Shown: piece by piece, positions 1 through 64,000 of the stretch
How the letters are laid out: each line of letters begins with the position of its first letter
Position numbering within the stretch: position 1 is the first letter of the stretch
Notes under the pieces: model-generated
Databases searched by the model: none
Told to the model about the DNA's origin: nothing
The model's input: the letters and a program-made list of their open reading frames with translations, nothing else
Position numbers and translations under genes: made by a program
Assembly (NCBI RefSeq): GCF_003353065.1
Contig: NZ_CP027806.1
Location: 1,087,001-1,151,000, forward strand
Length of the DNA: 64,000 nt
DNA from: Cyclonatronum proteinivorum
GTDB taxonomy: Bacteria > Bacteroidota > Rhodothermia > Balneolales > Cyclonatronaceae
Direction of reading: 5' to 3'

Positions 1-2842
1 CGGGGATGAGCGTGCCGTCGCGGATTTCGTAGCGATCGAGGAGGCGCCCCGGCTGATAGTTGTAGCGGATGTGCCCGCGGAAGCCGATCGGGGAGATGTC
101 GCCGTGCCGCCAGGGCAGGTAGGCGTCCACCACGTAGGCGGCGGTGAGGGTGTTGCCGATGAAGTAGCGCGCCGTGGAGCCGGGCACAAAATCGTTGAAT
201 TCGTTCGAGAAAAAGGACTGCGTTGAGACGCGGTAGGGCGTGTGGTGCCAGCCGACCTGCACCAGGCTGAAGCGGTTGAGCTTGCTGTACAGGTTGATTT
301 CGGCCTGCCAGATGTCGTAGGCGATGTCGATGGCGGTCGTATCCGGCAGACAGGCGGTGCAGGGGAATTCTTCGATTTCGAGGCCGTTGCGGACGTTACG
401 GCGCAGGTTGTAGAGGCCGATTTCGACGGTTGGCGACCAGTGCCGCTCGATGAAGGGCAGGCCGGTGTATTCGGCAATCAGGAAGAGGTCGCGGTCGAGA
501 TCAACCAGGCGGCCGGGGCGGAAAAATTCGTTTACGGTGTCGGCGTCGCGGGAAGCCGGTCCCACAAGGAGTCCGCCGAAGAGGGAGATTCGGTCCAGCA
601 TTTCCCGCGAGCTCATGTAGAACCCGACTTTGGCGTCCCGGAGGATGTTGCGGCCCAGGTCTCCGAAGTTTCCGGCCTTGACCAGCGAGCTGTTGCGGCC
701 AAACTCCTGCGAGTAGTTGTCGAAGCGGATGGTTGGCAGGAAGCTGAAGGAGATGAAGGTGTCTTCGTAGGAGATGAACTCGCGGCGGTCTGATTGTCCG
801 CGGGTTTCGAGTTCGAACACGTGCGGGTCGCGGCGGACCTGCGCGTAGGTTTCCGCAGAAAACGGCGTGATGTCGGTGTCGTCGAAGGTGTTGAGCGGGC
901 TCAGGTCACGGGCGCGTGGACGGGGGCCGAAGGCAGGCCGCGCAGCAAGGTCGTGACGCTGATTGTGGGTCAACAGGGTCTCCACATCGGCACGGCGGAT
1001 TTTGTAGCCGGTTGACGTGAATTCCGAGTAGAGCAAGGCGCCCGCTTCATTGACGTGCGGCTGGAAGGCCCCGCCAATTACATCGGTGAGCTGCACCAGC
1101 GGTCCGCCCTGTTCGAGATCATAGCGGTAGATGTCGAATTTGTGGTTGAAGTCGGCGGCGAGGTAGAGGAAGCGGCCGTCCGGACTCACAAAGGGATCGC
1201 GGATGTCGGTATCCGGCACTTGCAGGATGACTTCGTGCGGGCCCGGCGTTTGGGCGTTGAAGCGTACGATGTAGCGGCCCCGGCTGTGATCGCCTTTGGC
1301 TGCGAAAAGCTGCGTGCCATCGGGTGACCATACGGGGTTGAAGAGCTGTTCGCTTTGGTCGAAGGCGCTCAGCTGTTGGGTGTCGCCGGTCTCAGGATCA
1401 ATAATGACAAGGTTGAGGGTGCCGTCGAAGAGCTGCAGGGCGGCAATGCGGCTGCCGTCGGGCGACCATGCGGGTTCGTGCAGCCGGGCGTCGCGGGTGA
1501 GCTGTTCGGTCCGGCGGGTTTCCGTATTGAAGAGGTAGAGGTCGCCGTAGGTTTCGCCGAAGCGATTTTGTTCGATGAAGCTGTATGCGACCTGCGCGCC
1601 GTCGGGCGAAAAGGTGTAGCCGCTACTGATCCGGCTGATGAGCGGGCGCGAGTACATGCCGCAGCTGTGCCGGAATGCGCCGCCCTGTGTTTCGCCCTGA
1701 AGCCGGGGGGCACCGACGAGCTCGCTTGCGTCTCCGTTTTCGTCCAGCACAATGAGAGCGGTTCGGGGGAAGTCAAAAAACTGATTGCTGAGAAAAGCTA
1801 CGTTTCCGTCGGGCGTGAACGCGGGCTGCAGGTTGATGAAGCCGAGGTCGTACACCGGTTCGGCGGGACTTTCGTGTATGTGCGCTGCGAAGTCGGTGTA
1901 GGCCGTGCGCAGGCTGTCAACCCATTGCTGATAGAGTTCTTCGCCGGGAATGCCGGTCGCGCGGCGCATGGCCCCGCGGATGTCGCGGCTGTTGGCCAGC
2001 TGCCGGGTGATTTCAGCAATGACGTCTTCGCCGAAGCGGTCGGCGAGGTGCTGTGTGAAGGCAAAGCCCTGATTGTAGGAAAGCTCCCGCTCCATGCTGT
2101 TTTTGGAGGCAAAGTGCCCTTTTTCGACCAGGCCAAGCTCGTTGCCGTCGAGTATGCGGGTGCGCAACATCATGTCGCGGTGACTGTCCCAGTAGTCGTA
2201 GAGCAAGCCTTCGGTCATGTACTGCGCGGTGCCTTCCGCAAACCAGGCAGGCACATTCACGCTTGAAATCGGGAAGCTGACGATACCGGAGGGGTAGCCG
2301 TAAAGCACGTCGGGGCGCCGTACGTTTTCGTAGGAAAGCCACTGCAGGTAGGTGATGGGCCGCGTGCGGCTGCCGCGCATGGACGCCTGAATCTGAACAA
2401 TGTGCACAAGTTCGTGCGTGATCACGTTGCGCAGCCAGTTGTTGGTGCCGCGGAAGGGGGTATCGAGGGAGGGCAGCCAGATCTCAATTTTGTTGTCGAA
2501 AAAGTAGGCCGCGCCGTTGGAGTAGTCTTCCCGGTCGATGAGCACAATGCTGAGCGGGATGTCGGGCTCATAGTCGTACAGCTCGGTGACGTCTGTCCAC
2601 ACTTCTTCAGCTATGCGGGAGATGACACGTGCCGGGCGGTCGTTGCCTTCCTGAAAGTGAATGAGGAAGTGATCGCTCGTAATCGTGTACCAGTCCAGGT
2701 GATTGTGCGGGTAGTTGAGAAAAGCCGGTCGCTGTTGTGCCTGCAGGTGCTGTGAAGCGCCTGCCCCCATGAACAGCAACAGAATCAGGGTCAGCTGTTG
2801 CAGAAAAGGGACGGGGTTTGGGCGGGAGGAAGTTCGGTTCAT
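1..2842 (-). CDS. Gluzincin-type metallopeptidase with TolB-like propeller and C-terminal outer-membrane barrel (3' end missing)
   Basis: The gene starts at an ATG (2842) and runs off the left edge; 947 residues are visible. A signal peptide (about residues 1-36, ending ASQHLQAQ) is followed by a peptidase-MA-like domain with HELVH at residues 143-147 and a likely third zinc ligand, Glu203, in WFAEGTAQY. Next come at least five WD40/TolB-like repeats of the form (F/W)SPDGxxxA (about residues 350-560), then a Tyr/Phe/Arg-rich region that looks like outer-membrane beta strands. The zinc site is intact, so it is probably an active exported protease acting at the outer membrane; the substrate is unknown. 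It starts 28 bp downstream of the M6-like gene and is probably cotranscribed with porU and porV. No T9SS sorting domain can be judged because the C-terminus is outside the window. Confidence 0.8.
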   Translation of the reverse strand, partial: MNRTSSRPNPVPFLQQLTLILLLFMGAGASQHLQAQQRPAFLNYPHNHLDWYTITSDHFLIHFQEGNDRPARVISRIAEEVWTDVTELYDYEPDIPLSIVLIDREDYSNGAAYFFDNKIEIWLPSLDTPFRGTNNWLRNVITHELVHIVQIQASMRGSRTRPITYLQWLSYENVRRPDVLYGYPSGIVSFPISSVNVPAWFAEGTAQYMTEGLLYDYWDSHRDMMLRTRILDGNELGLVEKGHFASKNSMERELSYNQGFAFTQHLADRFGEDVIAEITRQLANSRDIRGAMRRATGIPGEELYQQWVDSLRTAYTDFAAHIHESPAEPVYDLGFINLQPAFTPDGNVAFLSNQFFDFPRTALIVLDENGDASELVGAPRLQGETQGGAFRHSCGMYSRPLISRISSGYTFSPDGAQVAYSFIEQNRFGETYGDLYLFNTETRRTEQLTRDARLHEPAWSPDGSRIAALQLFDGTLNLVIIDPETGDTQQLSAFDQSEQLFNPVWSPDGTQLFAAKGDHSRGRYIVRFNAQTPGPHEVILQVPDTDIRDPFVSPDGRFLYLAADFNHKFDIYRYDLEQGGPLVQLTDVIGGAFQPHVNEAGALLYSEFTSTGYKIRRADVETLLTHNQRHDLAARPAFGPRPRARDLSPLNTFDDTDITPFSAETYAQVRRDPHVFELETRGQSDRREFISYEDTFISFSFLPTIRFDNYSQEFGRNSSLVKAGNFGDLGRNILRDAKVGFYMSSREMLDRISLFGGLLVGPASRDADTVNEFFRPGRLVDLDRDLFLIAEYTGLPFIERHWSPTVEIGLYNLRRNVRNGLEIEEFPCTACLPDTTAIDIAYDIWQAEINLYSKLNRFSLVQVGWHHTPYRVSTQSFFSNEFNDFVPGSTARYFIGNTLTAAYVVDAYLPWRHGDISPIGFRGHIRYNYQPGRLLDRYEIRDGTLIP

Positions 2843-2870
2843 GCGGTTGGAAAACGGAGTGAAGGGGCGG

Positions 2871-5800
2871 CTAACGAATCACGGCTATGCGGATGAGCTT
2901 GGTTTCTTCTCGCCCGTTGGCTGAGGCGCGGACGCGGGCGTAATAGGCACCGCTACTCCAGCCCGAGGTGTCGATAAGGACTTCTTCGGGTACGCCGCCG
3001 CGTGCCTGCAGCCGCTGTTCGTACAGGCGGGTGCCGCTCATGCTCAGAACGGTAATGGTGATGTCGGCTTCGGTGCTGGTCTGATAGCGGATGAAGGTTT
3101 CGTTGCTTGCGGGGTTGGGCCAGTTATAGGTTTCACCGGTGTTGAGGAGACCGAATTCAGGCAGGGACAGGTTGGGGTCCGGCTCGGGACCGCGGAGTTT
3201 GTTGCCCGGATCGTTGCCGTAAACGGAGCCCCAAAAGACTTCACCGGCTCCTTCAAGTTCCCAGACCCTGAGGTCGCCTGAATTACTGATGGCATAGAGC
3301 CGGTTGCCGTCAAGCACGGGCATAAGCGGGAAGCGTTCGATATAGCTTACGTCTTCCTGCGTAGAGCCAACATAGAGCGGGAAACCGTCGAGCGGACGCA
3401 GGCGGTTGTCGAAGCCGTGGATGATATAGGACAGGCTGTCGGCGGCAGGCATGAGGAGATCGGGGCGTCCATCACCCGTAAGGTCGGCGATCAGCGGGGA
3501 GGACAGGAAGGTTTGCCCCTGTGGTGCTTCGAGGGGGAAATCCCAGAGGAGGGCGCCGTTGGCGTTGCGGCCTTCGAGTCGGTTTTGCAAAAAATCAACA
3601 AAGAGAAAATCAAGGGAGCCGTCGCCGTTGAAGTCAACCAGGGCAGGCCAGCTGATACCGGGCAGGGACCCGGCCCTGGCCAAATGTATGTCATCCCTTT
3701 CATCGGGTGCGAGCAGGCTGAGTGCTGTGCTCGTGAGCAGTAAGGGCTGTGGCGGTTGATTTTCCGAGACCTGAACCATGCTTACATAGCGGCGAGGGGG
3801 GGTGAAATCCGTGCGTAAATTCCGGTTAATGCTGCCATCGCTTGTGCTCAGGATACCGTCTTCAATGCGGGCGCTTATACCGCCGAGGATAATGCTTTCC
3901 TGAAAGCCGCCGTCAATAATGGTGCGGGCACCGGTTTGGGCGTCGAGCCGGACCGGCGTGGTGTCAAGGTCTATGGTTTGACCTGTTCGGGATGAAGGTT
4001 TTCCCGACAATTCGCCTATATGGCCGGTTTGCCAGATTTTCGTAAAGGTACCGTCCTGGAGCTGGAAGAAGCGGGCTGTAGGGTCATCGCCTTTTTCATC
4101 AAGAGTGAGTACACCGTTTTGGGTGTACAACGGCATTACGGTGCCAAACCCGAAGGAATGACGATTTTCGAACGAAATACCGGCTTCGTTATCGAGGGGC
4201 AGTGCATGTACCGATATATCGCCGGGTACGAGCAGGAACGAATTACCGGTATCCTGCCGGTATATAACGAGTGGTCTCGGCCATCCGTAGTGCCCGGAAT
4301 CAAATATCGCGAACCTGCCGTCAAGCGAGCCTTCAAACAGCAGGCTGATGTTTTCGGCACCGATCCTTCGTGCTCTGAAACTTGCGGTAGGGAGGTTGTC
4401 GGAGAAGTCATAAAACTCAAAAAATGAAGGACTTCCGGTATTGCTGCGGTTGTTGGGGAAGGTGTCGTCGCCGAAGCGGTTTTCGTAAATGACTATTCGT
4501 TGCCCGGAGGCGGTGATCACCGTAAAATCGTTGCCGCTCCACCAGAAGTCAAAAGGGCCGCCGCTTGAGAAGTTCGTAAGGCCCCCGGCAGGCCGCCCGA
4601 TGTCCTGCGCGCCGTCGGCTTCCTGTAAACTTACGCCCCTGCGGTCAGGGTTGTTGTTGATCGCGTTGTTTCGCTTCTGTTCGCGGATTACGGCTTCGTC
4701 AATGTGCCAGATCAGGATTCCGCCGTTGAGGAGTCGGTCGTCGTCGGTGCCGGCTTGTCCGTCCTGACCGATGTCGAGGCCGCCGGGTACGGCCCAGTCA
4801 AAGTTGCTGACATTTACCAGCACACCCGCGGGCATGATTTCGCTGTACCTGCGCTGATCGGTCGGGCTGAAGCGCTCTTCTTCGTTGGTAAAAACCCGGG
4901 TTTCAAAGCTGCCGTCGGGCAGGCGGAAGGTGAGCTCCACACCTGTGCCGAAAGGGTCGCGGTGCCGGTTTTCAACCAGAAAGTATTCGTCGGTTGAAAT
5001 GCGGTGCCGCGCAATACTCTGGGGCTGACCCAGCGAAGCGGCGGGGAGCTGAATAGCGGAATCGTCGGTGAGGCTGATGTCAAAGGGGGTGTCCCATCCC
5101 ATAAACTGACGCTCCCATGCCGAGGGCAGCGGGGGCATGAGGCCGTACCAGGCAAAAATACCCGCGCCGTCCATCAGGCCGAACTGACCGATTCCGGAGC
5201 GCCCGGTTTCCGTGTCAAAAAGATCGGGCAGACCGAGAAAGCTGCCGATGTTCGCCGTGAGTATACCGTTGATGGAAAGTTCAAGTACAAATTCTTCACC
5301 GGTTACATCTTCGCCCCGGCGGCTTTGTGTTTGGGGAAGGATAGCGGAGTTGGTGACCCGCACCCCGTCACGCAGCGGAATACCGTCGAAATCGGGACCC
5401 GCGTCGGATGAGAGTCGTGTAATAGATTCCTTGCTGAGGAAAACAGAGGGGATGTCCTGCGGGGTGTTGTCGAGGGTGGTGCCGGTAAGTTCGATGTCCC
5501 GCCCCGCTCCGGCATGGAATATCACAAACAGGGTGCGGTCCTGAGGCAGATGGCTGAGGTCGGGCAGGTCCGACTGGGCAACGAGGCTCCAGGTGTCGTA
5601 GAAAAGGTCTCCGAGCCGAAAGTTTTCGCTGTCATCAGGACCGGTTGGCGAGTATTCCCGCATGGGCCTGTTGAGCCGGTACACCTGCGGGAGTACGGTG
5701 AATTCGAGCTCAAGCTGTCCCTGTGAGGCTTGCTGGAAATAGTTGCGGGCAAACAGCAGGTGGGATTCGAAGTAGCTTCGATTATGGGGCAGCGGACCAA

Positions 5801-6101
5801 TCGTGATGTCATCGCGCATAAGGTAGTCGAGCGCGAAAGTCCCGTTTCCGGAGGTGAAGCGGTTTTCTTCCGGTTGGAATTCGACCATGACCGCGAGAAT
5901 GTGTACGGTGCCATCTGAGATGACCTGTGTTTCTGCCTGCCCTGACCCGTGCTGCGACTGAGCCGCCATAAAGGGCTGAAAGCGCCCGGCAAGTTCATCG
6001 GCAGGGATGGGCTGGGCAATCGTGAATGTACAGGGAATCAAAAAAAACAGAAGAATACCCGTAACAGATATTCTTCTGAATGTGAAGGAGTTTACGAACA
6101 T
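2871..6101 (-). CDS. T9SS cargo with an M6-peptidase fold but a degenerate zinc site
   Basis: 1076 residues from the ATG at 6101; an in-frame TTG at 6149 would add 16 residues ahead of the signal peptide and is less likely. The signal peptide ends near FTIAQ. The next 330 residues resemble the immune-inhibitor-A/M6 fold: the region before LGLPDLFD aligns with the family motif HExxH-x-LGLPDLYD, but here HExxH reads ANIGS (5241-5255). Further on there are FG-GAP/VCBS-like repeats (VDFNGDGSLDF, ADLTGDGRPDL), and the last 85 residues form a T9SS type A sorting domain beginning NWPNPASNETF. It is therefore predicted to be secreted and surface-attached through PorU/PorV but not to be a working M6 protease. 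It sits directly downstream of porV on the same strand, which suggests a role tied to the secretion system. The fold assignment is by motif only. Confidence 0.8.
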   Translation of the reverse strand: MFVNSFTFRRISVTGILLFFLIPCTFTIAQPIPADELAGRFQPFMAAQSQHGSGQAETQVISDGTVHILAVMVEFQPEENRFTSGNGTFALDYLMRDDITIGPLPHNRSYFESHLLFARNYFQQASQGQLELEFTVLPQVYRLNRPMREYSPTGPDDSENFRLGDLFYDTWSLVAQSDLPDLSHLPQDRTLFVIFHAGAGRDIELTGTTLDNTPQDIPSVFLSKESITRLSSDAGPDFDGIPLRDGVRVTNSAILPQTQSRRGEDVTGEEFVLELSINGILTANIGSFLGLPDLFDTETGRSGIGQFGLMDGAGIFAWYGLMPPLPSAWERQFMGWDTPFDISLTDDSAIQLPAASLGQPQSIARHRISTDEYFLVENRHRDPFGTGVELTFRLPDGSFETRVFTNEEERFSPTDQRRYSEIMPAGVLVNVSNFDWAVPGGLDIGQDGQAGTDDDRLLNGGILIWHIDEAVIREQKRNNAINNNPDRRGVSLQEADGAQDIGRPAGGLTNFSSGGPFDFWWSGNDFTVITASGQRIVIYENRFGDDTFPNNRSNTGSPSFFEFYDFSDNLPTASFRARRIGAENISLLFEGSLDGRFAIFDSGHYGWPRPLVIYRQDTGNSFLLVPGDISVHALPLDNEAGISFENRHSFGFGTVMPLYTQNGVLTLDEKGDDPTARFFQLQDGTFTKIWQTGHIGELSGKPSSRTGQTIDLDTTPVRLDAQTGARTIIDGGFQESIILGGISARIEDGILSTSDGSINRNLRTDFTPPRRYVSMVQVSENQPPQPLLLTSTALSLLAPDERDDIHLARAGSLPGISWPALVDFNGDGSLDFLFVDFLQNRLEGRNANGALLWDFPLEAPQGQTFLSSPLIADLTGDGRPDLLMPAADSLSYIIHGFDNRLRPLDGFPLYVGSTQEDVSYIERFPLMPVLDGNRLYAISNSGDLRVWELEGAGEVFWGSVYGNDPGNKLRGPEPDPNLSLPEFGLLNTGETYNWPNPASNETFIRYQTSTEADITITVLSMSGTRLYEQRLQARGGVPEEVLIDTSGWSSGAYYARVRASANGREETKLIRIAVIR

Positions 6102-6242
6102 GTAGGGAGCCTGAATGGAGTCAGATACGACAGGCGCAAAAAGCACCAATCCGGTAAATGGTGCGGACTGACCGGTAAAGGGGATGAGGCCGCAGAACCA
6201 TCACCCTTTACCGGCAAGGCCGCATATAGGTAAGCGGGTGCG

Positions 6243-7358
6243 CTAAAAATTGAGCAGCACCGATAATCGGATGGTGTTGGCCAGCGGGTGATCTTCCCGA
6301 ATGGTGTAGAGGTAGCTGAAGTCAACCCCGAACATGTTGTAGCGCAGACCGGCACCAAAGGTGATAAACTGACGGTCTCCGTTGTTGGGGGCTTCGTAGA
6401 AGTAGCCTGTCCGGATGGCAAATTGCTGGTTGTACCAGTACTCAACCCCAACGGCATACATGAACTGTTCTACGAGGGGTACTTCAACAAAATCCTGTCC
6501 GTCAAAGCGGGTGTAGGTATCCCAGGAGCGGAAGAGGGCTTCACCCACGCCCATGGCGCGTCCTGTAGTGTCGTTGCGGGCCATGATTTTGGATACATCA
6601 CCGGCAAAAGTAAGGGTGTTGAAGCCGTCGTTATCGAGGGCAAGATCCAGGGCGAAACCGGCACGCAGAAGGGTTGGGAGCGGATCGGCCTGCGCGTCAT
6701 CGGTGTACTGAATGGCCGGACCGATATTGGAAAGGTTGAAGCCGGCACTCAGGCGGGAGGTGCGGTCCAGGAGGTTGAACTCATTGCTGCGGTAAAGGGC
6801 AGCAAGGTCAATACCAACGCTTGTACCCGCTTTCGCGGTCTGACCGCCTACGTCGATATTCGGGGTGAGGCGGCTGTAAATAAACCGGAAGCCGGTGCCG
6901 ATGGCCCAGTTCTGGTTGAGGCGGAAACCGTAGCTGAGTCCGGTAGCGAGTTCGTAGCTGGAAAAGCTGCGGATCTCGCGACCAATTTCGTCGGTCTGAA
7001 TTTGCTCACCCAGGTTGAGGTAGGTGATGTGCCCGCCAATGGTGCCGATACCTTCGATGTAGGTTTTACCGACCAGGTAGTTGTAGAAAAGGTCGGTGTT
7101 GAAGTTGGGCAGCCAGTTGGCATAGGTGAGGGCAATCTGCGTTTCAGGTTCCTGAAAAGCAAGGCCGGCAGGATTCCAGAACACGGCAGAAGCGTTATCG
7201 GCAATCGCTACCCCTGCATTACCCATACCCGGCGTACGCGAATCGGGCTCAATTTGCATAAAAGGCACGGCTGTAATACCAACCTGCGCATAGGATGGAG
7301 CGATACCGGCAAGCAGCAATGCAAAAGCAGCTATATAAAAGGTTGAGAATTTCTTCAT
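6243..7358 (-). CDS. porV: PorV, T9SS outer-membrane shuttle/adaptor protein
   Basis: 371 residues with a clear signal peptide (MKKFSTFYIAAFALLLAG...SYAQ) followed by the PorV/PorQ hallmark segment: RTPGMGNAGVAIADNASAV then FWNPAGLAF near residues 41-68. The rest alternates as amphipathic beta strands of a FadL-like barrel and ends in a hydrophobic LSVLLNF strand. In P. gingivalis PorV binds cargo C-terminal domains and delivers them to the PorU sortase. Here it lies 134 bp downstream of porU on the same strand, which supports the assignment over generic PorV/PorQ-family barrels. It is 141 bp upstream of the M6-like cargo gene. Confidence 0.92.
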   Translation of the reverse strand: MKKFSTFYIAAFALLLAGIAPSYAQVGITAVPFMQIEPDSRTPGMGNAGVAIADNASAVFWNPAGLAFQEPETQIALTYANWLPNFNTDLFYNYLVGKTYIEGIGTIGGHITYLNLGEQIQTDEIGREIRSFSSYELATGLSYGFRLNQNWAIGTGFRFIYSRLTPNIDVGGQTAKAGTSVGIDLAALYRSNEFNLLDRTSRLSAGFNLSNIGPAIQYTDDAQADPLPTLLRAGFALDLALDNDGFNTLTFAGDVSKIMARNDTTGRAMGVGEALFRSWDTYTRFDGQDFVEVPLVEQFMYAVGVEYWYNQQFAIRTGYFYEAPNNGDRQFITFGAGLRYNMFGVDFSYLYTIREDHPLANTIRLSVLLNF

Positions 7359-7492
7359 AAGAATGGAATGAATAGAGGGTGATGTATGAGAGTGCAGTAG
7401 CTGTGCGCTATAGGATTGCTGGGTTTATGTGTTGCGGTTTGAAATAAAGGAAAAAAGGTTTTGGAACAACCATTAAGGGTCAACGGATGAAA

Positions 7493-10400
7493 CTAACGAA
7501 TAATTACGAGACGCTCTATATGTTCCTGTGTTTGGCGCCCGTTAGGGCCGTCAGTGCGTACCCGCACGTGGTACAGATAGGTGCCGGCGGCAAGGCGGTT
7601 GTTATCATCATCGCGACCGTTCCACTCAAACATTTCCAGGTTGCCGTTGGTGATCCGGCTTTCGCGAATTTGCGCTACCGGCCTTCCGCTGAGCGTGTAG
7701 ACCCGGATGAAGACATCCAGCGGCTGACCTACCGGCTGATTGTGTTCGAAAGCGAAGCGGGTGAAGTTGTGCATTGGGTTCGGATAGTTGTACACATTCC
7801 GGATGGCAAGCTCGTCGCCCCCGCTCACATCAAAGAAAATCTCGGTTTCGCCCACATTGTTGAAAACGTCCCAGGCGCGCACGTACAGCGACCATGCACC
7901 ATCTTCCAGATTGTCCAGCGGGTACTCAATGCGGCCGCGGGTGAAATCGTCGAGCGCGCTGGTGTAAAACTCGTTAAGAATGAAGGTGCGCTCTTCAGCC
8001 GGACGGTCGGCATTGCGGAGGGTACCGATGATTTCATGGCCTACGCCCGCGCCGGTTGTGTTCACCCCGCCTTCACTGAAAACATCTACCACTAAAGTGG
8101 GGTCACGGTTGACCAGGTTTCCGTTCACAAAACTGTCGTCGTTGAGGTAGGCGTCGAGCTGCGGGCCTTCGAAGGTGTTTACGGCGTTGGGGTTGATGCC
8201 GTTAAGGAAGAAGTTGGAGAAGGAGCCAACGGCATCCGATACGCCGGGATTGATCCCGTAAATATGAATGCGCGCAAGTGAATCGGAGTAGGCGATATCC
8301 TGCGGAACAATGAACTCGGTGCTGAACTGCCCGTCCGTAATGCTGACCCTGCCATTAAAGAGAATGTCGTTCTGTACGCGGAAGCCGCAGTCCGGCGACA
8401 GGAGGTTGCAGGTTACGTCAGGGTTGGGGAGCAGCTCCAGACGGGAGGCGTCAAACACCCGCAGTATGCCTTCTCCGTTAAAGCTGTTGTCGGTTGTGCC
8501 GCCGGTGCCGAGCACGCGCCCTTCCACAGAAACCCGGTCAAGTGAGCGCAGCTGCAGCGGTGCGTTGGATGTGCTGACCGGTAGTCCGTTGATGGCGGTG
8601 ATTTCCATCTGTTGCTCCGGAAGTCCCATCGACATGGCCGGATCGCCCAGTAGTACGAACTTGCGGTTGTTAATGCTGTTGCGGTTGGCGGCTTCGTTGT
8701 TATCGAGGATGAAGTTTTTTGTGGTGCGGTACACATCCCCGATTGTGCGGTTGCTGCCGTCGGGGTTGCGCATGACCATTTGCCGGGTGAGTTCGATGTG
8801 CAGGGCGAAGTTGTTGTCCTGCGTTTCGTTGGGGCTGGAGCTCGTGAACACCACGCGGGAGGTCGTCATTGCGGCTACGGAGCCGCCATTGTCGTGGAGC
8901 ATGAGCTTCTCTGCGCCTGAAAAGTCAACGTTGTCGTCGTAGCGCCCGAAGGAGCAGGTCGCTGTGATCATAATCATGGGGCGCTCGCGGTTGGTGAGCC
9001 GGGGAATATCCGAGGACTGAAACAGCCGTTGCTGCGTGAGCACCTGTTCCGCACCGTGACCTGAAAAGTGCAGGGTGAGGGTTCCGGCATTGATCTGATT
9101 GACCAGCGCAGTCGTGCCCTGTGGTACCCGCCGCCCCGCAGGCGTATTTTCCAGCGGGAAGCTGAACTGATACAGCTTGCGAACCCGGATACCGGTTGCG
9201 TCTTCATCAATGGCTTCGGCCACAAAATCAGCGTTGAAGGTGTGCAGGTCGCGGTCGTTGTTGTTGCTGTTCATGTTATCGTCAGCCGTGAAAGTGAACA
9301 GCGTGCGCCAGTCGCCTGCCTGATCCAGGTTTTCGAAGGCTTCGATTTTGTCTATGATGATGTGCGCCTGTTCCGCCGAAACAACCGGAATCCGGCCAAT
9401 CTCGATATCAAGACGGTTGTTGCGGTCGCTTGCCAGCCATGAACCTTCATCATCCCCTAAAAATCCAAAAAAGTCGTCACTGCCGTAGGTGCCGGTGCGG
9501 GTGAGGTTATCGGCGTCAACGTAGTGCTGAAAGTTGAACACGAGGTTTTCAACGGAGGTGTCTTCGATACCTTTGTAGTCGAAGGTTGCATTTCCGAACA
9601 GCATGAGATAGCGGGGCATACGTTCATCGCTGAGGCCGGCGCGGTCGTACAGAAATTTCATGAAGTCACGGATGGCAACCGGATCAGGTACGCCGCCGCT
9701 GAATTCATGAAAAATCTGGTTCTGCGTTACAATTACGGGGCGGAGTCCGTTGCGTGCGGCGCGGTAATCGGCGAGGCGCTGCGCGGGTTCGAGCAGGCGT
9801 TCAGCGGTTACGATCACGTAATCCGGGAAGAAGTTGATCCCGTGCAGGTTTTGGTTTTCGACCGCAGTTCCGGGCGCGGGGGTATAAAAGCGGGTAGCGG
9901 CAATCAGCTTGCGGCCCGGATTGTAGAAGTAGCGTGCCGACCAGTTGCTGCCGCTGCCTTCAGCCGGGATGAGCACCGGGTTAACGGGATTGGTGACATC
10001 CATCACCAGCGGACGCGACGAAAAGCCGGTGAAGCTGTAGCGTGCAAGCTGTGTGGTGGAAGTGGAAAGGTCCGGCGAAAGGAAGTGAAGGATACCGTTT
10101 TTGGGCGCAAGCAGGCGCTCCGCACGGATATTGATGAAATCAACCCAGCCCCGCGATTCGGGGGTTGTGGTCATGAATCGGGCCCGGATTTCGAGCCGCT
10201 CGTTATCAAGGGTCACGTTGTTGAGCTGCCGTACAACATTGGTGATGTTGGCCGAGCGTCCGGTAGAAGCGGAGAGGTCGTTAATGGGCGCGATGTTGAC
10301 GGTGCCGAAAATCGCGTTGTCGCGGCTGAATTCGAAGGTCATGAGGGAGCGCGACCGCCCGGCCATGCGGGCATTAAACTCGATGGTGCTGTTAGGGATG

Positions 10401-11539
10401 AAGCCGGGGAGGGTGTCGCGTACAATCACCTGATTGCTGAATTCGGGGGTGAAGAGCTGACCAAACCAGAGGGTGCCGGAGCGCTGCTGCGATTCCGGCA
10501 TGTGAAGCTCTTCTTCGATAAAGATAAAATCCCGGAAGCGGTCTATTTCTTCGCTCACGCTGCCCTGCGCCTGAAAAGGCTGCAGGCGTTCGCCGCGCTC
10601 GCTGCCTATGGTCAGATACACAAAGTTGGTCGTTGCGTAGGCGTGTGTGTGGTGGGTCCAGCTGCGGGAGATCGGGTCGAAAATGCGCTCATTGACTTCA
10701 TTGCCGTAGAAAATGACGGCGTCGTTGGCGCCAAAACTGCCGTCGCTTTCGCCTTCGACGATGATGGGAATTTGTGTGAAGGCCGGACGTGCGTCCGCAT
10801 TGGGCAGGGGAAGCTCGTAGCCGTTTGTGCCCCAGAGCTGAATGTTGCGGGGATCGATGTTGTCGGTATCAATGCCAAGATCCCGCAGGTAGGTGCGGTC
10901 GAGCCGGTATATGCCGTTTCGGGTAACGGGGATCTGATACCAGCTGCCGGTGCTCAGCGGGTGATTGCCTTCGCTTTGGATCCGCTGTGAAATGCGCGCG
11001 TAGGCTGCCGCTGCCTGCGGGGTCCAGGTCTGATCATTGTACACCCGTATGCGCAGGCTGCGCGTGATGAGGAACTGATCAGCTTGTGTAGCGTCACGGC
11101 GGGCGATGTTGAGCTGAAGCGCGGAGCGGTACTGTTTGCGCACTTCACGGGGTGCAGAGGCCTGTGCAAGCGGAGCGCGGGTATCGGCAAGGAGGGTGAA
11201 GATGTCTTCTTCGGAACCGTGCTGTGCTTCCACCCTGGAAAGGCGCGGACTACTTGCGCGCACGATGTCCTGTTCGAGAATACGGTACCGAAGCTCACCA
11301 TCGCGGTAAGGAACATCGAGGAAGGCTGGCGCAAACACGCGAAGGCTGTCGTTGGAAAATGCGTACTCCGTGAATTCAGGCGTAGCGTGAACCACCTGCA
11401 AATGCTGCGATTGGGCAGCAAAGGGGGCGGTCATCATCAAAAGAAAAAGACAGAAAACGCGGAATATCGGAGGCACGTGTTTCAAAACTCTACGGGTTGA
11501 ACGAGAAAAAGACGCTTTTGGAGTACAGGCAAAAACCAT
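7493..11539 (-). CDS. porU: PorU, T9SS C25-family sortase
   Basis: About 1348 residues from the ATG at 11539; an upstream ATG at 11674 is in frame but would place over 80 residues before the signal peptide (IFRVFCLFLLMMTAPFAAQSQ). The gingipain-like C25 domain is visible, with the catalytic His in HFSGHGAE (codon 9056-9058, residue 828) and the catalytic Cys in TATCSFGRYDD (codon 8954-8956, residue 862). The N-terminal 600 residues are beta-rich, and the C-terminus carries a FlgD/T9SS-like Ig domain starting YNYPNPMHNF. PorU cleaves cargo sorting domains and attaches cargo to anionic lipopolysaccharide in P. gingivalis. Length and motif order fit PorU rather than a secreted gingipain, and porV follows it. 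Confidence 0.93.
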   Translation of the reverse strand: MVFACTPKASFSRSTRRVLKHVPPIFRVFCLFLLMMTAPFAAQSQHLQVVHATPEFTEYAFSNDSLRVFAPAFLDVPYRDGELRYRILEQDIVRASSPRLSRVEAQHGSEEDIFTLLADTRAPLAQASAPREVRKQYRSALQLNIARRDATQADQFLITRSLRIRVYNDQTWTPQAAAAYARISQRIQSEGNHPLSTGSWYQIPVTRNGIYRLDRTYLRDLGIDTDNIDPRNIQLWGTNGYELPLPNADARPAFTQIPIIVEGESDGSFGANDAVIFYGNEVNERIFDPISRSWTHHTHAYATTNFVYLTIGSERGERLQPFQAQGSVSEEIDRFRDFIFIEEELHMPESQQRSGTLWFGQLFTPEFSNQVIVRDTLPGFIPNSTIEFNARMAGRSRSLMTFEFSRDNAIFGTVNIAPINDLSASTGRSANITNVVRQLNNVTLDNERLEIRARFMTTTPESRGWVDFINIRAERLLAPKNGILHFLSPDLSTSTTQLARYSFTGFSSRPLVMDVTNPVNPVLIPAEGSGSNWSARYFYNPGRKLIAATRFYTPAPGTAVENQNLHGINFFPDYVIVTAERLLEPAQRLADYRAARNGLRPVIVTQNQIFHEFSGGVPDPVAIRDFMKFLYDRAGLSDERMPRYLMLFGNATFDYKGIEDTSVENLVFNFQHYVDADNLTRTGTYGSDDFFGFLGDDEGSWLASDRNNRLDIEIGRIPVVSAEQAHIIIDKIEAFENLDQAGDWRTLFTFTADDNMNSNNNDRDLHTFNADFVAEAIDEDATGIRVRKLYQFSFPLENTPAGRRVPQGTTALVNQINAGTLTLHFSGHGAEQVLTQQRLFQSSDIPRLTNRERPMIMITATCSFGRYDDNVDFSGAEKLMLHDNGGSVAAMTTSRVVFTSSSPNETQDNNFALHIELTRQMVMRNPDGSNRTIGDVYRTTKNFILDNNEAANRNSINNRKFVLLGDPAMSMGLPEQQMEITAINGLPVSTSNAPLQLRSLDRVSVEGRVLGTGGTTDNSFNGEGILRVFDASRLELLPNPDVTCNLLSPDCGFRVQNDILFNGRVSITDGQFSTEFIVPQDIAYSDSLARIHIYGINPGVSDAVGSFSNFFLNGINPNAVNTFEGPQLDAYLNDDSFVNGNLVNRDPTLVVDVFSEGGVNTTGAGVGHEIIGTLRNADRPAEERTFILNEFYTSALDDFTRGRIEYPLDNLEDGAWSLYVRAWDVFNNVGETEIFFDVSGGDELAIRNVYNYPNPMHNFTRFAFEHNQPVGQPLDVFIRVYTLSGRPVAQIRESRITNGNLEMFEWNGRDDDNNRLAAGTYLYHVRVRTDGPNGRQTQEHIERLVIIR

Positions 11540-11794
11540 GAAGGGGGCGTCAAAACGGGAAATCAGTAGCGTATAGTGCGATATTGCGGTTCTTTTGATG
11601 AAAGTGTGAGGGCTTCTAAAAATACTTGTACCTGCCTTCATAAGCAAACAGACTTCACATATACCCGGCAGCATGCGGACGGGTTCCCATTGGTTGGATG
11701 AATTTTTTCAGACGCACGCGCAGCGGGTGATTTTGGAACGCGGATTTTGGGGTTTGGGCTGGGCAGGGCCGGTCGCGATTCCGGGGTTGGTTAT

Positions 11795-11890
11795 CGTTTT
11801 CGCGCGGGGGCGACCACGAGGGGGGCGACCACGAGGGTCGCCCGTACGTTTTCGCGCGGGGCGGGCGACCACAAGGGTGCGCCCGTACAT
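11795..11890. repeat. GC-rich hairpin repeat (GGGCGACC-acgagg-GTCGCCC type)
   Basis: Three adjacent units share GGGCGACCAC(G/A)AGGG, and two of them continue to CGCCCGTAC; each is preceded by TTTTCGCGCGGG or a close variant. The middle unit (about 11823-11841) is a perfect GGGCGACC/GTCGCCC hairpin arm pair; the third carries an extra base, giving GGTGCGCCC. Very similar arrays occur in intergenic DNA of unrelated bacteria (general recollection, not searched). No function is assigned. Confidence 0.75.
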
Positions 11891-11919
11891 TTTCGGGGCC
11901 TAAATGAAATTTTGGATGC

Positions 11920-11959
11920 CATCTTGTTTATCCTGTGAATCTTACAAATCCTGTTCAAA
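11920..11959 (+). repeat. 40 bp module shared with the 47-48 kb repeat cassettes
   Basis: The sequence runs from CATCTTGTTTATCCTG to AAATCCTGTTCAAA. Its reverse complement occurs with few differences at 47147-47188 and 47806-47846, so the same module exists three times in the window, 35 kb apart and in opposite orientation. Confidence 0.75.
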
Positions 11960-12017
11960 GCAATTCGGGAATGCGTTTCTGCCCGTCGCGGCCTTTGCGC
12001 CTTCGTGCACCACTCCC

Positions 12018-12104
12018 AAAAAGCAAGGGACCTATGCCGATTTGGGATTTGCGCGAACCACGAAAGACCGTGATGTTCACGGAGTTTCCCCCAAAAAATA
12101 AAAA
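12018..12104 (+). repeat. Dispersed 84-89 bp intergenic repeat, copy A
   Basis: The repeat begins AAAAAGCAAGGGACCTATG, has a central GATTTGGGA, and ends GTGATGTTCACGGAGTTTCC followed by CCCAAAAAATAAAA. Ends and total length are conserved in the other five copies while most of the middle varies. It lies between porU and the thiolase terminator. Confidence 0.85.
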
Positions 12105-12163
12105 GCCTTACTTCAACCCCTGCAGCCTGTGGTTGAGCTGCCATGTTTTAACCTGAAAAAAGC

Positions 12164-12195
12164 GAAGCCTTCACCTGTTGAGGGGGGAAGGCTTC
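12164..12195 (-). terminator. Rho-independent terminator of the thiolase gene
   Basis: On the minus strand GAAGCCTTC and GAAGGCTTC form a 9 bp stem around a C/A-rich loop, followed by GCTTTTTTC. It begins 35 bp after the thiolase stop codon. Confidence 0.85.
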
Positions 12196-12230
12196 AGTTG
12201 GATAGGCGGATTGAAAATTGCCGAACGGGC

Positions 12231-13409
12231 TTAGATCATTTCGACCACGAGTGCGGATGCGCCGCCGCCGCCGTTGCAGATGCCTGCGCAGCCGGTTTTG
12301 CCGCCGGTGCGTTTGAGGGCGTGCAGCAGGCTCACGATGATGCGGGCGCCGGAGCAGCCGATCGGGTGACCAATGCTGACCGCGCCGCCGTGAATGTTGA
12401 CTTTCGCCGGGTCGAGCTTGAGCAGCTGATTGTTGGCGATGGAAACCACAGAGAAGGCTTCGTTGATTTCGAAGAGGTCGATCTGCTCAACGGTGAGGCC
12501 GGCGCGCTTGAGGGCGCGGGGGATGGCATCAGCCGGGGCAATCGTGAACCACTCGGGCTCTTTGCCGGCACTTGCCTGACCTGTGATGCGCGCGATGGGC
12601 GTGAGGCCAAGCTCGGTGGCTTTTTCTTCGCTCATCACCAAAAGGGCCGCGGCGCCGTCGTTGATGGAGCTCGCGTTGGCCGCTGTGATGGTGCCGTCTT
12701 TCTGGAAAACCGGACGCAGGCCCGGAAGCTTGTCGAAGTTGACGCGGTTGACTTCTTCGTCGGCTTCAACTTTGGTGACATTGCCTTTGCGGTCTTTCAC
12801 ATTGATGGGGATGATTTCATCCTTAAACCAGCCTTCTGCGGTGGCTTTTTGGGCCCGCTTGTAGGACTCAATGGCGAAGGCGTCCTGATCTTCGCGGCTG
12901 ATGTTCATCTCTTTTGCCGTGATTTCAGCGGCGTTGCCCATGTGGAAATCTTTGTACACATCCCAAAGGCCGTCCTTGATGATGCCGTCCTGCGCCTGCA
13001 CGTGTCCGAGTTTGGCGCCATAGCGTTGCTGCGGCAGGTAGTAGGGCACGTTGCTCATGCTCTCCATGCCGCCGGCTACGATTACATCGGCTTCGCCGGT
13101 CTGGATTTGGTTCACGGCCATCATCACGGCTTTCATGCCGGAAGCGCACACTTTGTTGACGGTCGTGCAGGGGGTGTCGTAGCCGAGGCCCGCTTTGAGC
13201 GCGGCCTGACGCGCTGGCGCCTGCCCCATGCCCGCAGTGAGCACGCAGCCCATGATGACTTCCTGCACATCATTGGGTTTGCAGTTGGTTTTTTTGAGGA
13301 GTCCGGTGATGGCTGCCGCGCCCAGCTCAGGGGCGCTGAAGGAGGCGAGGCTTCCGCCAAATGATCCGATCGGCGTGCGGTAGGCGCCGACAATAACGAC
13401 GTTTTTCAT
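12231..13409 (-). CDS. atoB: Acetyl-CoA C-acetyltransferase (thiolase)
   Basis: 392 residues, the usual thiolase II length. The nucleophilic Cys88 lies in NKVCASGMKA, the catalytic His348 in SIGHPIGCSGAR, and the second catalytic Cys378 in the C-terminal CNGGGGAS; NEAFSVV is also present. The enzyme condenses two acetyl-CoA to acetoacetyl-CoA or runs in reverse. No beta-oxidation or polyhydroxybutyrate genes adjoin it, so the direction of its role cannot be told. The gene has its own terminator and starts about 60 bp downstream of the small lipoprotein gene on the same strand. Confidence 0.93.
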   Translation of the reverse strand: MKNVVIVGAYRTPIGSFGGSLASFSAPELGAAAITGLLKKTNCKPNDVQEVIMGCVLTAGMGQAPARQAALKAGLGYDTPCTTVNKVCASGMKAVMMAVNQIQTGEADVIVAGGMESMSNVPYYLPQQRYGAKLGHVQAQDGIIKDGLWDVYKDFHMGNAAEITAKEMNISREDQDAFAIESYKRAQKATAEGWFKDEIIPINVKDRKGNVTKVEADEEVNRVNFDKLPGLRPVFQKDGTITAANASSINDGAAALLVMSEEKATELGLTPIARITGQASAGKEPEWFTIAPADAIPRALKRAGLTVEQIDLFEINEAFSVVSIANNQLLKLDPAKVNIHGGAVSIGHPIGCSGARIIVSLLHALKRTGGKTGCAGICNGGGGASALVVEMI

Positions 13410-13472
13410 AATAATAGCTTCAATTTTTAGGGTGAATGAGGTTTCAGTGGTGAATCAAACAGTTGATATAAG

Positions 13473-14027
13473 TCAAAGATCCGATTCGTCGCGCCAGGAG
13501 CGGAGCTGCCAGTTTTCGGTCGAATCGGGGCGTTCCAGTACAAAATTTACGGCACCATCGGTGCGGATGAGGTCGGAGGCTTCGAGGGCGACCGTGAGGT
13601 CGAAGCGCCGGATGACCTGACTCCGGGTGCGGTCTTCGTTGATATCCTGCGAGAGGATGTTGTTCCAGCGAATCCGGATGTCCTGACTGTTAATGAACAG
13701 CCGGTAGGTACTACTCATTTCTTCGTTGCGCCCCCAGCTTATGTCAACATTGTTGTCGTAATCGCGAAAGGTGAACACGAAATCGCGGGCAATCAGCGGA
13801 CCGTAGAGCGTTGTGTCGCGCAGCTGGTAGGCGTTTTGGAAGCGGGTGAAGAAGCCTTCAATGGTGGAAGGATCCCCGAGCAGGCCGTCGCCGTCGCCTT
13901 CTTCAAGGCCCGGAGCGAAAGGATTCCAGCAGCCCGCCGCGAAGAGCAGCACGAGCGTGACGGCGTAGAGGCCGAGCAGGCGTCGTGCGGAAAAAGGTCG
14001 GGCAGCATGGGATTCGGTTTCGCTCAT
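13473..14027 (-). CDS. Small lipoprotein, probable NTF2-like fold, function unknown
   Basis: 184 residues. An N-terminal basic segment leads into LYAVTLVLLFAAGCW, a good lipobox with Cys near residue 33, so it should be a lipoprotein. The mature part starts with an acidic linker (LEEGDGDGLLGD), then IEGFFTRFQNAYQLRDTTLYG...FVFTFRDYD, a pattern seen in NTF2-like/SnoaL small alpha+beta domains, ending in paired strands (VLERPDSTENWQLRSWRDE). The gene starts 17 bp after the stop of the upstream cystathionine synthase gene, so the two are likely cotranscribed, though no functional link is apparent. I do not recognise a named family. Confidence 0.75.
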   Translation of the reverse strand: MSETESHAARPFSARRLLGLYAVTLVLLFAAGCWNPFAPGLEEGDGDGLLGDPSTIEGFFTRFQNAYQLRDTTLYGPLIARDFVFTFRDYDNNVDISWGRNEEMSSTYRLFINSQDIRIRWNNILSQDINEDRTRSQVIRRFDLTVALEASDLIRTDGAVNFVLERPDSTENWQLRSWRDESDL

Positions 14028-14044
14028 GGGACAGTCGGAGGGTG

Positions 14045-15193
14045 TTAGCCCAGCGCGCGGAAGGCGGTTTCGAGGTCTTCGAGCAGGTCGCCCGCGTCTT
14101 CGATGCCGCAGGAGAGGCGGATGAGCGAGTCGTTGAGCCCGGCTTTGTGCCGGACATCCGCGGGGATGGAGCCGTGCGTCATGCTCGCCGGATGGCTGAT
14201 GAGCGACTCGACCCCGCCCAGGCTCTCGGCGAGGGTGAACAGCTTGGTGTGCTGCATGAAGGTGTGCGCGCTCGGGATGTCGTCCTGTTTCAGGGTGAAG
14301 GAGACCATGCCGCCGAAATCCTTCATTTGTGATTTCGCGACTTCGTGACCGGGGTGCTGTTCGAAGCCGGGGTAGCGCACGCTCTTCACCAGCGGGTGAT
14401 TGCGCAGGTAGCGGGCGACTTCGCGGGCGTTCTCGCAGCTGCGCTCGACGCGCACGGCCAGCGTTTTGATGCCGCGCAGGGTGAGATAGCAGTCCATCGG
14501 ACCGGGAACGGCCCCGGTGCTTTTCACCTGAAAACGCAGGTTTTCGAGTATGTCCTGATGCGAGGTTGCAACCGCACCGCCGATCACATCGGAGTGTCCG
14601 CCGAGATATTTTGTGGTTGAGTGCAGCACGGCGTCCGCGCCGAGTAGCAGCGGCTGCTGCAGGTAGGGCGAAGCGAAGGTGTTATCGACCACGGTCAGGA
14701 TGCCCCGGCTTTTGGCCAGCTCCGTGAGGGCACGGATATCCACGATGTTGAGGAGCGGATTGGTCGGGGTTTCGATCCACAGCATTTTCGTTTCGGGACG
14801 GAGGGCGGCTTCGACATTTTCGGTGCGGGTCATGTCCACAAACGAATATTCGATGCCGAAGGGGGCAAAAACCTGCGTGAACAGCCGGTAGGTGCCGCCA
14901 TACAAATCGTTGGAGGCCACTACGTGATTGCCGGGGCGCAGCATTTTCATGAGGGCATCCATGGCCGCGCAGCCGCTCGCGAAAGCGGCACAGGCGTCAG
15001 CTTCTTCGATACCGGCGATGAGCTGCTCAAGGGCGGTCCGGGTCGGGTTGCCGACCCGCGCGTAATCGTAGCCCTTGTGCATATCCGGGGCCTGCTGCGC
15101 GTAGGTGGAGGTCTGAAAAATGGGCGGCATGACAGCCCCGGAGGTTTCTTCGGGCGCCTGACCGGCATGGATGACTTTGGAGTTGAATTTCAT
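14045..15193 (-). CDS. metB: Cystathionine gamma-synthase/lyase family PLP enzyme
   Basis: 382 residues, normal for the Cys/Met metabolism PLP family. The PLP lysine is K195 in HSTTKYLGGHSD; other family marks are YARVGNPT, the SNDLYGGT strand, the ETPTNP motif and VVDNTF with the cofactor-binding Asp. The enzyme makes cystathionine from an activated homoserine and cysteine, or splits cystathionine. Synthase and lyase cannot be separated by motif here, so the symbol is a best guess. No met or cys genes adjoin it. It ends 17 bp before the small lipoprotein gene. Confidence 0.85.
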   Translation of the reverse strand: MKFNSKVIHAGQAPEETSGAVMPPIFQTSTYAQQAPDMHKGYDYARVGNPTRTALEQLIAGIEEADACAAFASGCAAMDALMKMLRPGNHVVASNDLYGGTYRLFTQVFAPFGIEYSFVDMTRTENVEAALRPETKMLWIETPTNPLLNIVDIRALTELAKSRGILTVVDNTFASPYLQQPLLLGADAVLHSTTKYLGGHSDVIGGAVATSHQDILENLRFQVKSTGAVPGPMDCYLTLRGIKTLAVRVERSCENAREVARYLRNHPLVKSVRYPGFEQHPGHEVAKSQMKDFGGMVSFTLKQDDIPSAHTFMQHTKLFTLAESLGGVESLISHPASMTHGSIPADVRHKAGLNDSLIRLSCGIEDAGDLLEDLETAFRALG

Positions 15194-15512
15194 AAAATCA
15201 AAAGGAGTAGACAGGTTGATCTCGGGCGTAGCGAATTACAGGATATGCGCCGTGTGATGAAAGCGCTTTTTGCGGATAGGCAAAGATACAAAGCTCCGGA
15301 GAGGACTTTTATTTAATGATGTGAAATGATTGGGTTTCAGACCTTCCGCAATATCGGGCGCATTGTAATTTTTTAACCCGTGTATGCTTTCGGGATGGAA
15401 AAATATTCCCTGAAAGCTTGCGATTATTTCCGGCTTATGCAAGTGCCCGCGGACGTCAGCTTTGCGGTGCGGCAGGTGCCTTTGGCTTTTTGAAGATGTC
15501 TGTGCTGAAGAA

Positions 15513-15600
15513 AAAAAGCAAGGGATTTCCCGCAGGTTTGGGGTGACATGACATGGCATTGACCCCCTGATGTTCACGGAGTTTACCCCAAAAAATAAAA
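15513..15600 (+). repeat. Dispersed 84-89 bp intergenic repeat, copy B
   Basis: It begins AAAAAGCAAGGGATTTCC and ends CTGATGTTCACGGAGTTTAC followed by CCCAAAAAATAAAA. It matches copy A at both ends, with an unrelated middle of almost the same length. Confidence 0.85.
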
Positions 15601-15663
15601 GGCTATAACATGGCTGCAAAGCCGGGCTCAGGGGGAGGGGTTTGCAGAAAGGTCCGCGTAAAA

Positions 15664-15696
15664 AAGGCCCGTGCTGAGAAATCAGCGCCGGGCCTT
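15664..15696 (-). terminator. Rho-independent terminator of the TPR lipoprotein gene at 15740
   Basis: On the minus strand AAGGCCCGG and CGGGCCTT form the stem, followed by a run of T. It lies 43 bp after the stop codon. Confidence 0.85.
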
Positions 15697-15739
15697 CGGG
15701 TAATGGGCGGGTTTTACAGGTTGGGGTAGCGTGAGGATG

Positions 15740-16969
15740 CTACAGCGTGCCGGCCTGCGCTCGTGCGGCTTCGGCTTCTTCAAACATGCTGAGGGCTTCG
15801 TACACATCGGCCATGGCAGCCCAGGTTTGGGTGTCTGCCGGATTTTGTTCTGTTACGAACTCGAGGTAGTTGAGGCTTTGGTAGAAGTGTTCTTCGAGCT
15901 GTTGCTGCCGTTCGGTTCCCGAAAGTTCGGGTTGCAGCTCGTAGATTTCACGCAGCATGAAAGCGAGGTTTCGGTGCCAGATTCCGATGGTTTTGTTGGT
16001 GAGGAGGTGATCCTGATTGAGCACGTAGGCGGCTTCCATTTCAACTTCGGCCCGGCTGAAGGTTTCCATGGCGGCAGCGTAGAGCTCGCCGGCCTGGCTC
16101 GTGTTGCCGGGCGAGAGGGCGAGGATTTCCTGAAGCTGTGCAAAACCGGTTTCTGCAAGTACGCGGCCATAGGCGAGTTTACTTTCAACGGTTTGCCCGT
16201 CGAGGCGGCTGAGGCGTTCGAGAATTTCAGCGGCTTCATCCTGCCGGCCAAGCTTTGTGAGGGCATTGGCGAGGCCGCGGCCCGAGTTGATGAGTCCTGC
16301 CCCGTCGTTCCACGATCTGCTGAGGAAGGGGACGGCTTCTTCATACTGACCGCTTTGGTAGTAGAGAAAGCCAAGTGTGGTGATGTGCCGGCTTGAAGCA
16401 AAGCCAGCTTCGTACATGGCAGCGAGGGTTTCGGTGGCAGCTTCGAAATCGTCGAGTTCGTAGTAGAGCTCAAACAGGGTTTCGTAGATGCGGTTGTCTT
16501 CAGGGGAAAGGATGCGGTTGTTTTCGAGGTGCGCAATGGCCGCCCGGCGGTTCTCTTCGCCCAGTGTTTCATTGGAGCTGAGGATGGTTTGCGCGCCCTG
16601 ATCTTCGACCTGTCTGCGGGATTCGAGGATCTCGTCGGCGCGGCGGTTGATCTCGTTGTGGGTTTCTTCCGTTGCTGCTGTGCGGGCATTATCAGCTGCT
16701 TTCACCATGTCGCGGTACAGTGGCTTGCGGTCTTTCGGAGAGAAGTTTTTAGAGAGTTCCGCCACAACTTCTGCGATGAAAAGGTGGGCTTCTGCGTCGT
16801 CGGGGTTGTTGGCTACAGCCTGATTTGCAGCGCGCAGGGCTTCGGTGAGGTTGTTTTCAGCGCGGTAGGTTTCCGCCCGCTCAAAGTGTGAGGTTGAGGA
16901 ACAGGAAAAAATAAACCCGAAGGCCATCACGAGGATGACCATTCGGGTTATTGCGAATGTGAGATTCAC
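15740..16969 (-). CDS. TPR-repeat lipoprotein
   Basis: 409 residues. A signal peptide with lipobox (MAFGFIFSCSS, Cys about residue 23) is followed by helical tetratricopeptide repeats such as AETYRAENNLTEALRAANQAVANNPDDAEAH-type units (first unit near residues 30-65) and later ALTKLGRQDEAAEILERL and WAAMADVYEALSMFEEA. It is probably anchored in the outer or inner membrane facing the periplasm and acts as a scaffold; no partner is obvious. It follows another TPR lipoprotein of similar size by 53 bp on the same strand, and the two look like diverged paralogs. Confidence 0.8.
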   Translation of the reverse strand: MNLTFAITRMVILVMAFGFIFSCSSTSHFERAETYRAENNLTEALRAANQAVANNPDDAEAHLFIAEVVAELSKNFSPKDRKPLYRDMVKAADNARTAATEETHNEINRRADEILESRRQVEDQGAQTILSSNETLGEENRRAAIAHLENNRILSPEDNRIYETLFELYYELDDFEAATETLAAMYEAGFASSRHITTLGFLYYQSGQYEEAVPFLSRSWNDGAGLINSGRGLANALTKLGRQDEAAEILERLSRLDGQTVESKLAYGRVLAETGFAQLQEILALSPGNTSQAGELYAAAMETFSRAEVEMEAAYVLNQDHLLTNKTIGIWHRNLAFMLREIYELQPELSGTERQQQLEEHFYQSLNYLEFVTEQNPADTQTWAAMADVYEALSMFEEAEAARAQAGTL

Positions 16970-17022
16970 GTTGGATGTATAAAAATGTGGAAGTAAAAGT
17001 GAGAGATGCGATCGGGTGAAGA

Positions 17023-18348
17023 TCAGAAGCCAGCGCGTTCAGCGGCTCTTTCGGCTTCTTCCTGCATTCCGAGGCGGGTGTAGAGCTGGAAGAGTTTCAT
17101 CCAGTTGTCGGTTTCTTCCGGCTCAAGCTCAGCTGTTTTTTCGTAGAACGGCAGGGAAGCACGGAAGAAATCCATGGCCTGCTGCTCCATTTCGCTGAAG
17201 TCCATGTCGTCATCGAAGAGGTTGTTGATCTGATCGACGAGTGCGAGTCCGCGGTTTTCGTTGATGGCTCCCAGCGTGTAGGTGGTGTTAGGCTCGTTGG
17301 GTTCGAGCTCAAAGGCAATCATGAGCTGCTCTTCTGCGCGGTCTGCAATTGCAAAGCGGCGTTCATCCATCGCACGGATCTGATCCTGAACAGCGTCGAT
17401 GCGGCTCTCTACATCGCGTACTGCGGCTGCGCTGGGGTTGCTCTGACGGGCAAGCTCACGGAACTCCTGATTGAGATCGAATAACTCATCATACATGGCG
17501 GCGACATCTTGCGTGAGGTTGAGGTATTCCTGATAAATCTGGGAACCGAAAACAAGACGGTACTGCGCATTGGATTCATCACGCGCGATAAGGTCTTCGA
17601 GAACAGCCATTGCCTGCTCTGTTTCACCCATGCGGAAGAAGATGTTGGCCTGCTCCTGGACAAAGAAGATTTCATCCGGGAATACTTCAGCGGCAACTTC
17701 GAGGATTTCCAGGGTGCCTTCGTTGTTTTCCTGAAGCATGAAGAAGTAGGTGAGGCGCTGATAGCGGCTGAGGTCGGGCTCGGCCGCCTGATCGATGGCT
17801 TCGCGCATGTATTTGGCAGCATTGTCCACATCATTTGACATGAAATAAAGCTCGGAAAGCGCGTCGAGGTTCATGGTGCTGTCAGGCATGACTGTGTGCG
17901 CGTTGTACACGTGCTGAATGGCGAGCTGAAGCACTTCCGGCGGGTTTTCGCCTTCGAAATCAATGCCGCTGATACCCTGTGAGTACTCGTCTCTCCAGCG
18001 GTTTACCAGCAAGGGAATAGCGGTTTGAGATTCATTTGAGCTGATTTCCTGCTCGGTAAAGAGTTCATCTGCGCGAAGCATGTTGGTACGTGCATTCTGC
18101 AGGGCGTCACGGCGCTGATCAACGGGCTGCTCTTCAGCGATCTCCAGCCATGCAGCGCCCTTGTAGTAAAAGGCGTCGGCATTTTCCGGATTTTCTTCCA
18201 GTGCCGCTTCCGCTGAGGCGATAACGCCCTGGAAGTCAGCATTGCGAAGGTTGAGTTTCGCAGATTCAATGTTCGGGTCACTCGCACAGGCCAGCATTAT
18301 TGAGCCCAAAAGCGCGGCAATGACCGCTAATTTCACAGAAACTTTCAT
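17023..18348 (-). CDS. TPR-repeat lipoprotein
   Basis: 441 residues. The signal peptide MKVSVKLAVIAALLGSIMLAC gives a lipoprotein Cys at residue 21. The mature protein consists of TPR-like helical pairs (AEAALEENPENADAFYYKG, LTYFFMLQENNEGTLEIL, MGETEQAMAVLEDL) with a charged central coiled-coil-like stretch (residues about 285-345) and a last repeat WMKLFQLYTRLGMQEEAERAAE. The last repeat is similar to the C-terminal repeat of the downstream TPR lipoprotein, supporting a tandem duplication. The gene is divergent from ridA across a 220 bp spacer that should hold both promoters. Role unknown. Confidence 0.8.
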   Translation of the reverse strand: MKVSVKLAVIAALLGSIMLACASDPNIESAKLNLRNADFQGVIASAEAALEENPENADAFYYKGAAWLEIAEEQPVDQRRDALQNARTNMLRADELFTEQEISSNESQTAIPLLVNRWRDEYSQGISGIDFEGENPPEVLQLAIQHVYNAHTVMPDSTMNLDALSELYFMSNDVDNAAKYMREAIDQAAEPDLSRYQRLTYFFMLQENNEGTLEILEVAAEVFPDEIFFVQEQANIFFRMGETEQAMAVLEDLIARDESNAQYRLVFGSQIYQEYLNLTQDVAAMYDELFDLNQEFRELARQSNPSAAAVRDVESRIDAVQDQIRAMDERRFAIADRAEEQLMIAFELEPNEPNTTYTLGAINENRGLALVDQINNLFDDDMDFSEMEQQAMDFFRASLPFYEKTAELEPEETDNWMKLFQLYTRLGMQEEAERAAERAGF

Positions 18349-18572
18349 AATTTGCTGTTTATATATTAGAATAATGTCAAATTTTGGTACATCGTTGAAG
18401 ATAAGCGTACCATTTGCTTAACGCAACAATACGACGGATTTCCAACGGGTACGACTGGGTTGCAGGTTTGAGCTGCGAATTACCGTTTCGCAAGCCTGCA
18501 AGGTACTTGTCTGCCGTTGATAACGCAGCGCTGATACTGAATGCGCTATTAAAAATTCATAATTCTCTTATC

Positions 18573-18953
18573 ATGAGCCATACGATTGTAAACACGCCGC
18601 ACGCGCCAGCGGCACTGGGACCCTACTCACAGGCAACCATACACAATGGCGTGCTATACCTTTCCGGTCAGATCGGCCTGGTGCCCGAAACCGGGATGTT
18701 CGCCGGGGAAGACACACCTGCACAGGCCCGTCAGGTGATGAAGAACCTGAAAGCGGTGCTTGAAGCGGGGGGCAGTTCCTTTGATAAGGTTCTGCGGTGC
18801 ACCATATTTCTGAGCGATATGGCGGACTTTGCCGAAGTCAATGCCATTTACGGGGAGTACTTCGGGGAAAATCCGCCCGCCCGGGAAACCGTTGCCGTGA
18901 AAACCCTTCCGAAGCATGCCAGAATTGAGATCAGTGCCCTTGCTTATGTGTAG
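18573..18953 (+). CDS. ridA: RidA family reactive enamine/imine deaminase
   Basis: 126 residues from the ATG at 18573. The frame is open further upstream to 18414, but the family start MSHTIVNTPHAPAALGPYSQ fits the internal ATG. Conserved RidA features are LGPYSQA, LYLSGQIGL, the central VLRCTIFLSDMADF and the substrate-binding Arg in NPPARETVAV. RidA hydrolyses reactive enamines such as 2-aminoacrylate that arise from PLP enzymes, including cystathionine-type enzymes like the one at 14 kb. It is transcribed away from the TPR lipoprotein gene. Confidence 0.93.
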   Translation: MSHTIVNTPHAPAALGPYSQATIHNGVLYLSGQIGLVPETGMFAGEDTPAQARQVMKNLKAVLEAGGSSFDKVLRCTIFLSDMADFAEVNAIYGEYFGENPPARETVAVKTLPKHARIEISALAYV

Positions 18954-18982
18954 CTGAGCCCGCAACGGGTGTGTGGATTCTG

Positions 18983-20983
18983 TTAGCGGTTGATCTCAAA
19001 ATGCTGTTCCGTAATGTTTCCGGCATGGTCCGGTACTCTGAGAAAAATCGTGTTGATGCCCCGCTTTGGGGTAAACTCAGGATGATGGTAGCGCAGGGTA
19101 TGGCTGAAAGGGTCATACTCTGCGATTCCGCGTACGCCGTTGACGGTGAAGTACACTTCATTAAAATTGAGGCCTGAATCCAAATCGACGGCCCGCACGC
19201 TAACGAACCAGCGCCGGTCAGAACGGCGCTGCCAGATTCGGGGCCGGGTTACGGAAGGTGCGGTCGTATCAGGACGGATGACGTAGCGCCCGAATCCGTT
19301 AAGGCTGGCAACCATGGTGTTCCCTTCAATCCGCGTGCCGCTCACAACAACTTCGCGGTTGCGGCGCTCATCAACAAAATACAGCCCGTACTGCGTGTTA
19401 CCGCGCAGGGAATCCGGCAGGGTAATCATCGCCTGAAAGGGTCTGCGCATGGGCACTTCGTCCGGTGAAATGCGGATGTACTCGCGTCCGTTTTCGGTGA
19501 AGCGCGTCGCGTGTACATAGGTTGTATCAAAGGCAGCGCCGGGGGGGAAGTGCAGGACCATGCGGTAGGCGGGGAAGCGCAGCGTGGTGCGGGTATCGCG
19601 TCTGATTTGGTGCAGACGAAAGCTGTGCGGACCCGTGTGAATGCGCACCGATTCCCCGTGCAGTTTTGCGGCCTGATTGGGCATGACATCGGTGTAGGTA
19701 CGACGCATGGCGTGAAAGCTTCCTTCTTCCTGAATGCCAAAGGTTGTAGCCGGATTGCGCCGGGGGCGGATCCAGGATGAATTCCATTCGAAGGCCCGGT
19801 GCGGCTCAAAGCGGGACGCCCCGTTTACAAAGGGCTCCGGGACCGGCAACGGACTCGCTTTGAGAGAGAGCAATTGTTCCGGCGCTTCGAATCGCGGGCT
19901 TTGGGGTACATGGATGGTGAGCGTTGCAACCGAACGGTTCCCGCTGTAATCAAGGGCAACGATTTCAACATTATGCAGCCCGGGTTCGAGCCGGAGAAGC
20001 CCGTCGCCAAGGCTTCGGTCATAAAAGGGCAGGGTGTTGCCCGGTAAAATGTGGAGCCGCTGAAAGCCGCCGCGCCGCTGCAATAACAGCGGATAGACCC
20101 GGTCAATCAGCATTTGCCGCCCTTCCGCCATGGGAAAGCTGTCCACCCGCGAGTGAAAGAAAAGCGTTCCGTTTACGCGCATTTGCAGCTCGTACACCGC
20201 ATATACATTCCTGCCATTGTCAGAGCGGTCGCTTGCGTTCACCGCCAGCCCTATGGTGCCTTCTGCGGTAACCCGGCCGAAGTCGAAGGTTCCGCCCCGG
20301 CGGGCAGGGGTTAGGGTTCGCAGGGTCTTGCCGCCGTTTACCAGGGCGTCGGCACTTTTGGGCAGCACTGCCAGGCCCGAAAAAGTTGGCGGAACCGAAT
20401 CGGCGATGTCAATGCCGACAAGCTTGGGGTTGAAGGCGTCGTTCCAGGGAGAGCGCAGCTCGAAGTGAAGGTGTGGCGGCCCAATACCGGTAGAACCGGA
20501 AATCCCGATCAGGTCGCCCTGACTAAAACGAATGCCGTAGTCGGCAACAATTTTGTCAAAGCTGTGCCGGTAGGTTTGGAAGCGGTAGCTGTCAACAAGC
20601 TCCCGGATACCGGGCTCGAAATCCTGCAGGTGTGCGTAAACCGAGAAGCTGCCGTCATCATGCTGCAGGTAAATTACGTTGCCGTACCCGTGCGGACTAA
20701 TCCCGACCCGGTACAAAAGCGCGTCGCGCGTTGCATATACTTCAAAACCTTCCCTGCCCCAGGTTCCGATGTCGGCAGCTGCATGAAAATGCGCGGAACG
20801 GGTTTCGGCAAAGGTAGCGGAAAAGTAATCGCTTGCGTTGGTTGGCCACATAAAAACTGCCGTACTGTCGATGAAGTCCGGAAACCTGAGTTCCTGCGCC
20901 TGAAGCGGAAGTTGCAGGGGGATGACAAATAGGGCGCTAAGTAGAAAAAATCCTGATGAAAGCCTGCGGAAAGCCTTGCGCAT
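18983..20983 (-). CDS. Exported M23 family metallopeptidase with extended C-terminal beta domains
   Basis: 666 residues with a signal peptide ending LPLQAQ. The LytM/M23 domain lies at residues 45-185: zinc ligands H67 and D71 in HFHAAAD, H118 in YAHL and H171/H173 in HLHFELR are all present, so it is probably active against peptidoglycan cross-bridges or a peptide. The following 480 residues are predicted beta-rich (Ig-like) with no family I can name. It converges with ridA (stop codons 29 bp apart). Confidence 0.85.
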   Translation of the reverse strand: MRKAFRRLSSGFFLLSALFVIPLQLPLQAQELRFPDFIDSTAVFMWPTNASDYFSATFAETRSAHFHAAADIGTWGREGFEVYATRDALLYRVGISPHGYGNVIYLQHDDGSFSVYAHLQDFEPGIRELVDSYRFQTYRHSFDKIVADYGIRFSQGDLIGISGSTGIGPPHLHFELRSPWNDAFNPKLVGIDIADSVPPTFSGLAVLPKSADALVNGGKTLRTLTPARRGGTFDFGRVTAEGTIGLAVNASDRSDNGRNVYAVYELQMRVNGTLFFHSRVDSFPMAEGRQMLIDRVYPLLLQRRGGFQRLHILPGNTLPFYDRSLGDGLLRLEPGLHNVEIVALDYSGNRSVATLTIHVPQSPRFEAPEQLLSLKASPLPVPEPFVNGASRFEPHRAFEWNSSWIRPRRNPATTFGIQEEGSFHAMRRTYTDVMPNQAAKLHGESVRIHTGPHSFRLHQIRRDTRTTLRFPAYRMVLHFPPGAAFDTTYVHATRFTENGREYIRISPDEVPMRRPFQAMITLPDSLRGNTQYGLYFVDERRNREVVVSGTRIEGNTMVASLNGFGRYVIRPDTTAPSVTRPRIWQRRSDRRWFVSVRAVDLDSGLNFNEVYFTVNGVRGIAEYDPFSHTLRYHHPEFTPKRGINTIFLRVPDHAGNITEQHFEINR

Positions 20984-21144
20984 GGGGCGGGGCGTGTATG
21001 TAGATATGAAGCGTGCGAAAAAAAAGACGGTGTGCTGAAACAGCTGCGGTACAGGCTAAGGTTTTTTTGAAGGGCAAAGACACCTGAGCCTGTACCGCTT
21101 TTAAAAGCTGTTTCCTGTCAGCGGCTTAAGATACTGCAGATTCA

Positions 21145-21813
21145 TCATATTTCCCGTACGCTAAGGCGCAGGGTACTCAAATTATTTCCCAGTACAGCGG
21201 TTACGGAATCGCCGTTTTTCAGGGGACCAACGCCTTCCGGGGTCCCGGTGAAAATGAGATCACCGCTGTGCAGCGTAACAAAACCGGAAAGATAACTGAT
21301 GAGTGCAGGCAGGCTGAAGATCATATCCGAAGTGTTACCATGCTGCCGCCGTTCGCCATTAACCGAGAGTGAAACAGTGAGATCAGCCGGATCAGCTACC
21401 GCGGAAGCCGGCACAAAGTTGCCGATAGGAGCAAAGGTATCCATGCCTTTGGCAAGGGTCCAGGGCTGTGACTTCGCCTTTAAGGCAGACTGCAGGTCCC
21501 GCGCCGTCACATCAATGCCAATGGCGTAGCCTGAGATATAATCCATGGCCTCGTTTTCCGGGATGAAGCGTCCGGTTTTGCCGATGGAGACTACCATTTC
21601 AGCTTCATGATGAACATCTTTGGTATGCTGCGTAGGGATGATGATTTCACCGCCGTCAAATGTAATGGCTGTAATGGGTTTGCTGAATACAACCGGGAGC
21701 GCCGGTACGGGGTTGTTCAGCTCTTTGGCATGTGCCGCATAGTTACGGCCAATGCAAAAAACGGAATTAACGGACTGCATGCCGGGCAGTCCCGGTATTT
21801 TGATATTTCTCAT
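21145..21813 (-). CDS. Fumarylacetoacetate hydrolase (FAH) family protein
   Basis: 222 residues from the ATG at 21813; an ATG at 21834 adds 7 residues, and a third at 21780 (MQSVNSVFCIGRN) gives the most family-like start. Conserved elements are CIGRNYAAHAKEL, HHEAEMVV (metal-binding Glu residues), GIDVTARDLQ and FTGTPEGVGPL. Short members of this size are acylpyruvases or decarboxylases such as FAHD1/YcgM rather than true fumarylacetoacetases. It follows rpmA on the same strand after a terminator-like hairpin. Confidence 0.88.
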   Translation of the reverse strand: MRNIKIPGLPGMQSVNSVFCIGRNYAAHAKELNNPVPALPVVFSKPITAITFDGGEIIIPTQHTKDVHHEAEMVVSIGKTGRFIPENEAMDYISGYAIGIDVTARDLQSALKAKSQPWTLAKGMDTFAPIGNFVPASAVADPADLTVSLSVNGERRQHGNTSDMIFSLPALISYLSGFVTLHSGDLIFTGTPEGVGPLKNGDSVTAVLGNNLSTLRLSVREI

Positions 21814-21841
21814 GGTATTTTGATAAGAGCACATACTGAAG

Positions 21842-21872
21842 AAGCCCCTGACCTGATGGTAAGGGGCTTCAA
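21842..21872 (-). terminator. Hairpin after rpmA, probable terminator or attenuator
   Basis: GAAGCCCCT and AGGGGCTTC form a 9 bp perfect stem between rpmA and the FAH-family gene. The T tract after it on the minus strand is poor, so read-through is possible. Confidence 0.6.
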
Positions 21873-21916
21873 AACGATAAGCGGAATATCGTTAATCCGC
21901 TGCGGCAGAAGGCTGA

Positions 21917-22174
21917 TTAAGCCTGTGGTACAACCGAAACAAACTTGCGGTTGTTACGACCGGTTTTAAATTCGACAGTGCCGTGCGATGTAGCGAAGAT
22001 AGTGTAGTCTTTGCCCAAACCAACATTCTCGCCGGGATGAAACTTGGTACCCCGCTGACGAATGATGATATTTCCGGCCTGAACGAACTGACCGCCAAAT
22101 TTCTTGACACCAAGTCGTTTGCTTTCTGAATCGCGGCCGTTTCTACTGGAACCTTGACCTTTCTTATGAGCCAT
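21917..22174 (-). CDS. rpmA: 50S ribosomal protein L27
   Basis: 85 residues of typical L27: [40 protein letters not shown], then [16 protein letters not shown]. It contacts the ribosomal peptidyl-transferase region. The N-terminus starts directly at MAHKK, with no cleavable extension of the Firmicutes type. It lies 18 bp after rplU, the near-universal order rplU-rpmA. Confidence 0.97.
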
Positions 22175-22192
22175 TTTAGTAAGGTTTTAGGG

Positions 22193-22504
22193 TTAAACCG
22201 TAATGGAGTTGATGGTTAATTGGGTAAGATGCTGACGGTGACCGTTACTCTTCTGATAGCCCTTGCGACGCTTTTTCTTGAAAACGATAACTTTATCGCC
22301 TTTCAGGTGCTTTTCAATCGTAGCTTCAACTTTCGCTGATTCAACAACCGGGCTACCGACGGTAACGTCGTCTTCATTTGAAATAAGCAGTACCTTATCA
22401 AAAGAAACAGAAGCTTCCGCTTCCTCAGCCAGGCGATCTACAAAAATAGTATCGTTAGCTCTGACTTTATACTGATGACCGCCAATTTGTACAATTGCGA
22501 ACAT
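22193..22504 (-). CDS. rplU: 50S ribosomal protein L21
   Basis: 103 residues: FAIVQIGGHQYKV at the N-terminus and the basic KKKRRKGYQKSNGHRQHLT signature at the C-terminus. It is an rRNA-binding protein of the large subunit and the first gene of the rplU-rpmA operon. The promoter should be in 22505-22600. I saw no clear leader structure. Confidence 0.97.
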   Translation of the reverse strand: MFAIVQIGGHQYKVRANDTIFVDRLAEEAEASVSFDKVLLISNEDDVTVGSPVVESAKVEATIEKHLKGDKVIVFKKKRRKGYQKSNGHRQHLTQLTINSITV

Positions 22505-22746
22505 GATAGAAAAATTCTGTGGGTGGATTTCTGATTAGCTTGCAAATATAAGCACTAACCGGGTTATTATCAAAATTTACCGCACAGGAGTTTGCGCTCC
22601 TTTTTTCGCTTTCCCGCAGGCCATTAACGCACAGCTTTTTCTGACATCATCCCCGCATTCCCGGCCTTAGGTTTTCCGGAAATTAGCTATATTTGGCACA
22701 TCAAGTCCAAAAATTCCCCCTAACCTGATTACACGAGTCGTTTACC

Positions 22747-22938
22747 ATGAGTTTACCGAATCTGCACAAGCAGGCAATGGCTATGAAAAACAAGCGCAGG
22801 CTTCGCCTCGATGGCGGTCGCGCATGGATTAAAAACGGACAGCTGCACGACGCTGTTAAATCAGCCTCCCTCAAAATTGAGCGGAATCCTGCATTTCAGA
22901 CAGAAGAAACCAAAGCACTGCCTGCACCCAAAAAATAA
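22747..22938 (+). CDS. Small basic protein of unknown function
   Basis: 63 residues rich in Lys and Arg (MAMKNKRRLRLDGGRAWIK, then PAPKK at the end). There is no recognised domain, signal peptide or membrane segment. It is credible as a gene because it stands alone on its strand between divergent neighbours and is followed 45 bp later by a strong hairpin terminator (22981-23003). Basic content suggests nucleic-acid binding, but that is only composition. Confidence 0.55.
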   Translation: MSLPNLHKQAMAMKNKRRLRLDGGRAWIKNGQLHDAVKSASLKIERNPAFQTEETKALPAPKK

Positions 22939-22980
22939 AGCTGTCTGACCGCCTGTTGTAAAAATATCTCAGCACAAAAA

Positions 22981-23003
22981 AAGCCCGCTATCCGGGCTTT
23001 TTT
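22981..23003. terminator. Bidirectional terminator between the small basic ORF and the thioredoxin-TPR gene
   Basis: AAGCCCG and CGGGCTT pair with a short loop, with an A run before and a T run after (TTTTTTTG), so it can serve both converging genes. Confidence 0.85.
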
Positions 23004-23032
23004 TGTTTGTATGCAGCACTATCAATTTCGTC

Positions 23033-23875
23033 TTAGTACAGCGCCATTGAAAAACGGCGGCGGTATTTTTTGGCTGTCGGGTGCGCGTCGCTCAGCAGTT
23101 TGAAAACGGCAACGCAGGCTTTTCGGGCGCCGTCGTCTTCAAAGGTACGGTCTGCCATCAGTACGGAAATAAAATGCTCAAGCGCTTTGTCGTAATCGTG
23201 CGCAAAAAGAGCTTTAGCACCTGAAATGTAGGTGTCGGCCAGTTTGCCGGTTGCTGTTGGTGACGCATTGCCGCGGGCGATTTCCTGCAGGTGCTTGAGC
23301 ATAAGCAGGCTTTCGCGCTCAATTTCAAATTTACCGGTATCCGCTACCGTACCAAGCAGTTTTTCGGATGTCTCGATATCGTCAGGTAACAGCAGCATGG
23401 CAAGATCGGTGATGGCTTGCTCATCTTTTTTATCCTGTTCGTATGCCTTCTTGGCAGCTTCGAGAGCAGCTTCCCGATTCCCGGCTTCAAGCCATTTGGC
23501 TACCCCCGGTTCCTCGCCGTCTTCCTCTTCATCGCCTTCTCCTGTATCGGGCAGATTTTCTTTAAGCCATTGCCTGATCTGAGCTTCCGGCAGGGAGCCT
23601 TCAAAAGAGCCCAGCAGCTTGCCCTGATAGAGCATTCGTACGGCAGGTATGCTGCGAATCTGAAACTGTGCCGCAATTTGCTGATTCTCAGGTTCATCCA
23701 CATTAACCTTCACAAATTTCCACTTGCCCTTAGACTGTGCGGCAAGTTTTTCGAGCACGGGACCCAGCGTCCGGCAGGGCCCGCACCAGGGTGCCCAAAA
23801 ATCCAGAACGACGGGAACAGACTGACTCGGCTCGAGAATGTCAGTGCGGATATCTTTTAATTCGTAATCGGCCAT
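23033..23875 (-). CDS. Thioredoxin-TPR protein (YbbN/CnoX-like)
   Basis: 280 residues. A thioredoxin fold covers residues 1-110 with the redox motif WAPWCGPC at about residues 28-35 and the cis-proline region SIPAVRML. An acidic linker (DTGEGDEEEDGEE) leads to helical repeats such as WLEAGNREAALEAAKKAYEQ and a C-terminal domain ending TAKKYRRRFSMALY, as in YbbN/CnoX. Those proteins are redox-linked holdases that hand clients to GroEL or DnaK. E. coli CnoX lacks the CxxC pair, whereas here both cysteines are present, so oxidoreductase activity is possible. It has no signal peptide, so it is cytoplasmic. Confidence 0.85.
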   Translation of the reverse strand: MADYELKDIRTDILEPSQSVPVVLDFWAPWCGPCRTLGPVLEKLAAQSKGKWKFVKVNVDEPENQQIAAQFQIRSIPAVRMLYQGKLLGSFEGSLPEAQIRQWLKENLPDTGEGDEEEDGEEPGVAKWLEAGNREAALEAAKKAYEQDKKDEQAITDLAMLLLPDDIETSEKLLGTVADTGKFEIERESLLMLKHLQEIARGNASPTATGKLADTYISGAKALFAHDYDKALEHFISVLMADRTFEDDGARKACVAVFKLLSDAHPTAKKYRRRFSMALY

Positions 23876-23973
23876 AATCTTTAATAGGAGTATTGTTTGA
23901 AGTTCATTTTTGCGTCACTCCCTGCAAAGATAAGGCCAAATCAGCGCGACTGACAAAAGCTGTCAGCCGGCAA

Positions 23974-24618
23974 TCAGTCGGGGCGCTTGCGGTAGAAGCC
24001 AGAGCGGTTTACATGCCCGACATACCTGCCCAGCACGCGCACCTCTTCAAAAATATCGGGCTCGATGTAGATGTCGCTGAAGGCGTCGTTGGCCGGTTCG
24101 AGCCGCAACCCGTTTGGACCGTAGAAAATGCGCTTCAAACTCGTCTCACCATTGTACAGCACCGCACCGATATCACCGTCCTTAACATCATCATCCATCA
24201 GAAGCACAAAATCCCCGTCCATCACACCCACATCGCGCATGCTGTAGCCGCTAACCCGCAGCGCGTACATTTTGTCGAGACCAGGCAGCAAATGCTTGAG
24301 CGTAATCTTGCCGAGATTCGCCTCAACCGCTTCCTGCAGGTATCCCGCAGCAATAATACCGCGCACCGGAATGCCCTCATCATCTCCGGATTCCTGCCGC
24401 GAGAGCTCTTCAGGCAGCAGATACTCGCCGTCTTCAGCTTTCACCAGAAAGCCTTTTTTCAGCAGCGCCTGCAGATTCTGCGTCACACTGTTCGGCGACC
24501 TGAACCCAAATTCGTCCGCAATCTCGCGGTAGGTAGGCCAAATGCCATGATCGTGATAGAAGTCACGGATGTACTCGAAAAAGAGTTTTTGCTTGCGGGT
24601 GAGCTGTTTCAGATCCAT
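23974..24618 (-). CDS. lexA: LexA repressor, SOS response regulator
   Basis: 214 residues. The N-terminal winged helix (residues 1-70) reads LTRKQKLFFEYIRDF...PTYREIADEFGFRSPNSV; the cleavage site is A91-G92; the Ser-Lys dyad is S126 (SGYSMRD) and K162 (GETSLKR). All autoproteolysis elements are present, so it should be a functional LexA cleaved with RecA. A possible operator lies in its own upstream region (ACATA-N9-TATGT at 24634-24652). No SOS genes adjoin it. Confidence 0.93.
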   Translation of the reverse strand: MDLKQLTRKQKLFFEYIRDFYHDHGIWPTYREIADEFGFRSPNSVTQNLQALLKKGFLVKAEDGEYLLPEELSRQESGDDEGIPVRGIIAAGYLQEAVEANLGKITLKHLLPGLDKMYALRVSGYSMRDVGVMDGDFVLLMDDDVKDGDIGAVLYNGETSLKRIFYGPNGLRLEPANDAFSDIYIEPDIFEEVRVLGRYVGHVNRSGFYRKRPD

Positions 24619-24633
24619 AAGTGCCTCGGTTTA

Positions 24634-24652
24634 ACATAGGTTGTATATATGT
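24634..24652 (-). promoter_or_regulatory. Candidate LexA operator upstream of lexA
   Basis: ACATA-N9-TATGT is an inverted repeat starting 16 bp before the lexA start codon within an AT-rich stretch. Autoregulation is usual for lexA, but the operator consensus for this lineage is not known to me, so this is a weak call. Confidence 0.3.
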
Positions 24653-24772
24653 GCGTAATATATGAATGCAAACCCAAAGCGCAAACCCAAAGGCAATTGT
24701 TTTTATACGAGCAGGAAATTTCTGAAAAAGAACCGGGAAGCGCGACGATTTGCTCCCCGCTTGCTTCGGTCT

Positions 24773-24861
24773 TTTTTTATTTGGGGGAAACACCGAGAAC
24801 ATCACGGTCTTTCGTGGCAGCTCAGCGCTCCCAAATCATAATTTGAGTCCCTTGCTTTTTT
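24773..24861 (-). repeat. Dispersed 84-89 bp intergenic repeat, copy C (inverted)
   Basis: On the minus strand it begins AAAAAAGCAAGGGACTC, contains GATTTGGGA, shares CCACGAAAGACCGTGATGTT with copy A and ends GTGTTTCCCCCAAATAAAA. It is the copy closest to copy A. Confidence 0.85.
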
Positions 24862-24894
24862 GGGGCATCAGCAGACCCAATCCTTTCCCTTTAA

Positions 24895-25148
24895 CCCACA
24901 TTATACACAACTAAACAGGATTTATTTGCTAAGTGTTAGTTTAAATTTGGCTTAGCAAAAAACACCGGTAGCCCAAATTTGAGGGTGGTGTAAAGACTGC
25001 GCATCGAGCGAAGCGATTCCCACGAAGTGAAATTTCCCCGCTGGCGGCGTTGAAGCTGAAAACTCATGCTCAGGGTACTTAGGTACCCTTCCGCTGAGTT
25101 TTCAGCTTCGCCTTGCCAGCAAGAAAATTTCTTGGTGAATAATGCGGG
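24895..25148. mobile_element. MITE-like element with terminal inverted repeats, flanked by TTAA
   Basis: The left end CCCACATTATACAC and right end GTGAATAATGCGGG are imperfect inverted repeats (12 of 14 match). Each is followed outside by TTAA (24891-24894 and 25149-25152), which looks like a 4 bp target duplication. The right half is a long imperfect palindrome (25024-25137) with perfect arms at 25052-25066 and 25095-25109. There is no coding capacity. An inverted half copy sits at 33971-34136. It is probably non-autonomous; the mobilising transposase family is not known. Confidence 0.7.
25024..25137. repeat. Long imperfect palindrome inside the MITE-like element
   Basis: Arms GAAGCTGAAAACTCA and TGAGTTTTCAGCTTC are perfect over 15 bp, with inner arms AGGGTAC/GTACCCT and outer arms GCTGGC/GCCAGC, all centred on 25080. 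It could form a very stable cruciform or RNA hairpin. Confidence 0.85.
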
Positions 25149-25160
25149 TTAAAAAAGAAA

Positions 25161-25192
25161 AAGCCGGCGCTGCAGAAACCAACGCCGGCTTT
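25161..25192 (-). terminator. Rho-independent terminator of the phosphohexomutase gene
   Basis: On the minus strand AAAGCCGGCG and CGCCGGCTT form the stem, followed by TTTTCTTTTTT. It lies 26 bp after the stop codon and touches the right flank of the MITE-like element. Confidence 0.88.
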
Positions 25193-25217
25193 GAAACCGT
25201 CATCCTAAGTAAAGACC

Positions 25218-26558
25218 TTAGCGGATCAGCGCCTTAATTTCATTTGCAATGGCGTCGGCCCGCTCCATGCTGTCGCTCTCGGTGTAAATCCGGATAATCG
25301 GTTCCGTGTTCGATTTGCGGAGATGTGCCCAGCCGTCATCCATCACAATTTTGATACCGTCGGTATCGTCGGGCTCAAGGTGCGCGTAGGCATGCAGCAC
25401 TTTTAGCAGCGCTGCCTCGGCGTTTACATCGCCCAGCTGAATCTTGTTTTTGGAGATATAGTAGTTTGGCAGGCTGTCGCGGTAAGCAGCAGCAGTGAGA
25501 CCGGTATCGGCCAGGTGTTGCAGAACCATCGCAATCCCGACAAGCGCGTCGCGCCCGGCATGCAGCTCCGGCAGAATCACGCCGCCGTTGCCTTCGCCGG
25601 AAATAACAGCGCCTTCCGCGCGCATTTTTTTCACCACATTGATTTCGCCTACGGCCGCACGATGACAGCGCACCCCGTACTTTTCAGCCACAAAGTCGCA
25701 AATCATGGACGACGAGAGATTGGTGCACACATCCCCTTTCCGGTGATTCAGGTAAAAATCGAAGGCCGCAGCCTGTGTGTACTCTTCACCAAACAGGCGT
25801 CCGTTGTTGTCCACAAGGGCGAGACGGTCGGCGTCGGGATCGGTAACGACGCCAAGATCGGCGCCCTTTTCCCGGATCAGATCGCAGATTTCGCCCAAAT
25901 GCTCGGGCAGTGGCTCAGGGTTGTGCGGGAACAGCCCGTCGGGGGTGCAGTGCAGCCGGTGCACCGTTTGTACGCCAAGTCGCTCCAGCAGGTAGGGGAT
26001 ACTTTCTGAACCGGCACCGTTCACGGCGTCAACGGCAACCGTGAAGTTGCGGGCCGCAATTTTGTCTGCGTCGATGTAGGGCAGCGCGAGAATGCTGTCA
26101 ACATGCGTCCTTACGGCCTCGGCGTCTTCCGTTACGGTACCAAGCTGATCCCAGGCCGAATAGCTTATCCCGCTTTCAGCAATCTTCAGCACTTCTGCGC
26201 CTTCGGAAGCGTCCAGAAACTCCGATTTGCTGTTGAGCATTTTCAGCGCGTTCCACTCCGCCGGATTGTGACTCGCCGAGAGAATAATCCCGCCCGCAGC
26301 CTTGTGTTTCAGTACGGCCATCGCAACGGTAGGCGTGGGTACAATGCCGGTTTTGATGACATTGCAGCCTGCCGACTGAAGCGCTGCAACGACAACGCGT
26401 TCACATAATTCGCCGGTAACGCGCGAGTCGCGCCCGACTACGACGGTTCCCCCGCCGGTCCACTGACCAAAAGCAGCGCTGTAGCGCGCCAGGTTTTCAG
26501 GATTCAGATCGGTACCAAAAATACCTCTGATTCCCGAAACGGATACCATAAGTGCCAT
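25218..26558 (-). CDS. glmM: Phosphohexomutase, probably phosphoglucosamine mutase
   Basis: 446 residues. SGIRGIFGTDLNPE is at the N-terminus, the phosphoserine loop is SASHNPAEWNALK with S96, the metal loop is DPDADRLALVD, and the C-terminal phosphate-binding loop is RKSNTEPIIRIYTE. It interconverts hexose-6-phosphate and hexose-1-phosphate. The short form with the SGIRG start is usually annotated GlmM in Bacteroidota, which supplies glucosamine-1-phosphate for peptidoglycan and LPS, but a phosphomannomutase/phosphoglucomutase role is not excluded. It is probably transcribed together with, or upstream of, the SGNH-TPR gene's terminator region. Confidence 0.85.
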   Translation of the reverse strand: MALMVSVSGIRGIFGTDLNPENLARYSAAFGQWTGGGTVVVGRDSRVTGELCERVVVAALQSAGCNVIKTGIVPTPTVAMAVLKHKAAGGIILSASHNPAEWNALKMLNSKSEFLDASEGAEVLKIAESGISYSAWDQLGTVTEDAEAVRTHVDSILALPYIDADKIAARNFTVAVDAVNGAGSESIPYLLERLGVQTVHRLHCTPDGLFPHNPEPLPEHLGEICDLIREKGADLGVVTDPDADRLALVDNNGRLFGEEYTQAAAFDFYLNHRKGDVCTNLSSSMICDFVAEKYGVRCHRAAVGEINVVKKMRAEGAVISGEGNGGVILPELHAGRDALVGIAMVLQHLADTGLTAAAYRDSLPNYYISKNKIQLGDVNAEAALLKVLHAYAHLEPDDTDGIKIVMDDGWAHLRKSNTEPIIRIYTESDSMERADAIANEIKALIR

Positions 26559-26606
26559 AAGTTCTAAAGTTATTGAATGAAGGTGAAATGGGGTGGGATG
26601 GGATGT

Positions 26607-26628
26607 GCTAAGCTCAGCTTAGCTTAGC
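26607..26628 (-). other. Hairpin abutting the SGNH gene stop codon
   Basis: GCTAAGCT and AGCTTAGC form an 8 bp perfect stem with a 6-base loop immediately after the stop codon of the gene at 26629. There is no T tract, so it may stabilise the 3' end or weakly terminate. Confidence 0.5.
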
Positions 26629-28641
26629 TTAATTACGGCTCAAATGCTGATTTAGCTGCCGGCGCCAGGCCTGAGCACCGGGAAAGTTCGGATTGATTTG
26701 TTCCAGTCGTCTCAACATTTCATCGGCCTTTTGAAAATCGCGTTTCAGTCCGTGCGCACCGGAAAGGTTAAACAGGGTTTGTGGATCATTGGGCTCGAGT
26801 GCAAGGGATTTCGTTAACAGGCTGATCCCGCGTTCCAGGTTTCCGGCGTCAACTTCAATGGCGCCCAGCATGCGTGTCGTAAACGCACTTGCTTCGATTT
26901 CAAGCGCATGTTCGAGCAGGGGACGGGCTTCCTCAAAATTATCCAGACCCAGCCAGACCCGCGCGGCAAAAATAAACGGACTGTCGTTGAAGGGCTGCGC
27001 GCGCATCAGGCCGCGATACTCCGCAAGGGCTTCACTAAACCGTCCCTGTTGCTCGTAAATACCCGCCAGCTCAACCTTGCTTTGATCCCAGCGCTGACCC
27101 TCGTTAACAACCATAAAAGCCACGCTGTCGGCTTCCGACGTAAAACGATAATTCCGGGGATATCCCCGCGGATCGCGCTGTTCTACGAAAGGCCAGGCGT
27201 TCATGAGCAGCTTCACGCGGTGCTCTCCAACTCTGTGATCAAACTCGGTAAGCTCCATCCGCTGCACATACTGTTCCCAGCTTTGCAGACGGTCGGTTTG
27301 CAGGTCGATGGAAGGCAGGCCTGCCGCTTTGAATCCTTCCATAAACGTTCGTGCCATCAGGTGAAAGCCCGGAATATTCGGGTGCAGGTGCTCAGTCATT
27401 AGGTTAAAGCCAATCAGCTGATGTGCGCTTTCCCGCTTGAAGGCTTCGTGAACCGGTATGGTGTGCGCATTCGCGAAGCGGGCCGCAGTAGTGCGGATGA
27501 TTTCGTTGAAAGATTCCGGCGCGCGGAACCGCAGGGCGTCAAGCTCTTTGGCTTTCAGGAAGCGCTCAAAAGCCCGTTCAAAATCTCCGGCTTCATACGC
27601 CTGTTGTGCTTCTGCAAACACCACATCCGCACGGGGGTGCGCGTCTGTTTCAACAGACAAAAAGGGATGATGATCCTTAAGATTGCTTGTCAGGGTGCCG
27701 ATGAAGACCGGCACATTGGCGCGTTCAAGGCGTCGCATAATAGCGTTGAGATTGCTTTCAAACTGAAGCCGCCCCAATTCATACAGCTCGCTGTCGAGCG
27801 GAATCAGCTGTTCGCCCACCATTCGCTGCATGAGCGTGCCGCTGCCCGCTGCACCTGATCCCGAAGCGAAAACCCCGCTCAGGCGCACAATGCCATCCCG
27901 CAGCAGCATGAAGGTGCGAAAACGCTGCAGCCGCAGGTACGCGCGCACAAATCCCGGAAAGGCGCCAAAAGTCTCGGATGAAGCAACCCCAAGCGCGCCG
28001 TAATACTCGTTATGCCCCGCATAAATCAGAATCGCGTCAGGCTTATAATTCAGCAGCTCCGGAATCTGATCATAAATGGAGTAGCTGTTGATGGCTGATG
28101 TTGCCACGTTTACGACTTCAACATGCCGGTCAGGCGCCATATCCTGCAGCATGTCGCGGAAAGAACGGCTGAAGCTTCCGTTGAAGCCGTAGGGATAGCC
28201 GTTCGCGGTAGAGCCGCCAAGCACAAAAACCCGGAAGCCGTTCTCAGGCTTTTGGGTCAGGAAAACATCATCTGCAGGACTCGGAAGGGTTGCCGTGCGG
28301 AAAAAATAGCGGCCCGTAAAATTCGGGTTGGGCACTGCATAGCGGCCTTCCAGCGACTGCGGATACACAAACAGGGATAGGTCACCCCGGTAGTTGCCCA
28401 TGCGCAGACCCGCTTCAAGCAGTACAAAAAACAGCAGCGGAATGGCGAGCATAATGCTGTAAAACAGAATTTTACGGCTGCCTGCCGGACCAGAAGACGC
28501 AACACCTTCTTTCTCATTGAGCTGTGCGAGATACGTTCGTACTTCGCTTTCATCCATTTTGAGATCAGCGGCAATACGCCCCGCCGGTTTGGTGCCGGCG
28601 TGTTTTTGAATGTAGCGTTTCTGTTTGGTGGTCAGGGCCAT
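26629..28641 (-). CDS. Membrane-anchored SGNH hydrolase with N-terminal HTH-like segment and C-terminal TPRs
   Basis: 670 residues. Residues 1-46 resemble a small helix-turn-helix (KPAGRIAADLKMDESEVRTYL). Residues 57-78 form one membrane helix. An SGNH/GDSL-like domain follows with Ser144 in VLGGSTANGYPYG, the Asn block IYAGHNEYYG and a His block EHLHPN. The last 200 residues contain TPR repeats (LAEYRGLMRAQPFNDS..., LALEPNDPQTLFNLSGAHG). It is probably a periplasmic esterase or acyltransferase anchored in the inner membrane, with the HTH-like segment in the cytoplasm. The starting ATG lies 11 bp after the stop codon of the adenosyltransferase gene, so the two are likely one operon. No substrate can be proposed. 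Confidence 0.8.
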   Translation of the reverse strand: MALTTKQKRYIQKHAGTKPAGRIAADLKMDESEVRTYLAQLNEKEGVASSGPAGSRKILFYSIMLAIPLLFFVLLEAGLRMGNYRGDLSLFVYPQSLEGRYAVPNPNFTGRYFFRTATLPSPADDVFLTQKPENGFRVFVLGGSTANGYPYGFNGSFSRSFRDMLQDMAPDRHVEVVNVATSAINSYSIYDQIPELLNYKPDAILIYAGHNEYYGALGVASSETFGAFPGFVRAYLRLQRFRTFMLLRDGIVRLSGVFASGSGAAGSGTLMQRMVGEQLIPLDSELYELGRLQFESNLNAIMRRLERANVPVFIGTLTSNLKDHHPFLSVETDAHPRADVVFAEAQQAYEAGDFERAFERFLKAKELDALRFRAPESFNEIIRTTAARFANAHTIPVHEAFKRESAHQLIGFNLMTEHLHPNIPGFHLMARTFMEGFKAAGLPSIDLQTDRLQSWEQYVQRMELTEFDHRVGEHRVKLLMNAWPFVEQRDPRGYPRNYRFTSEADSVAFMVVNEGQRWDQSKVELAGIYEQQGRFSEALAEYRGLMRAQPFNDSPFIFAARVWLGLDNFEEARPLLEHALEIEASAFTTRMLGAIEVDAGNLERGISLLTKSLALEPNDPQTLFNLSGAHGLKRDFQKADEMLRRLEQINPNFPGAQAWRRQLNQHLSRN

Positions 28642-28652
28642 AAGGGTGCAGC

Positions 28653-29195
28653 TTAGCGGGCAATCCAGCGGGTTTCGGGAATGTTGGACCGCTCATTTTC
28701 GAGCCGCGCCATCACAAATAAGAGATCAGAAAGACGGTTCAGATAGATGATGACATCTTCCGAAATATCTTCGCTTTGGCGGGCTTCAATGCAGATACGC
28801 TCAGCCCTGCGGCACACGGTCCGGGCGATATGTAGTGCTGAAGCCGACTGTGTGCCTGTTGGAAGCAGAAAGTTGGTCAGGGGAGCAAGCTCAGCGGAAA
28901 CTTCATCGATGAAGCTTTCGAGTTGCTCGAAGTGCGTTTGGCCAATCCGCGCAATTTTGGCTTGCTTGGTAGGTGGTGTTGCAAGGTCGGCACCCAGAAC
29001 AAACAGATCGTTTTGCAGCTGAACAGCGATGGTTTCATTTTGATCCGTGAGCCCGAAACTGCGGGCGAGCCCTATAAAGGAGTTCAGCTCATCAGCTGTT
29101 CCGTAGGTCTCAATTCTAATGTTTGTTTTTTTGACGCGCTGACCGCCAAACAGCGAAGTTTCGCCTTTATCGCCGGTTTTGGTATAGATTTTCAT
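28653..29195 (-). CDS. Cob(I)yrinic acid a,c-diamide adenosyltransferase (PduO type)
   Basis: 180 residues from the ATG at 29195. The open frame continues to 29285, but the family start is MKIYTKTGDKGETSLFGG. Other conserved blocks are ETYGTADELNSFIG and ARTVCRRAERICIEA with the cob(I)alamin/ATP-binding Arg residues. The enzyme transfers the 5'-deoxyadenosyl group of ATP to cobalamin, implying use of adenosylcobalamin enzymes elsewhere in the genome. No other B12 genes are in the window. Confidence 0.92.
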   Translation of the reverse strand: MKIYTKTGDKGETSLFGGQRVKKTNIRIETYGTADELNSFIGLARSFGLTDQNETIAVQLQNDLFVLGADLATPPTKQAKIARIGQTHFEQLESFIDEVSAELAPLTNFLLPTGTQSASALHIARTVCRRAERICIEARQSEDISEDVIIYLNRLSDLLFVMARLENERSNIPETRWIAR

Positions 29196-29354
29196 GGATG
29201 ATTCGCTGCCTGAGTCAATTTTGGTTAAGAATATAAAATTAGGAGAATGCGCAGGTAAAACCAACTTGATTACGCCCGCATTCATCAGCAGGCAACTTTG
29301 GCATGGCAGGGGAGTAGGGAAATCGAAGGGTGCACACTATATCTGTGAATATGA

Positions 29355-29990
29355 CTAAAGCGGGCTGGTGATCAGCACCCCGCCTTTTGACTTACAGCTT
29401 ATGCCGAGATAGCTGAGTTTCTGAAGGGCGTCGGTCAGGGAGTCCGCAGCCTGCGTGTTAACGTGCACGGTGTAGCGCACGTCTTCGGTGTAAACGGCGT
29501 CGGCAATGTGTGCATCAGCCCTTTCGAGCAGGTAGTCCACCTGTTTTTTGTGCGGGTAGCCGCAGCAGATTTCTATCTGTAAGCCGGGCTGAACGCGCAG
29601 TATCCGGGCTTCATCAAGACAAAGCGCTGCACTGCGGCTGTAGGCGTCGATCAGACCCGGTTTTCCAAGCTTGGTGCCGCCATAGTAGCGTACCACAATC
29701 AGGCCGCAGTTGATCAGCTTACGGGACCGCAGTTCATTCAGAATCGGCAGTCCTGCAGTGCCTGAAGGCTCGCCGTCATCCTGTGAAAACTCTTCGGGTT
29801 GGTGCGGATTTATGCGCCAGGCATAGCAGTGATGGGTCGCGCTATGGTGTGCGCGCTTAATTTCGGCGAGCTGTTCCGAGAACGCATCCGCATGCGTGCA
29901 AGCTACAGCAAAGGCCAAAAATTTGGAGCCCAGAATGCGGTAATCTGCAGTCGGATTGCCGGAAATAGTTTTGAAGTCGGTTGGTTGCAT
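29355..29990 (-). CDS. yigZ: YigZ/IMPACT family protein (UPF0029)
   Basis: 211 residues with the IMPACT N-terminal core: GSKFLAFAVACTHADAF, HHCYAWRI, SQDDGEPSGTAGLPIL and VVRYYGGTKLGKPGLIDAY. A C-terminal ferredoxin-like domain (LQIEICCGYPHKKQVDYLL) follows. The cellular role is not firmly known; eukaryotic IMPACT regulates Gcn2 signalling. It is a single gene with about 160 bp to the adenosyltransferase. Confidence 0.92.
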   Translation of the reverse strand: MQPTDFKTISGNPTADYRILGSKFLAFAVACTHADAFSEQLAEIKRAHHSATHHCYAWRINPHQPEEFSQDDGEPSGTAGLPILNELRSRKLINCGLIVVRYYGGTKLGKPGLIDAYSRSAALCLDEARILRVQPGLQIEICCGYPHKKQVDYLLERADAHIADAVYTEDVRYTVHVNTQAADSLTDALQKLSYLGISCKSKGGVLITSPL

Positions 29991-30172
29991 AGCGTGTTAA
30001 ATTAGCGAATATTCGCTTAATTATTGGTACGGAATGATTTACGAACAACAGCCAAACAGCGGGATTTCGTAGGTTTAGCATGCGTTAAAAAGTGCAGGAA
30101 AAATATGCGCAAGGGCGCATGAAGCCCTGATTTGTATTATATTGAGCCATGCGGTAAACTCATTTCGCATAG

Positions 30173-30260
30173 TTGTATTAGATTATTCAGAAGGGATACA
30201 AATTAGCAATCCCCTCATAAACCTAAGCATAATCTAATACGATTGTTTATATTAGATTAT
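30173..30260 (+). promoter_or_regulatory. ATTAGATTAT repeat array upstream of sdhCAB
   Basis: The 10-mer ATTAGATTAT occurs at 30177-30186, inverted as ATAATCTAAT at 30229-30238, and directly again at 30251-30260. The first two copies extend to a perfect 12 bp inverted repeat (GTATTAGATTAT/ATAATCTAATAC). Centre spacings are 52 and 22 bp, close to whole helical turns. It is a good candidate for a regulator-binding array controlling succinate dehydrogenase, or a leader hairpin. Confidence 0.6.
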
Positions 30261-30301
30261 CTCAAAAACTGAAACTCACGAACAAAAGCAAGTATTAGCC
30301 G

Positions 30302-31003
30302 ATGGCCTCATTTAGCAATTTGCTCCAAACTACGGTAGGCCGGAAAATCCTGACAGGGGTTACCGGTATCTTCCTGACCTTATTTTTAGTGGCTCACCTT
30401 GCAGGTAACCTGAGCCTTTTCGCCGGCGACGGCGGTGAAGCGTTTAATCTGTACGCTGTTTTCCTGCATGATTTAGGCCCCCTTCTGTGGATCGCTGAAA
30501 TCATCCTCATCATCCTTTTTGCCCTGCACGCCTACTTAGGTATCAAAATCTATCTCGGCAAAAAGAAAGCACGTCCGGTAGATTACAGCTACTACAAGTC
30601 ACAAGGCGGCCCGAGTAAGCAGAACCTGGCATCCAAAACCATGCTGATTTCCGGTTCCGTCATTCTCCTTTTTGTGATTCTGCATGTGCTGCACTTTAAA
30701 TACAACTTTTTCATGCCCCAAATGACGGTTGCAAACCCGGGCGGCGGTGAAATGATTGACCTTGCCGGGCATGTGGAACAAGCATTCCTCAATCCGTGGA
30801 TTACCCTGGCCTATACGGCCGTAATGCTGTTAATTGGCGTACACCTTAAGCATGGTGTATGGAGTGCCTTTATTTCGCTTGGTGCCAAAAATCCCAAGCT
30901 CGTACCCTTACTCTACACGGTAGGCGGAATTGTAGCAGCCTTACTCGCTGTTGGTTTTCTAATCATCCCAGTGTTCATATTCTTTAACGGAGGATTATTA
31001 TAA
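30302..31003 (+). CDS. sdhC: Succinate dehydrogenase cytochrome b subunit
   Basis: 233 residues with five predicted membrane helices, as in the di-heme B-type/W. succinogenes family that reduces menaquinone. Candidate heme ligands are H32 in LVAHLAGN, His in [16 protein letters not shown] and GVHLKHGVW. It anchors SdhAB to the inner membrane. First gene of sdhCAB; its stop codon overlaps the sdhA start in TAATG. Confidence 0.93.
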
Positions 31004-32943
31004 TGGAAGTTGCATCAAAACAATCAACCTTCAAGTGGGATTCTAAAATCCCGACCGGTCCGCTTGTAGACAAGTGGAAAACGCATAAAAACAACATCAA
31101 ACTTGTTAATCCGAGCAACAAGCGGAAGTACAATATTATAGTAGTAGGTACCGGTCTTGCAGGTGCATCCGCTGCAGCTTCTCTTGGTGAACTGGGCTAC
31201 AACGTAAAAGCTTTTTGTATTCAGGATTCTGCCCGCCGTGCACACAGTATCGCAGCACAGGGCGGTATCAACGCAGCCAAGAACTACGCCAACGACGGCG
31301 ACAGCATCTGGCGCCTTTTCTATGATACCATTAAAGGGGGCGACTACCGTGCCCGCGAAGCAAATGTGTACCGCCTCGCTGAAGTAAGCAACAGCATTAT
31401 CGATCAGTGCGTCGCACAGGGGGTACCTTTCGCCCGCGATTACGGCGGAATGCTCGTGAACCGTTCCTTCGGTGGCGCACAGCTTTCCCGTACCTTCTAC
31501 GCCCGCGGTCAAACCGGGCAGCAGCTCCTTCTCGGTGCCTATAGCGCGCTGATGAAAACCATCAAGAGCGGCAAAGTGAAGATGTACACCCGCGAAGAAA
31601 TGCTCGATCTCGTAACGGTTGACGGCGTTTCTAAAGGGATCATCAGCCGTAATCTCGTAACCGGTAAAATTAACCGGCACGCAGCCGACGCGGTGCTCCT
31701 CTGTACCGGCGGCTACGGCAACGTTTTCTATCTCTCCACCAATGCCAAAAACTCCAACGTAACCGCAGCTTGGCGCTGTTACCGCAAAGGCGCGCTGTTC
31801 GGAAACCCAAGCTTCACACAAATTCACCCAACCTGTATCCCGGTTTCCGGTGAATATCAGTCCAAGCTCACCCTCATGAGTGAGTCGCTCCGTAACGACG
31901 GACGCGTGTGGGTGCCCAAGGCCAAAAACGACAAGCGTCACCCGAACGACATTCCCGAAGACGAGCGCGATTATTACCTCGAACGCATCTATCCGAGTTT
32001 CGGTAACCTTGTACCGCGCGACGTAGCTTCGAGAAACGCCAAAAACGTTTGTGATGAAGGCCGCGGCGTAGGTACAAGCGGACTCGCTGTTTATCTCGAT
32101 TTCCGCGACGCCATCAAGCGCGACAGCGAGCAGGCTATCCGCGAGCGCTACGGAAACCTCTTCGAAATGTATGAGAAAATCACCGATGAAAACCCCTACG
32201 AAGTGCCCATGCGGATTTACCCCGCCGTGCACTACACCATGGGCGGCCTGTGGGTAGATTACAACCTCATGACAACCGTACCCGGCTTGTTCGCCCTCGG
32301 CGAAGCCAACTTCTCTGATCACGGTGCCAACCGTCTCGGTGCAAGCGCGCTCATGCAGGGCCTTGCCGACGGTTACTTTGTAATCCCTTACACCGTAGGC
32401 GATTACCTCGCAGGCATCACCCCCGGCGATGTTACGACCGATCACGAAGCCTTCGAAAAAACCGAAAAAGCGATTGTAGCTGAAATCGACAAGCTCCTGA
32501 GCATCAAAGGCAGCAAAACCATCCTTGATTTCCACAGGCAGCTCGGTAAAATCATGTGGGATAAGGTCGGCATGTCGCGCGATGAGCAAGGCCTCAAAGA
32601 AGCTATTGCCGAAATCAGCGCGCTGCGCAAAGAATTCTGGTCAGATGTTTTCGTACCCGGCGAGCCGGCTACCTACAATAAATACCTCGAATACGCCATG
32701 CGCGTAGCCGATTTCATCGAACTTGGTGAACTTATGGCCCGCGATGCTCTCGAGCGCCCCGAATCCTGCGGCGGTCACTTCCGCGAAGAATCCAAAACAC
32801 CGGAAGGCGAAGCCAAGCGCGACGACGAGAACTATGCCTACGTTTCCGCCTGGGAATTCACCGGCGTGGATACACCGCCCGTTCACCACAAAGAGCCCCT
32901 GGTGTTCGAAAATGTCAAACTCACACAGCGTAGCTACAAATAA
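31003..32943 (+). CDS. sdhA: Succinate dehydrogenase flavoprotein subunit
   Basis: 646 residues. The Rossmann motif is [19 protein letters not shown], the FAD-linking His81 is in [13 protein letters not shown], and active-site segments PAVHYTMGG and [13 protein letters not shown] are present. It oxidises succinate to fumarate (or the reverse) and passes electrons to SdhB. The start is set by GGAGGA 8-13 bp upstream and a 1-base overlap with sdhC. Length matches the B-type subfamily typical of Bacteroidota. Confidence 0.96.
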
Positions 32944-32964
32944 GAAACCGGAAGAAATTTAATT

Positions 32965-33720
32965 ATGAGCACAAACGACCTGATAACCGTACACCTCAAA
33001 GTATGGCGCCAAAACGGCCCGAATGACAAAGGCCACTTTGAAGATTACACCCTCAAAGACATCACCACGCACATGTCCTTCCTGGAAATGCTCGACGTAC
33101 TGAACGAGAATCTCATGAAGGAAAAAAAAGAGCCGGTTGAGTTTGATCACGACTGTCGTGAAGGCATCTGCGGTTCCTGTAACCTTGTTATCAACGGCAT
33201 CCCTCACGGACCCGAAATGCGCACCGCAGCCTGTCAGCTGCACATGCGTCACTTCAAAGATAACGAAACCATCACCATCGAACCCTGGCGCGCAACCGCT
33301 TTCCCGGTCATCAAAGACCTCGTGGTTGACCGCAACGCCTTCGACCGCATCATGGAAGCCGGTGGCTACGTCACCATGGCTACCGGAAATGCACCCGACG
33401 CCAACGCGGTGCCCATTCCCAAAGTCGAAGCCGACAGCGCTATGGACTACGCCGTATGTATCGGCTGTGGTGCCTGCGTAGCAGCCTGCCCGAACTCCTC
33501 AGCTTCCCTGTTCACCGGCGCGAAAATCGCACAGTTTGCCAAGCTGCCCCAAGGCGGACCTGAGCGCAAGCAGCGCGTAATCGCAATGGTAGAACAAATG
33601 GAAAAAGAAGGCTTCGGCGATTGCTCCAACTATGCAGAATGCGAAGCCGTCTGCCCGGTAGGCATCTCCATCAGCGCCATTGCAACCATGCGCACCGAAT
33701 ACGTGAAAGCCCTCTTCTAA
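32965..33720 (+). CDS. sdhB: Succinate dehydrogenase iron-sulfur subunit
   Basis: 251 residues. The [2Fe-2S] ligands are C64, C69, C72 and C90; the second cluster is C165-x2-C168-x2-C171-x3-C175; the third has C220, C226 and C230. All cluster cysteines are present. It transfers electrons from SdhA to the heme/menaquinone site of SdhC. It follows sdhA by 21 bp and is followed by a terminator, closing the operon. Confidence 0.96.
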   Translation: MSTNDLITVHLKVWRQNGPNDKGHFEDYTLKDITTHMSFLEMLDVLNENLMKEKKEPVEFDHDCREGICGSCNLVINGIPHGPEMRTAACQLHMRHFKDNETITIEPWRATAFPVIKDLVVDRNAFDRIMEAGGYVTMATGNAPDANAVPIPKVEADSAMDYAVCIGCGACVAACPNSSASLFTGAKIAQFAKLPQGGPERKQRVIAMVEQMEKEGFGDCSNYAECEAVCPVGISISAIATMRTEYVKALF

Positions 33721-33744
33721 GCATTCACGCGATACCCCAAATAC

Positions 33745-33779
33745 GAAAAAGGTCGTGCCCCCAAGGCATGACCTTTTTC
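33745..33779 (+). terminator. Rho-independent terminator of sdhCAB
   Basis: AAAAAGGTCGTGCC and GGCATGACCTTTTT form a nearly perfect stem with one G-T pair, and the T run follows. It begins 25 bp after the sdhB stop codon. Confidence 0.9.
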
Positions 33780-33867
33780 ACTTTATGCCAAACCCGAAGC
33801 TGCCCCTGGCAGTACCATGGCCCGGCTCCGAGCCCTGCAACCGGCCTGACGGGCTTTCGGGCCTGTG

Positions 33868-33951
33868 TTTTTTTGGGGAAAATCCCGTGAACATCAGGGG
33901 CGCCGTGGCAGATTGTGAGCTCCCCAGTCAAAGATAGGTCCCTTGCTTTTT
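33868..33951 (-). repeat. Dispersed 84-89 bp intergenic repeat, copy D (inverted)
   Basis: On the minus strand it begins AAAAAGCAAGGGACCTATC and ends CCTGATGTTCACGGGATTTTC followed by CCCAAAAAAA. Middle sequence unlike A except for a shared CCACG. Confidence 0.85.
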
Positions 33952-33970
33952 GATTCTCGTATCCGATGAT

Positions 33971-34136
33971 TCAGCTTCAACGCCGCCAGCGGGGAAATTT
34001 CACTTCGTGGGAATCGCTACGCTCGGTGCGCAGTCTTTACACCACACTCAAATTTGGGCTACCGGTGTTTTTCGCTAAGTCAAATTTAAATTTTCACTTA
34101 GCAAATAAACCCTGTTTAGTTGTGAATAATGCGGGC
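33971..34136 (-). mobile_element. Inverted half copy of the MITE-like element
   Basis: The reverse complement matches 24895-25060 closely, from GCCCGCATTATTCACAAC through CCGGTAGCCCAAATTTGAG to GGCGGCGTTGAAGCTGAA, where the match stops inside the palindrome. The right inverted-repeat terminus is missing, so this copy is truncated or internally deleted. Confidence 0.75.
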
Positions 34137-34229
34137 TATATTGGTTGCTCAGATGAACTAACCCGGAAAACCCTCCTGCCCCATTCCGCAAAATTTTCAA
34201 CGCCTTAGTCCGCCCTCCGCTACCTCCTG

Positions 34230-35225
34230 ATGTCCGCCGATCCCCGATTTATTTTCGAAGGAAACACGCCCTTTCGTACGCGCATGCACCGTGTCGCGCG
34301 CCATCAGTACGCGCAAGCAGGCACCTGGCGCCGTTTCTGCGACGCTTTAGGCTGGCAGCCCGATCAGCTGGAACAGGGCGACCCGGACGCCATCCCGCCC
34401 TTACTCCCCGTCGAAGCCTTTCAGCAGCCCCTTTTCGATCAAGCACCTTCCGCAGACCTCATCTTCCGAAGCAGCGGCACCACCGGCACGCTCCGCTCCG
34501 AACACCCGGTGACCGAGCCCGAGCTGTACCGCGAAGCCATCTTTCGGGGCATGCGCAGCTTTTATCCGCTCGACGATTTCATCATCCTCGCCTACACGCC
34601 GGGCTACAGCGACAACCCGAACTCCTCCCTCATCTGGATGCTGCGCGAGCTCACCGCCGCCGAGTCCTCCGGATGCAGCGGTTTCCTCCCGCTTGATGCG
34701 CCGATTCCCGAAACGCTGCTGCGTAAGATCGAAGACTCGGGCAAGCGGCTGCTGCTGTTCGGCGCGGCCTTCGGCCTGATTGACCTCGCCGAGCGCTTCC
34801 CCGTACAGCTCCCCGCCGATGCCCTCATCATGGAAACCGGCGGCATGAAAACGCACCGCCGTGAAATCAGCCGCGACGCCCTGCACCAAAAGCTGGCCGA
34901 TGCTTTCGGACTATCCCCCGCGCAGGTGAACTCCGAGTACGGCATGACCGAGCTGCTCTCGCAGGCTTACAGCGACGGCAGCGGCTGGTTCCGCTGCCCG
35001 CACTGGATGCAGGTCAGCATCCGCAACCCGGAAAATCCGCTGGAGCCGCTCCCGCCCGACGAACAGGGGCTGATCGGCATCATCGACCTCGCCAACTATC
35101 ACGCGTGCAGCTTCCTCCTCACCGGCGACCGAGGCGAGATGCGCCCCGACGGCAGCTTCCGCGTACTGGGCCGCTTCATCCCCGAAAACCTCCGGGGCTG
35201 CAACTTTCTGATTGATCAGGATTAG
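34230..35225 (+). CDS. LuxE-like acyl-protein synthetase family protein
   Basis: 331 residues. The ANL-type phosphate loop FRSSGTTGTLRSEH is near residues 80-93, and the adenylation motif NSEYGMTELLSQAYS near 232-246; LLFGAAFGLIDLAE and AETGGMKT-like strands also fit. LuxE enzymes activate a fatty acid with ATP and load it onto themselves for reduction by LuxC. Its partner starts 4 bp downstream, so they form a two-gene operon. No luciferase genes are present, so bioluminescence is not implied; it may make a fatty aldehyde or activate another acid. Confidence 0.85.
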   Translation: MSADPRFIFEGNTPFRTRMHRVARHQYAQAGTWRRFCDALGWQPDQLEQGDPDAIPPLLPVEAFQQPLFDQAPSADLIFRSSGTTGTLRSEHPVTEPELYREAIFRGMRSFYPLDDFIILAYTPGYSDNPNSSLIWMLRELTAAESSGCSGFLPLDAPIPETLLRKIEDSGKRLLLFGAAFGLIDLAERFPVQLPADALIMETGGMKTHRREISRDALHQKLADAFGLSPAQVNSEYGMTELLSQAYSDGSGWFRCPHWMQVSIRNPENPLEPLPPDEQGLIGIIDLANYHACSFLLTGDRGEMRPDGSFRVLGRFIPENLRGCNFLIDQD

Positions 35226-35229
35226 GTTT

Positions 35230-36345
35230 ATGCACCCATTCCCCGAAACCCAAAACGCCCGCATCGCCCGCGCCCAAAAACTGGGCGAACTCGTGCAAGA
35301 CTGGCTCCGCGGAGAATCCGGCAGCTGTGAACAGGCCGCCGCCGAAACCATCCGTCGCGGCTTCTTCGAAGCCGAAGATGTCCGTATTGCCCTGAACCAT
35401 CTCCGGGAGAGCGTTCATCCGGAATCCCTGCAGCGCTGGTTGGAGTGCAGCGTACCCGCAAACCTTGAGCAGGCCTCTAAACCGGAGGGGGCAGTCCTCT
35501 GCCTGCACGCCGGAAACCTCCCGCTCGTTGGCCTGCAGGATGTGCTGGCCTGCATACTCGCAGGTGTGCCCTACTGTGGCAAAGTTTCCCGCAAAGATCC
35601 GCTGCTGCTGCCCTCCCTGCTGGATTTTTTGGCCCCGGTCTTCCCCGAACTTAGTCTGCGCTGGAGCACCGAACTCGATGACTTCCGTAATCTCAAAGCC
35701 GGTGCCGTACTGTTCAGCGGCTCGGAAGTGTCCGTGCCGGAAGTCCTCGTCCGCCTCAATGGCGGAAAAATGCTCCGCTCCGATGCCCGCAAGCTCATCC
35801 GCACCGCCCACAGCTCCGTCGCCTGGATACCGGCTGCAGCCCTAACCATACACCAAACGCTGGGGCCTGAACTCGCCGAAGCCGTCTTCCGCTACGACGG
35901 ACGCGGCTGCCGCAGCCTCACCACCATCTTCACCAACGCCGATCCCGCGATCGTCCTGCGCCTCCTGAGCGAGTCCGCACAGAAGCTGTTTCCAACCCGC
36001 GAAAACGCCCGTCTCAATCCGTTGCTCCGTTACCGCGAAGCCTTCTTCACCGCCATGCACCGCCAAACCGAAACCCACCGCGGTCGCCTGCTCGCCATCA
36101 CCCAACCCGAAACCCACACCGACGGCCTCATCACCCTAACCCCCGGCACCCCCGCTGATCTCAGCGCCTTCCTCCAAAAACACGGCTCCCGCATCCAAAG
36201 TGTCTATGTGCCCGGCAGCTCTACCCCATCAGCAATTGCAGGCAGAACAACCGAACCGCTCGCCCAAGCCCAAACCCCGCCCGTAAGCTGGCGCCCCGAC
36301 GGGGTTGATGCGTTGAAGTGGATTTTGGGGGATGAGTTTTGCTAA
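35230..36345 (+). CDS. LuxC-like acyl-CoA/acyl-protein reductase
   Basis: 371 residues from the ATG at 35230; a TTG at 35212 overlaps the upstream gene. The protein has the LuxC/aldehyde-dehydrogenase layout: nucleotide-binding strands HAGNLPLVGLQDVLACIL and GKVSRKDPLLLPSL, then GAVLFSGSEVSVPEVL, and a probable catalytic Cys227 in YDGRGCRSLTTIFTN. Such reductases convert an activated acyl group to an aldehyde with NADPH. It is shorter than Vibrio LuxC (about 480 residues). It works with the LuxE-like protein by operon position. Confidence 0.82.
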   Translation: MHPFPETQNARIARAQKLGELVQDWLRGESGSCEQAAAETIRRGFFEAEDVRIALNHLRESVHPESLQRWLECSVPANLEQASKPEGAVLCLHAGNLPLVGLQDVLACILAGVPYCGKVSRKDPLLLPSLLDFLAPVFPELSLRWSTELDDFRNLKAGAVLFSGSEVSVPEVLVRLNGGKMLRSDARKLIRTAHSSVAWIPAAALTIHQTLGPELAEAVFRYDGRGCRSLTTIFTNADPAIVLRLLSESAQKLFPTRENARLNPLLRYREAFFTAMHRQTETHRGRLLAITQPETHTDGLITLTPGTPADLSAFLQKHGSRIQSVYVPGSSTPSAIAGRTTEPLAQAQTPPVSWRPDGVDALKWILGDEFC

Positions 36346-36497
36346 CTCTTTAGAGAGGAGCGAAGGTGTAAAATACTGTTGGGTTGTTTTGCGGTTCGGC
36401 TTAAGAAGCCGACGCTATGAAAGACAAAGTGGTGCAGCAAGCATGCGGCAATCATCATGCACCATCAGGGTTGGCAAAATTTGTGAGGCGTAGTGGA

Positions 36498-36788
36498 TTA
36501 AACTTCAATCTCTATTTTGACCTTACCTCCAAGGCCTTTTTCAACAATTTCAAAGAGAGTTTTTAATGTCATGTTGCTGCCGTCATTTTCCACTCTGGAA
36601 ATATATGTTCTCTTCTTGTCGACCAGTTGCGCAAGCTGCTCCTGGGTCAGGTCTTTTTCTTCCCTTGCTTTTTTTAGTAAAAGTCCGACTTTGAAAGTCT
36701 CAAATTCTCTTTCAAGCTTGTCACGACGCGGTGTTCCCTTGATGCCGTAAACAGTGTCTTTTATTTCATTCCAGGGTTTTGTTTCCAT
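36498..36788 (-). CDS. XRE-family antitoxin of a type II toxin-antitoxin pair
   Basis: 96 residues. A helix-turn-helix spans residues 30-85 (LLLKKAREEKDLTQEQLAQLVDKKRTYISRVENDG). The N-terminal 28 residues are charged and may bind the toxin. Its start codon overlaps the toxin stop by one base, the toxin-first order of HigBA. It should repress the pair by binding its promoter. Codon use is AT-rich compared with the GC-rich genes on both sides, suggesting transfer. Confidence 0.88.
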   Translation of the reverse strand: METKPWNEIKDTVYGIKGTPRRDKLEREFETFKVGLLLKKAREEKDLTQEQLAQLVDKKRTYISRVENDGSNMTLKTLFEIVEKGLGGKVKIEIEV

Positions 36789-37135
36789 TATTTTATGTTT
36801 TTCTCTTCGTAATACTTGTTCATCAGTCTAAGTGCCTTGTCAATTTCCTTACGAGGTGTTTTTTGGGTCTTCTTAACAAACCCGTTAAGCAGGATAACTA
36901 ACTTTCCCTGATCAAAAAAGCAAAAGACCCTCCAAATGTTAGAGCCCAGCTGTATTCGTGCTTCATATAGCCCTTTGGTTCCGTGTATGAATTTCAGATA
37001 GTTTGCCGGAATTCTCTCAAGAGTCTCAATTGCTTCTATGACCTTAAAAATTTTGTCTTGAACTTTCTCCGGCTGAGCGAGAAGAAAGTCCTCAAAATGC
37101 CTTTCGTAAGCAATTACTTGTCTGATTTTTTCCAT
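36788..37135 (-). CDS. RelE/HigB-type toxin (ribosome-dependent mRNA interferase fold)
   Basis: 115 residues. The RelE/Gp49-like pattern is visible: KIFKVIEAIETLERIPANYLKFI, then LYEARIQLGSNIWRVFCFFDQGKLVILLNGFVKKTQKTP and a helical, Lys-rich C-terminus. Such toxins cut mRNA on the ribosome. It is the first gene of the pair, with a palindromic operator candidate just upstream. AT-rich like its partner. Confidence 0.88.
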   Translation of the reverse strand: MEKIRQVIAYERHFEDFLLAQPEKVQDKIFKVIEAIETLERIPANYLKFIHGTKGLYEARIQLGSNIWRVFCFFDQGKLVILLNGFVKKTQKTPRKEIDKALRLMNKYYEEKNIK

Positions 37136-37145
37136 TTGATGAAAG

Positions 37146-37161
37146 GTAACTTAAAAGTTAC
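37146..37161. promoter_or_regulatory. Palindromic operator candidate of the toxin-antitoxin pair
   Basis: GTAACTT-AA-AAGTTAC is a 16 bp inverted repeat 11 bp upstream of the toxin start codon, the place where an XRE antitoxin would be expected to bind. Confidence 0.6.
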
Positions 37162-37446
37162 TATTAGCCAATAAAAGAAGGCTTATTTTTTGACCTTTTC
37201 TCAAAGGTTGCAAGCTTATGGGGGTATTGAATACTTGTCTGTGCAAGAATCGGAGTGAAAATGGCAACCTGAGGTCGTCAATCCCAGCGGTTATCGCAAG
37301 GTTCTGTAAACTCTTATGGCTACCACTGTCATTTTTAACCTAAGAGATAGCATGTTCAGTGTTGCTTGCTACTGTAGATAATCTCACCCCCCCCGAAAAC
37401 CCTTTTCCCAACCCGACAGCAGCACCCCACGCCGGAGCGCCAACAT

Positions 37447-37530
37447 AAAAAGCACGGGATATTCCGTTGATTTGGGATTTCTCACCAGCACGGCTGTCAG
37501 TGATGTGCAAGGGGTTTTCCCCAAAAAATT
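37447..37530 (+). repeat. Dispersed 84-89 bp intergenic repeat, copy E
   Basis: It begins AAAAAGCACGGGATATTCC, has GATTTGGGATTT in the same central place as copy A, and ends AGTGATGTGCAAGGGGTTTTC followed by CCCAAAAAA. It is the most diverged copy. Confidence 0.75.
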
Positions 37531-37686
37531 ACGGAAGCAGGAATTGCCTCAGGAATTTGGTATTAAGATGACCATACATGTGGTTTGCATTGCGGAACAC
37601 GGGGCGCGGTTTGGGGTTTAAGCGGGCGTGTGTTCGTTTTGGGCTGAAAAGCCGAAGCCGTATATTGACCTATAATTTTCCTCCAT

Positions 37687-38802
37687 TTGCAGTATCTCTT
37701 TTTTGCTTTGCTGAAGTTTCTTTTTCTCTCCGCCGCTCTCATTTTTGGACTTTTTGCGAACAGCGCACAGGCGCAAAGCCTTGTGCGCGTGTCGTACGGC
37801 AACGATTTTATGTCGGTCGGTAGCGGCGCACGGGCGCTGGGGATGGGTTCGGCGCATACGGCTTTTGCCACAGGTGTGACCGCCGCATTCTGGAATCCCG
37901 CGGGTTTGTCGCAGTTGCAGGGGCTTGAAGCGGCCTATATGCACTCTGAGCGCTTTGGCGGAATCGTAGGCTACGATTACGGTGCCGTCGCAATGCCGCT
38001 GCCCGGCTCGGAGGGCACGCTGGCGATCAGCTTTTTCCGACAGGGCGTGGATAACATCAAAAATACGCTCAATGCATGGGACCGCGAGCGGAACCGTCCG
38101 CGGGAGAATGTGAATGATTTCATCACTTCGTTTAGCGCGGCAGATTTGGCCGTGATGATTTCTTACGGCACGCCCGTGAATGAGCGCCTGAGCTGGGGCG
38201 CTTCGGTGAAAATCCTGAACAGCAGCATCGGACCGTTTGCCAACGCCTGGGGTTACAGTCTCGACGTGGGCGCGCAGTACCGCGCCGGCGATTATCTTTT
38301 GGGGGTGAATCTGATGGACATCACGACCATGATGAAATTCTGGTCGGTTGATGCCAACGAGCTGCGGGCCCTTGAAACCGAGTTCGGGGATGAAATCCCG
38401 GTCGGGGAGAATGAAGTCATTTTGCCGACGCTCAAACTGGGCGCAGCCCGCTTCTTTAATTTCGGGGATTTCAGCCTGATTGCCGCCGCCGATGCTGATT
38501 TCCGTTTTGAAAACCGCCGCACCTATTATATTAATGTGGGCAGCATGAGCATCGAGCCGCATGTTGGTCTGGAAGCTGGCTATCACGATACAGTTTTCCT
38601 GCGGATGGGGCTCACCGATTTTTCGACCAACCGCAGCGGGCGCATCAACACGTCACCGACCCTCGGCGCGGGTATCCGGCTTGGGGCGTTCGACTTCGAT
38701 TATGGGTTCAGCAGCTTTGCCGGAGCAGCCTCTGATCTGGGCTTCACCCATCGGCTGTCGCTGCGGTTCTCCCTTGCCCGTATGGGCAGCAGAGACGCGT
38801 AA
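37687..38802 (+). CDS. PorV/PorQ family outer-membrane barrel protein
   Basis: 371 residues if the TTG at 37687 is used; a second TTG at 37708 gives a compact signal peptide ending NSAQAQ. No ATG fits. After the signal peptide the family hallmark is GSGARALGMGSAHTAFATG...FWNPAGLSQL, then barrel strands to the C-terminus. It is a distant relative of PorV at 6.2-7.4 kb. PorQ helps attach T9SS cargo in P. gingivalis, but several uncharacterised paralogs exist in this phylum, so the exact role is open. It stands alone in its strand context, upstream of a membrane protein and miaA. Confidence 0.8.
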   Translation: MQYLFFALLKFLFLSAALIFGLFANSAQAQSLVRVSYGNDFMSVGSGARALGMGSAHTAFATGVTAAFWNPAGLSQLQGLEAAYMHSERFGGIVGYDYGAVAMPLPGSEGTLAISFFRQGVDNIKNTLNAWDRERNRPRENVNDFITSFSAADLAVMISYGTPVNERLSWGASVKILNSSIGPFANAWGYSLDVGAQYRAGDYLLGVNLMDITTMMKFWSVDANELRALETEFGDEIPVGENEVILPTLKLGAARFFNFGDFSLIAAADADFRFENRRTYYINVGSMSIEPHVGLEAGYHDTVFLRMGLTDFSTNRSGRINTSPTLGAGIRLGAFDFDYGFSSFAGAASDLGFTHRLSLRFSLARMGSRDA

Positions 38803-38950
38803 ACCTTAGTAGCGGTTCATGCAGCCTGCTTGCTATTGCTCCCTATTCATAAGCTGATCAGCGAAAATTGTGCAGTTAAATCCCGTATTCGATACCCTCT
38901 TTCTCTTTTACCCGGGATTTGGTTCATGGGTCTGCATTCAGGCAAACGCC

Positions 38951-39466
38951 ATGAATGTAATGTCAGATTTTTTGCCCGGGTCAGTTCACTGGCAGCTGGG
39001 TTTAGCAGGTTTGGGCTTTGCAGCTGTTCTGCCGCAAAAGTCGGTAAAGAGCGCAGTGCTTTACAGCGTCATTGCTACTGTTTTACCGATTGTGGTATCA
39101 ATACTAATCCTAAGTATTTACCCCAACTCAGCAAGGGCGGGGCTGCCTGTTTTAGCGGGCCTGGTCTTTGGGCCCTCAGTGGGACTGTGGTACGCAGGTG
39201 CTAATAGCCGGGCATGGCGGGGGGCTGGGATTCGGTTAGCTGCTTTTTTTGTGCTGATTGCAGGCGCGGCTTATTCCGTTGGCAGTATCTTTGACGGCAA
39301 TACAGCCGGGATCAATATCGGTAATACGGGCTTTATCATTGGAGGCGGGGTGATGATTGGCAGTACGGTTTGGGATACTTTTGTAGCTGGCCCCCGCACC
39401 GTATCTGCGGTCAGGGCCCGAACCGAAAATAAACCTCCTGATGCAAACAAACCGGATTCGTTATAA
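38951..39466 (+). CDS. Small integral membrane protein, function unknown
   Basis: 171 residues from ATG 38951; a GTG at 38870 could add 27. About four hydrophobic helices are visible (WQLGLAGLGFAAVLP, VLYSVIATVLPIVVSILILS, GIRLAAFFVLIAGAAYSVG, GFIIGGGVMIGSTVWDTFVAG), and the C-terminal tail is charged (ARTENKPPDANKPDS). The later segments pair as Gly-rich helices, typical of small inner-membrane proteins. No recognised domain. It lies between the barrel gene and miaA on the same strand. Confidence 0.6.
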   Translation: MNVMSDFLPGSVHWQLGLAGLGFAAVLPQKSVKSAVLYSVIATVLPIVVSILILSIYPNSARAGLPVLAGLVFGPSVGLWYAGANSRAWRGAGIRLAAFFVLIAGAAYSVGSIFDGNTAGINIGNTGFIIGGGVMIGSTVWDTFVAGPRTVSAVRARTENKPPDANKPDSL

Positions 39467-39553
39467 CTCTAAGGGTAAATTGACGCGTAGTGATTCAGAT
39501 TCAGTTTCCGCGTAAAAGGTAGTTCTAAGAGATCCTTAATTCATTTAAAGTTG

Positions 39554-40483
39554 ATGGCAATGTCTAAGCTGCAGCGTATTGTTGTTATCGGACCGACCGC
39601 TTCCGGGAAGTCTGCCCTTGCTGCGCATTTGGCGAACCGGTTGGGTAGTATCGTCATATCTGCAGATGCCAGGCAGTGCTACCGTGAACTCAATATCGGC
39701 ACGGCAAAACCCGAGCCGGAGCTGCTTGCAATGGCACCGCATCGGTATATCGATATCCTCAATCCTGATGAACCCGAAAATGCTTCGGCTTTTCGTCGCC
39801 GCTGCGATGTTTGGGAGCAGGAGCATTTCCGGCAGTCTGCTGCACCCGTGGTGTATGCCGGCGGTTCGACCCTGTACCTGCAAAGCCTTTTGTTCGATTT
39901 GGATGATGTGCCGTCAGCCAATGCCGAAAACCTCGCAACGCTCAAAGAACGTGCGGAGCGGGAGGGACTCGGGAAATTGTACGAAGAACTTGCCGCTATC
40001 GATCCGGTCTATGTTGCCCGCATTGACGGCATGAACCGGCACCGCATGTTTCGGGCCCTTGATGTGTGGATGCAAACCGGCCGGCCATTCAGCAGCTTTC
40101 ACAAACAGGATGGGTACGATGACCCGAGAGCCCGCAGTCTCGTGGTGATGCCCGATATACCGCGGGCGGAGCTGCACGCACGTATTAATCAGCGCGTAGA
40201 TCTGATGATCAAAGCAGGCCTGGTTGAAGAAGTGCGTGATCTGCTCACCCGCTGGGATGAAAACTTGCAGTCGCTGCAGACGGTGGGATACCGGGAAGTG
40301 ATCTCGCATCTGAAAGGTGACATCAGCTATGAACAGATGAAGGCGGACATCAAAACAAACACCCGCAGGTACGCGAAACGACAGCTGACCTGGTTCCGCC
40401 GCTGGCCTTTCGTGCAAAAACTACCTGCAACATTTCATGATCAGTTACAGGCTGTTACGGCCTGTTTGGAAACTTCTCACTGA
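39554..40483 (+). CDS. miaA: tRNA dimethylallyltransferase
   Basis: 309 residues from ATG 39554; an ATG two codons later is equally plausible. The P-loop is IGPTASGKSALA, and DARQCYRELNIGTAKP, APVVYAGGSTLYLQSLL and DGMNRHRMFRALDVW are typical MiaA blocks. It adds the dimethylallyl group to A37 of tRNAs reading UNN codons. No hfq follows. Start chosen over TTG 39551. Confidence 0.95.
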   Translation: MAMSKLQRIVVIGPTASGKSALAAHLANRLGSIVISADARQCYRELNIGTAKPEPELLAMAPHRYIDILNPDEPENASAFRRRCDVWEQEHFRQSAAPVVYAGGSTLYLQSLLFDLDDVPSANAENLATLKERAEREGLGKLYEELAAIDPVYVARIDGMNRHRMFRALDVWMQTGRPFSSFHKQDGYDDPRARSLVVMPDIPRAELHARINQRVDLMIKAGLVEEVRDLLTRWDENLQSLQTVGYREVISHLKGDISYEQMKADIKTNTRRYAKRQLTWFRRWPFVQKLPATFHDQLQAVTACLETSH

Positions 40484-41397
40484 GAAGAGTATTACTTCTT
40501 TTCCGCCTCGCAGGGAAGACAGATCAAGACGGATTGCGCATTTATATGCTTAGCTCACGCCTTTAGCTGCAGCATAGGCTCTTAGATGTATAACGGGAAT
40601 AGCGAAACCTGATTTAGTATTCTCTATAATTGAAATTAAAAATGTAAAATAAGGTAAGCAGTATAGGTATGCTGGAATTGCCATTAGAATTGACACGGCA
40701 TTTTTGGGGAATCGCAAATTCTTTATGACACCTTTTGAAAAGCAGATGGTCAGGTTTTTGTCATTTAAATGGCTTTATAAAAATAATATGACAAAATTAT
40801 GTACAAATAATTATATATGATTAATATAATTAATCAAAAAAAAGAATGTGTTCATGATGTGCCTCTAACATGCAGCTTTTAGTGCTGGCAACGCTGCTTT
40901 TGACGTCCCTAAGTACAGTTGGTAGCTGAGTGATGGGGTGGTGGGTTAACTGCTATCAACATTAATGTAAATCCCTGAAACGGCTAAAATAGCTGAAAAA
41001 ATGATGTTTTTGGGTTGCCTTTCTTATGATTAAGCCTTTTTATATGTGGAAGTAAAATCAGCCGAAAAGACTTGTCGCAGACTGGATTAAAACTTTTTCC
41101 TTTTTAAAAATTGAATTCATCTTGTGGAAAAATTCCATAAGAATTAAGGACTTGCGTTTAAATTTAAGGGCGTACAAGCTGATTCCGGTTGATTTATAGC
41201 ATCACTAGCTAAGCTTAATCAGGAGTAGATGCCTGCAATGAATGTCATTGCATGAATATTATTTGCGTACATCATATAGATATAAAAAATATGTCTCAGC
41301 ATGTGTTGATGGGTTTTGCCCTATCAGTAAAGCATGTTTTTGATGTTAGTGCAATGCATTATTGCTCCTTAACTATCACTAATCCAATCAAAAACCC
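40484..41397. other. 914 bp AT-rich gene-free region upstream of the large T9SS cargo gene
   Basis: No coding frame of note and no tRNA or copy of the window's repeats was seen. The centre (40780-40860) is very AT-rich, including ATTATATATGATTAATATAA. It may be a long regulatory region for the cargo gene, or decayed sequence. The cargo start has only an A-rich leader (AATCAAAAACCC) and no Shine-Dalgarno. Confidence 0.6.
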
Positions 41398-44300
41398 ATG
41401 AAACATCTGCACAATTGTTATAAGAGCGGATGGCTGTTTCTGACCGTTTTGCTTGTCGCTTTGGCCTGGTCGCCAAACATACAGGCACAACACTTTGGAA
41501 GCACCCAGTCGCTTGACACCACAGAAGCAGTCGTTGATCGTGAGGCGCTGATGAACCGCTTCACCGAAGCGGAACTCAATAGCTTTACAGCGCTTTCGCC
41601 CCGTTTGCTGTCCTCCTTCACAGCTGATGAACTCGCTTTAATTTCACAGATAATGGATAAAACCATTACGGAATTGAGCGCAGCTGAAGAACAGCTTATG
41701 AACCGCCTCAACGCCATTGTTGCCTCATCCGCTGACCCATCATTTTTTGAAGGCCTGCAAGATGAGGATATTGTTTGGTCAGAAGGATTCACCGAAGGAA
41801 TACCCGAAAGCTGGACCGTAACGGATGATTCCGGTAATGGCTTTACCTGGGTTGCCAATGAACCTGGTGGAAGTACGCCTGATTTTGACGGTTTTGCCAT
41901 TGCTGACAGTGATGCAGCCGGTTTAAGTGCTGGTCAGGTTGCCACAACAATGTCAACCGAAGCCATTGATATCTCCGGACTGGATGAAATTTCCTTTATC
42001 ATAAGTCACAGCTATCAACATCTTGGTGATCAATCCGGACGTATTGAATGGAGTCTCGATAATGAAAACTGGGAGCTGCTTGCCGAATATACCGAAAGCA
42101 CCGGCTTTCCTGGTGGTATCGAAGAAAGCTTCAATATCACGGACGCGGTTGCAGGAAACGACAACCTTTGGTTTCGTTTTGTATTCGATGATGCTGGCGG
42201 TTGGACTTGGTGGTGGGCTATCGATGCCGTAACCATCTCCAGCGCTACAGATGACAATGGTGAAGAGCCTGATCCTGATCCGGAAGAATTCATTACACAC
42301 GTAATTGATGAAGTAGCTTATGCAGGCGCAAGCTTCCGTAATGTAACAGGTGATGCGTTTCTCTCGGGTGAGCTTACCGCTTTCGATCCTGATTTTGCGA
42401 TTATAGAACAGGCCGGGGGGACATGGAGCAATGATTTTGCTGTCATTCTTACCGATGCTCCTGAACTTTCGGAAGAATCAATAGTTCTGCAAATTGGTGG
42501 CGCAACCGCTTTCAATTCTGAGTCTATTCTGCTTGATTGGGTAGGCGGGGTTGGAGATGCAGCCGTAACGGATGCTGTTACACTGCCTGAAGCGCTTGAT
42601 CTTGACGGCCTGTATGTTTGGGTTGGTAACGGATGGGCGTCCCCGGCGTCTGTGGGTGTTTGGAGCGGAACCATCGATTTTATCGGAGCCGAAGGAGAAT
42701 TTGCACCGCCGCTTGAATTTGCGGAACTTCAGGTTATCCACAATGCAGCCGATCCTGCCCTCGCTGAAGTAGATGTTTTCATCAACGGCGACCTGTTTGC
42801 AGCGGATTTCCCGTTCCGTGGTGCAACCGGATACCTTACCGTAGATGCTGGCTTTACCCTTGATATCGGCGTTGCCGCACCTGGTGAGACGGAGCCGCTT
42901 CTCAGCTTTGAATTTACCGGTGAAGGCGACGAGGCCTATGCCCTGATCGCACAAGGTGTAGCTGATCCGGCTGCTTTCGCACCAAATCCTGATGGCATTG
43001 ATACCGCCGCAGAGCTGCTGCTTGTTGAAGGCCGCCGCGATGCCGCTGAATCTGCTGATGATTTCGAATTCTACTTGCATCATGGTGCAACCGATGCGCC
43101 GGCAGTAGATATTTTCGTGCGCGAACTCGACGCCACCATTCTGAGTGACGTACCCTATCTCGCCTCCTCAGATTATTTCAGCGTACCAGCTGATGTTTAC
43201 ACCATCGAAGTACGTCCGGCCGGTACAGAAACTGCCGCGGCTACCTTCAGTGCAGATGTAAATGGCCTTGAAGGTGTGAGCGCCGGCATTCTGGCATCTG
43301 GTTTCCTCGATCCTTCCGCCAATCAGGATGGAGAAGCGTTTGCCCTTGCCGTTGTTCTTGAAGACGGAACCGTGGTAACGCTTGAGCCGCTTCAGGGCCC
43401 GATTCTTACGGTTACCCCTGGTGAGATTGAGTTTGGCGATGTAGCTGAAAACTTCGAAGTGTCAACTGATGTAACGTTTACCAATTCCGGAGTTGCCAAT
43501 CTTGCAATTCTTGATGTCGAAGTTGAAGGCAGCGCGTTTAGCATTGATTTTGCAGACGCTACAGTATTAAATCCGGGTGCAAGTGAAACTTACACGGCTA
43601 CATTCAGCCCGGATGCCATTGGTGAATTTACAGGTGAAATCATCATTACCAGCACCGATGCGAACAGTCCGACCACTGTGCCCCTATCCGGAAACGGCGT
43701 AGCCGGTTCAGAAGTCGTATTTGATCCTGCCGAAATTTTGGCAACGCTTGCAACAGAACAGGAAGATACATTTGAGCTCACGGTCAGCAATGAAGGTGCC
43801 GGCGAGCTTGAGTTCTCTTTCCCTGACTATATGATGGAGCGCATTCTTGACGGAAACGACCGTAGTATGGATGCCGTCCGCGCCCGCATGATGACCTCTG
43901 TTCGTTCTGCTTTTGCAAATACACAGGAAGCGATTCAGGCAAACAATGAGCGTTTCGCCATCAATCACTATCTGCAAACCGGCGAGTTGCGTCAGGCCTC
44001 TGATGCAGCTGTAATCGAAGCCTATCACGCACAAATTGCGTCTCAATCCGGTGCAGCTGCAGCAACACCGATGAGCGATGGCTTTTTGATTGAGTTTGAT
44101 GGGTTCACCGGTACTGGTGGCGACTTCCTTACGGTCGCTGACGGACTGAGCGGCGAACTTACTGCAGTAAATCCGGACTTTGTTATTGATGCCGCTGAAG
44201 GCGGTACATGGGCAAACGACTTTGCTGTACTCTTTACCACCGAACCCCTGGAAACAGGTGCCGAAGTTGACCCTGAAACGGTTGTATTTCAGGCTGGTGG

Positions 44301-46677
44301 TCTCACAGCTTATGGTCCTGCCGGTACCCGTGTTGCATGGGGTGAAGGCTCATCGGGTACTCCCGGTACAGCTGTTACAACGCCTATTGCACCTCCGGCT
44401 CCTCTGGATATGTCAGGTGTCTTTGTTTCTATCGGACACGGATGGACTCCGGGCGGCCCAAGCACATGGACTGGTTCAGTTGAACTGGTTGGTGTGAGTG
44501 CCGGTGCTGATTTCATCACCGATGTAAGCCCGGCTTCCGGAACGGTAGCACCGGGTGGTTCTGAAGTCGTAACCCTTACGCTAAGCTCTGCCGGCCTTAT
44601 CGGTGGCGAGTACAGCGGCACACTTAATGCCCTCACCAACGATCCTGCCAATGAAGAGGTAGATATACCGGCTGTGCTCACGGTTACCGGTGATCCTGCT
44701 ATTGCTTTCGATCCTGCTGCACTTGACTTTGGTCCTGTTTTCGTAGGTGAGAGTGCAACGCAGACCGTGACGGTTTCAAACCCGGGCTCAGACCTGCTTG
44801 TTGTTGATGGCTTTGCCAGCAGCAGCGATGTTTTCACAGTTGAAAGCGAAGCATTTGAGTTGCCCGTTGGTGATACATTTGAAGTCACCGTAACCTTTAC
44901 CCCGGATGACTCAGGCGAGTTTACCGGTGACCTTAGCTTCGACAGCAATGCTATCAGCGGAGAGACATCCGTAGCGCTGTCAGGAGAAGGTGCCGACCCT
45001 GGTGTTCTTGAGCTTGATCCTGAAAGCATTGCATTCGATGTAACGGAAGGTGAAAACGGAACATTTACGTTTACACTCTCCAATACCGGTGCGGCTCCAT
45101 TCGATTACAGCATTGGTGGCGGATTTGTAGCGGGCGAAAGCCGCGTTCTTTCTCCGGAAAGAGAAGCAACCGCAGTTCAAACAACAGAAGCTTCTCAGCA
45201 GCGCGCTGCAGAAGGATTTGACTTCAATACTGTAGCCCCTGATCACGTCCGTCAGACATCCTATGAAGCTGAATTCCCGTTTGTGAACCGTAGTGTTTTC
45301 AACGACGAAGTTATCCTGACACACTCGCTGTCTCAGGTGGTTGAGCCATTAACCGGTGTTCGCTGCGGCGGCGGCGGTACAACAGCTGAAAACAGCTTCA
45401 TGCGTACCTACACGCTTACTGACTTCGACATTGATGGCGGGTTTGACGTAACCGCTGTTCAGTTTGGCGTTGAATCAGCCATTGGCCCGGCGCTTCCTAT
45501 CGAAGCCCGTATTTACCTGCTTGAAGGTGACTTTGTGTTCGCTAACATGACCCATATTGGTACCGGCGCAGCTACCATTGATGGGAGTCAGGATCTCTCT
45601 GTCGTTACAATACCTGTAGAAGCGGAAGTCCCTGCAGGCGCTACTATTGTGGTTGAGGCGTTTGTCTTCGACTCTGATACCTCAGACCTTTTCCCTGGTG
45701 CGAACAGTGAAGGAGAAACATCACCGTCATACATCGCATCCGAAACCTGTGGTATTCCTGAGCCTACATCTTACGCTGAGATCGGCTTCCCGGATGCACA
45801 CCTGGTACTTAACGTGGTAGGTGAAAGCGGTGACGGCCTGTTCGTCTTTGAACCTGGCGCCGGAACAGTTGCTCCTAATGAAACAGTAGAGGTTGTTGTA
45901 GATGCCGAAACAGCTGAACTTGAAGCTGGCGAGTACAATGCAGAAATCGTAGTAAGCACTACTTCACCTGCAACGCCTACAGGCGTCATTCCTGTCACTT
46001 TTGAAGTGATTGAAGAAGAACTCTTCTCTGAGTTCGTAACCTTCCAGGTCGATATGACTGCTCAGGCTGAGCTTGGTAATTTCGATCCTGCACTGGGTGA
46101 TGAAGTATATGTTCGCGGAAGCTTCAACGACTGGTCAGTCATCGAAGGTGATGAAATGATCGACGACGGCGAGATGGTATTTACCATTGAGACCGAAATC
46201 TTCGGTGAAGCTGGTACAGTAGTTGAGTACAAGTACTACATTCTTGCCGGCGACGGCCGTGAACTGCCCAACGGCGGTTGGGAAGAGGACTCTGTAGGTG
46301 AAGGCGGAACCAACAACCGTCTGCTCGAGCTGATTGGCGAAGATCAGGTATTGCCTGTTGTATTCTTCAACAACCTGCCGCCTACAAGCATTAACCCGGA
46401 TCTGGAAACCCCGGTTGAGTTTGCCCTTAACCAAAACTATCCGAATCCGTTCAATCCCACAACCAACATTGAATATGCTCTGCCTGAAGCTGCCGAGGTA
46501 ACGCTCGAAGTCTTCAACCTGCAGGGACAGCGCGTGGCGGTTCTCGTGAACGGACAACAAAATGCGGGTACGCACACAGTAACGTTCGACGCTTCCAGAC
46601 TTGCTTCCGGTATGTATCTGTACCGTCTGCAGGCAGGCAGCTTCGTACAAACACAGAAAATGATGCTTGTGAAATAA
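41398..46677 (+). CDS. Large acidic multidomain T9SS-secreted surface protein
   Basis: 1759 residues, signal peptide ending SPNIQAQ. Order: helical segment (30-110); choice-of-anchor-J/MAM-like jelly roll (about 125-285); beta module 1 (298-435, SGELTAFDPDF...GGTWSNDFAV); DUF4397-like domain (438-660, LQVIHNAADPALAEVDVFING); ASH/hydin-like domain (665-770); beta module 2 (895-1035), a duplicate of module 1; further ASH-like repeats; a second jelly-roll-like part with LSNTGAAPFDYS; a CBM20/E-set-like domain (1541-1660, DEVYVRGSFNDWS); and a T9SS type A sorting domain (from about 1675, NQNYPNPFNPTTNI). It is very rich in Asp/Glu, as in halophile exported proteins. Probably an adhesin or polysaccharide-binding surface protein; no catalytic motif seen. 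Confidence 0.85.
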   Translation: MKHLHNCYKSGWLFLTVLLVALAWSPNIQAQHFGSTQSLDTTEAVVDREALMNRFTEAELNSFTALSPRLLSSFTADELALISQIMDKTITELSAAEEQLMNRLNAIVASSADPSFFEGLQDEDIVWSEGFTEGIPESWTVTDDSGNGFTWVANEPGGSTPDFDGFAIADSDAAGLSAGQVATTMSTEAIDISGLDEISFIISHSYQHLGDQSGRIEWSLDNENWELLAEYTESTGFPGGIEESFNITDAVAGNDNLWFRFVFDDAGGWTWWWAIDAVTISSATDDNGEEPDPDPEEFITHVIDEVAYAGASFRNVTGDAFLSGELTAFDPDFAIIEQAGGTWSNDFAVILTDAPELSEESIVLQIGGATAFNSESILLDWVGGVGDAAVTDAVTLPEALDLDGLYVWVGNGWASPASVGVWSGTIDFIGAEGEFAPPLEFAELQVIHNAADPALAEVDVFINGDLFAADFPFRGATGYLTVDAGFTLDIGVAAPGETEPLLSFEFTGEGDEAYALIAQGVADPAAFAPNPDGIDTAAELLLVEGRRDAAESADDFEFYLHHGATDAPAVDIFVRELDATILSDVPYLASSDYFSVPADVYTIEVRPAGTETAAATFSADVNGLEGVSAGILASGFLDPSANQDGEAFALAVVLEDGTVVTLEPLQGPILTVTPGEIEFGDVAENFEVSTDVTFTNSGVANLAILDVEVEGSAFSIDFADATVLNPGASETYTATFSPDAIGEFTGEIIITSTDANSPTTVPLSGNGVAGSEVVFDPAEILATLATEQEDTFELTVSNEGAGELEFSFPDYMMERILDGNDRSMDAVRARMMTSVRSAFANTQEAIQANNERFAINHYLQTGELRQASDAAVIEAYHAQIASQSGAAAATPMSDGFLIEFDGFTGTGGDFLTVADGLSGELTAVNPDFVIDAAEGGTWANDFAVLFTTEPLETGAEVDPETVVFQAGGLTAYGPAGTRVAWGEGSSGTPGTAVTTPIAPPAPLDMSGVFVSIGHGWTPGGPSTWTGSVELVGVSAGADFITDVSPASGTVAPGGSEVVTLTLSSAGLIGGEYSGTLNALTNDPANEEVDIPAVLTVTGDPAIAFDPAALDFGPVFVGESATQTVTVSNPGSDLLVVDGFASSSDVFTVESEAFELPVGDTFEVTVTFTPDDSGEFTGDLSFDSNAISGETSVALSGEGADPGVLELDPESIAFDVTEGENGTFTFTLSNTGAAPFDYSIGGGFVAGESRVLSPEREATAVQTTEASQQRAAEGFDFNTVAPDHVRQTSYEAEFPFVNRSVFNDEVILTHSLSQVVEPLTGVRCGGGGTTAENSFMRTYTLTDFDIDGGFDVTAVQFGVESAIGPALPIEARIYLLEGDFVFANMTHIGTGAATIDGSQDLSVVTIPVEAEVPAGATIVVEAFVFDSDTSDLFPGANSEGETSPSYIASETCGIPEPTSYAEIGFPDAHLVLNVVGESGDGLFVFEPGAGTVAPNETVEVVVDAETAELEAGEYNAEIVVSTTSPATPTGVIPVTFEVIEEELFSEFVTFQVDMTAQAELGNFDPALGDEVYVRGSFNDWSVIEGDEMIDDGEMVFTIETEIFGEAGTVVEYKYYILAGDGRELPNGGWEEDSVGEGGTNNRLLELIGEDQVLPVVFFNNLPPTSINPDLETPVEFALNQNYPNPFNPTTNIEYALPEAAEVTLEVFNLQGQRVAVLVNGQQNAGTHTVTFDASRLASGMYLYRLQAGSFVQTQKMMLVK

Positions 46678-46764
46678 TGTAGCATGCATCGTATCTGCCT
46701 CAGGGCGTACCAGCTCCCTGAAGTAAAGACAGATTTTATTCTGTTTTTAAAGGTAGATTGACCC

Positions 46765-46798
46765 AAAGCCCCGTCGGATTTCCGGCGGGGCTTTTTTT
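46765..46798 (+). terminator. Rho-independent terminator of the T9SS cargo gene
   Basis: AAAGCCCCGTCGG and CCGGCGGGGCTTT pair around a short loop, followed by TTTTTT. It lies about 90 bp after the stop codon. Confidence 0.92.
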
Positions 46799-47000
46799 AT
46801 ACGCCAAACTCGGATTCCAAAAGCAAGAGCAAATCAGGGATTCGTATTTTCAGGGTGAACTCCATGCACAACACGTTGCGCACGGTTGGTTGCGTGCAAT
46901 CCGCGAAATCGGCATGCCATGATCTTGAAACAGCCGGGAACCCAAGCCGCGTAGCGGTGTCGTCTTCATAGAAACCCGCAGTCACCCCGAATAAATCTCC

Positions 47001-47065
47001 CCGCGCGCGCCGCAGGCGCGCCCGCGGGGTCGGGCGTACAGCCCGTAGCAAACCCGTGCAAGGTG
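47001..47065 (+). repeat. GC-rich double-hairpin unit 1
   Basis: CGCGCGCGCCGCAGGCGCG leads to CCCGCGGG and then CGGGCGTACAGCCCG, two adjacent hairpins followed by GTAGCAAACCCGTGCAAGGTG. Three further units are at 47286-47350, 47661-47724 and 47944-48008. Confidence 0.85.
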
Positions 47066-47230
47066 TTTTTCCCTACGACCCCAAAAACTGCGATTACCAC
47101 CTGAGAAAGCCCCTTTATTTTCGTTGCTCATAATCCGGATTTCGTGTTTTTGAACAGGATTTTTATGATTTGCAGGATGAACAAGATGGGCGTTGTAATT
47201 CATCTTCTGCACGGTGATTGCTTCCGGCAC

Positions 47231-47263
47231 CCACTCCGAAGGAGTGATATGTTTATAGCAAAA
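47231..47263 (-). repeat. Hairpin-tail module, inverted copy in cassette 1
   Basis: CACTCC-GAA-GGAGTG is a perfect 6 bp hairpin followed by ATATGTTTATAGCAAAA. On the minus strand it reads TTTTGCTATAAACATAT then the hairpin. The same architecture is found in opposite orientation at 47450-47484. Confidence 0.75.
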
Positions 47264-47285
47264 GCTTGCCACCCACCCCATTTTC

Positions 47286-47350
47286 CCGCGCGTGCCGTAG
47301 GCGCGCCCGCGGGGCCGGGCGTATAGCCCGTGACAAACCCATGCAAGGTG
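47286..47350 (+). repeat. GC-rich double-hairpin unit 2
   Basis: CGCGCGTGCCGTAGGCGCG, CCCGCGGG and CGGGCGTATAGCCCG in the same order as unit 1, then GTGACAAACCCATGCAAGGTG. It differs from units 1 and 3 in the tail, like unit 4. Confidence 0.85.
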
Positions 47351-47449
47351 CAACGGCCGGAGCCCCAGACCCGGCGTTCCGTGCCATCCGCAAACACCTT
47401 CAGGCACAGGGCGTACCTCCGGCACGCTGATATTGATGGGGGCGTCCAA

Positions 47450-47484
47450 TTTTTCTACCCACATGCTGCCCCTACAGGGCAGGG
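47450..47484 (+). repeat. Hairpin-tail module, direct copy in cassette 1
   Basis: TTTTTCTACCCACATG is followed by the hairpin CTGCCC-CTACA-GGGCAG. It shares the TTTT(G/T)CTA...ACAT-hairpin pattern with the inverted module at 47231-47263. Confidence 0.75.
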
Positions 47485-47660
47485 GTAGCTGGAAATGGGC
47501 ACGTTGCCCTGTGCGAATGTTTCGAAAGGGTGATCGCGTACCAGCCGCCAACTACTATAAGTCGTGCGAATAACGGTCACGGTATTTGATCTGCCCGTAA
47601 CCCAAGCCGCGTAGCGGTGTCGTCTTCATAGAAACCCGCAGTCACCCCGAATAAATCTCC

Positions 47661-47724
47661 CCGCGCGTGCCGCAGGCACGCCCGCGGGTTCGGGCGTACA
47701 GCCCGTAGCAAACCTGGCATGGTG
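47661..47724 (+). repeat. GC-rich double-hairpin unit 3
   Basis: CGTGCC-GCA-GGCACG, CCCGCGGG and CGGGCGTACAGCCCG, equivalent to unit 1 of the first cassette, with paired base changes in the first stem. Confidence 0.85.
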
Positions 47725-47889
47725 TTTTTCCCTACGACCCCAAAAACTGCGATTACCACCTGAGAAAGCCCCTTTATTTTCGTTGCTCATAATCCGGGTT
47801 TCGTGTTTTTGAACAGGATTTTATGATTTGCAGGATGAACAAGATGGGCGTTGTAATTCATCTTCTGCACGGTGATTGCTTCCGGCACC

Positions 47890-47921
47890 CACTCCGAAGG
47901 AGTGATATGTTTATAGCAAAA
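47890..47921 (-). repeat. Hairpin-tail module, inverted copy in cassette 2
   Basis: CACTCC-GAA-GGAGTG followed by ATATGTTTATAGCAAAA, identical to the copy in cassette 1. Confidence 0.75.
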
Positions 47922-47943
47922 GCATGCCACCCACCCCATTTTT

Positions 47944-48008
47944 CCGCGCGTGCCGCAGGCACGCCCGCGGGGCCGGGCGTACAGCCCGTGATAAACCCAT
48001 GCAAGGTG
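47944..48008 (+). repeat. GC-rich double-hairpin unit 4
   Basis: CGTGCC-GCA-GGCACG, CCCGCGGG and CGGGCGTACAGCCCG, then GTGATAAACCCATGCAAGG. It is the equivalent of unit 2. Confidence 0.85.
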
Positions 48009-48107
48009 CAACGGCCGGAGCCCCAGCCCCGGCGTTCCGTGCCATCCGCAAACACCTTCAGGCACAGGGCGTACCTACGGCACGCTGATATTGATGGGGA
48101 CGTCCAA

Positions 48108-48140
48108 TTTTTCTACCCATATGCTGCCCCTATAGGGCAG
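48108..48140 (+). repeat. Hairpin-tail module, direct copy in cassette 2
   Basis: TTTTTCTACCCATATG then CTGCCC-CTATA-GGGCAG. The hairpin stem is unchanged from cassette 1; one loop base differs. Confidence 0.75.
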
Positions 48141-48295
48141 GAATAGCTGGAAATGGGTACGTTGCCCTGTGTGAATGCTTCGAACGGTTCAAGCCTTCGT
48201 GCCAACAACTATCTCCCACCTAAACAAGAAGGGTTCGGAATGAAACCGGACTGTGGCATCGGACATTTGCGGTGACGGTCTCTCAAAAAATGTTT

Positions 48296-48346
48296 CCCGA
48301 ATCCCCGAATCCCCGAATCCCTGAATCCCTGAATCCCTGAATCATC
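48296..48346 (+). repeat. 8-mer tandem repeat, unit GAATCCC(C/T)
   Basis: About six units in a row: the first read CCGAATCC and the later ones CTGAATCC, ending GAATCATC. It lies just upstream of the S9 peptidase terminator. Confidence 0.85.
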
Positions 48347-48386
48347 GAATTCTCAAAAAAATGTCCCCAAAAACATCCCACAAAAA

Positions 48387-48420
48387 AAGGCAGCTTCTCT
48401 GTTTGCGGAGAAGCTGCCTT
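48387..48420 (-). terminator. Rho-independent terminator of the S9 peptidase gene
   Basis: AAGGCAGCTTCTC and GAGAAGCTGCCTT form a perfect 13 bp stem followed on the minus strand by TTTTTTG. It lies 50 bp after the stop codon. Confidence 0.93.
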
Positions 48421-48469
48421 GTCAAAAACCTGAAGCCCGTTCAGACTTCATCAGACTTCACATTAAAAA

Positions 48470-50524
48470 TCAGTCGAAGGTAATGCCGAAGTCGCTGAAG
48501 TTGAGGTGTGTTGGCGGTACCGGCTGATTGGCGTCGCCTTTCAGGTAGGTATCGAACCAGCGAATCATGCGCAGGTTGTAATCGAGGCGTGAAGTTGCGC
48601 GAACGTTGCCGTGACCTTCATTCGGGTACAGCACGAGGCGGAGCGGTACTTCCGGCTTACGAACCTTGATGTGGCGGTAGAGCTCGAGCGACTGCGCCGG
48701 GTGCACACGCGTATCTTCTGCGCCGTGCATAATCAGGAGCGGGGTCTCGGTTCTGTCAACATAGTAAATGGGGCTGCGGCGGAGGTTGCCTTCCCAGTAG
48801 TCCCAAAGTCGCTTGCGCGAATGTACGAGATACAGTTCTTCGGGGATGTCGCTTGTGCCCCACTTCGAAATATTGTTGCTAATGCCCACGAACATTACGC
48901 CTGCAGCGAAGCGGTCAGAGTAGTAGGTACTCATCCAGGCTGTACCGTAGCCGCCGTAGGAGCCGCCGGTTGCGCCCACACGGCCTTCGTCAACGAGGCC
49001 GCTTTCAATCAGGTAGTCCACGCCATCCACCACATCATCGAACTCGGCGCCGGCAAGGTCACTTTGGGATGATTTGATGAATTCAAGGCCGCGCCCTGTG
49101 CTGCCGCGGTAGTTGGGATAAAAGACGGCGTAGCCGCGTGCCGCCATCAGCTGACCCGGCAGGGAGTAGCCGGTGAGCCAGCCATTGCTGTAGTGGGCTT
49201 CCGGACCGCCATGAATAACGGTGATGAGCGGGTAGCGCTCGGCTTCATTCTCGTTGAACGGACGGATCAGAAGGCCTTCAATCATGCGACCGTCGCGGGC
49301 AGGATAGGTGATCAGTTCCTGAACGCCCATGGCAACTTCAGACAGCCACGGGTTGGTTGTGGTGAGGCGCTCGAGCTCATCACTGCCACGGCGCAGGAGG
49401 TAGGCTTCCCGCGGATGTTCCGGGGTATCTACCGCAAAGGCTATATGTCCGTTATCAGAAACAGAAAAACTGCGCTTGATCGGGCCGCCGAGATCGATCA
49501 GCCGCTCTTTGTTGCTGCCGTCCGGGGCGATGGTACCAAAGCTGCTCCAAACGCCTTCACTTGCAAGGAAGTGAATGGTGTCGTCGGCAGTCCATTTGAT
49601 CTGCTCGTACTTGCCTAAAAAGTCCGGATTGATGTTTTCAGGCGTGCCGCCTTCGGCGCTTACGACCATGATACGGCCATCGATGGGGTCATTGATGGAA
49701 TTTCCGGCACGCAGAGCAAGACGCTCGCCGTTAGGGCTCCACTCAATCTGACCGATTTTACCGGCATTATCAATGCGGGCCTGAAGGGCACCGGTGTTGC
49801 TGTCGAACACGTGAACGACCTGAAACATGAGCTCATCATCCACTTCAGGTGTCGGAGCAATGGAGGCCGCAATCTGCGCGCCACCCGGTGCAAAACTCAA
49901 AATGTAGTACGATCCGGTAACCCCAAGGTCAACAACCTGACGGTTTGAGGCCTGAAGGTCTACCACATGCGCAAGGCGCTGCGGACGGTTTTCTTCAAAA
50001 TAAATAGGCTCGTAGGGAAGGGGATTTTCGGGCAGGTCCATTTCTTCATTGGCGAAAAAAGCGAGACGGCGGCCGCGGTCGTCCCATACGTATCCGAGCA
50101 TATTTGACGTGTGCATAAAGAGCTGACGTACTTCGCCCGTAAGCGGATTCAGCTCGTATACCGCGTTGAACTCATCGTCATCCATGCGGGTGACAAAGGT
50201 GAAAGAATCAAGCGTCGGGCGGGCTGCAAGTCCGCCGGGGTTGCGGTCGAGGGGGACCTGACGCACTTCGCCGTTCATCAGATTCATGTAGTGAAGCTCT
50301 ACGGATGACGGGCTGTTATCTGTGCGGGGATCAGCCGGTACCACTTTGGTGAACGCCACATGCGTGCCTTCAGAGGAAATGACGACAGCACCGACATTTT
50401 CCATCATGGCTAACTGCATAGGTGTCATAGGCTGCTGCGCCTGTACATTTGTTTGTACAGATAACAGCACCATTACAGTGAGGGCGCTAAGCCACGAGAG
50501 TGGATGTTTGAAAAGAAACATCAT
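48470..50524 (-). CDS. Exported S9 family prolyl oligopeptidase/dipeptidyl aminopeptidase
   Basis: 684 residues from the ATG at 50524. The frame is open to 50722, but the signal peptide (MMFLFKHPLSWLSALTVMVLL...NVQAQ) fixes this start. An N-terminal beta-propeller (residues about 40-390) precedes an alpha/beta-hydrolase domain: oxyanion strand VIHGGPEAHYSNGW, nucleophile Ser522 in GGSYGGYGTAW, Asp in HGAEDTRVHPAQ and His in NEGHGNVR. It is a serine peptidase acting on short peptides in the periplasm or outside. Length and motifs fit the S9C acylaminoacyl-peptidase group. It has no T9SS domain. Confidence 0.92.
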   Translation of the reverse strand: MMFLFKHPLSWLSALTVMVLLSVQTNVQAQQPMTPMQLAMMENVGAVVISSEGTHVAFTKVVPADPRTDNSPSSVELHYMNLMNGEVRQVPLDRNPGGLAARPTLDSFTFVTRMDDDEFNAVYELNPLTGEVRQLFMHTSNMLGYVWDDRGRRLAFFANEEMDLPENPLPYEPIYFEENRPQRLAHVVDLQASNRQVVDLGVTGSYYILSFAPGGAQIAASIAPTPEVDDELMFQVVHVFDSNTGALQARIDNAGKIGQIEWSPNGERLALRAGNSINDPIDGRIMVVSAEGGTPENINPDFLGKYEQIKWTADDTIHFLASEGVWSSFGTIAPDGSNKERLIDLGGPIKRSFSVSDNGHIAFAVDTPEHPREAYLLRRGSDELERLTTTNPWLSEVAMGVQELITYPARDGRMIEGLLIRPFNENEAERYPLITVIHGGPEAHYSNGWLTGYSLPGQLMAARGYAVFYPNYRGSTGRGLEFIKSSQSDLAGAEFDDVVDGVDYLIESGLVDEGRVGATGGSYGGYGTAWMSTYYSDRFAAGVMFVGISNNISKWGTSDIPEELYLVHSRKRLWDYWEGNLRRSPIYYVDRTETPLLIMHGAEDTRVHPAQSLELYRHIKVRKPEVPLRLVLYPNEGHGNVRATSRLDYNLRMIRWFDTYLKGDANQPVPPTHLNFSDFGITFD

Positions 50525-50799
50525 AAAATTTAGGTTTGATTCTGGGTTGGATGAAACCATTACCTGCGCTCTCCGGGTCTGCTCACCCGGACCTGTCTGC
50601 GAATGATGAGACAGGAGGCAAGACAGACGATTGGTGAACGACGCAGCGTAATGAAGTGAAGTGAAACGCAAAAAAAAAGCATTCTGCAGCTGCGTAGGCA
50701 AGAAACTGCATGAATGCTTCATAAATAAGGAAAAATCGTCAGAATTGACGAATACGGAAACATTTTTTATTGATTCCGCTGAAAATCATAAGGGAAGCC

Positions 50800-51468
50800 T
50801 TAGCGGCCAAAGCGCTCATCGAAAAGGCGCTCGAATTTCCGGAGTTTTGGTACGATCACAACCTGACAATAAGCCTGATCCGGATTCCGGTTGAAGTAGT
50901 TCTGATGGTACTCTTCCGCTTCATAAAAAACATCAAGTGGTACAATTTCGGTAACGATGGGGTTGGGCCAGATTTCAGCTGTATCGAGTCTTGCTTTCAC
51001 CTGCTCAGCCGAGTCGCGCTGTGCGTCGCTTTCATATAAAACGATGGAGCGGTACTGCGGGCCTATATCGTTTCCCTGCCGGTTGAGGGTTGTGGGATCG
51101 TGGGTGCGGAAGAAAATTTCCAGAAGTTCTTCATAGCGGACTTCGTTGGGATCGAAGGTGACCTGAATCACTTCTGCATGTCCGGTTGTGCCGGTGATGA
51201 CCTGACGGTAGGTGGGATCGGGTACGTGTCCGCCTGCATAGCCGGATACAACGGCATAGACGCCGTTTACCCGCTGAAAAACAGCTTCAACGCACCAAAA
51301 ACAGCCGCCGCCGAAGGTCGCTTTTTCTGCGTGCTCGGGAATCATGTGTGCCGGGGTATTGGTGTAAGTAGGGTTGGCAAATGTGCGGTCCTGTGCACGC
51401 GCGCCAAAGGCAAACCAAAGGATGGCAAAAAGCGCAAGGAGCAACAGGATGAACGCGTATTCTTTCAT
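50800..51468 (-). CDS. msrA: Exported or membrane-anchored peptide methionine sulfoxide reductase A
   Basis: 222 residues. The active-site motif GGGCFWC has Cys56; a resolving Cys lies near the end in DQAYCQVV. TFGGGCFWCVEAVFQRVNG and GPQYRSIV are typical MsrA. Unlike most MsrA it begins with a hydrophobic leader (residues 4-22) ending FGARAQ, so it is exported and reduces S-methionine sulfoxide in envelope proteins. It is 70 bp upstream of the ArsC-like gene's stop and has no MsrB partner nearby. Confidence 0.93.
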   Translation of the reverse strand: MKEYAFILLLLALFAILWFAFGARAQDRTFANPTYTNTPAHMIPEHAEKATFGGGCFWCVEAVFQRVNGVYAVVSGYAGGHVPDPTYRQVITGTTGHAEVIQVTFDPNEVRYEELLEIFFRTHDPTTLNRQGNDIGPQYRSIVLYESDAQRDSAEQVKARLDTAEIWPNPIVTEIVPLDVFYEAEEYHQNYFNRNPDQAYCQVVIVPKLRKFERLFDERFGR

Positions 51469-51549
51469 ATTCGCCGGTTTTAGGGTGATGAATTAGGTCT
51501 CCTGTGAGAGACTACTGCGCCAACAATGTGCAGGGGTACATCATTCAGC

Positions 51550-52179
51550 TCAGCGGTGCAGGCGGGAGAAGATATAGTGCATTTCCCCGGCAATCTGAGC
51601 GGAGCGGGTATCGTAGGTTTGGGCTTCTGCGGGGCTGTCATCACTGGTTTTGGGGTCATCGTAGGTGACACGGGCACGGACGAGCGCACCGGGCACAATC
51701 GGGCAATTCTGATCGGCGTCGGAACAGGTCATCACCGCAATCAGTGGTTGGGTGATGGCGGGATCGTCAAGGGTTTTCGACCAGAGCTGCATGGGAGGGA
51801 CTGTATCCACATCTGCGTAACGGCAGCGGTAGCGCGGATTTTCACCATCACCCGGCTCCGCGATGTCAAAGCCGCAGCGGGACAGTGAAGCGACCGTGCG
51901 GGGGTTGCAGGCCGTGACTTCAGTGCCGGCGGATTCCATCCGGTAGGGCAGGGAGCCTTCCGTAAGCTGATACTGTACGACTTCCGCCCAGACCCGAGCG
52001 AAATGGCTGCGCCGGGAATTGTGCGTGCACACAAATACGAAGGATGGCTTCGGCTCATGACGCATGGCTTCCCGTATGCGTGCAATTTCGTCGTCTAAAT
52101 GGGCTTTGCGGTCGCCGGCAGGAAAATGTGCTGCGGCAGCTTTTTCAAGAAAAGCGGAAATGTTGGGGAGGAGTGACAT
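51550..52179 (-). CDS. ArsC-like/low-molecular-weight protein tyrosine phosphatase family protein
   Basis: 209 residues. The phosphate loop CTHNSRRS has Cys51 and Arg57 (CX5R), followed by HFARVWAEV and MESAGTEVTACNPRTV. A second Cys pair lies in MTCSDADQNCP. This looks like a thioredoxin-linked arsenate reductase or a protein phosphatase of the same fold; family members in Bacteroidota are usually annotated as protein-tyrosine-phosphatase. No arsenic transporter or regulator adjoins it. It follows the GlsB-type gene by 5 bp on the same strand, so they may be cotranscribed. Confidence 0.8.
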   Translation of the reverse strand: MSLLPNISAFLEKAAAAHFPAGDRKAHLDDEIARIREAMRHEPKPSFVFVCTHNSRRSHFARVWAEVVQYQLTEGSLPYRMESAGTEVTACNPRTVASLSRCGFDIAEPGDGENPRYRCRYADVDTVPPMQLWSKTLDDPAITQPLIAVMTCSDADQNCPIVPGALVRARVTYDDPKTSDDSPAEAQTYDTRSAQIAGEMHYIFSRLHR

Positions 52180-52184
52180 GTGAA

Positions 52185-52457
52185 TTATTTTTTACCGGTG
52201 AGGAGGCTCAGGATCGTGACAAAAACAACGGAACCGATGATGGACCAGATGACCGGAAACGATTCGCCCCCAATGGTGAAGGTGAACAGTTCCGGCAGGT
52301 TGAGCGTCCGGCTCATCCATGAGCCGATCAGCGCGCCGATGAATCCGAGTACGATCGACACTACGCAACCGCCCTTGGATGTGCCGGCAATGGACTGACC
52401 GATGGAGCCGCATACGCCGGCAACGAGAAGAAGGAAGATGAATTCGAATAAGCCCAT
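52185..52457 (-). CDS. GlsB/YeaQ/YmgE family small stress-response membrane protein
   Basis: 90 residues with three membrane helices. The Gly-rich family motif IAGTSKGGCVVSIVLGFIGALIGSWM is at residues 23-48, and the protein ends LLTGKK. Such proteins are inner-membrane proteins linked to envelope stress; mechanism unknown. It lies 24 bp downstream of the nucleotidyltransferase gene and 5 bp upstream of the ArsC-like gene. Confidence 0.88.
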   Translation of the reverse strand: MGLFEFIFLLLVAGVCGSIGQSIAGTSKGGCVVSIVLGFIGALIGSWMSRTLNLPELFTFTIGGESFPVIWSIIGSVVFVTILSLLTGKK

Positions 52458-52481
52458 GGATAAAATATTTCGTGTGAAAAG

Positions 52482-53483
52482 TTAAGCGAAACCTACCAGT
52501 GAATGGTCTCCGATGTGCAGGCTTCCATTAAAGTCTTTGACTTTCGCCAGTACACCCACAGAGCTGTTGTTGAGGGAAACCTGCTCTGCCTGTGCCTGTT
52601 CGTTGAGGATACTGTTCTGAATCGTACTGTTGCGCACAACAGCTCCCCGTTCAATCACGGCGTTGGGTCCTATGGTGCTGTTTTCGAGGACGACATCCGG
52701 GCCTATGAAAACCGGCTCATGGATGGTGCAGCCGCTGTGTTGTACAGTTTCGGGATCTGTTGCGCTGGTTTTGAGGACATGAAAGGTGGTGTCGAGCCAG
52801 TTTTGGATGGTGCCGCAGTCGAGCCACTCCTGCACCGTAGCGGGACGGAAAACTTTGCCCTGCGACAAAAGGGCTTCAATGGCGTCGGTGAGTTCATATT
52901 CACCCCGCGGACTCTTGAGGTCGTTTTCGACAATGTTGATGAGTTCGTCCCGCAGGCCTTCCCCTTCCTTAAAATAGTATACCCCTATAATGGCGTGTTT
53001 TGAAACCGGCTCCTGGGGCTTTTCCACAAAGCCGGTGATACGCCCTTCTTCCATGAGCGCAACGCCGAAGCTCTGGTAGTTTTCCACTTCCTTGAGCCAA
53101 ATGGCGGCGTCGGCTTCTTCGACCCGAACAATGCCGTCTGTGTTGAAGAGGGTGTCGGCGAAGGCGACGATGACTTCGCCCTGCATGGAGTCTTTTGCGC
53201 AGTAAACGGCATGTGCGGTGCCAAGGGCCTGGTGCTGATAATAAATACTGCCTTTGGCATTAAACCGCTGTGCCATGTCGCGCAGCTGCTGCTCTACGGC
53301 AGCGCCAAAATCGCCCAAAACGAAGGCAATTTCTTCAATGGGTTTTTCAAGGGTTTCGCTAAAGGTCTTCACAATACGCTCAACCATCATGGTGCCGGCG
53401 ATAGGGAGCAAGGGTTTGGGCGTGGTATGCGTGTGCGGGCGCAGCCGGGTGCCGCGGCCCGCCATAGGTATAATAAGCTTCAT
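52482..53483 (-). CDS. Sugar-1-phosphate nucleotidyltransferase
   Basis: 333 residues. The nucleotide-binding signature is PMAGRGTRLRPHTHTTPKPL at residues 6-25, followed by HQALGTAHAVYCAKD and EKPQEP. The C-terminal 90 residues have the left-handed beta-helix hexapeptide pattern (IHEPVFIGPDVVLENSTIGPNAVIERGAVVRNS). It makes an NDP-sugar for envelope polysaccharide; substrate (glucose, glucosamine or other) cannot be told. It is divergent from the membrane Mur ligase gene across 176 bp, and the two may share regulation. Confidence 0.88.
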   Translation of the reverse strand: MKLIIPMAGRGTRLRPHTHTTPKPLLPIAGTMMVERIVKTFSETLEKPIEEIAFVLGDFGAAVEQQLRDMAQRFNAKGSIYYQHQALGTAHAVYCAKDSMQGEVIVAFADTLFNTDGIVRVEEADAAIWLKEVENYQSFGVALMEEGRITGFVEKPQEPVSKHAIIGVYYFKEGEGLRDELINIVENDLKSPRGEYELTDAIEALLSQGKVFRPATVQEWLDCGTIQNWLDTTFHVLKTSATDPETVQHSGCTIHEPVFIGPDVVLENSTIGPNAVIERGAVVRNSTIQNSILNEQAQAEQVSLNNSSVGVLAKVKDFNGSLHIGDHSLVGFA

Positions 53484-53659
53484 TGGAGGATTTGAATGGC
53501 GGTTTATAAATGCGCCGAAAGATAGCGGATGTTGCTATCTTTCGCGAATGCAATCCCGCAGGCCCCATCAGCACCCGGCAACGATACGCTGCCTGTGCGG
53601 GTTGGCAGGTTCGAACGCCTGATTTTTGACACCCGGAATACACCCAACCGATTCTCCTT

Positions 53660-55294
53660 TTGATCTATTTCATCTTTGTAGAGCTTCTCATTTTTGCGTT
53701 TTTAATGGTTGTGCTTCGGCACAGCTTCATGCGGGCCAAACATTTCCTGCATGTTTTCCAGCAACTCGGATACAAAATGCCGGAATACTGGAAGTACATT
53801 AAGGGAAATCAGCTGGGGGCTTTTGTGGTAACGGCGCACCTGTTTGCCGTGCCGCTGTTTCTGCTCAGTTTTGTGGAATCGCGCTTTACGGTTACGGCCT
53901 ACGCGCTGTTGGTTAGCATTTTCGGGATTGGCTTTTTTCTGCCTACGGCTTACATCCGCGCGCAGCGTCCGAAGAAGCCGCTGGTTTTTACACCGCGACT
54001 GAAGCGGCTCTTTGCAACCGTTGCAGTATTGTATGTAGTACTTGTACTTGCCGGAAGCCTGCCTGCCTGGCAGTTCCGGGTTCTGCTGCCGGATGTGACC
54101 ATTCTCGCACTCGTTTGGGTGCTGGCTGATATGCTGACCCCGCTTTTTGTGCTGTTTGCCGCGTCGCTGATGAAGCCGGTGGAAAACCGCATTCAGGAAG
54201 GCTTTAAGCACAAGGCACGGCAAAAACTGGCGCAAATGCGCGATCTAAGAATCATCGGGATTACGGGCAGTTACGGCAAAACGTCGGTTAAATTCATGAT
54301 CAAAACCCTGCTCGAAGAACGCTTCAGCGTATGTGCAACGCCGGGCAGTTTTAATACGCCTATGGGAATCTGCAAGGTGATTAACGGCGATCTTGAAGCC
54401 CATCATCAGGTGCTGGTGCTGGAAATGGGTGCCCGGCACCGGGGGAATATTAAGGAGCTGTGTGATATTGCGAGTCCGCACATTGCGGTGATTTCCAATG
54501 TCGGCAAGGCGCACCTTGAGAGCTTTGGCTCGCAGGAAATCATTGCCAAAACAAAGGGCGAGCTGCTGCTCAACAGCCGCCCTGACGCTACCGCTGTGCT
54601 GAACTCGGATGATCCGCTGGTGATGGGCATGCCGCGGCGGCAAAGCACGACGGTGATCCCTGCCGGACTTGAATCCGGGATTTTTGTGGTGGATGATGTG
54701 CGTTACGGGCGCGAAGGCTGCACCTTCACCCTTACCCTGAAGGAAACCGGAGAAAGCGCGACCGTCACAACCCGCCTGCTGGGTGAGCATACGATCCGCA
54801 ATCTTATGCTGGCGTTTGGGGTAGGGCACCATTTTGGTCTCCGGCTGCAAACCATGGCGCTGGCTGCCGCACGTATTGAACCGGTCGAGCACCGTCTTGA
54901 GCTCAAACCCGCGGGCGACATCACCATTATTGATGATGCCTTCAACTCAAATCCCATTGGGGCCAAAAATGCGGTTGATGTGCTCGCGCAGTTTATGGAC
55001 GGACGGCGGTTCATCATTACGCCGGGTATGGTTGAGCTGGGGGAGGAGGAGGAAGCCGAAAACCGCGCCTTTGGCCGGCATATAGGGGAATCGGGCATTG
55101 AGGGGGTGTATCTCGTCGGGCCGAAGCGTACCCGTCCGATTTATGAGGGTTTAACGGAAGCCGGCTATGCAGAAGACAAGATCAAAGTTTTTGAATCCTT
55201 TTTCGATGCGCGCGATTATATGAATGCCACCAAACAGCCGGGAGATGTGGTCCTGCTCGAAAACGATCTGCCGGACGTGTACAACGAAAGCTGA
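53660..55294 (+). CDS. Membrane-anchored Mur ligase family protein (MurF-like)
   Basis: 544 residues from a TTG at 53660; the first ATG is at 53705 and would cut the first membrane helix. Residues 1-170 hold about five membrane helices in place of the UDP-binding domain of MurF. Then follows an ATP-dependent amide ligase: P-loop GITGSYGKTSVKF (residues 201-213), TPGSFNTPMG, VLEMGARHRGNI, HNLMLAFGVG-like RNLMLAFGVG and DDAFNSNP. It should join an amino acid or dipeptide to a carboxylate on a membrane-bound or lipid-linked precursor. Not a normal soluble MurF, so the substrate is open. Confidence 0.8.
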   Translation: MIYFIFVELLIFAFLMVVLRHSFMRAKHFLHVFQQLGYKMPEYWKYIKGNQLGAFVVTAHLFAVPLFLLSFVESRFTVTAYALLVSIFGIGFFLPTAYIRAQRPKKPLVFTPRLKRLFATVAVLYVVLVLAGSLPAWQFRVLLPDVTILALVWVLADMLTPLFVLFAASLMKPVENRIQEGFKHKARQKLAQMRDLRIIGITGSYGKTSVKFMIKTLLEERFSVCATPGSFNTPMGICKVINGDLEAHHQVLVLEMGARHRGNIKELCDIASPHIAVISNVGKAHLESFGSQEIIAKTKGELLLNSRPDATAVLNSDDPLVMGMPRRQSTTVIPAGLESGIFVVDDVRYGREGCTFTLTLKETGESATVTTRLLGEHTIRNLMLAFGVGHHFGLRLQTMALAAARIEPVEHRLELKPAGDITIIDDAFNSNPIGAKNAVDVLAQFMDGRRFIITPGMVELGEEEEAENRAFGRHIGESGIEGVYLVGPKRTRPIYEGLTEAGYAEDKIKVFESFFDARDYMNATKQPGDVVLLENDLPDVYNES

Positions 55295-55470
55295 CAGCAC
55301 CCGTGCAGCTCACGCGATCAGGAAACGCGGTTTGTTTAATGGAGGGAAGACCGCTCACCATCAGGCGAGGAGTTCGCCCGTGTAAACCTGAGCACCTGTA
55401 ACAGGATGGCATTTATATCCAAAATAAAATCAGTGCCATATTCTGAAACCGAAACACTGACATACTGAAA

Positions 55471-55557
55471 AAAAAGCAAGGCGCCCTGAGACCGATTTGG
55501 TATGCCCTGAACCAGCTTTGCACCCCTGATCCTCACGGAGTTTCCCCCAAAAAAAAC
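55471..55557 (+). repeat. Dispersed 84-89 bp intergenic repeat, copy F
   Basis: It begins AAAAAGCAAGGCGCCCTG, contains CGATTTGG, and ends CCTGATCCTCACGGAGTTTC followed by CCCCAAAAAAAA. It sits in the convergent spacer between the Mur ligase and permease genes and ends 6 bp before the permease stop. Confidence 0.85.
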
Positions 55558-55563
55558 GGGACG

Positions 55564-56796
55564 CTATTCGTAGCGGAGTCCGTCGGCGATTTCGATTTGG
55601 GAGGCGCGTTTTGCGGGGTAGAGGCTGGCAATGAGGCAGAGGAGGAGGCTTCCGGTGAGCACGAGGGCGAGGTCGCTGTAGGCAAGTACGACCGGGTAGG
55701 CGTCGATTACGAAGGACTCGGCACCGAACATTTTGACCATGCCAAAGCGCTCCTGTAACAGGGTGAGGGTGACGCCAACAGTGCCGCCGAGTCCGCAGCC
55801 GATGAGGCCGATGATAAGGCCCTGTTTGAGGAAGATGGCGCGGATATCAGCCGGGGTGAAGCCTATGCTACGCAGCATGGCGATGTCTTTGGTTTTTTGG
55901 ATGACGATCATGGTGAGCGAGCCCACAATGTTGAGCACGGCTACGAGCACGATTATCATAAGGATGATGTAGGCGCCCCACTTTTCGAGGTTCATCACGT
56001 CGTAGAGGGCGCGCTGCAGGTCGAACCAGGTGCGGACGCTGTAGTCCGGGCCGAGGGCGGCTTCGAGGCGGGCTTTGACGGCGTCGGCCTGCCGGTAGTC
56101 GGCAAGCTGCAGGTCAACCCCGCTGATGGCGCCGCGCATGTTGAACAGGCGCTGTGCGGCGGCCATTTCGATGAACATGGGGGCGTCGTCCTGCGGCTGA
56201 ATGAGCTGATAGGTGCCGCGTACATCGAAGGTGAAGTTGCGCGGTCCGGAAAACTGTGTGAGGCTTCGCTGAATGGATTCGGCGCTGGTGAGGCGGAGGT
56301 CGCCGCCGTAATCGAGGCCGAGTCGGGAGCGTTTTTGCCGGCTCATGAGCACACCGGGCCGCCTGTTGCTTATGCCGAGGTCGAAAGGGCCGTCCGGGAA
56401 AAAGGTTTCGAGTTCGAACATGCGGCTGAAGGCTTCGGTTTCGACACCCCGTATGCGGGCAACTTTGAAGTCCCCGCCACGCAGGGCGACGAGCGCTTTG
56501 CCTTCCACAAATGGGGAAACGACCTGAATTTCCGGAATGCCGGCAAGGGCTTCACGGTGATGGTCATCCCAGGTGAGCGACCTGCCGGTGGCGGATTCAA
56601 TCCGGATATCGGGATCCTGCGCCATCATCCATCCTTTCACCAGGTCAAAAAAACCGTTGAATACCGACAGCACAATGATGAGTAGCGCGGTGCCCAGCGT
56701 AACCCCCGAAATGCTGATGAGTGTGAGCACGGAAACGAGGGAGATTTTCTTTTTGGAGAACAGGTAGCGTCGGGCAATGAGGGAGGTGGCCTTCAT
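55564..56796 (-). CDS. LolC/LolE-type ABC transporter permease
   Basis: 410 residues from the ATG at 56796; a start at 56892 adds 32 residues of poor quality. MKATSLIARRYLFSKKKISLVSVLT is the typical start of LolC/E, with membrane helix 1 at residues 20-45. A periplasmic MacB-like domain (50-275) and three C-terminal helices (YIILMIIVLVAVLNIVGSL, LIIGLIGCGLGGTVG, LVLTGSLLLCLIASLYPAKRAS) follow. In Lol systems it extracts lipoproteins from the inner membrane. No LolD ATPase adjoins it. The many lipoproteins in the window are plausible clients. Confidence 0.88.
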   Translation of the reverse strand: MKATSLIARRYLFSKKKISLVSVLTLISISGVTLGTALLIIVLSVFNGFFDLVKGWMMAQDPDIRIESATGRSLTWDDHHREALAGIPEIQVVSPFVEGKALVALRGGDFKVARIRGVETEAFSRMFELETFFPDGPFDLGISNRRPGVLMSRQKRSRLGLDYGGDLRLTSAESIQRSLTQFSGPRNFTFDVRGTYQLIQPQDDAPMFIEMAAAQRLFNMRGAISGVDLQLADYRQADAVKARLEAALGPDYSVRTWFDLQRALYDVMNLEKWGAYIILMIIVLVAVLNIVGSLTMIVIQKTKDIAMLRSIGFTPADIRAIFLKQGLIIGLIGCGLGGTVGVTLTLLQERFGMVKMFGAESFVIDAYPVVLAYSDLALVLTGSLLLCLIASLYPAKRASQIEIADGLRYE

Positions 56797-56986
56797 TCGG
56801 GATGGAAAAGTCGGGGGGATAAAAAGGTGATGAACACGGGGAAAGGCTGCGCCGGGGAAAAACGCTGTTTCGGAAGCGTACGGGTTTACCAAAACGGCTT
56901 ATGCCGCCATAAATTAGCCCTAAAGGAATTCAGGCTAAATTCGTATTTTATAGGTTACATATTTTATACACAAAAACATATTCAAA

Positions 56987-59188
56987 TTGGAAAGCAAGTT
57001 CACCAACACAGACGAGGCGAATGCCTTAATCTACGGGAATCACGGCAACCCGTTTTCATTTTTGGGATTTCATGAAGCCGTACAGGGAAAAAAAAAGGGT
57101 TTACTTGTAAGGGTTTTCAAGCCTGGTACAGAATCGGTTGTGCTGATTGAGCGCGCGAAGAACAAGCGTCACAGCATGGATAAAATTGCCGATGATGGTT
57201 TGTATGAGCTGTTTTTTCCGCGCTGCAAAAACAGGTTTGCCTATCAGCTGGAGCTTAGCTGGCCGGGCGGAAATACGGAAGTGGTCGAAGATGCGTACCG
57301 TTTTGGTAGCCTGATCAGTGATTTTGACCTTCAGCTTTGGGGCGAGGGCAATCACAGCCGCGCGTATGAAGTGCTTGGCGCACACGTGAAAGAGGTGGAC
57401 GGCGTACAGGGCGTGCACTTTGTGGTCTGCGCTCCTTCCGCCAGCCGTGTGAGTGTGGTGGGACCGTTCAATAACTGGGACGGCCGCCTGTACCCCATGC
57501 GTAAGCTATTTGATCAGGGTTTGTGGGAGCTGTTTGTGCCCGCTATGGAATCAGGTGCTGTTTATAAGTATGAGATAAAGGCACAGGGCAACCCGCTTCC
57601 GTTTCTGAAGGCCGATCCTTACGGATTCGCTTCCGAAAAGCGACCTAAAACAGCTTCCATTGTTTCGGATATTTCCGGATTCAGCTGGGATGATGACGAA
57701 TGGGTGAAGGCCCGCGATCAGCGTTTTGAAAAGCCCATGAGCATTTATGAAGTTCACCTGGGTTCGTGGAAGCGGCATTTAAGTACGAATGAGTTTTACA
57801 CCTACCGCGAGCTGGCTGAGTCGCTCATCCCCTACGTGAAGGATCTGGGCTACACGCATATTGAGTTACTACCAATTTCTGAGCACCCCTACGATCCTTC
57901 CTGGGGCTATCAGGTTACCGGGTATTATGCGCCGACCAGCCGTTTCGGCAGCCCGGAAGATTTTGCATTCTTTGTGAATGAATGCCACAAAAACGACATC
58001 GGCGTTATTCTCGACTGGGTACCGGCGCACTTCACCAAGGATGATCACGGTTTGCGTCAGTTCGACGGCACGGCCTTGTATGAGCATGAGGATCCGCGTC
58101 AGGGGGAGCACAAAGACTGGGGGACCAAGATTTTCAACTTCGGCCGCAGTGAGGTCAAAAATTTCCTGATTTCCAACGCGGTCTTCTGGATTGACAAGTA
58201 TCACATCGACGGATTGCGCGTGGACGCGGTGGCTTCCATGCTGTATCTGGATTATTCCCGTGAGGAAGGACAGTGGGTACCCAACAAATACGGCGGTCGT
58301 GAAAACCTGGAAGCTATTGATTTCCTGAAGCGCTTCAATGAAGTCGTTCATCAGGAATTTCCCGGTGTGATTACGCTGGCCGAGGAATCGACATCCTGGC
58401 CGCTGGTCTCTAAACCCACCTATGTGGGCGGTTTGGGCTTCGACTACAAATGGAACATGGGCTGGATGAACGACACGCTGAAGTATTTCGAGACAGATCC
58501 GATCTACAGGCGCTATCATCACAATCAGCTCACGTTCTCCTTCATCTATGCCTTCACGGAGAACTTCGTGCTGCCGTTCAGCCATGATGAGGTCGTTCAC
58601 ATGAAGCGCTCCATGCTGGATAAAATGCCCGGCGATGTCTGGCAGAAGTTTGCCAATCTCCGCGCGCTCTACACCTATATGATGGGACACCCCGGCAAAA
58701 AGCTCCTGTTTATGGGCGGTGAATTCGGGCAGTGGAGCGAGTGGAATGAAGCCAAAGAGCTGAACTGGTCGCTTACGGGCATGGATAAACACAGCGGTCT
58801 TCTGAAGATGACGGCCGACCTGAACAAGCTCTATCAGACCGAACGCGCGCTACACGAGGTGGACTTTGACTGGGCCGGTTTTGAGTGGATTGATTTTTCC
58901 GATGTGGATAACAGCATTCTGGCCTTTATCCGGCAGGCAAAGGACAAGGAAGAATTCATTGTCTGTGTGTACAACTTCACGCCTGTTTTCCATCGCAGCT
59001 ATGTATTCGGGGTGCCGGAAGCCGGCGTTTATAAAACCATCTTCAACTCGGATTCCGAGTACTATGGTGGCAGCAATAAAGGTCTCGATACGGTACAGTC
59101 TGTGCCCGGAGAATGGCATGGCAAGCCCCATCATATCCAAATTGAAGTACCGCCGCTATCCGGTGTTATGATGAAACTCGTGAAATAA
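56987..59188 (+). CDS. glgB: 1,4-alpha-glucan branching enzyme
   Basis: 733 residues from a TTG; no ATG is suitable. CBM48-type N-terminal modules (about 1-220) precede a GH13 barrel with catalytic Asp413 in [10 protein letters not shown], Glu466 in LAEESTSWP and Asp534 in [24 protein letters not shown] and the all-beta C-terminal domain are normal for GlgB. It makes alpha-1,6 branches in glycogen. malQ follows after a terminator and 250 bp, so the two are not a tight operon. Confidence 0.95.
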
Positions 59189-59205
59189 GGAACCCGCTTT
59201 AACAG

Positions 59206-59234
59206 CCTTGCTGTGCCTGTAGCGCGCAGCAAGG
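59206..59234 (+). terminator. Rho-independent terminator of glgB
   Basis: CCTTGCTG and CAGCAAGG form the stem, followed by TTTTTTTA. It begins 17 bp after the glgB stop codon. Confidence 0.9.
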
Positions 59235-59438
59235 TTTTTTTATGCTCAGATTCACCCCGCAGTATGCAGGTCCGTTGTGGCCTACATTAGTATAGCTGCG
59301 GGTGATGTGTCCGGGGCATGATGGGGCGCTCTTCCTTAAAAAATATTCCGGAAGGAGTCCCGAGAGCGGGCGGTTCCGTGAGGGGATTTAATTTTATTTT
59401 AACCTACTTTCAAAAAAAGAACAAAAAAACCATACGCT

Positions 59439-60989
59439 ATGAAATTTAATCGTGCAAGCGGTGTGCTGGTTCACCCTACATCCTTTCCGTCCAACTACGG
59501 GATGGGTGATCTGGGACATGCCGCGAAATTATTTCTCGACTTCCTGATTGAAACCAGACAGTCGATCTGGCAGATTTTGCCACTCGGGCCAACAGGCTAC
59601 GGCAACTCGCCCTATGCAAGCTATTCGGCTTTTGCCGGAAATCCGTATCTGATCAGCCCTGATGTGCTGGTAAGCAAAGGCTTGCTGACGCAGGCTGAAG
59701 CGCATGAAGCATTCCTGCCGCAAACCACGCAGGCCGACTACGACAGTGCAATGCAGCGCAAGAATGAGCTTTTTCAAAAAGCACATGCACGTTTTGAGGA
59801 AGCCAACGGAAAAGACGGCGGCAAGGAAATGCGCGCATTTGCGCGAAAAAACAGCTACTGGCTGAAAGATTACTGCCTGTTTATGGCCTGCCTTGAGCAC
59901 CACGAATTCCGTCCCTGGAATACCTGGGAGGAAGGGATTGCCCTTCGTAAGCCATCTGCGCTAAAGTCATGGGAAAAGAAACTGTCTGACCGGATCCGCT
60001 ACTACCGCTGGGTGCAGTTCGAGTTTTACAATCAGTGGCTTGCCGTTCGTGAATACGCCAACGCAAACCGGATTCAGGTAATCGGGGATATCCCCATTTT
60101 TGTGGATCACAACAGTGCCGATGTTTGGGCACACCCCGAATTTTTTGAGGTGGATGAGCGGGGCAACCGCAAGCTTGTTGCAGGCGTGCCGCCGGATTAT
60201 TTTAGCGAAACCGGTCAGCTATGGGGCAACCCCTTATATAAGTGGAAGGCGCTTAAAAACGATGGTTACACCTGGTGGATTAAGCGATTTGAGCAAATGA
60301 TGGTGCTTACCGACGCCATTCGCGTAGATCATTTCCGTGGATTCGACGCCTACTGGGAAGTGCAGGCCGACGCGCCCAACGCAATGAAAGGACGCTGGGT
60401 GAAAGGTCCCGGTAAAGATCTTTTTGATACCATTTACAAGCATTTCGGCGAGCTCCCGATTATTGCCGAGGATCTTGGGATGATAACCAAAGAGGTCGTA
60501 GAGCTGCGCGACTACTATAATTTACCGGGCATGAAAATCCTGCAGTTTGCCTGGAATGATAATTCCGGCAACGGTTTCCTGCCGCACAACTATGATACAA
60601 GCAACTGCGTGGTGTACACCGGCACGCACGATAACGATACGAGCCGCGGCTGGTACATGCAGGCTTCCTCCCTTGAACAGCACCGTTTGCGGGAGTACAC
60701 CCGTTCAGCCTGTGATCAGCCGGAAAAAGAGCTTATTCGCCTGGCCATGCTGTCGAATGCAGATATGGCTATCTTTCCGCTTCAGGATCTTATGGGTCTG
60801 GGAACCGAGCACCGCATGAACTTCCCCGGCACGGCTACCGGAAACTGGGGCTGGCGTTTCACCGCTGAAATGCTGCATGCTATCGACAAAGGGTTTCTTC
60901 TGCACCTGGTAAATATTGCCAATCGGGATCCGCAGCTTGGTCTCACCGACGCCAACCTGATTGAGCTGGAACCGGAAGAGGCAAATTGA
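59439..60989 (+). CDS. malQ: 4-alpha-glucanotransferase
   Basis: 516 residues of GH77. ASGVLVHPTSFPSNYGMGDLG at the start, WQILPLGPTGYGNSPY, the nucleophile segment DAIRVDHFRGFDAYW, the acid/base in PIIAEDLGMITKEV and YTGTHDNDT are all present. The enzyme transfers maltosyl units between glucans during maltodextrin or glycogen turnover. It is followed by its own terminator. The leader has an A-rich segment (AAAAAAAGAACAAAAAAACC) and no Shine-Dalgarno. Confidence 0.95.
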   Translation: MKFNRASGVLVHPTSFPSNYGMGDLGHAAKLFLDFLIETRQSIWQILPLGPTGYGNSPYASYSAFAGNPYLISPDVLVSKGLLTQAEAHEAFLPQTTQADYDSAMQRKNELFQKAHARFEEANGKDGGKEMRAFARKNSYWLKDYCLFMACLEHHEFRPWNTWEEGIALRKPSALKSWEKKLSDRIRYYRWVQFEFYNQWLAVREYANANRIQVIGDIPIFVDHNSADVWAHPEFFEVDERGNRKLVAGVPPDYFSETGQLWGNPLYKWKALKNDGYTWWIKRFEQMMVLTDAIRVDHFRGFDAYWEVQADAPNAMKGRWVKGPGKDLFDTIYKHFGELPIIAEDLGMITKEVVELRDYYNLPGMKILQFAWNDNSGNGFLPHNYDTSNCVVYTGTHDNDTSRGWYMQASSLEQHRLREYTRSACDQPEKELIRLAMLSNADMAIFPLQDLMGLGTEHRMNFPGTATGNWGWRFTAEMLHAIDKGFLLHLVNIANRDPQLGLTDANLIELEPEEAN

Positions 60990-61376
60990 CCTTTAACGCA
61001 TAAGTCAAATTCCTTATATTGAAAGCTTAACCAAAATCTGCCATGCCGCTGACGGGTGGCAGATTCTTTTTTTGTGCCGGGCTGCAAACAGCTACTGTTT
61101 GGTTTTCAGCCTGCAAGCACAGTTCCGATCTAATCAAAACAAGCCTTTTTGATTTTGTTTGCCGGCAAACCTTTGGTTTTCAAATGCACTACAAGCCCTG
61201 ACTCCTGTGTGATGGTAAGGTTTAAACAACCCTTAACAAGAACCGGCGGAAAACCGGTGCTTCACAACTCATTCACAGGAAAGCGATCCTGAATCGTTCA
61301 ACAAACCGTGCAGGTTTAGCTAAAGTGTCGCTGCAAATTTAATCACCCTGTAATCAAGTAACATTATTTCAGCCCT
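60990..61376. other. Spacer between malQ and the GT5-only gene
   Basis: It holds the malQ terminator (61035-61065) and about 300 bp of leader for the following gene. No further gene or repeat was seen. Confidence 0.65.
61035..61065 (+). terminator. Rho-independent terminator of malQ
   Basis: AATCTGCCA and TGGCAGATT form a perfect 9 bp stem, followed by CTTTTTTT. Confidence 0.9.
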
Positions 61377-62177
61377 ATGAAAATACTCTACGCTGCCGCA
61401 GAAATTTCACCTTTTGCACGCCTTACCAATAATGCCGATATGCTTCGGTTTCTGCCGGCTTCCCTGCAGGATAAAGGCTTTGAAATACGCATTTTACTGC
61501 CCAAATACGGCTCTATACACGACCGTCGTAACCGTCTGCACGAAGTGATCAGACTTGCAGGTATCGAAGTTGAAGTTGATGGCAATGTGGAGAGCATGCG
61601 CATTAAAGTGGCAAGCATACCCAATGCAAAACTTCAGGTGTACTTCCTGGATAACGACACTTTCTTTAAGCGTAAAGGCATGTTTAAGGATCCGAAAACG
61701 GATCAGTATTATCCGGACAACCTGCAGCGGCTCATTTTCTACAATAAGGGCGTTTTGGAAACCGTTAAAAAACTTGGCTGGCAGCCGGATATCATACATT
61801 GCCATGACTGGGCCGCCGGATTTATACCTGTTTACATGAAAACCGTTTATGCGGATCAGCCCATTTTTAAGGATACAAAAGTGATTTACAATCTTCACAG
61901 CCCCGTAAATGAAGGTCTCTTTGATATGGAATCGCTGCCGGTAATGGGACTTCCCGAAACGGTTGATCAGTCCAAAATAGGTGCTGACGGCAAAATAGAC
62001 TTTCTCAGGGCCGGGCTAAGCTACTCAGATCACGTTGTGACCGGCAATGACATTCGCTCGGAATTCGACGAGCTTTTTACGCAACTTGGCATTGAAAGCA
62101 CCAAGATTCAGGGTGCCCCACAGGACGTATCATCCAAATTCGCTGACTTTTATCGTACCATCAAACCGGAGAACTAA
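61377..62177 (+). CDS. Glycogen-synthase-like protein consisting of the GT5 N-terminal domain only
   Basis: 266 residues. It aligns by eye with the N-terminal Rossmann domain of glycogen/starch synthases: MKILYAAAEISPFARLTNNAD at the start, ILLPKYGSIHDRRNRLHEVIRL, PDIIHCHDWAAGFIPVYMK and KVIYNLHSPVNEG. The KxGG substrate loop is replaced by RLTNN, and the C-terminal GT-B domain (about 200 residues) is absent with a natural stop, so normal ADP-glucose transfer is unlikely. Proteins of this size and type recur in Bacteroidota beside a DUF4270-type lipoprotein (from memory). The next gene starts 8 bp downstream, giving a tight operon. Function unknown. Confidence 0.8.
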   Translation: MKILYAAAEISPFARLTNNADMLRFLPASLQDKGFEIRILLPKYGSIHDRRNRLHEVIRLAGIEVEVDGNVESMRIKVASIPNAKLQVYFLDNDTFFKRKGMFKDPKTDQYYPDNLQRLIFYNKGVLETVKKLGWQPDIIHCHDWAAGFIPVYMKTVYADQPIFKDTKVIYNLHSPVNEGLFDMESLPVMGLPETVDQSKIGADGKIDFLRAGLSYSDHVVTGNDIRSEFDELFTQLGIESTKIQGAPQDVSSKFADFYRTIKPEN

Positions 62178-62184
62178 ACCCTGT

Positions 62185-63603
62185 ATGCAAAAAGGGACCG
62201 AACCAACGCAACCCCGCTACGTTCATTTTTACCAGCTGAAAACACTTGGGCTGTTCATTGCCGCGATGGTCTTGCTTGGAGGTTTATATGCCTGCAGCAA
62301 CGACAACAACATCGCAGGCGCTTCATTTGTTGAGGGAGGACAGAATATCTCTGTTGATACGCTCGATGTTGAAGACTTTGAGATTGTAGATTTGCTCACT
62401 TACACCGGAAATCTGAGCGTTTTTTCAGCCGGCCGTTTCAATGATCCGATACTCGGAACCATTCAAAGCACGGCTTTCCTGGCGCCCGGCATTAATTCTG
62501 TTAACGTTTCAGATTCTGTTCATGCCGGTGCTGAAGTGTACCTTGTGCTGCACCCTTTCACTTTTATGGGTGATACAACCGGTACAGCTACCTTCAACCT
62601 GCATTTTATTGAACAGCGCTGGCGTCCGGTTTCGGTTCGTAAAGACACCGAAATTGCTTTCAATCCGGCGCCTTTTGGTCAGGTGAGCTTTACGGCAGAA
62701 ACCGATTCGGTACTTTTCAAAATGCCGCAAGCCTGGGCTGATGAATACCGAGAATTCTTCAATGAAGAAAACAATCCCCTGGAAAATGTGCGCGAAAATC
62801 TGTTCGGTTTTGCGGTTGTCCCAACAGCGGAAACCAATGCTATTGTTAGTTTCAGCACAGAGTCTATCGTAAGTGATACGCTGGGTAACCGTAATTATAC
62901 CGGAACCCGTTTGCTGGTCGTCAATCCTGAATCTGACGACGACGAGAATGGAAACGGCGGAGATAGCGGAGATTTCTTCCCGGCCGATGACGGCGACGAC
63001 AACGGAAACGGAGACAATGGCAACGGGGACAATGGAAATGGCGATAACGGGGATAACGGCGGTTTTATCGATCCTTTTCCCAATCGTCAATCATTCTCAG
63101 CGCCGTTCAGGGGGAATGGTTTTAACACCATCCGCACAGATATCCCGGATCCGGATCCCGGCATTATCCCGGTCTTCAACACTTTTGAACAGGTATTGCG
63201 GCTCGATCTGAACCTGGACAGCCGTGATTTTTCATCACAGGCCGTCAGTCGGGCAGAATTGTTGCTTTTTGAAGACCTTGACGCAAGTACCGTACTCCCG
63301 GACGGGCAGGTACGCAGAGGCAGTGGCCGCCTTCAGTTTTATGTGCTGAATGAGACCGAGCGTAATTTTGAAGTCATCAAACTCCCGCTGTTCGAACCCC
63401 CTGTACGCGAATCCGATCTGTCATACCGGGTGAATGTTACCGAATTCATACAAACCTATCAGTTAGGGCGCCGGACCGAGACGGAATTTTTTATCACCTC
63501 AGGACCTAATAACGGTCAGTTCACACCAACTTTCCTGGCAGCGCCGGGTTCAGGTGAACGTTCACCCAAACTCATCATCACACGCATTAATCCGGAGAAA
63601 TAA
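62185..63603 (+). CDS. Secreted lipoprotein resembling the DUF4270 group
   Basis: 472 residues from the ATG at 62185; the frame is open from 62047 but that part overlaps the upstream gene. The lipobox VLLGGLYAC puts the lipid Cys near residue 35. The N-terminal domain has AGRFNDPILGTIQSTAFLAPG, as in DUF4270 lipoproteins. An Asp/Gly/Asn-rich linker (62937-63065, repeated GNGDN) separates it from a C-terminal beta domain with SRAELLLFEDLD, like carbohydrate-binding DNRLRE folds. Probably on the outer membrane. It follows the GT5-only gene by 7 bp and the barrel gene starts right after its stop. Confidence 0.75.
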   Translation: MQKGTEPTQPRYVHFYQLKTLGLFIAAMVLLGGLYACSNDNNIAGASFVEGGQNISVDTLDVEDFEIVDLLTYTGNLSVFSAGRFNDPILGTIQSTAFLAPGINSVNVSDSVHAGAEVYLVLHPFTFMGDTTGTATFNLHFIEQRWRPVSVRKDTEIAFNPAPFGQVSFTAETDSVLFKMPQAWADEYREFFNEENNPLENVRENLFGFAVVPTAETNAIVSFSTESIVSDTLGNRNYTGTRLLVVNPESDDDENGNGGDSGDFFPADDGDDNGNGDNGNGDNGNGDNGDNGGFIDPFPNRQSFSAPFRGNGFNTIRTDIPDPDPGIIPVFNTFEQVLRLDLNLDSRDFSSQAVSRAELLLFEDLDASTVLPDGQVRRGSGRLQFYVLNETERNFEVIKLPLFEPPVRESDLSYRVNVTEFIQTYQLGRRTETEFFITSGPNNGQFTPTFLAAPGSGERSPKLIITRINPEK

Positions 63604-64000
63604 GTGAAGCTAACCGTAAAACTCTCGATGATACTCGTTCTGATGGTGCTGCACACAACTACAGCACATGCACAGGAAAATCTGGTACGCAGTGCTTCGG
63701 TTTATTCCGTGCTGGGCCTTGGTATGCCGCAGGATTATCTTTCCATTCATGGAACCGGCATGTCACTTATTGGTGTCGCAACGCCAGACCGCACCAAGGG
63801 GACACTGGCAAATCCGGCCATGTGGGGATCAACCTATCTCACACACATGACGGTTTCAGGGAATGTAACTACATTTGCAGCCAGTGACGGGGTGACCGAC
63901 GCAAGCAGTACGCTGGTAGGCTTCGACCGTTTTCAGGCACAGATACCGCTCATTCGCGAACGACTGGGCTTATCCGCAGGTCTGTATCGCTCAACCGATG
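63604..64000 (+). CDS. Outer-membrane beta-barrel protein, 5' part only
   Basis: It starts with GTG at 63604, directly after the lipoprotein stop, and runs off the right edge with 132 residues visible. The signal peptide is VKLTVKLSMILVLMVLHTTTAHAQ. The mature start (ENLVRSASVYSVLGLGMPQDY...HGTGMSLIGVATPDRTKG) resembles FadL/PorV-like barrels, with TLANPAMWG in the place of the FWNPAGL motif. Third gene of the GT5-only operon. Confidence 0.7.
   Translation, partial: MKLTVKLSMILVLMVLHTTTAHAQENLVRSASVYSVLGLGMPQDYLSIHGTGMSLIGVATPDRTKGTLANPAMWGSTYLTHMTVSGNVTTFAASDGVTDASSTLVGFDRFQAQIPLIRERLGLSAGLYRSTD

Follow-up and report, generated by a model that had tools for sequence, protein, structure and literature searches.

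In Porphyromonas, PorU (NF033707) and PorZ (NF052228), which belong to the attachment complex of the type IX secretion system (T9SS), reach the surface by way of this system themselves and are then retained by an outer-membrane protein, being held by PorV and PorQ; PorV also shuttles cargo (PMC5562754). In Flavobacterium, PorV loops touch the type A C-terminal domain (CTD) within the translocon (PMC10994853). A described system of a different kind is immune inhibitor A (InhA), a peptidase of family M6 (MEROPS subclan MA(M); PDB 4yu5 and 4yu6), whose fold is shared by the N-terminal half of the protein considered here. Closest of all is the NCBIfam family NF052323 ('T9SS-dependent M6-like inactivated metalloprotease', or T9SSA_dep_M6i; termed here M6i), of which that protein is a member with a full-length match and whose name states the same inactivation that is described below; the name carries no function. 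Because an inactivated family is named there, the central point of an earlier note on this DNA (namely, that the protein has an M6-peptidase fold from which the zinc site has been erased) was already known to the NCBIfam curators. Literature searches on the NF052323 name, on T9SS together with pseudoprotease, and on peptidase M6 together with T9SS found nothing within their coverage, which leaves out most subscription journals. New here are a count of the linkage to PorV, the persistence of M6i in genomes that lack the sortase module, and the constraint acting on the dead site.

The stretch of DNA analyzed (termed here the window) comprises 64,000 nucleotides of the Cyclonatronum proteinivorum contig NZ_CP027806.1. 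On its minus strand, to which all coordinates below refer unless a plus sign is given, lie in order porU, which encodes the sortase (7493..11674; NF033707, 954 bits against a cut-off of 420), porV, which encodes the shuttle protein (6243..7358; NF033710, 287.6 bits against a cut-off of 250), and then the M6i gene (2871..6101). The latter is an open reading frame of 1,076 residues, with an ATG start and unbroken throughout, whose product scores 1090.1 bits against NF052323 (cut-off 600) and covers positions 27-1043 of the 1043 profile positions. Its layout is as follows: a putative signal peptide at approximately residues 1-30 (ILLFFLIPCTFTIAQ; 6012..6101); an M6-like domain with approximate limits at residues 56 and 570 (4392..5936), delineated from the AlphaFold model and from Foldseek matches to InhA2; a fast-evolving beta-propeller at approximately residues 571-985 (3147..4391), recognized by FG-GAP, Foldseek and conservation; and a T9SS type A sorting domain, that is, the CTD, at residues 994-1076 (2871..3122), which scores 30.8 bits against TIGR04183 (cut-off 23) and 27.3 bits against PF18962 (cut-off 27). 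Of these T9SS type A cargo features, the CTD is thus recognized by profile and the signal peptide by sequence inspection alone.

Several other elements of the window are recorded here in their own right. Between porV and M6i, at 6162-6224, a strong hairpin (fold z-score -4.3), present as a single copy in the genome, precedes another small stem that carries five T; it is possibly an attenuator or a partial terminator. In most relatives the gap between these two genes is almost absent. Elsewhere in the window, 37669-38799 (+) encodes a PorV2-like protein that scores 285 bits against NF052325, short of the cut-off of 325, and 41383-46674 (+) is a 1,764-residue open frame in which choice-of-anchor D domains are accompanied by a T9SS type A sorting domain.

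The M6-type fold proposed in the earlier note, for which a structural comparison had been suggested, is borne out by structure prediction and by profiles. An AlphaFold model of full-length M6i, for which 71 family members served as input, is confident (pLDDT 88.4, pTM 0.88), and a model of residues 56-570 is better still (pLDDT 92, pTM 0.94). When the latter is compared by Foldseek with the PDB, the only significant matches are four InhA2 zymogen chains (family M6; 6.8e-12 to 3.7e-11), the next match being at 0.1; inasmuch as the TM-scores by query are modest (0.47-0.48), the case for the fold leans more on this E-value gap. The M6 likeness surfaces only when the N-terminal domain is used alone: with the full-length model propeller proteins lead, integrin alpha and DDB1 being among the top matches, and no M6 match occurs among the 50 listed in either Foldseek library. 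At the sequence level, TIGR03296 (M6) covers residues 289-381 at 4.4e-13, which is under that model's cut-off, and Pfam Peptidase_M6 matches 9 of 70 M6i members (best 3.5e-6), the window protein not among them. A sequence search of the PDB returned no M6 relative; its SIR2 matches, with E-values of 0.2-0.35, are taken as chance. M6i, in other words, joins an M6 metallopeptidase fold without HExxH to a beta-propeller and to a type A sorting domain. It resembles InhA also in its LGLPDL segment, which contains the Asp of HExxHxxGxxD, and in a Met-turn-like segment; it differs in having neither of the zinc-binding histidines nor the catalytic glutamate, and in adding the propeller and the T9SS sorting domain.

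The residues that replace the zinc site are ANIGS, at positions 283-287 of the protein (5241..5255), as established by mapping the open reading frame and by alignment; the earlier note had located this replacement exactly. They lie on a helix formed by residues 278-289 (5235..5270), as assigned from the secondary structure of the AlphaFold model, and align to the HExxH column of genuine M6 proteins from the same phylum, such as the protein at locus L086 (AHEYGHIFGLPDLYDT); other M6 proteins fetched from that phylum likewise keep HExxH. The note had named a real HExxH elsewhere in the protein as fatal to its claim, and a scan of the whole window protein revealed none; an HEMAH that does occur in two close relatives (L010 and L110) sits off-site, and the notion of a genuine motif elsewhere in M6i was rejected. 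The note had also asked whether homologs that follow porV all lack the motif: HExxH is missing from the M6i site in 157 of 157 loci (77 members from a 198-genome sample and 80 loci on named GTDB contigs), and both histidines and the glutamate are gone in every one. Although these are loci rather than independent species, inasmuch as the two sets partly overlap (e.g., L012 and L108), the absence of the motif from all 157 homologous loci excludes chance.

The surrounding motifs are retained, as had been claimed for LGLPDL, for the Met-turn-like segment and for the type A sorting domain. Asp293 (5223..5225), the Asp of LGLPDL and the last residue of HExxHxxGxxD, a position that in the M6 pattern provides the third zinc ligand, is conserved in 71 of 71 aligned M6i members; at locus L111, whose site (AQIGSHIGLPNLF) is also dead, it is changed to Asn. 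The Met-turn-like GLMD occupies residues 308-311 (5169..5180), with Met310 kept in 68 of the 71 members. Asp311 and Asn278 are invariant within M6i and rare in active M6 proteins; His106 and Phe307 also count among the residues specific to M6i. Judged by its sequence, the window protein is a non-peptidase homologue of M6 that stands outside the M6 peptidases proper.

In a tree from which the HExxH columns were excluded, the sampled M6i proteins form one clade (SH-aLRT 100); on this tree a single change accounts for the inactivation, the loss being reconstructed as ancestral to the family. The sister group of M6i is unsure because several active sequences sit on long branches. Named carriers belong to the Balneolia, Rhodothermales, Ignavibacteria, Kryptonia and Thermochlorobacteriaceae, and within the 198-genome sample no full-length M6i was found in the groups that resemble Bacteroidia (the labels Bacteroidia-like and Kapabacteria-like, given to some sample groups, are ones that we infer). 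In many further families of the sample porV occurs without a full-length M6i, and in those M6i-free genomes that were inspected porU-porV is often kept, with unrelated genes after it. Since M6i is missing from many genomes with a T9SS, the system can work without it.

Where M6i does occur, its association with porV is nearly constant. The gene directly upstream of M6i is porV in 150 of the 152 loci in which this can be tested (76 of the 77 genomes sampled and 74 of the 75 named loci), the exceptions being L065 and L177; in the latter the frame is damaged at its beginning, and the open reading frame starts approximately 440 nucleotides past porV. The tie to the secretion machine that the earlier note had drawn from a single porV neighbor thus recurs in nearly all relatives. 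This linkage bears directly on the possibility that M6i is T9SS cargo like any other, serving at the surface as an adhesin or binding protein and merely sharing an operon with porV. Its type A CTD, the rapid evolution of its propeller and its absence from many T9SS genomes are what one would expect of cargo; nevertheless a linkage of this extent, found across several classes, is far tighter than cargo would lead one to expect, and within its own genome M6i has one strong match, the remaining ones being matches to the sorting domain. Such a role is therefore considered unlikely, while retaining some weight.

A second possibility is that M6i serves the sortase side, as an accessory to PorU/PorZ/PorQ attachment that, for example, presents cargo C-termini to PorU. 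In keeping with this, porU is usually found upstream of porV within the same gene run, PorZ and PorQ are present both in the window's own genome and in most M6i genomes, and PorU and PorZ, although missing in some M6i genomes, occur alongside M6i in most. (M6i as a stand-in for PorZ or PorQ was rejected, inasmuch as both co-occur with it.) What makes an accessory role quite unlikely is a set of five genomes from the Balneolales, with a listed completeness of 99-100%, that represent three lineages (G061, G081, G108, G115 and G167): in these PorU gives no match at E<=1e-20 and PorZ and PorQ give weak matches only, but a full-length M6i remains beside porV, and the M6i tree requires three PorU losses to account for them. 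In three further genomes (G079, G125 and G133) PorU is encoded elsewhere and the porV-M6i pair is intact, and two named Rhodohalobacter strains (L116 and L125) have porV-M6i with no porU in the upstream stretch. A relative from the same order (G147) keeps porV, lacks both PorU and M6i, and gives weak PorZ and PorQ matches; this genome speaks against the PorV-associated role favored below. Consequently, M6i is not bound to the presence of the PorU/PorZ/PorQ sortase module, with which it does not invariably co-occur; the porV-M6i pair outlives the loss of that module, and M6i follows PorV, the shuttle, and not the sortase. Likewise, cleavage of the M6i CTD by PorU is not general, given that some M6i genomes show no PorU.

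The genomes without PorU raise related observations. All five, together with G147, combine porV and type A sorting domains with the absence of a PorU match. The PorU-less genomes tend to have fewer type A sorting domains (7-32) than the genome of the window (91) or three relatives (37-66), though this is a loose trend since another genome (G155) has PorU and yet just 14 such domains. Four genomes (G079, G125, G133 and G137) encode, in addition to PorU, further long PorU-related proteins of approximately 1,830-1,930 residues that fall under the PorU cut-off and are perhaps of the PorU2 type.

The dead site is the part of M6i most strongly held by selection. Conservation peaks at residues 281-320 (mean 0.76), with most of the propeller at approximately 0.2-0.3. 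When the window protein is compared with three relatives, pN/pS over residues 270-315 is 0.045, 0.090 and 0.134, versus 0.28-0.37 over the whole protein, ratios that are rough because synonymous sites are close to saturation. Because this segment is the best conserved and the ratios all point in the same direction, the site is being maintained rather than decaying, which, together with the open frame, upholds the earlier claim that the protein is maintained. Conservation of this kind might also be read as the mark of an enzyme whose site has been rebuilt, using another metal or another chemistry and drawing upon the invariant Asp293, Asp311 and Asn278, or upon His196. That conservation is highest in the dead-site segment, which carries invariant residues of M6i's own, speaks for this; against it, no known catalytic motif takes the place of HExxH and both histidines and the glutamate are lost in all members, so that a rebuilt enzyme appears improbable. 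Some pseudo-proteases act as decoys or inhibitors, and on this general precedent M6i might regulate active M6 proteases in the cell that makes it; however, the window's own genome contains no M6 protein above E=1e-12, and few are found in the order, which makes such a role very improbable and weakens the inhibitor function that the earlier note had entertained. The notion of a decaying protease pseudogene, which the missing motif and nothing more would favor, is effectively refuted by this constraint, by the intact frame and by the identical loss across several classes.

M6i is probably a working, if little studied, part of the T9SS. On balance we lean towards its being a non-catalytic, PorV-associated surface component of that system whose former active-site cleft binds peptide. 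By analogy with PorU and PorZ, M6i would use its own CTD for export through the T9SS, after which a protein of the outer membrane, most likely PorV, would hold it there. Its dead cleft would bind an extended peptide (cargo or the CTD of cargo, for example) without cutting it, this being the least certain step, and M6i would in this way help PorV to hold, release or present substrates. The proposed link to PorV is supported by genomics, though adjacency of the two genes may reflect co-regulation instead of contact; peptide binding, the weakest step, is suggested by the sequence conservation of the former active site. PorZ also has beta-propellers, and neither PorU nor PorZ has a profile match to M6i beyond the shared sorting domain. 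As a tentative extension, which we regard as possible though doubtful, M6i could be an unrecognized, dedicated T9SS component of several classes of Bacteroidota other than Bacteroidia: a pseudo-protease held on PorV, whose dead cleft recognizes cargo or CTD peptides and thereby lets the shuttle sort, hold or release substrates even where PorU is lacking.

Were this role correct, M6i would rank with PorU and PorZ among those parts of the machine that the T9SS itself exports. Most work on the T9SS concerns Porphyromonas and Flavobacterium, and if M6i is a partner of PorV, then much of the diversity that bears this system carries a component on which no study was found. Lineages that lack PorU but possess PorV and M6i would, if this is true, offer a natural experiment in which type A cargo has to do without the sortase. 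Finally, with conservation of this pseudo-protease highest at the dead site, the question of whether a peptidase cleft has become a peptide receptor is a testable one.

What the first reader, a model, noticed from the sequence alone, without database searches (positions are those of the whole stretch)
12018..12104. Six copies of an 84-89 bp intergenic repeat with conserved ends and a free middle
Copies at 12018-12104, 15513-15600, 24773-24861 (inverted), 33868-33951 (inverted), 37447-37530 and 55471-55557 share AAAAAGCAAGGG at one end, TGATGTTCACGGAGTTTC-CCCCAAAAAA at the other, a central GATTTGGGA and nearly constant length. The rest of the middle differs. One per 10 kb, only between genes, and fixed length with conserved ends suggests a protein-bound or RNA-level element rather than decayed junk.
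Basis: seen in the sequence. Interest (0 to 1): 0.7.

Follow-up and report, generated by a model that had tools for sequence, protein, structure and literature searches.

The report
Oriented extragenic repeat, IS110 landing pad
The genome of the soda-lake bacterium Cyclonatronum proteinivorum carries about 260 copies of a short, previously undescribed DNA element that sits just past gene ends, spreads within its lineage, keeps the same few sequence blocks in every copy, and is the exact landing site of a probably RNA-guided jumping gene.

Summary
The six window copies belong to a family of about 260 in a 4,294,247-bp genome whose length equals that published for Cyclonatronum proteinivorum strain Omega. 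It also occurs in one same-genus MAG, and in none of 242 other genomes of the class. The element is longer than described: a further block (GCCGGGYTCAGG) lies about 30-45 nt beyond CCCC. Of 123 copies, none lies in a gene. The CCCCAAAAAA end faces a gene's 3' end in 89/123 (p=7e-7), and orientation also follows replication (p=0.002). Copies are species-specific and show no positional orthology, so the family moves. Even in the closest copy pairs the blocks change 8 times more slowly than the rest, so it is not decaying junk. No RNA structure or covariation was found. All seven copies of a 1.4-kb IS110-family element sit inside the repeat at one position, matching a predicted bridge-RNA guide. 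Best explanation: a non-autonomous, trans-mobilised extragenic element recognised through its blocks by an unidentified factor; RT, Y1 and this IS110 enzyme are unlikely movers. It is a new variant within the known class of extragenic repeats and does not meet the definition of REP.

The parts
12016..12130 (+). repeat copy 1 (core 12018-12104; model match runs on to 12130)
   Evidence: sequence; model match 73.2 bits
15512..15634 (+). repeat copy 2 (core 15513-15600; distal block GCCGGGCTCAGG at 15621-15632)
   Evidence: sequence; model match 77.4 bits
24761..24862 (-). repeat copy 3 (core 24773-24861)
   Evidence: sequence; model match 80.5 bits; the G005 copy in the same spacer is not its closest relative
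33833..33952 (-). repeat copy 4 (core 33868-33951; distal block GCCGGTTGCAGG at 33845-33834)
   Evidence: sequence; model match 75.8 bits
37446..37556 (+). repeat copy 5 (core 37447-37530; GCACGG...TGCAAGG subfamily; left distal block GGAGCGCC just upstream)
   Evidence: sequence; model match 65.4 bits
55470..55565 (+). repeat copy 6 (core 55471-55557; GAGACCGATTTGG subfamily, the kind in which most IS110 insertions lie)
   Evidence: sequence; model match 54.4 bits
46812..46878 (-). weak partial match to the repeat model, probably chance
   Evidence: 14.7 bits, E=0.003

Best explanation
The repeat is a non-autonomous, lineage-specific mobile extragenic element with a core of about 87 bp (about 130 bp with its distal block). 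It has no coding capacity and no stable fold. I infer that an unidentified trans-acting factor encoded in C. proteinivorum and its carrier relative recognises the conserved blocks (AAAAAGCAAGG, GRTTTGGGR, TGATGnnCnnGGnGTTTnCCCCAAAAAA, GCCGGGYTCAGG) in DNA and copies the element into spacers just beyond gene 3' ends, in an orientation set by both transcription and replication. Shown here: copy number, block conservation, extragenic location, orientation biases, species-specific amplification, absence of positional orthology, absence of RNA structure. Inferred: movement in trans, recognition by a protein. Unknown: the factor. Separately, an IS110-family element uses the repeat as a landing pad through a predicted bridge RNA; the insertion pattern is shown, the guiding step is inferred from guide-target complementarity.
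For: About 259 copies with 0 in the reversed control. 0/123 in genes, 3'-end orientation 89/123 (p=7e-7), tandem spacers 37:15 (p=0.003). Orientation relative to replication 113/184 (p=0.002), 61/88 among the most conserved copies, although gene strands show no such bias (403:392). Nearest neighbour in the same species 95% and 88% against 72% and 28% expected; copies at orthologous spacers no more similar than random inter-species pairs; 14 of 20 placed G000 copies have no copy in the matching G005 spacer. Close copy pairs share the core but not the flanks. Blocks evolve 8 times more slowly than the middle even in the closest pairs. Copies sharing a spacer face away from each other: 5 of 6 such pairs in G000 and four further close pairs in G005 (list).
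Against: No mobilising gene was found. Y1_Tnp and this IS110 are absent from G005, and RT is absent from both carriers. No clean empty site or target duplication could be defined, because spacers of the two species do not align. Decayed copies are scarcer than a purely selfish family would leave. The strong constraint on blocks of resident copies could also mean a cellular function.
Confidence: 0.55

Rival explanations
1. The repeat is a chromosome-wide binding-site family for a host DNA-binding protein (nucleoid, replication or segregation protein). The cell needs many oriented sites but not particular positions, and the element has been domesticated.
For: Purifying pattern on blocks in resident copies; orientation relative to replication; block starts spaced by roughly 2, 3 and 2 helical turns; spread over the whole chromosome; extragenic only.
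Against: Absent from four other same-genus genomes and from 238 others of the class, so not a general need. A multi-block element must be spread by copying, so mobility is still required. The replication bias is modest (61%).
Confidence: 0.25
2. It is an RNA element: a small RNA or 3'-UTR element transcribed on the gene-sense strand (reverse complement of the listed orientation), ending in the T-tract CCCTTGCTTTTT.
For: Gene-sense orientation bias; T-tracts at both ends on the gene-sense strand.
Against: No consensus pairs, no covariation, no folding excess; no Rfam match; ordinary terminators lie between stop and element at least as often as at other genes (30-39% against 22%).
Confidence: 0.08
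3. It is a transcription terminator module of the adjacent gene.
For: Located mostly 40-150 nt past stop codons, T-tracts on the gene-sense strand; a few copies abut a strong hairpin.
Against: A hairpin at the T-tract is hardly more common than in shuffles (39% against 35% at threshold 6); a separate intrinsic terminator often precedes the element; the conserved blocks are not what a terminator needs.
Confidence: 0.05
4. It is a REP element of the RAYT (Y1 transposase) class.
For: Extragenic, more than 100 copies, 3'-end bias, IS110 insertion target; Y1_Tnp genes in G000; orientation relative to replication would suit single-strand transposition.
Against: No stable palindrome; the second carrier genome has no Y1_Tnp match; the Y1 genes of G000 lie among other repeats.
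Confidence: 0.07

Closest known systems
REP / BIME extragenic palindromes with RAYT transposases (PMC2817692)
   Same: more than 100 extragenic copies; inverted neighbouring pairs; lineage-specific families; target of specific insertion sequences
   Different: no stable hairpin; about 87-130 bp with several sequence blocks at fixed spacing; a defined orientation relative to gene 3' ends; no Y1 transposase shared by the two carrier genomes
IS110-family elements inserting into REPs (IS621, ISPpu9, ISPpu10, ISPa11; PMC1525189, PMC11208160)
   Same: one insertion position in a genome-wide extragenic repeat, CT core at both junctions, non-coding end with target-like and donor-like guide segments in two hairpin loops
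   Different: the target repeat is a new, non-palindromic family in Balneolota; the guide sequences differ
MITEs and other non-autonomous transposable elements
   Same: short, non-coding, multi-copy, subfamily bursts, moved in trans by inference
   Different: no terminal inverted repeats and no target-site duplication could be shown; blocks stay conserved in resident copies instead of decaying

Membership tests
REP element | extragenic location, high copy number | tested here: met
   0/123 in genes, about 259 copies
REP element | palindrome forming a stable hairpin | tested here: not met
   mean folding z -0.72 forward and -0.50 reverse; consensus fold of the 88-copy alignment has no pairs
REP element | associated Y1 (RAYT) transposase | tested here: not met
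   Y1_Tnp in G000 but none in G005, the other carrier; G000 Y1 genes lie among other repeats. G005 is a MAG, so absence is not final
MITE | terminal inverted repeats and target-site duplication | tested here: inconclusive
   ends AAAAAGC / CCCCAAAAAA are not inverted repeats; spacers do not align between species, so no empty site
MITE | related autonomous element with the same ends | tested here: inconclusive
   in the 28% of G000 held, split copies contain only the IS110 element, inserted within the repeat; no larger element with the same ends was seen
structured non-coding RNA (Rfam) | covariance-model match or covarying pairs | tested here: not met
intrinsic terminator | GC hairpin directly before a T-run | tested here: not met
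   barely above shuffled control
IS110 family (the inserted element) | DEDD_Tnp_IS110 plus Transposase_20 domains | tested here: met
   PF01548 E=3e-26 and PF02371 E=1.3e-18
IS110 family (the inserted element) | single target position with shared core dinucleotide and guide complementarity | tested here: met
   six copies with both junctions plus both ends of a seventh, rearranged copy, all at A|GTGATGCTC in the repeat; CT at both junctions in transposase sense; GAGCATCAC and GCCAG in one hairpin loop, CAGTACC further on
IS110 family (the inserted element) | bridge RNA expressed and functional | not testable with these tools
   sequence and fold only

The most novel reading that the evidence does not exclude
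A mobile extragenic element that is neither palindromic nor structured is spread by an unknown trans-acting machine that reads several spaced DNA blocks and inserts behind gene ends with an orientation set by replication and transcription: a dispersal mechanism distinct from RAYT/REP and from ordinary MITEs.
Probability: 0.3. Interest if true: 0.65.

Novelty: new variant of a known kind. Interest (0 to 1): 0.5.

Why it matters
Extragenic repeats are common, but their movers and uses are mostly known only for REP/RAYT. Here two species of one genus carry the same family at different places, so movement, target choice and constraint can be read directly, and the mover can be sought by comparing gene content. 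The family also comes with a natural, probably RNA-guided recombinase whose target and guide can be read from sequence, a ready test case for bridge-RNA targeting outside the studied bacteria.

Tried and rejected
Structured RNA: consensus folding and mutual information (no pairs), folding against dinucleotide shuffles, Rfam at two thresholds. Terminator hypothesis: hairpin-before-T-run test against shuffles, and terminators between stop and element. Reverse transcriptase as mover: no RVT_1 in either carrier genome. Y1/RAYT as mover: none in G005, and the G000 genes are among other repeats. This IS110 as mover: absent from G005. Defining ends and target duplication from empty sites in both directions: spacers do not align. 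Genes between neighbouring copies as candidate mover: the two spacers read hold an oxidoreductase-like and an esterase-like gene, judged by eye. Viral contigs, phages and plasmids: no match. Literature: the genome paper does not use the word repeat; searches for extragenic repeats in this group returned nothing relevant.

Full report
OBSERVATION. The six copies exist at the stated places and strands. The window lies in a single 4,294,247-bp contig, the length published for the complete genome of Cyclonatronum proteinivorum strain Omega (PMC6243061), a haloalkaliphilic member of Balneolaeota from soda lakes. A pattern holding only the two ends finds 88 copies in that genome and none when read backwards. 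The right-hand block alone finds 259 in G000 and 70 in G005, none reversed. In 1.21 Mb of G000 that I held, a profile model finds 141 hits, 133 of them full length.

ANATOMY. Written in the orientation of the finding, the element is: AAAAAGCAAGG, about 13 nt, GRTTTGGGR, about 22 nt, TGATGnnCnnGGnGTTTnCCCCAAAAAA, about 22 nt, GCCGGGYTCAGG. It is found at a fixed distance to the right of elements in the same orientation (18 sites, 17 of them 21-25 nt past the model end) and hardly in other spacers (4 sites). About half the copies keep at least part of it. A left-hand block GGAGCGCC about 16 nt before the A-tract is present in a subset, more often in G005. Between the blocks the sequence falls into recurring local variants such as ATCTTTGAT, ATCTTAGGT, CAAATTATGAT and GAGACCGAT. 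Linkage between columns is local and not of base-pairing type.

CONSTRAINT. Columns conserved in G005 were used to define blocks, and differences were then counted in the closest non-overlapping pairs of G000 copies. For the 18 closest pairs blocks differ at 0.016 per site and the middle at 0.127 (p=3e-15); the pattern holds for looser pairs. Simple decay of dead insertions would hit both alike. Blocks are therefore kept either because resident copies are used, or because only copies that keep them continue to spread.

LOCATION AND ORIENTATION. Using a codon-usage gene caller written for this purpose, 0 of 123 copies lie in genes although 73.5% of the sequence is coding. The right end faces the 3' end of the neighbouring gene in 89 of 123 (p=7e-7); tandem spacers give 37 against 15 (p=0.003); convergent spacers are over-represented. 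The median distance to that stop codon is about 76-104 nt. Intrinsic terminators lie between stop and element in 30-39% against 22% for other genes, so the element sits beyond gene ends and does not replace the terminator. When two copies share a spacer they face away from each other: 5 of 6 such pairs in G000, with four further close pairs of the same kind in G005 (list). Taking origin and terminus from GC skew, the listed strand is the leading-strand sense in 113 of 184 copies (p=0.002) and 61 of 88 of the best-conserved ones, while genes show no such bias (403 to 392).

SPREAD. The model finds the family only in G000 and G005, with no convincing match in four other same-genus genomes and none in 238 others of the class. 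Genes of the two carriers are roughly 75-85% identical over the stretches compared. Of 20 G000 copies whose spacer could be placed in G005, 14 have no copy there; four of the six that do rest on G005 loci fetched because they hold a copy, so retention is overstated. Copies in the same spacer are not more alike than random inter-species pairs, and nearest neighbours are almost always within a species. Closely related copies share the core but not the flanks. The family has therefore multiplied separately in each lineage.

NO RNA ROLE FOUND. Folding against dinucleotide shuffles gives mean z of -0.3 to -0.7 for both strands; the alignment has no consensus pairs; Rfam gives nothing above its thresholds.

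THE IS110 ELEMENT. Two copies of the repeat looked split. They hold a 1,423-bp element at the same position; the transposase open frame is about 370 aa with DEDD_Tnp_IS110 and Transposase_20 domains. G000 has six near-identical copies and a seventh split into two parts, and G005 has none. The six copies with both junctions, and both ends of the seventh, all join the repeat at A|GTGATGCTC. In transposase sense both junctions carry the dinucleotide CT. The 281-nt non-coding end folds into a stem CAAGTCTGG/CCAGACTTG whose loop holds GAGCATCAC (the left target) and GCCAG (complementary to CTGGC, the usual right target), and CAGTACC, matching the donor end, lies further on. The sequence AGTGATGCTC is in 2 of 129 unoccupied copies but at all seven occupied ones (the chance value printed there treats copies as independent). 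The layout matches the published IS621 bridge-RNA rules (PMC11208160), and specific insertion of such elements into REP repeats is known (PMC1525189). This is a well-supported prediction, not a demonstration.

MECHANISM. The data fit a non-autonomous element moved in trans. Reverse transcription is unlikely (no RVT_1 in either carrier). Y1 single-strand transposition would suit the replication bias, but G005 has no Y1 match, with the caution that it is a draft. The mover is unknown. The main rival is a domesticated array of protein-binding sites; both may be true in part.

LIMITS. Gene calls and the terminator finder are simple scripts of mine. The whole genome was not available as a file, so context statistics rest on 1.21 Mb of G000, enriched for regions around the 88 best copies. 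Block and middle columns were defined on copies found by similarity, which favours conserved blocks somewhat. Origin and terminus are read from GC skew. No experiment was possible.

Noticed in passing
G000:C1:58274-59696 and the other places in loci L206-L213: IS110-family insertion sequence, all insertions inside the repeat at one position, with a legible predicted bridge RNA.
   Followed up: yes
window 24893, 25135 (-), 34122 (-): A second extragenic repeat, AACCCGCATTATTCAC, with 54 sites (up to 1 mismatch) in 1.21 Mb; it sometimes lies in the same spacers as the repeat studied here.
   Followed up: partly
G000:C1 around 2323755, 1606277, 1880331, 1712318, 3143233: Five Y1_Tnp (IS200/RAYT-like) genes; those read lie among other short repeats, for example CCCGAAGGGATG-type and GGGGCGTAGCCC-type, perhaps their own REP families.
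   Followed up: partly
G000:C1:826982-827321: Two copies of the repeat inside a direct duplication of about 222 bp.
   Followed up: no
G000:C1:608618, 2639691, 3610060: Three copies of a second, distantly related (29% identity) IS110-type transposase; targets not examined.
   Followed up: no
spacers of G000 and G005: Spacers between orthologous genes are essentially unalignable although the genes are roughly 75-85% identical, pointing to fast spacer turnover.
   Followed up: partly
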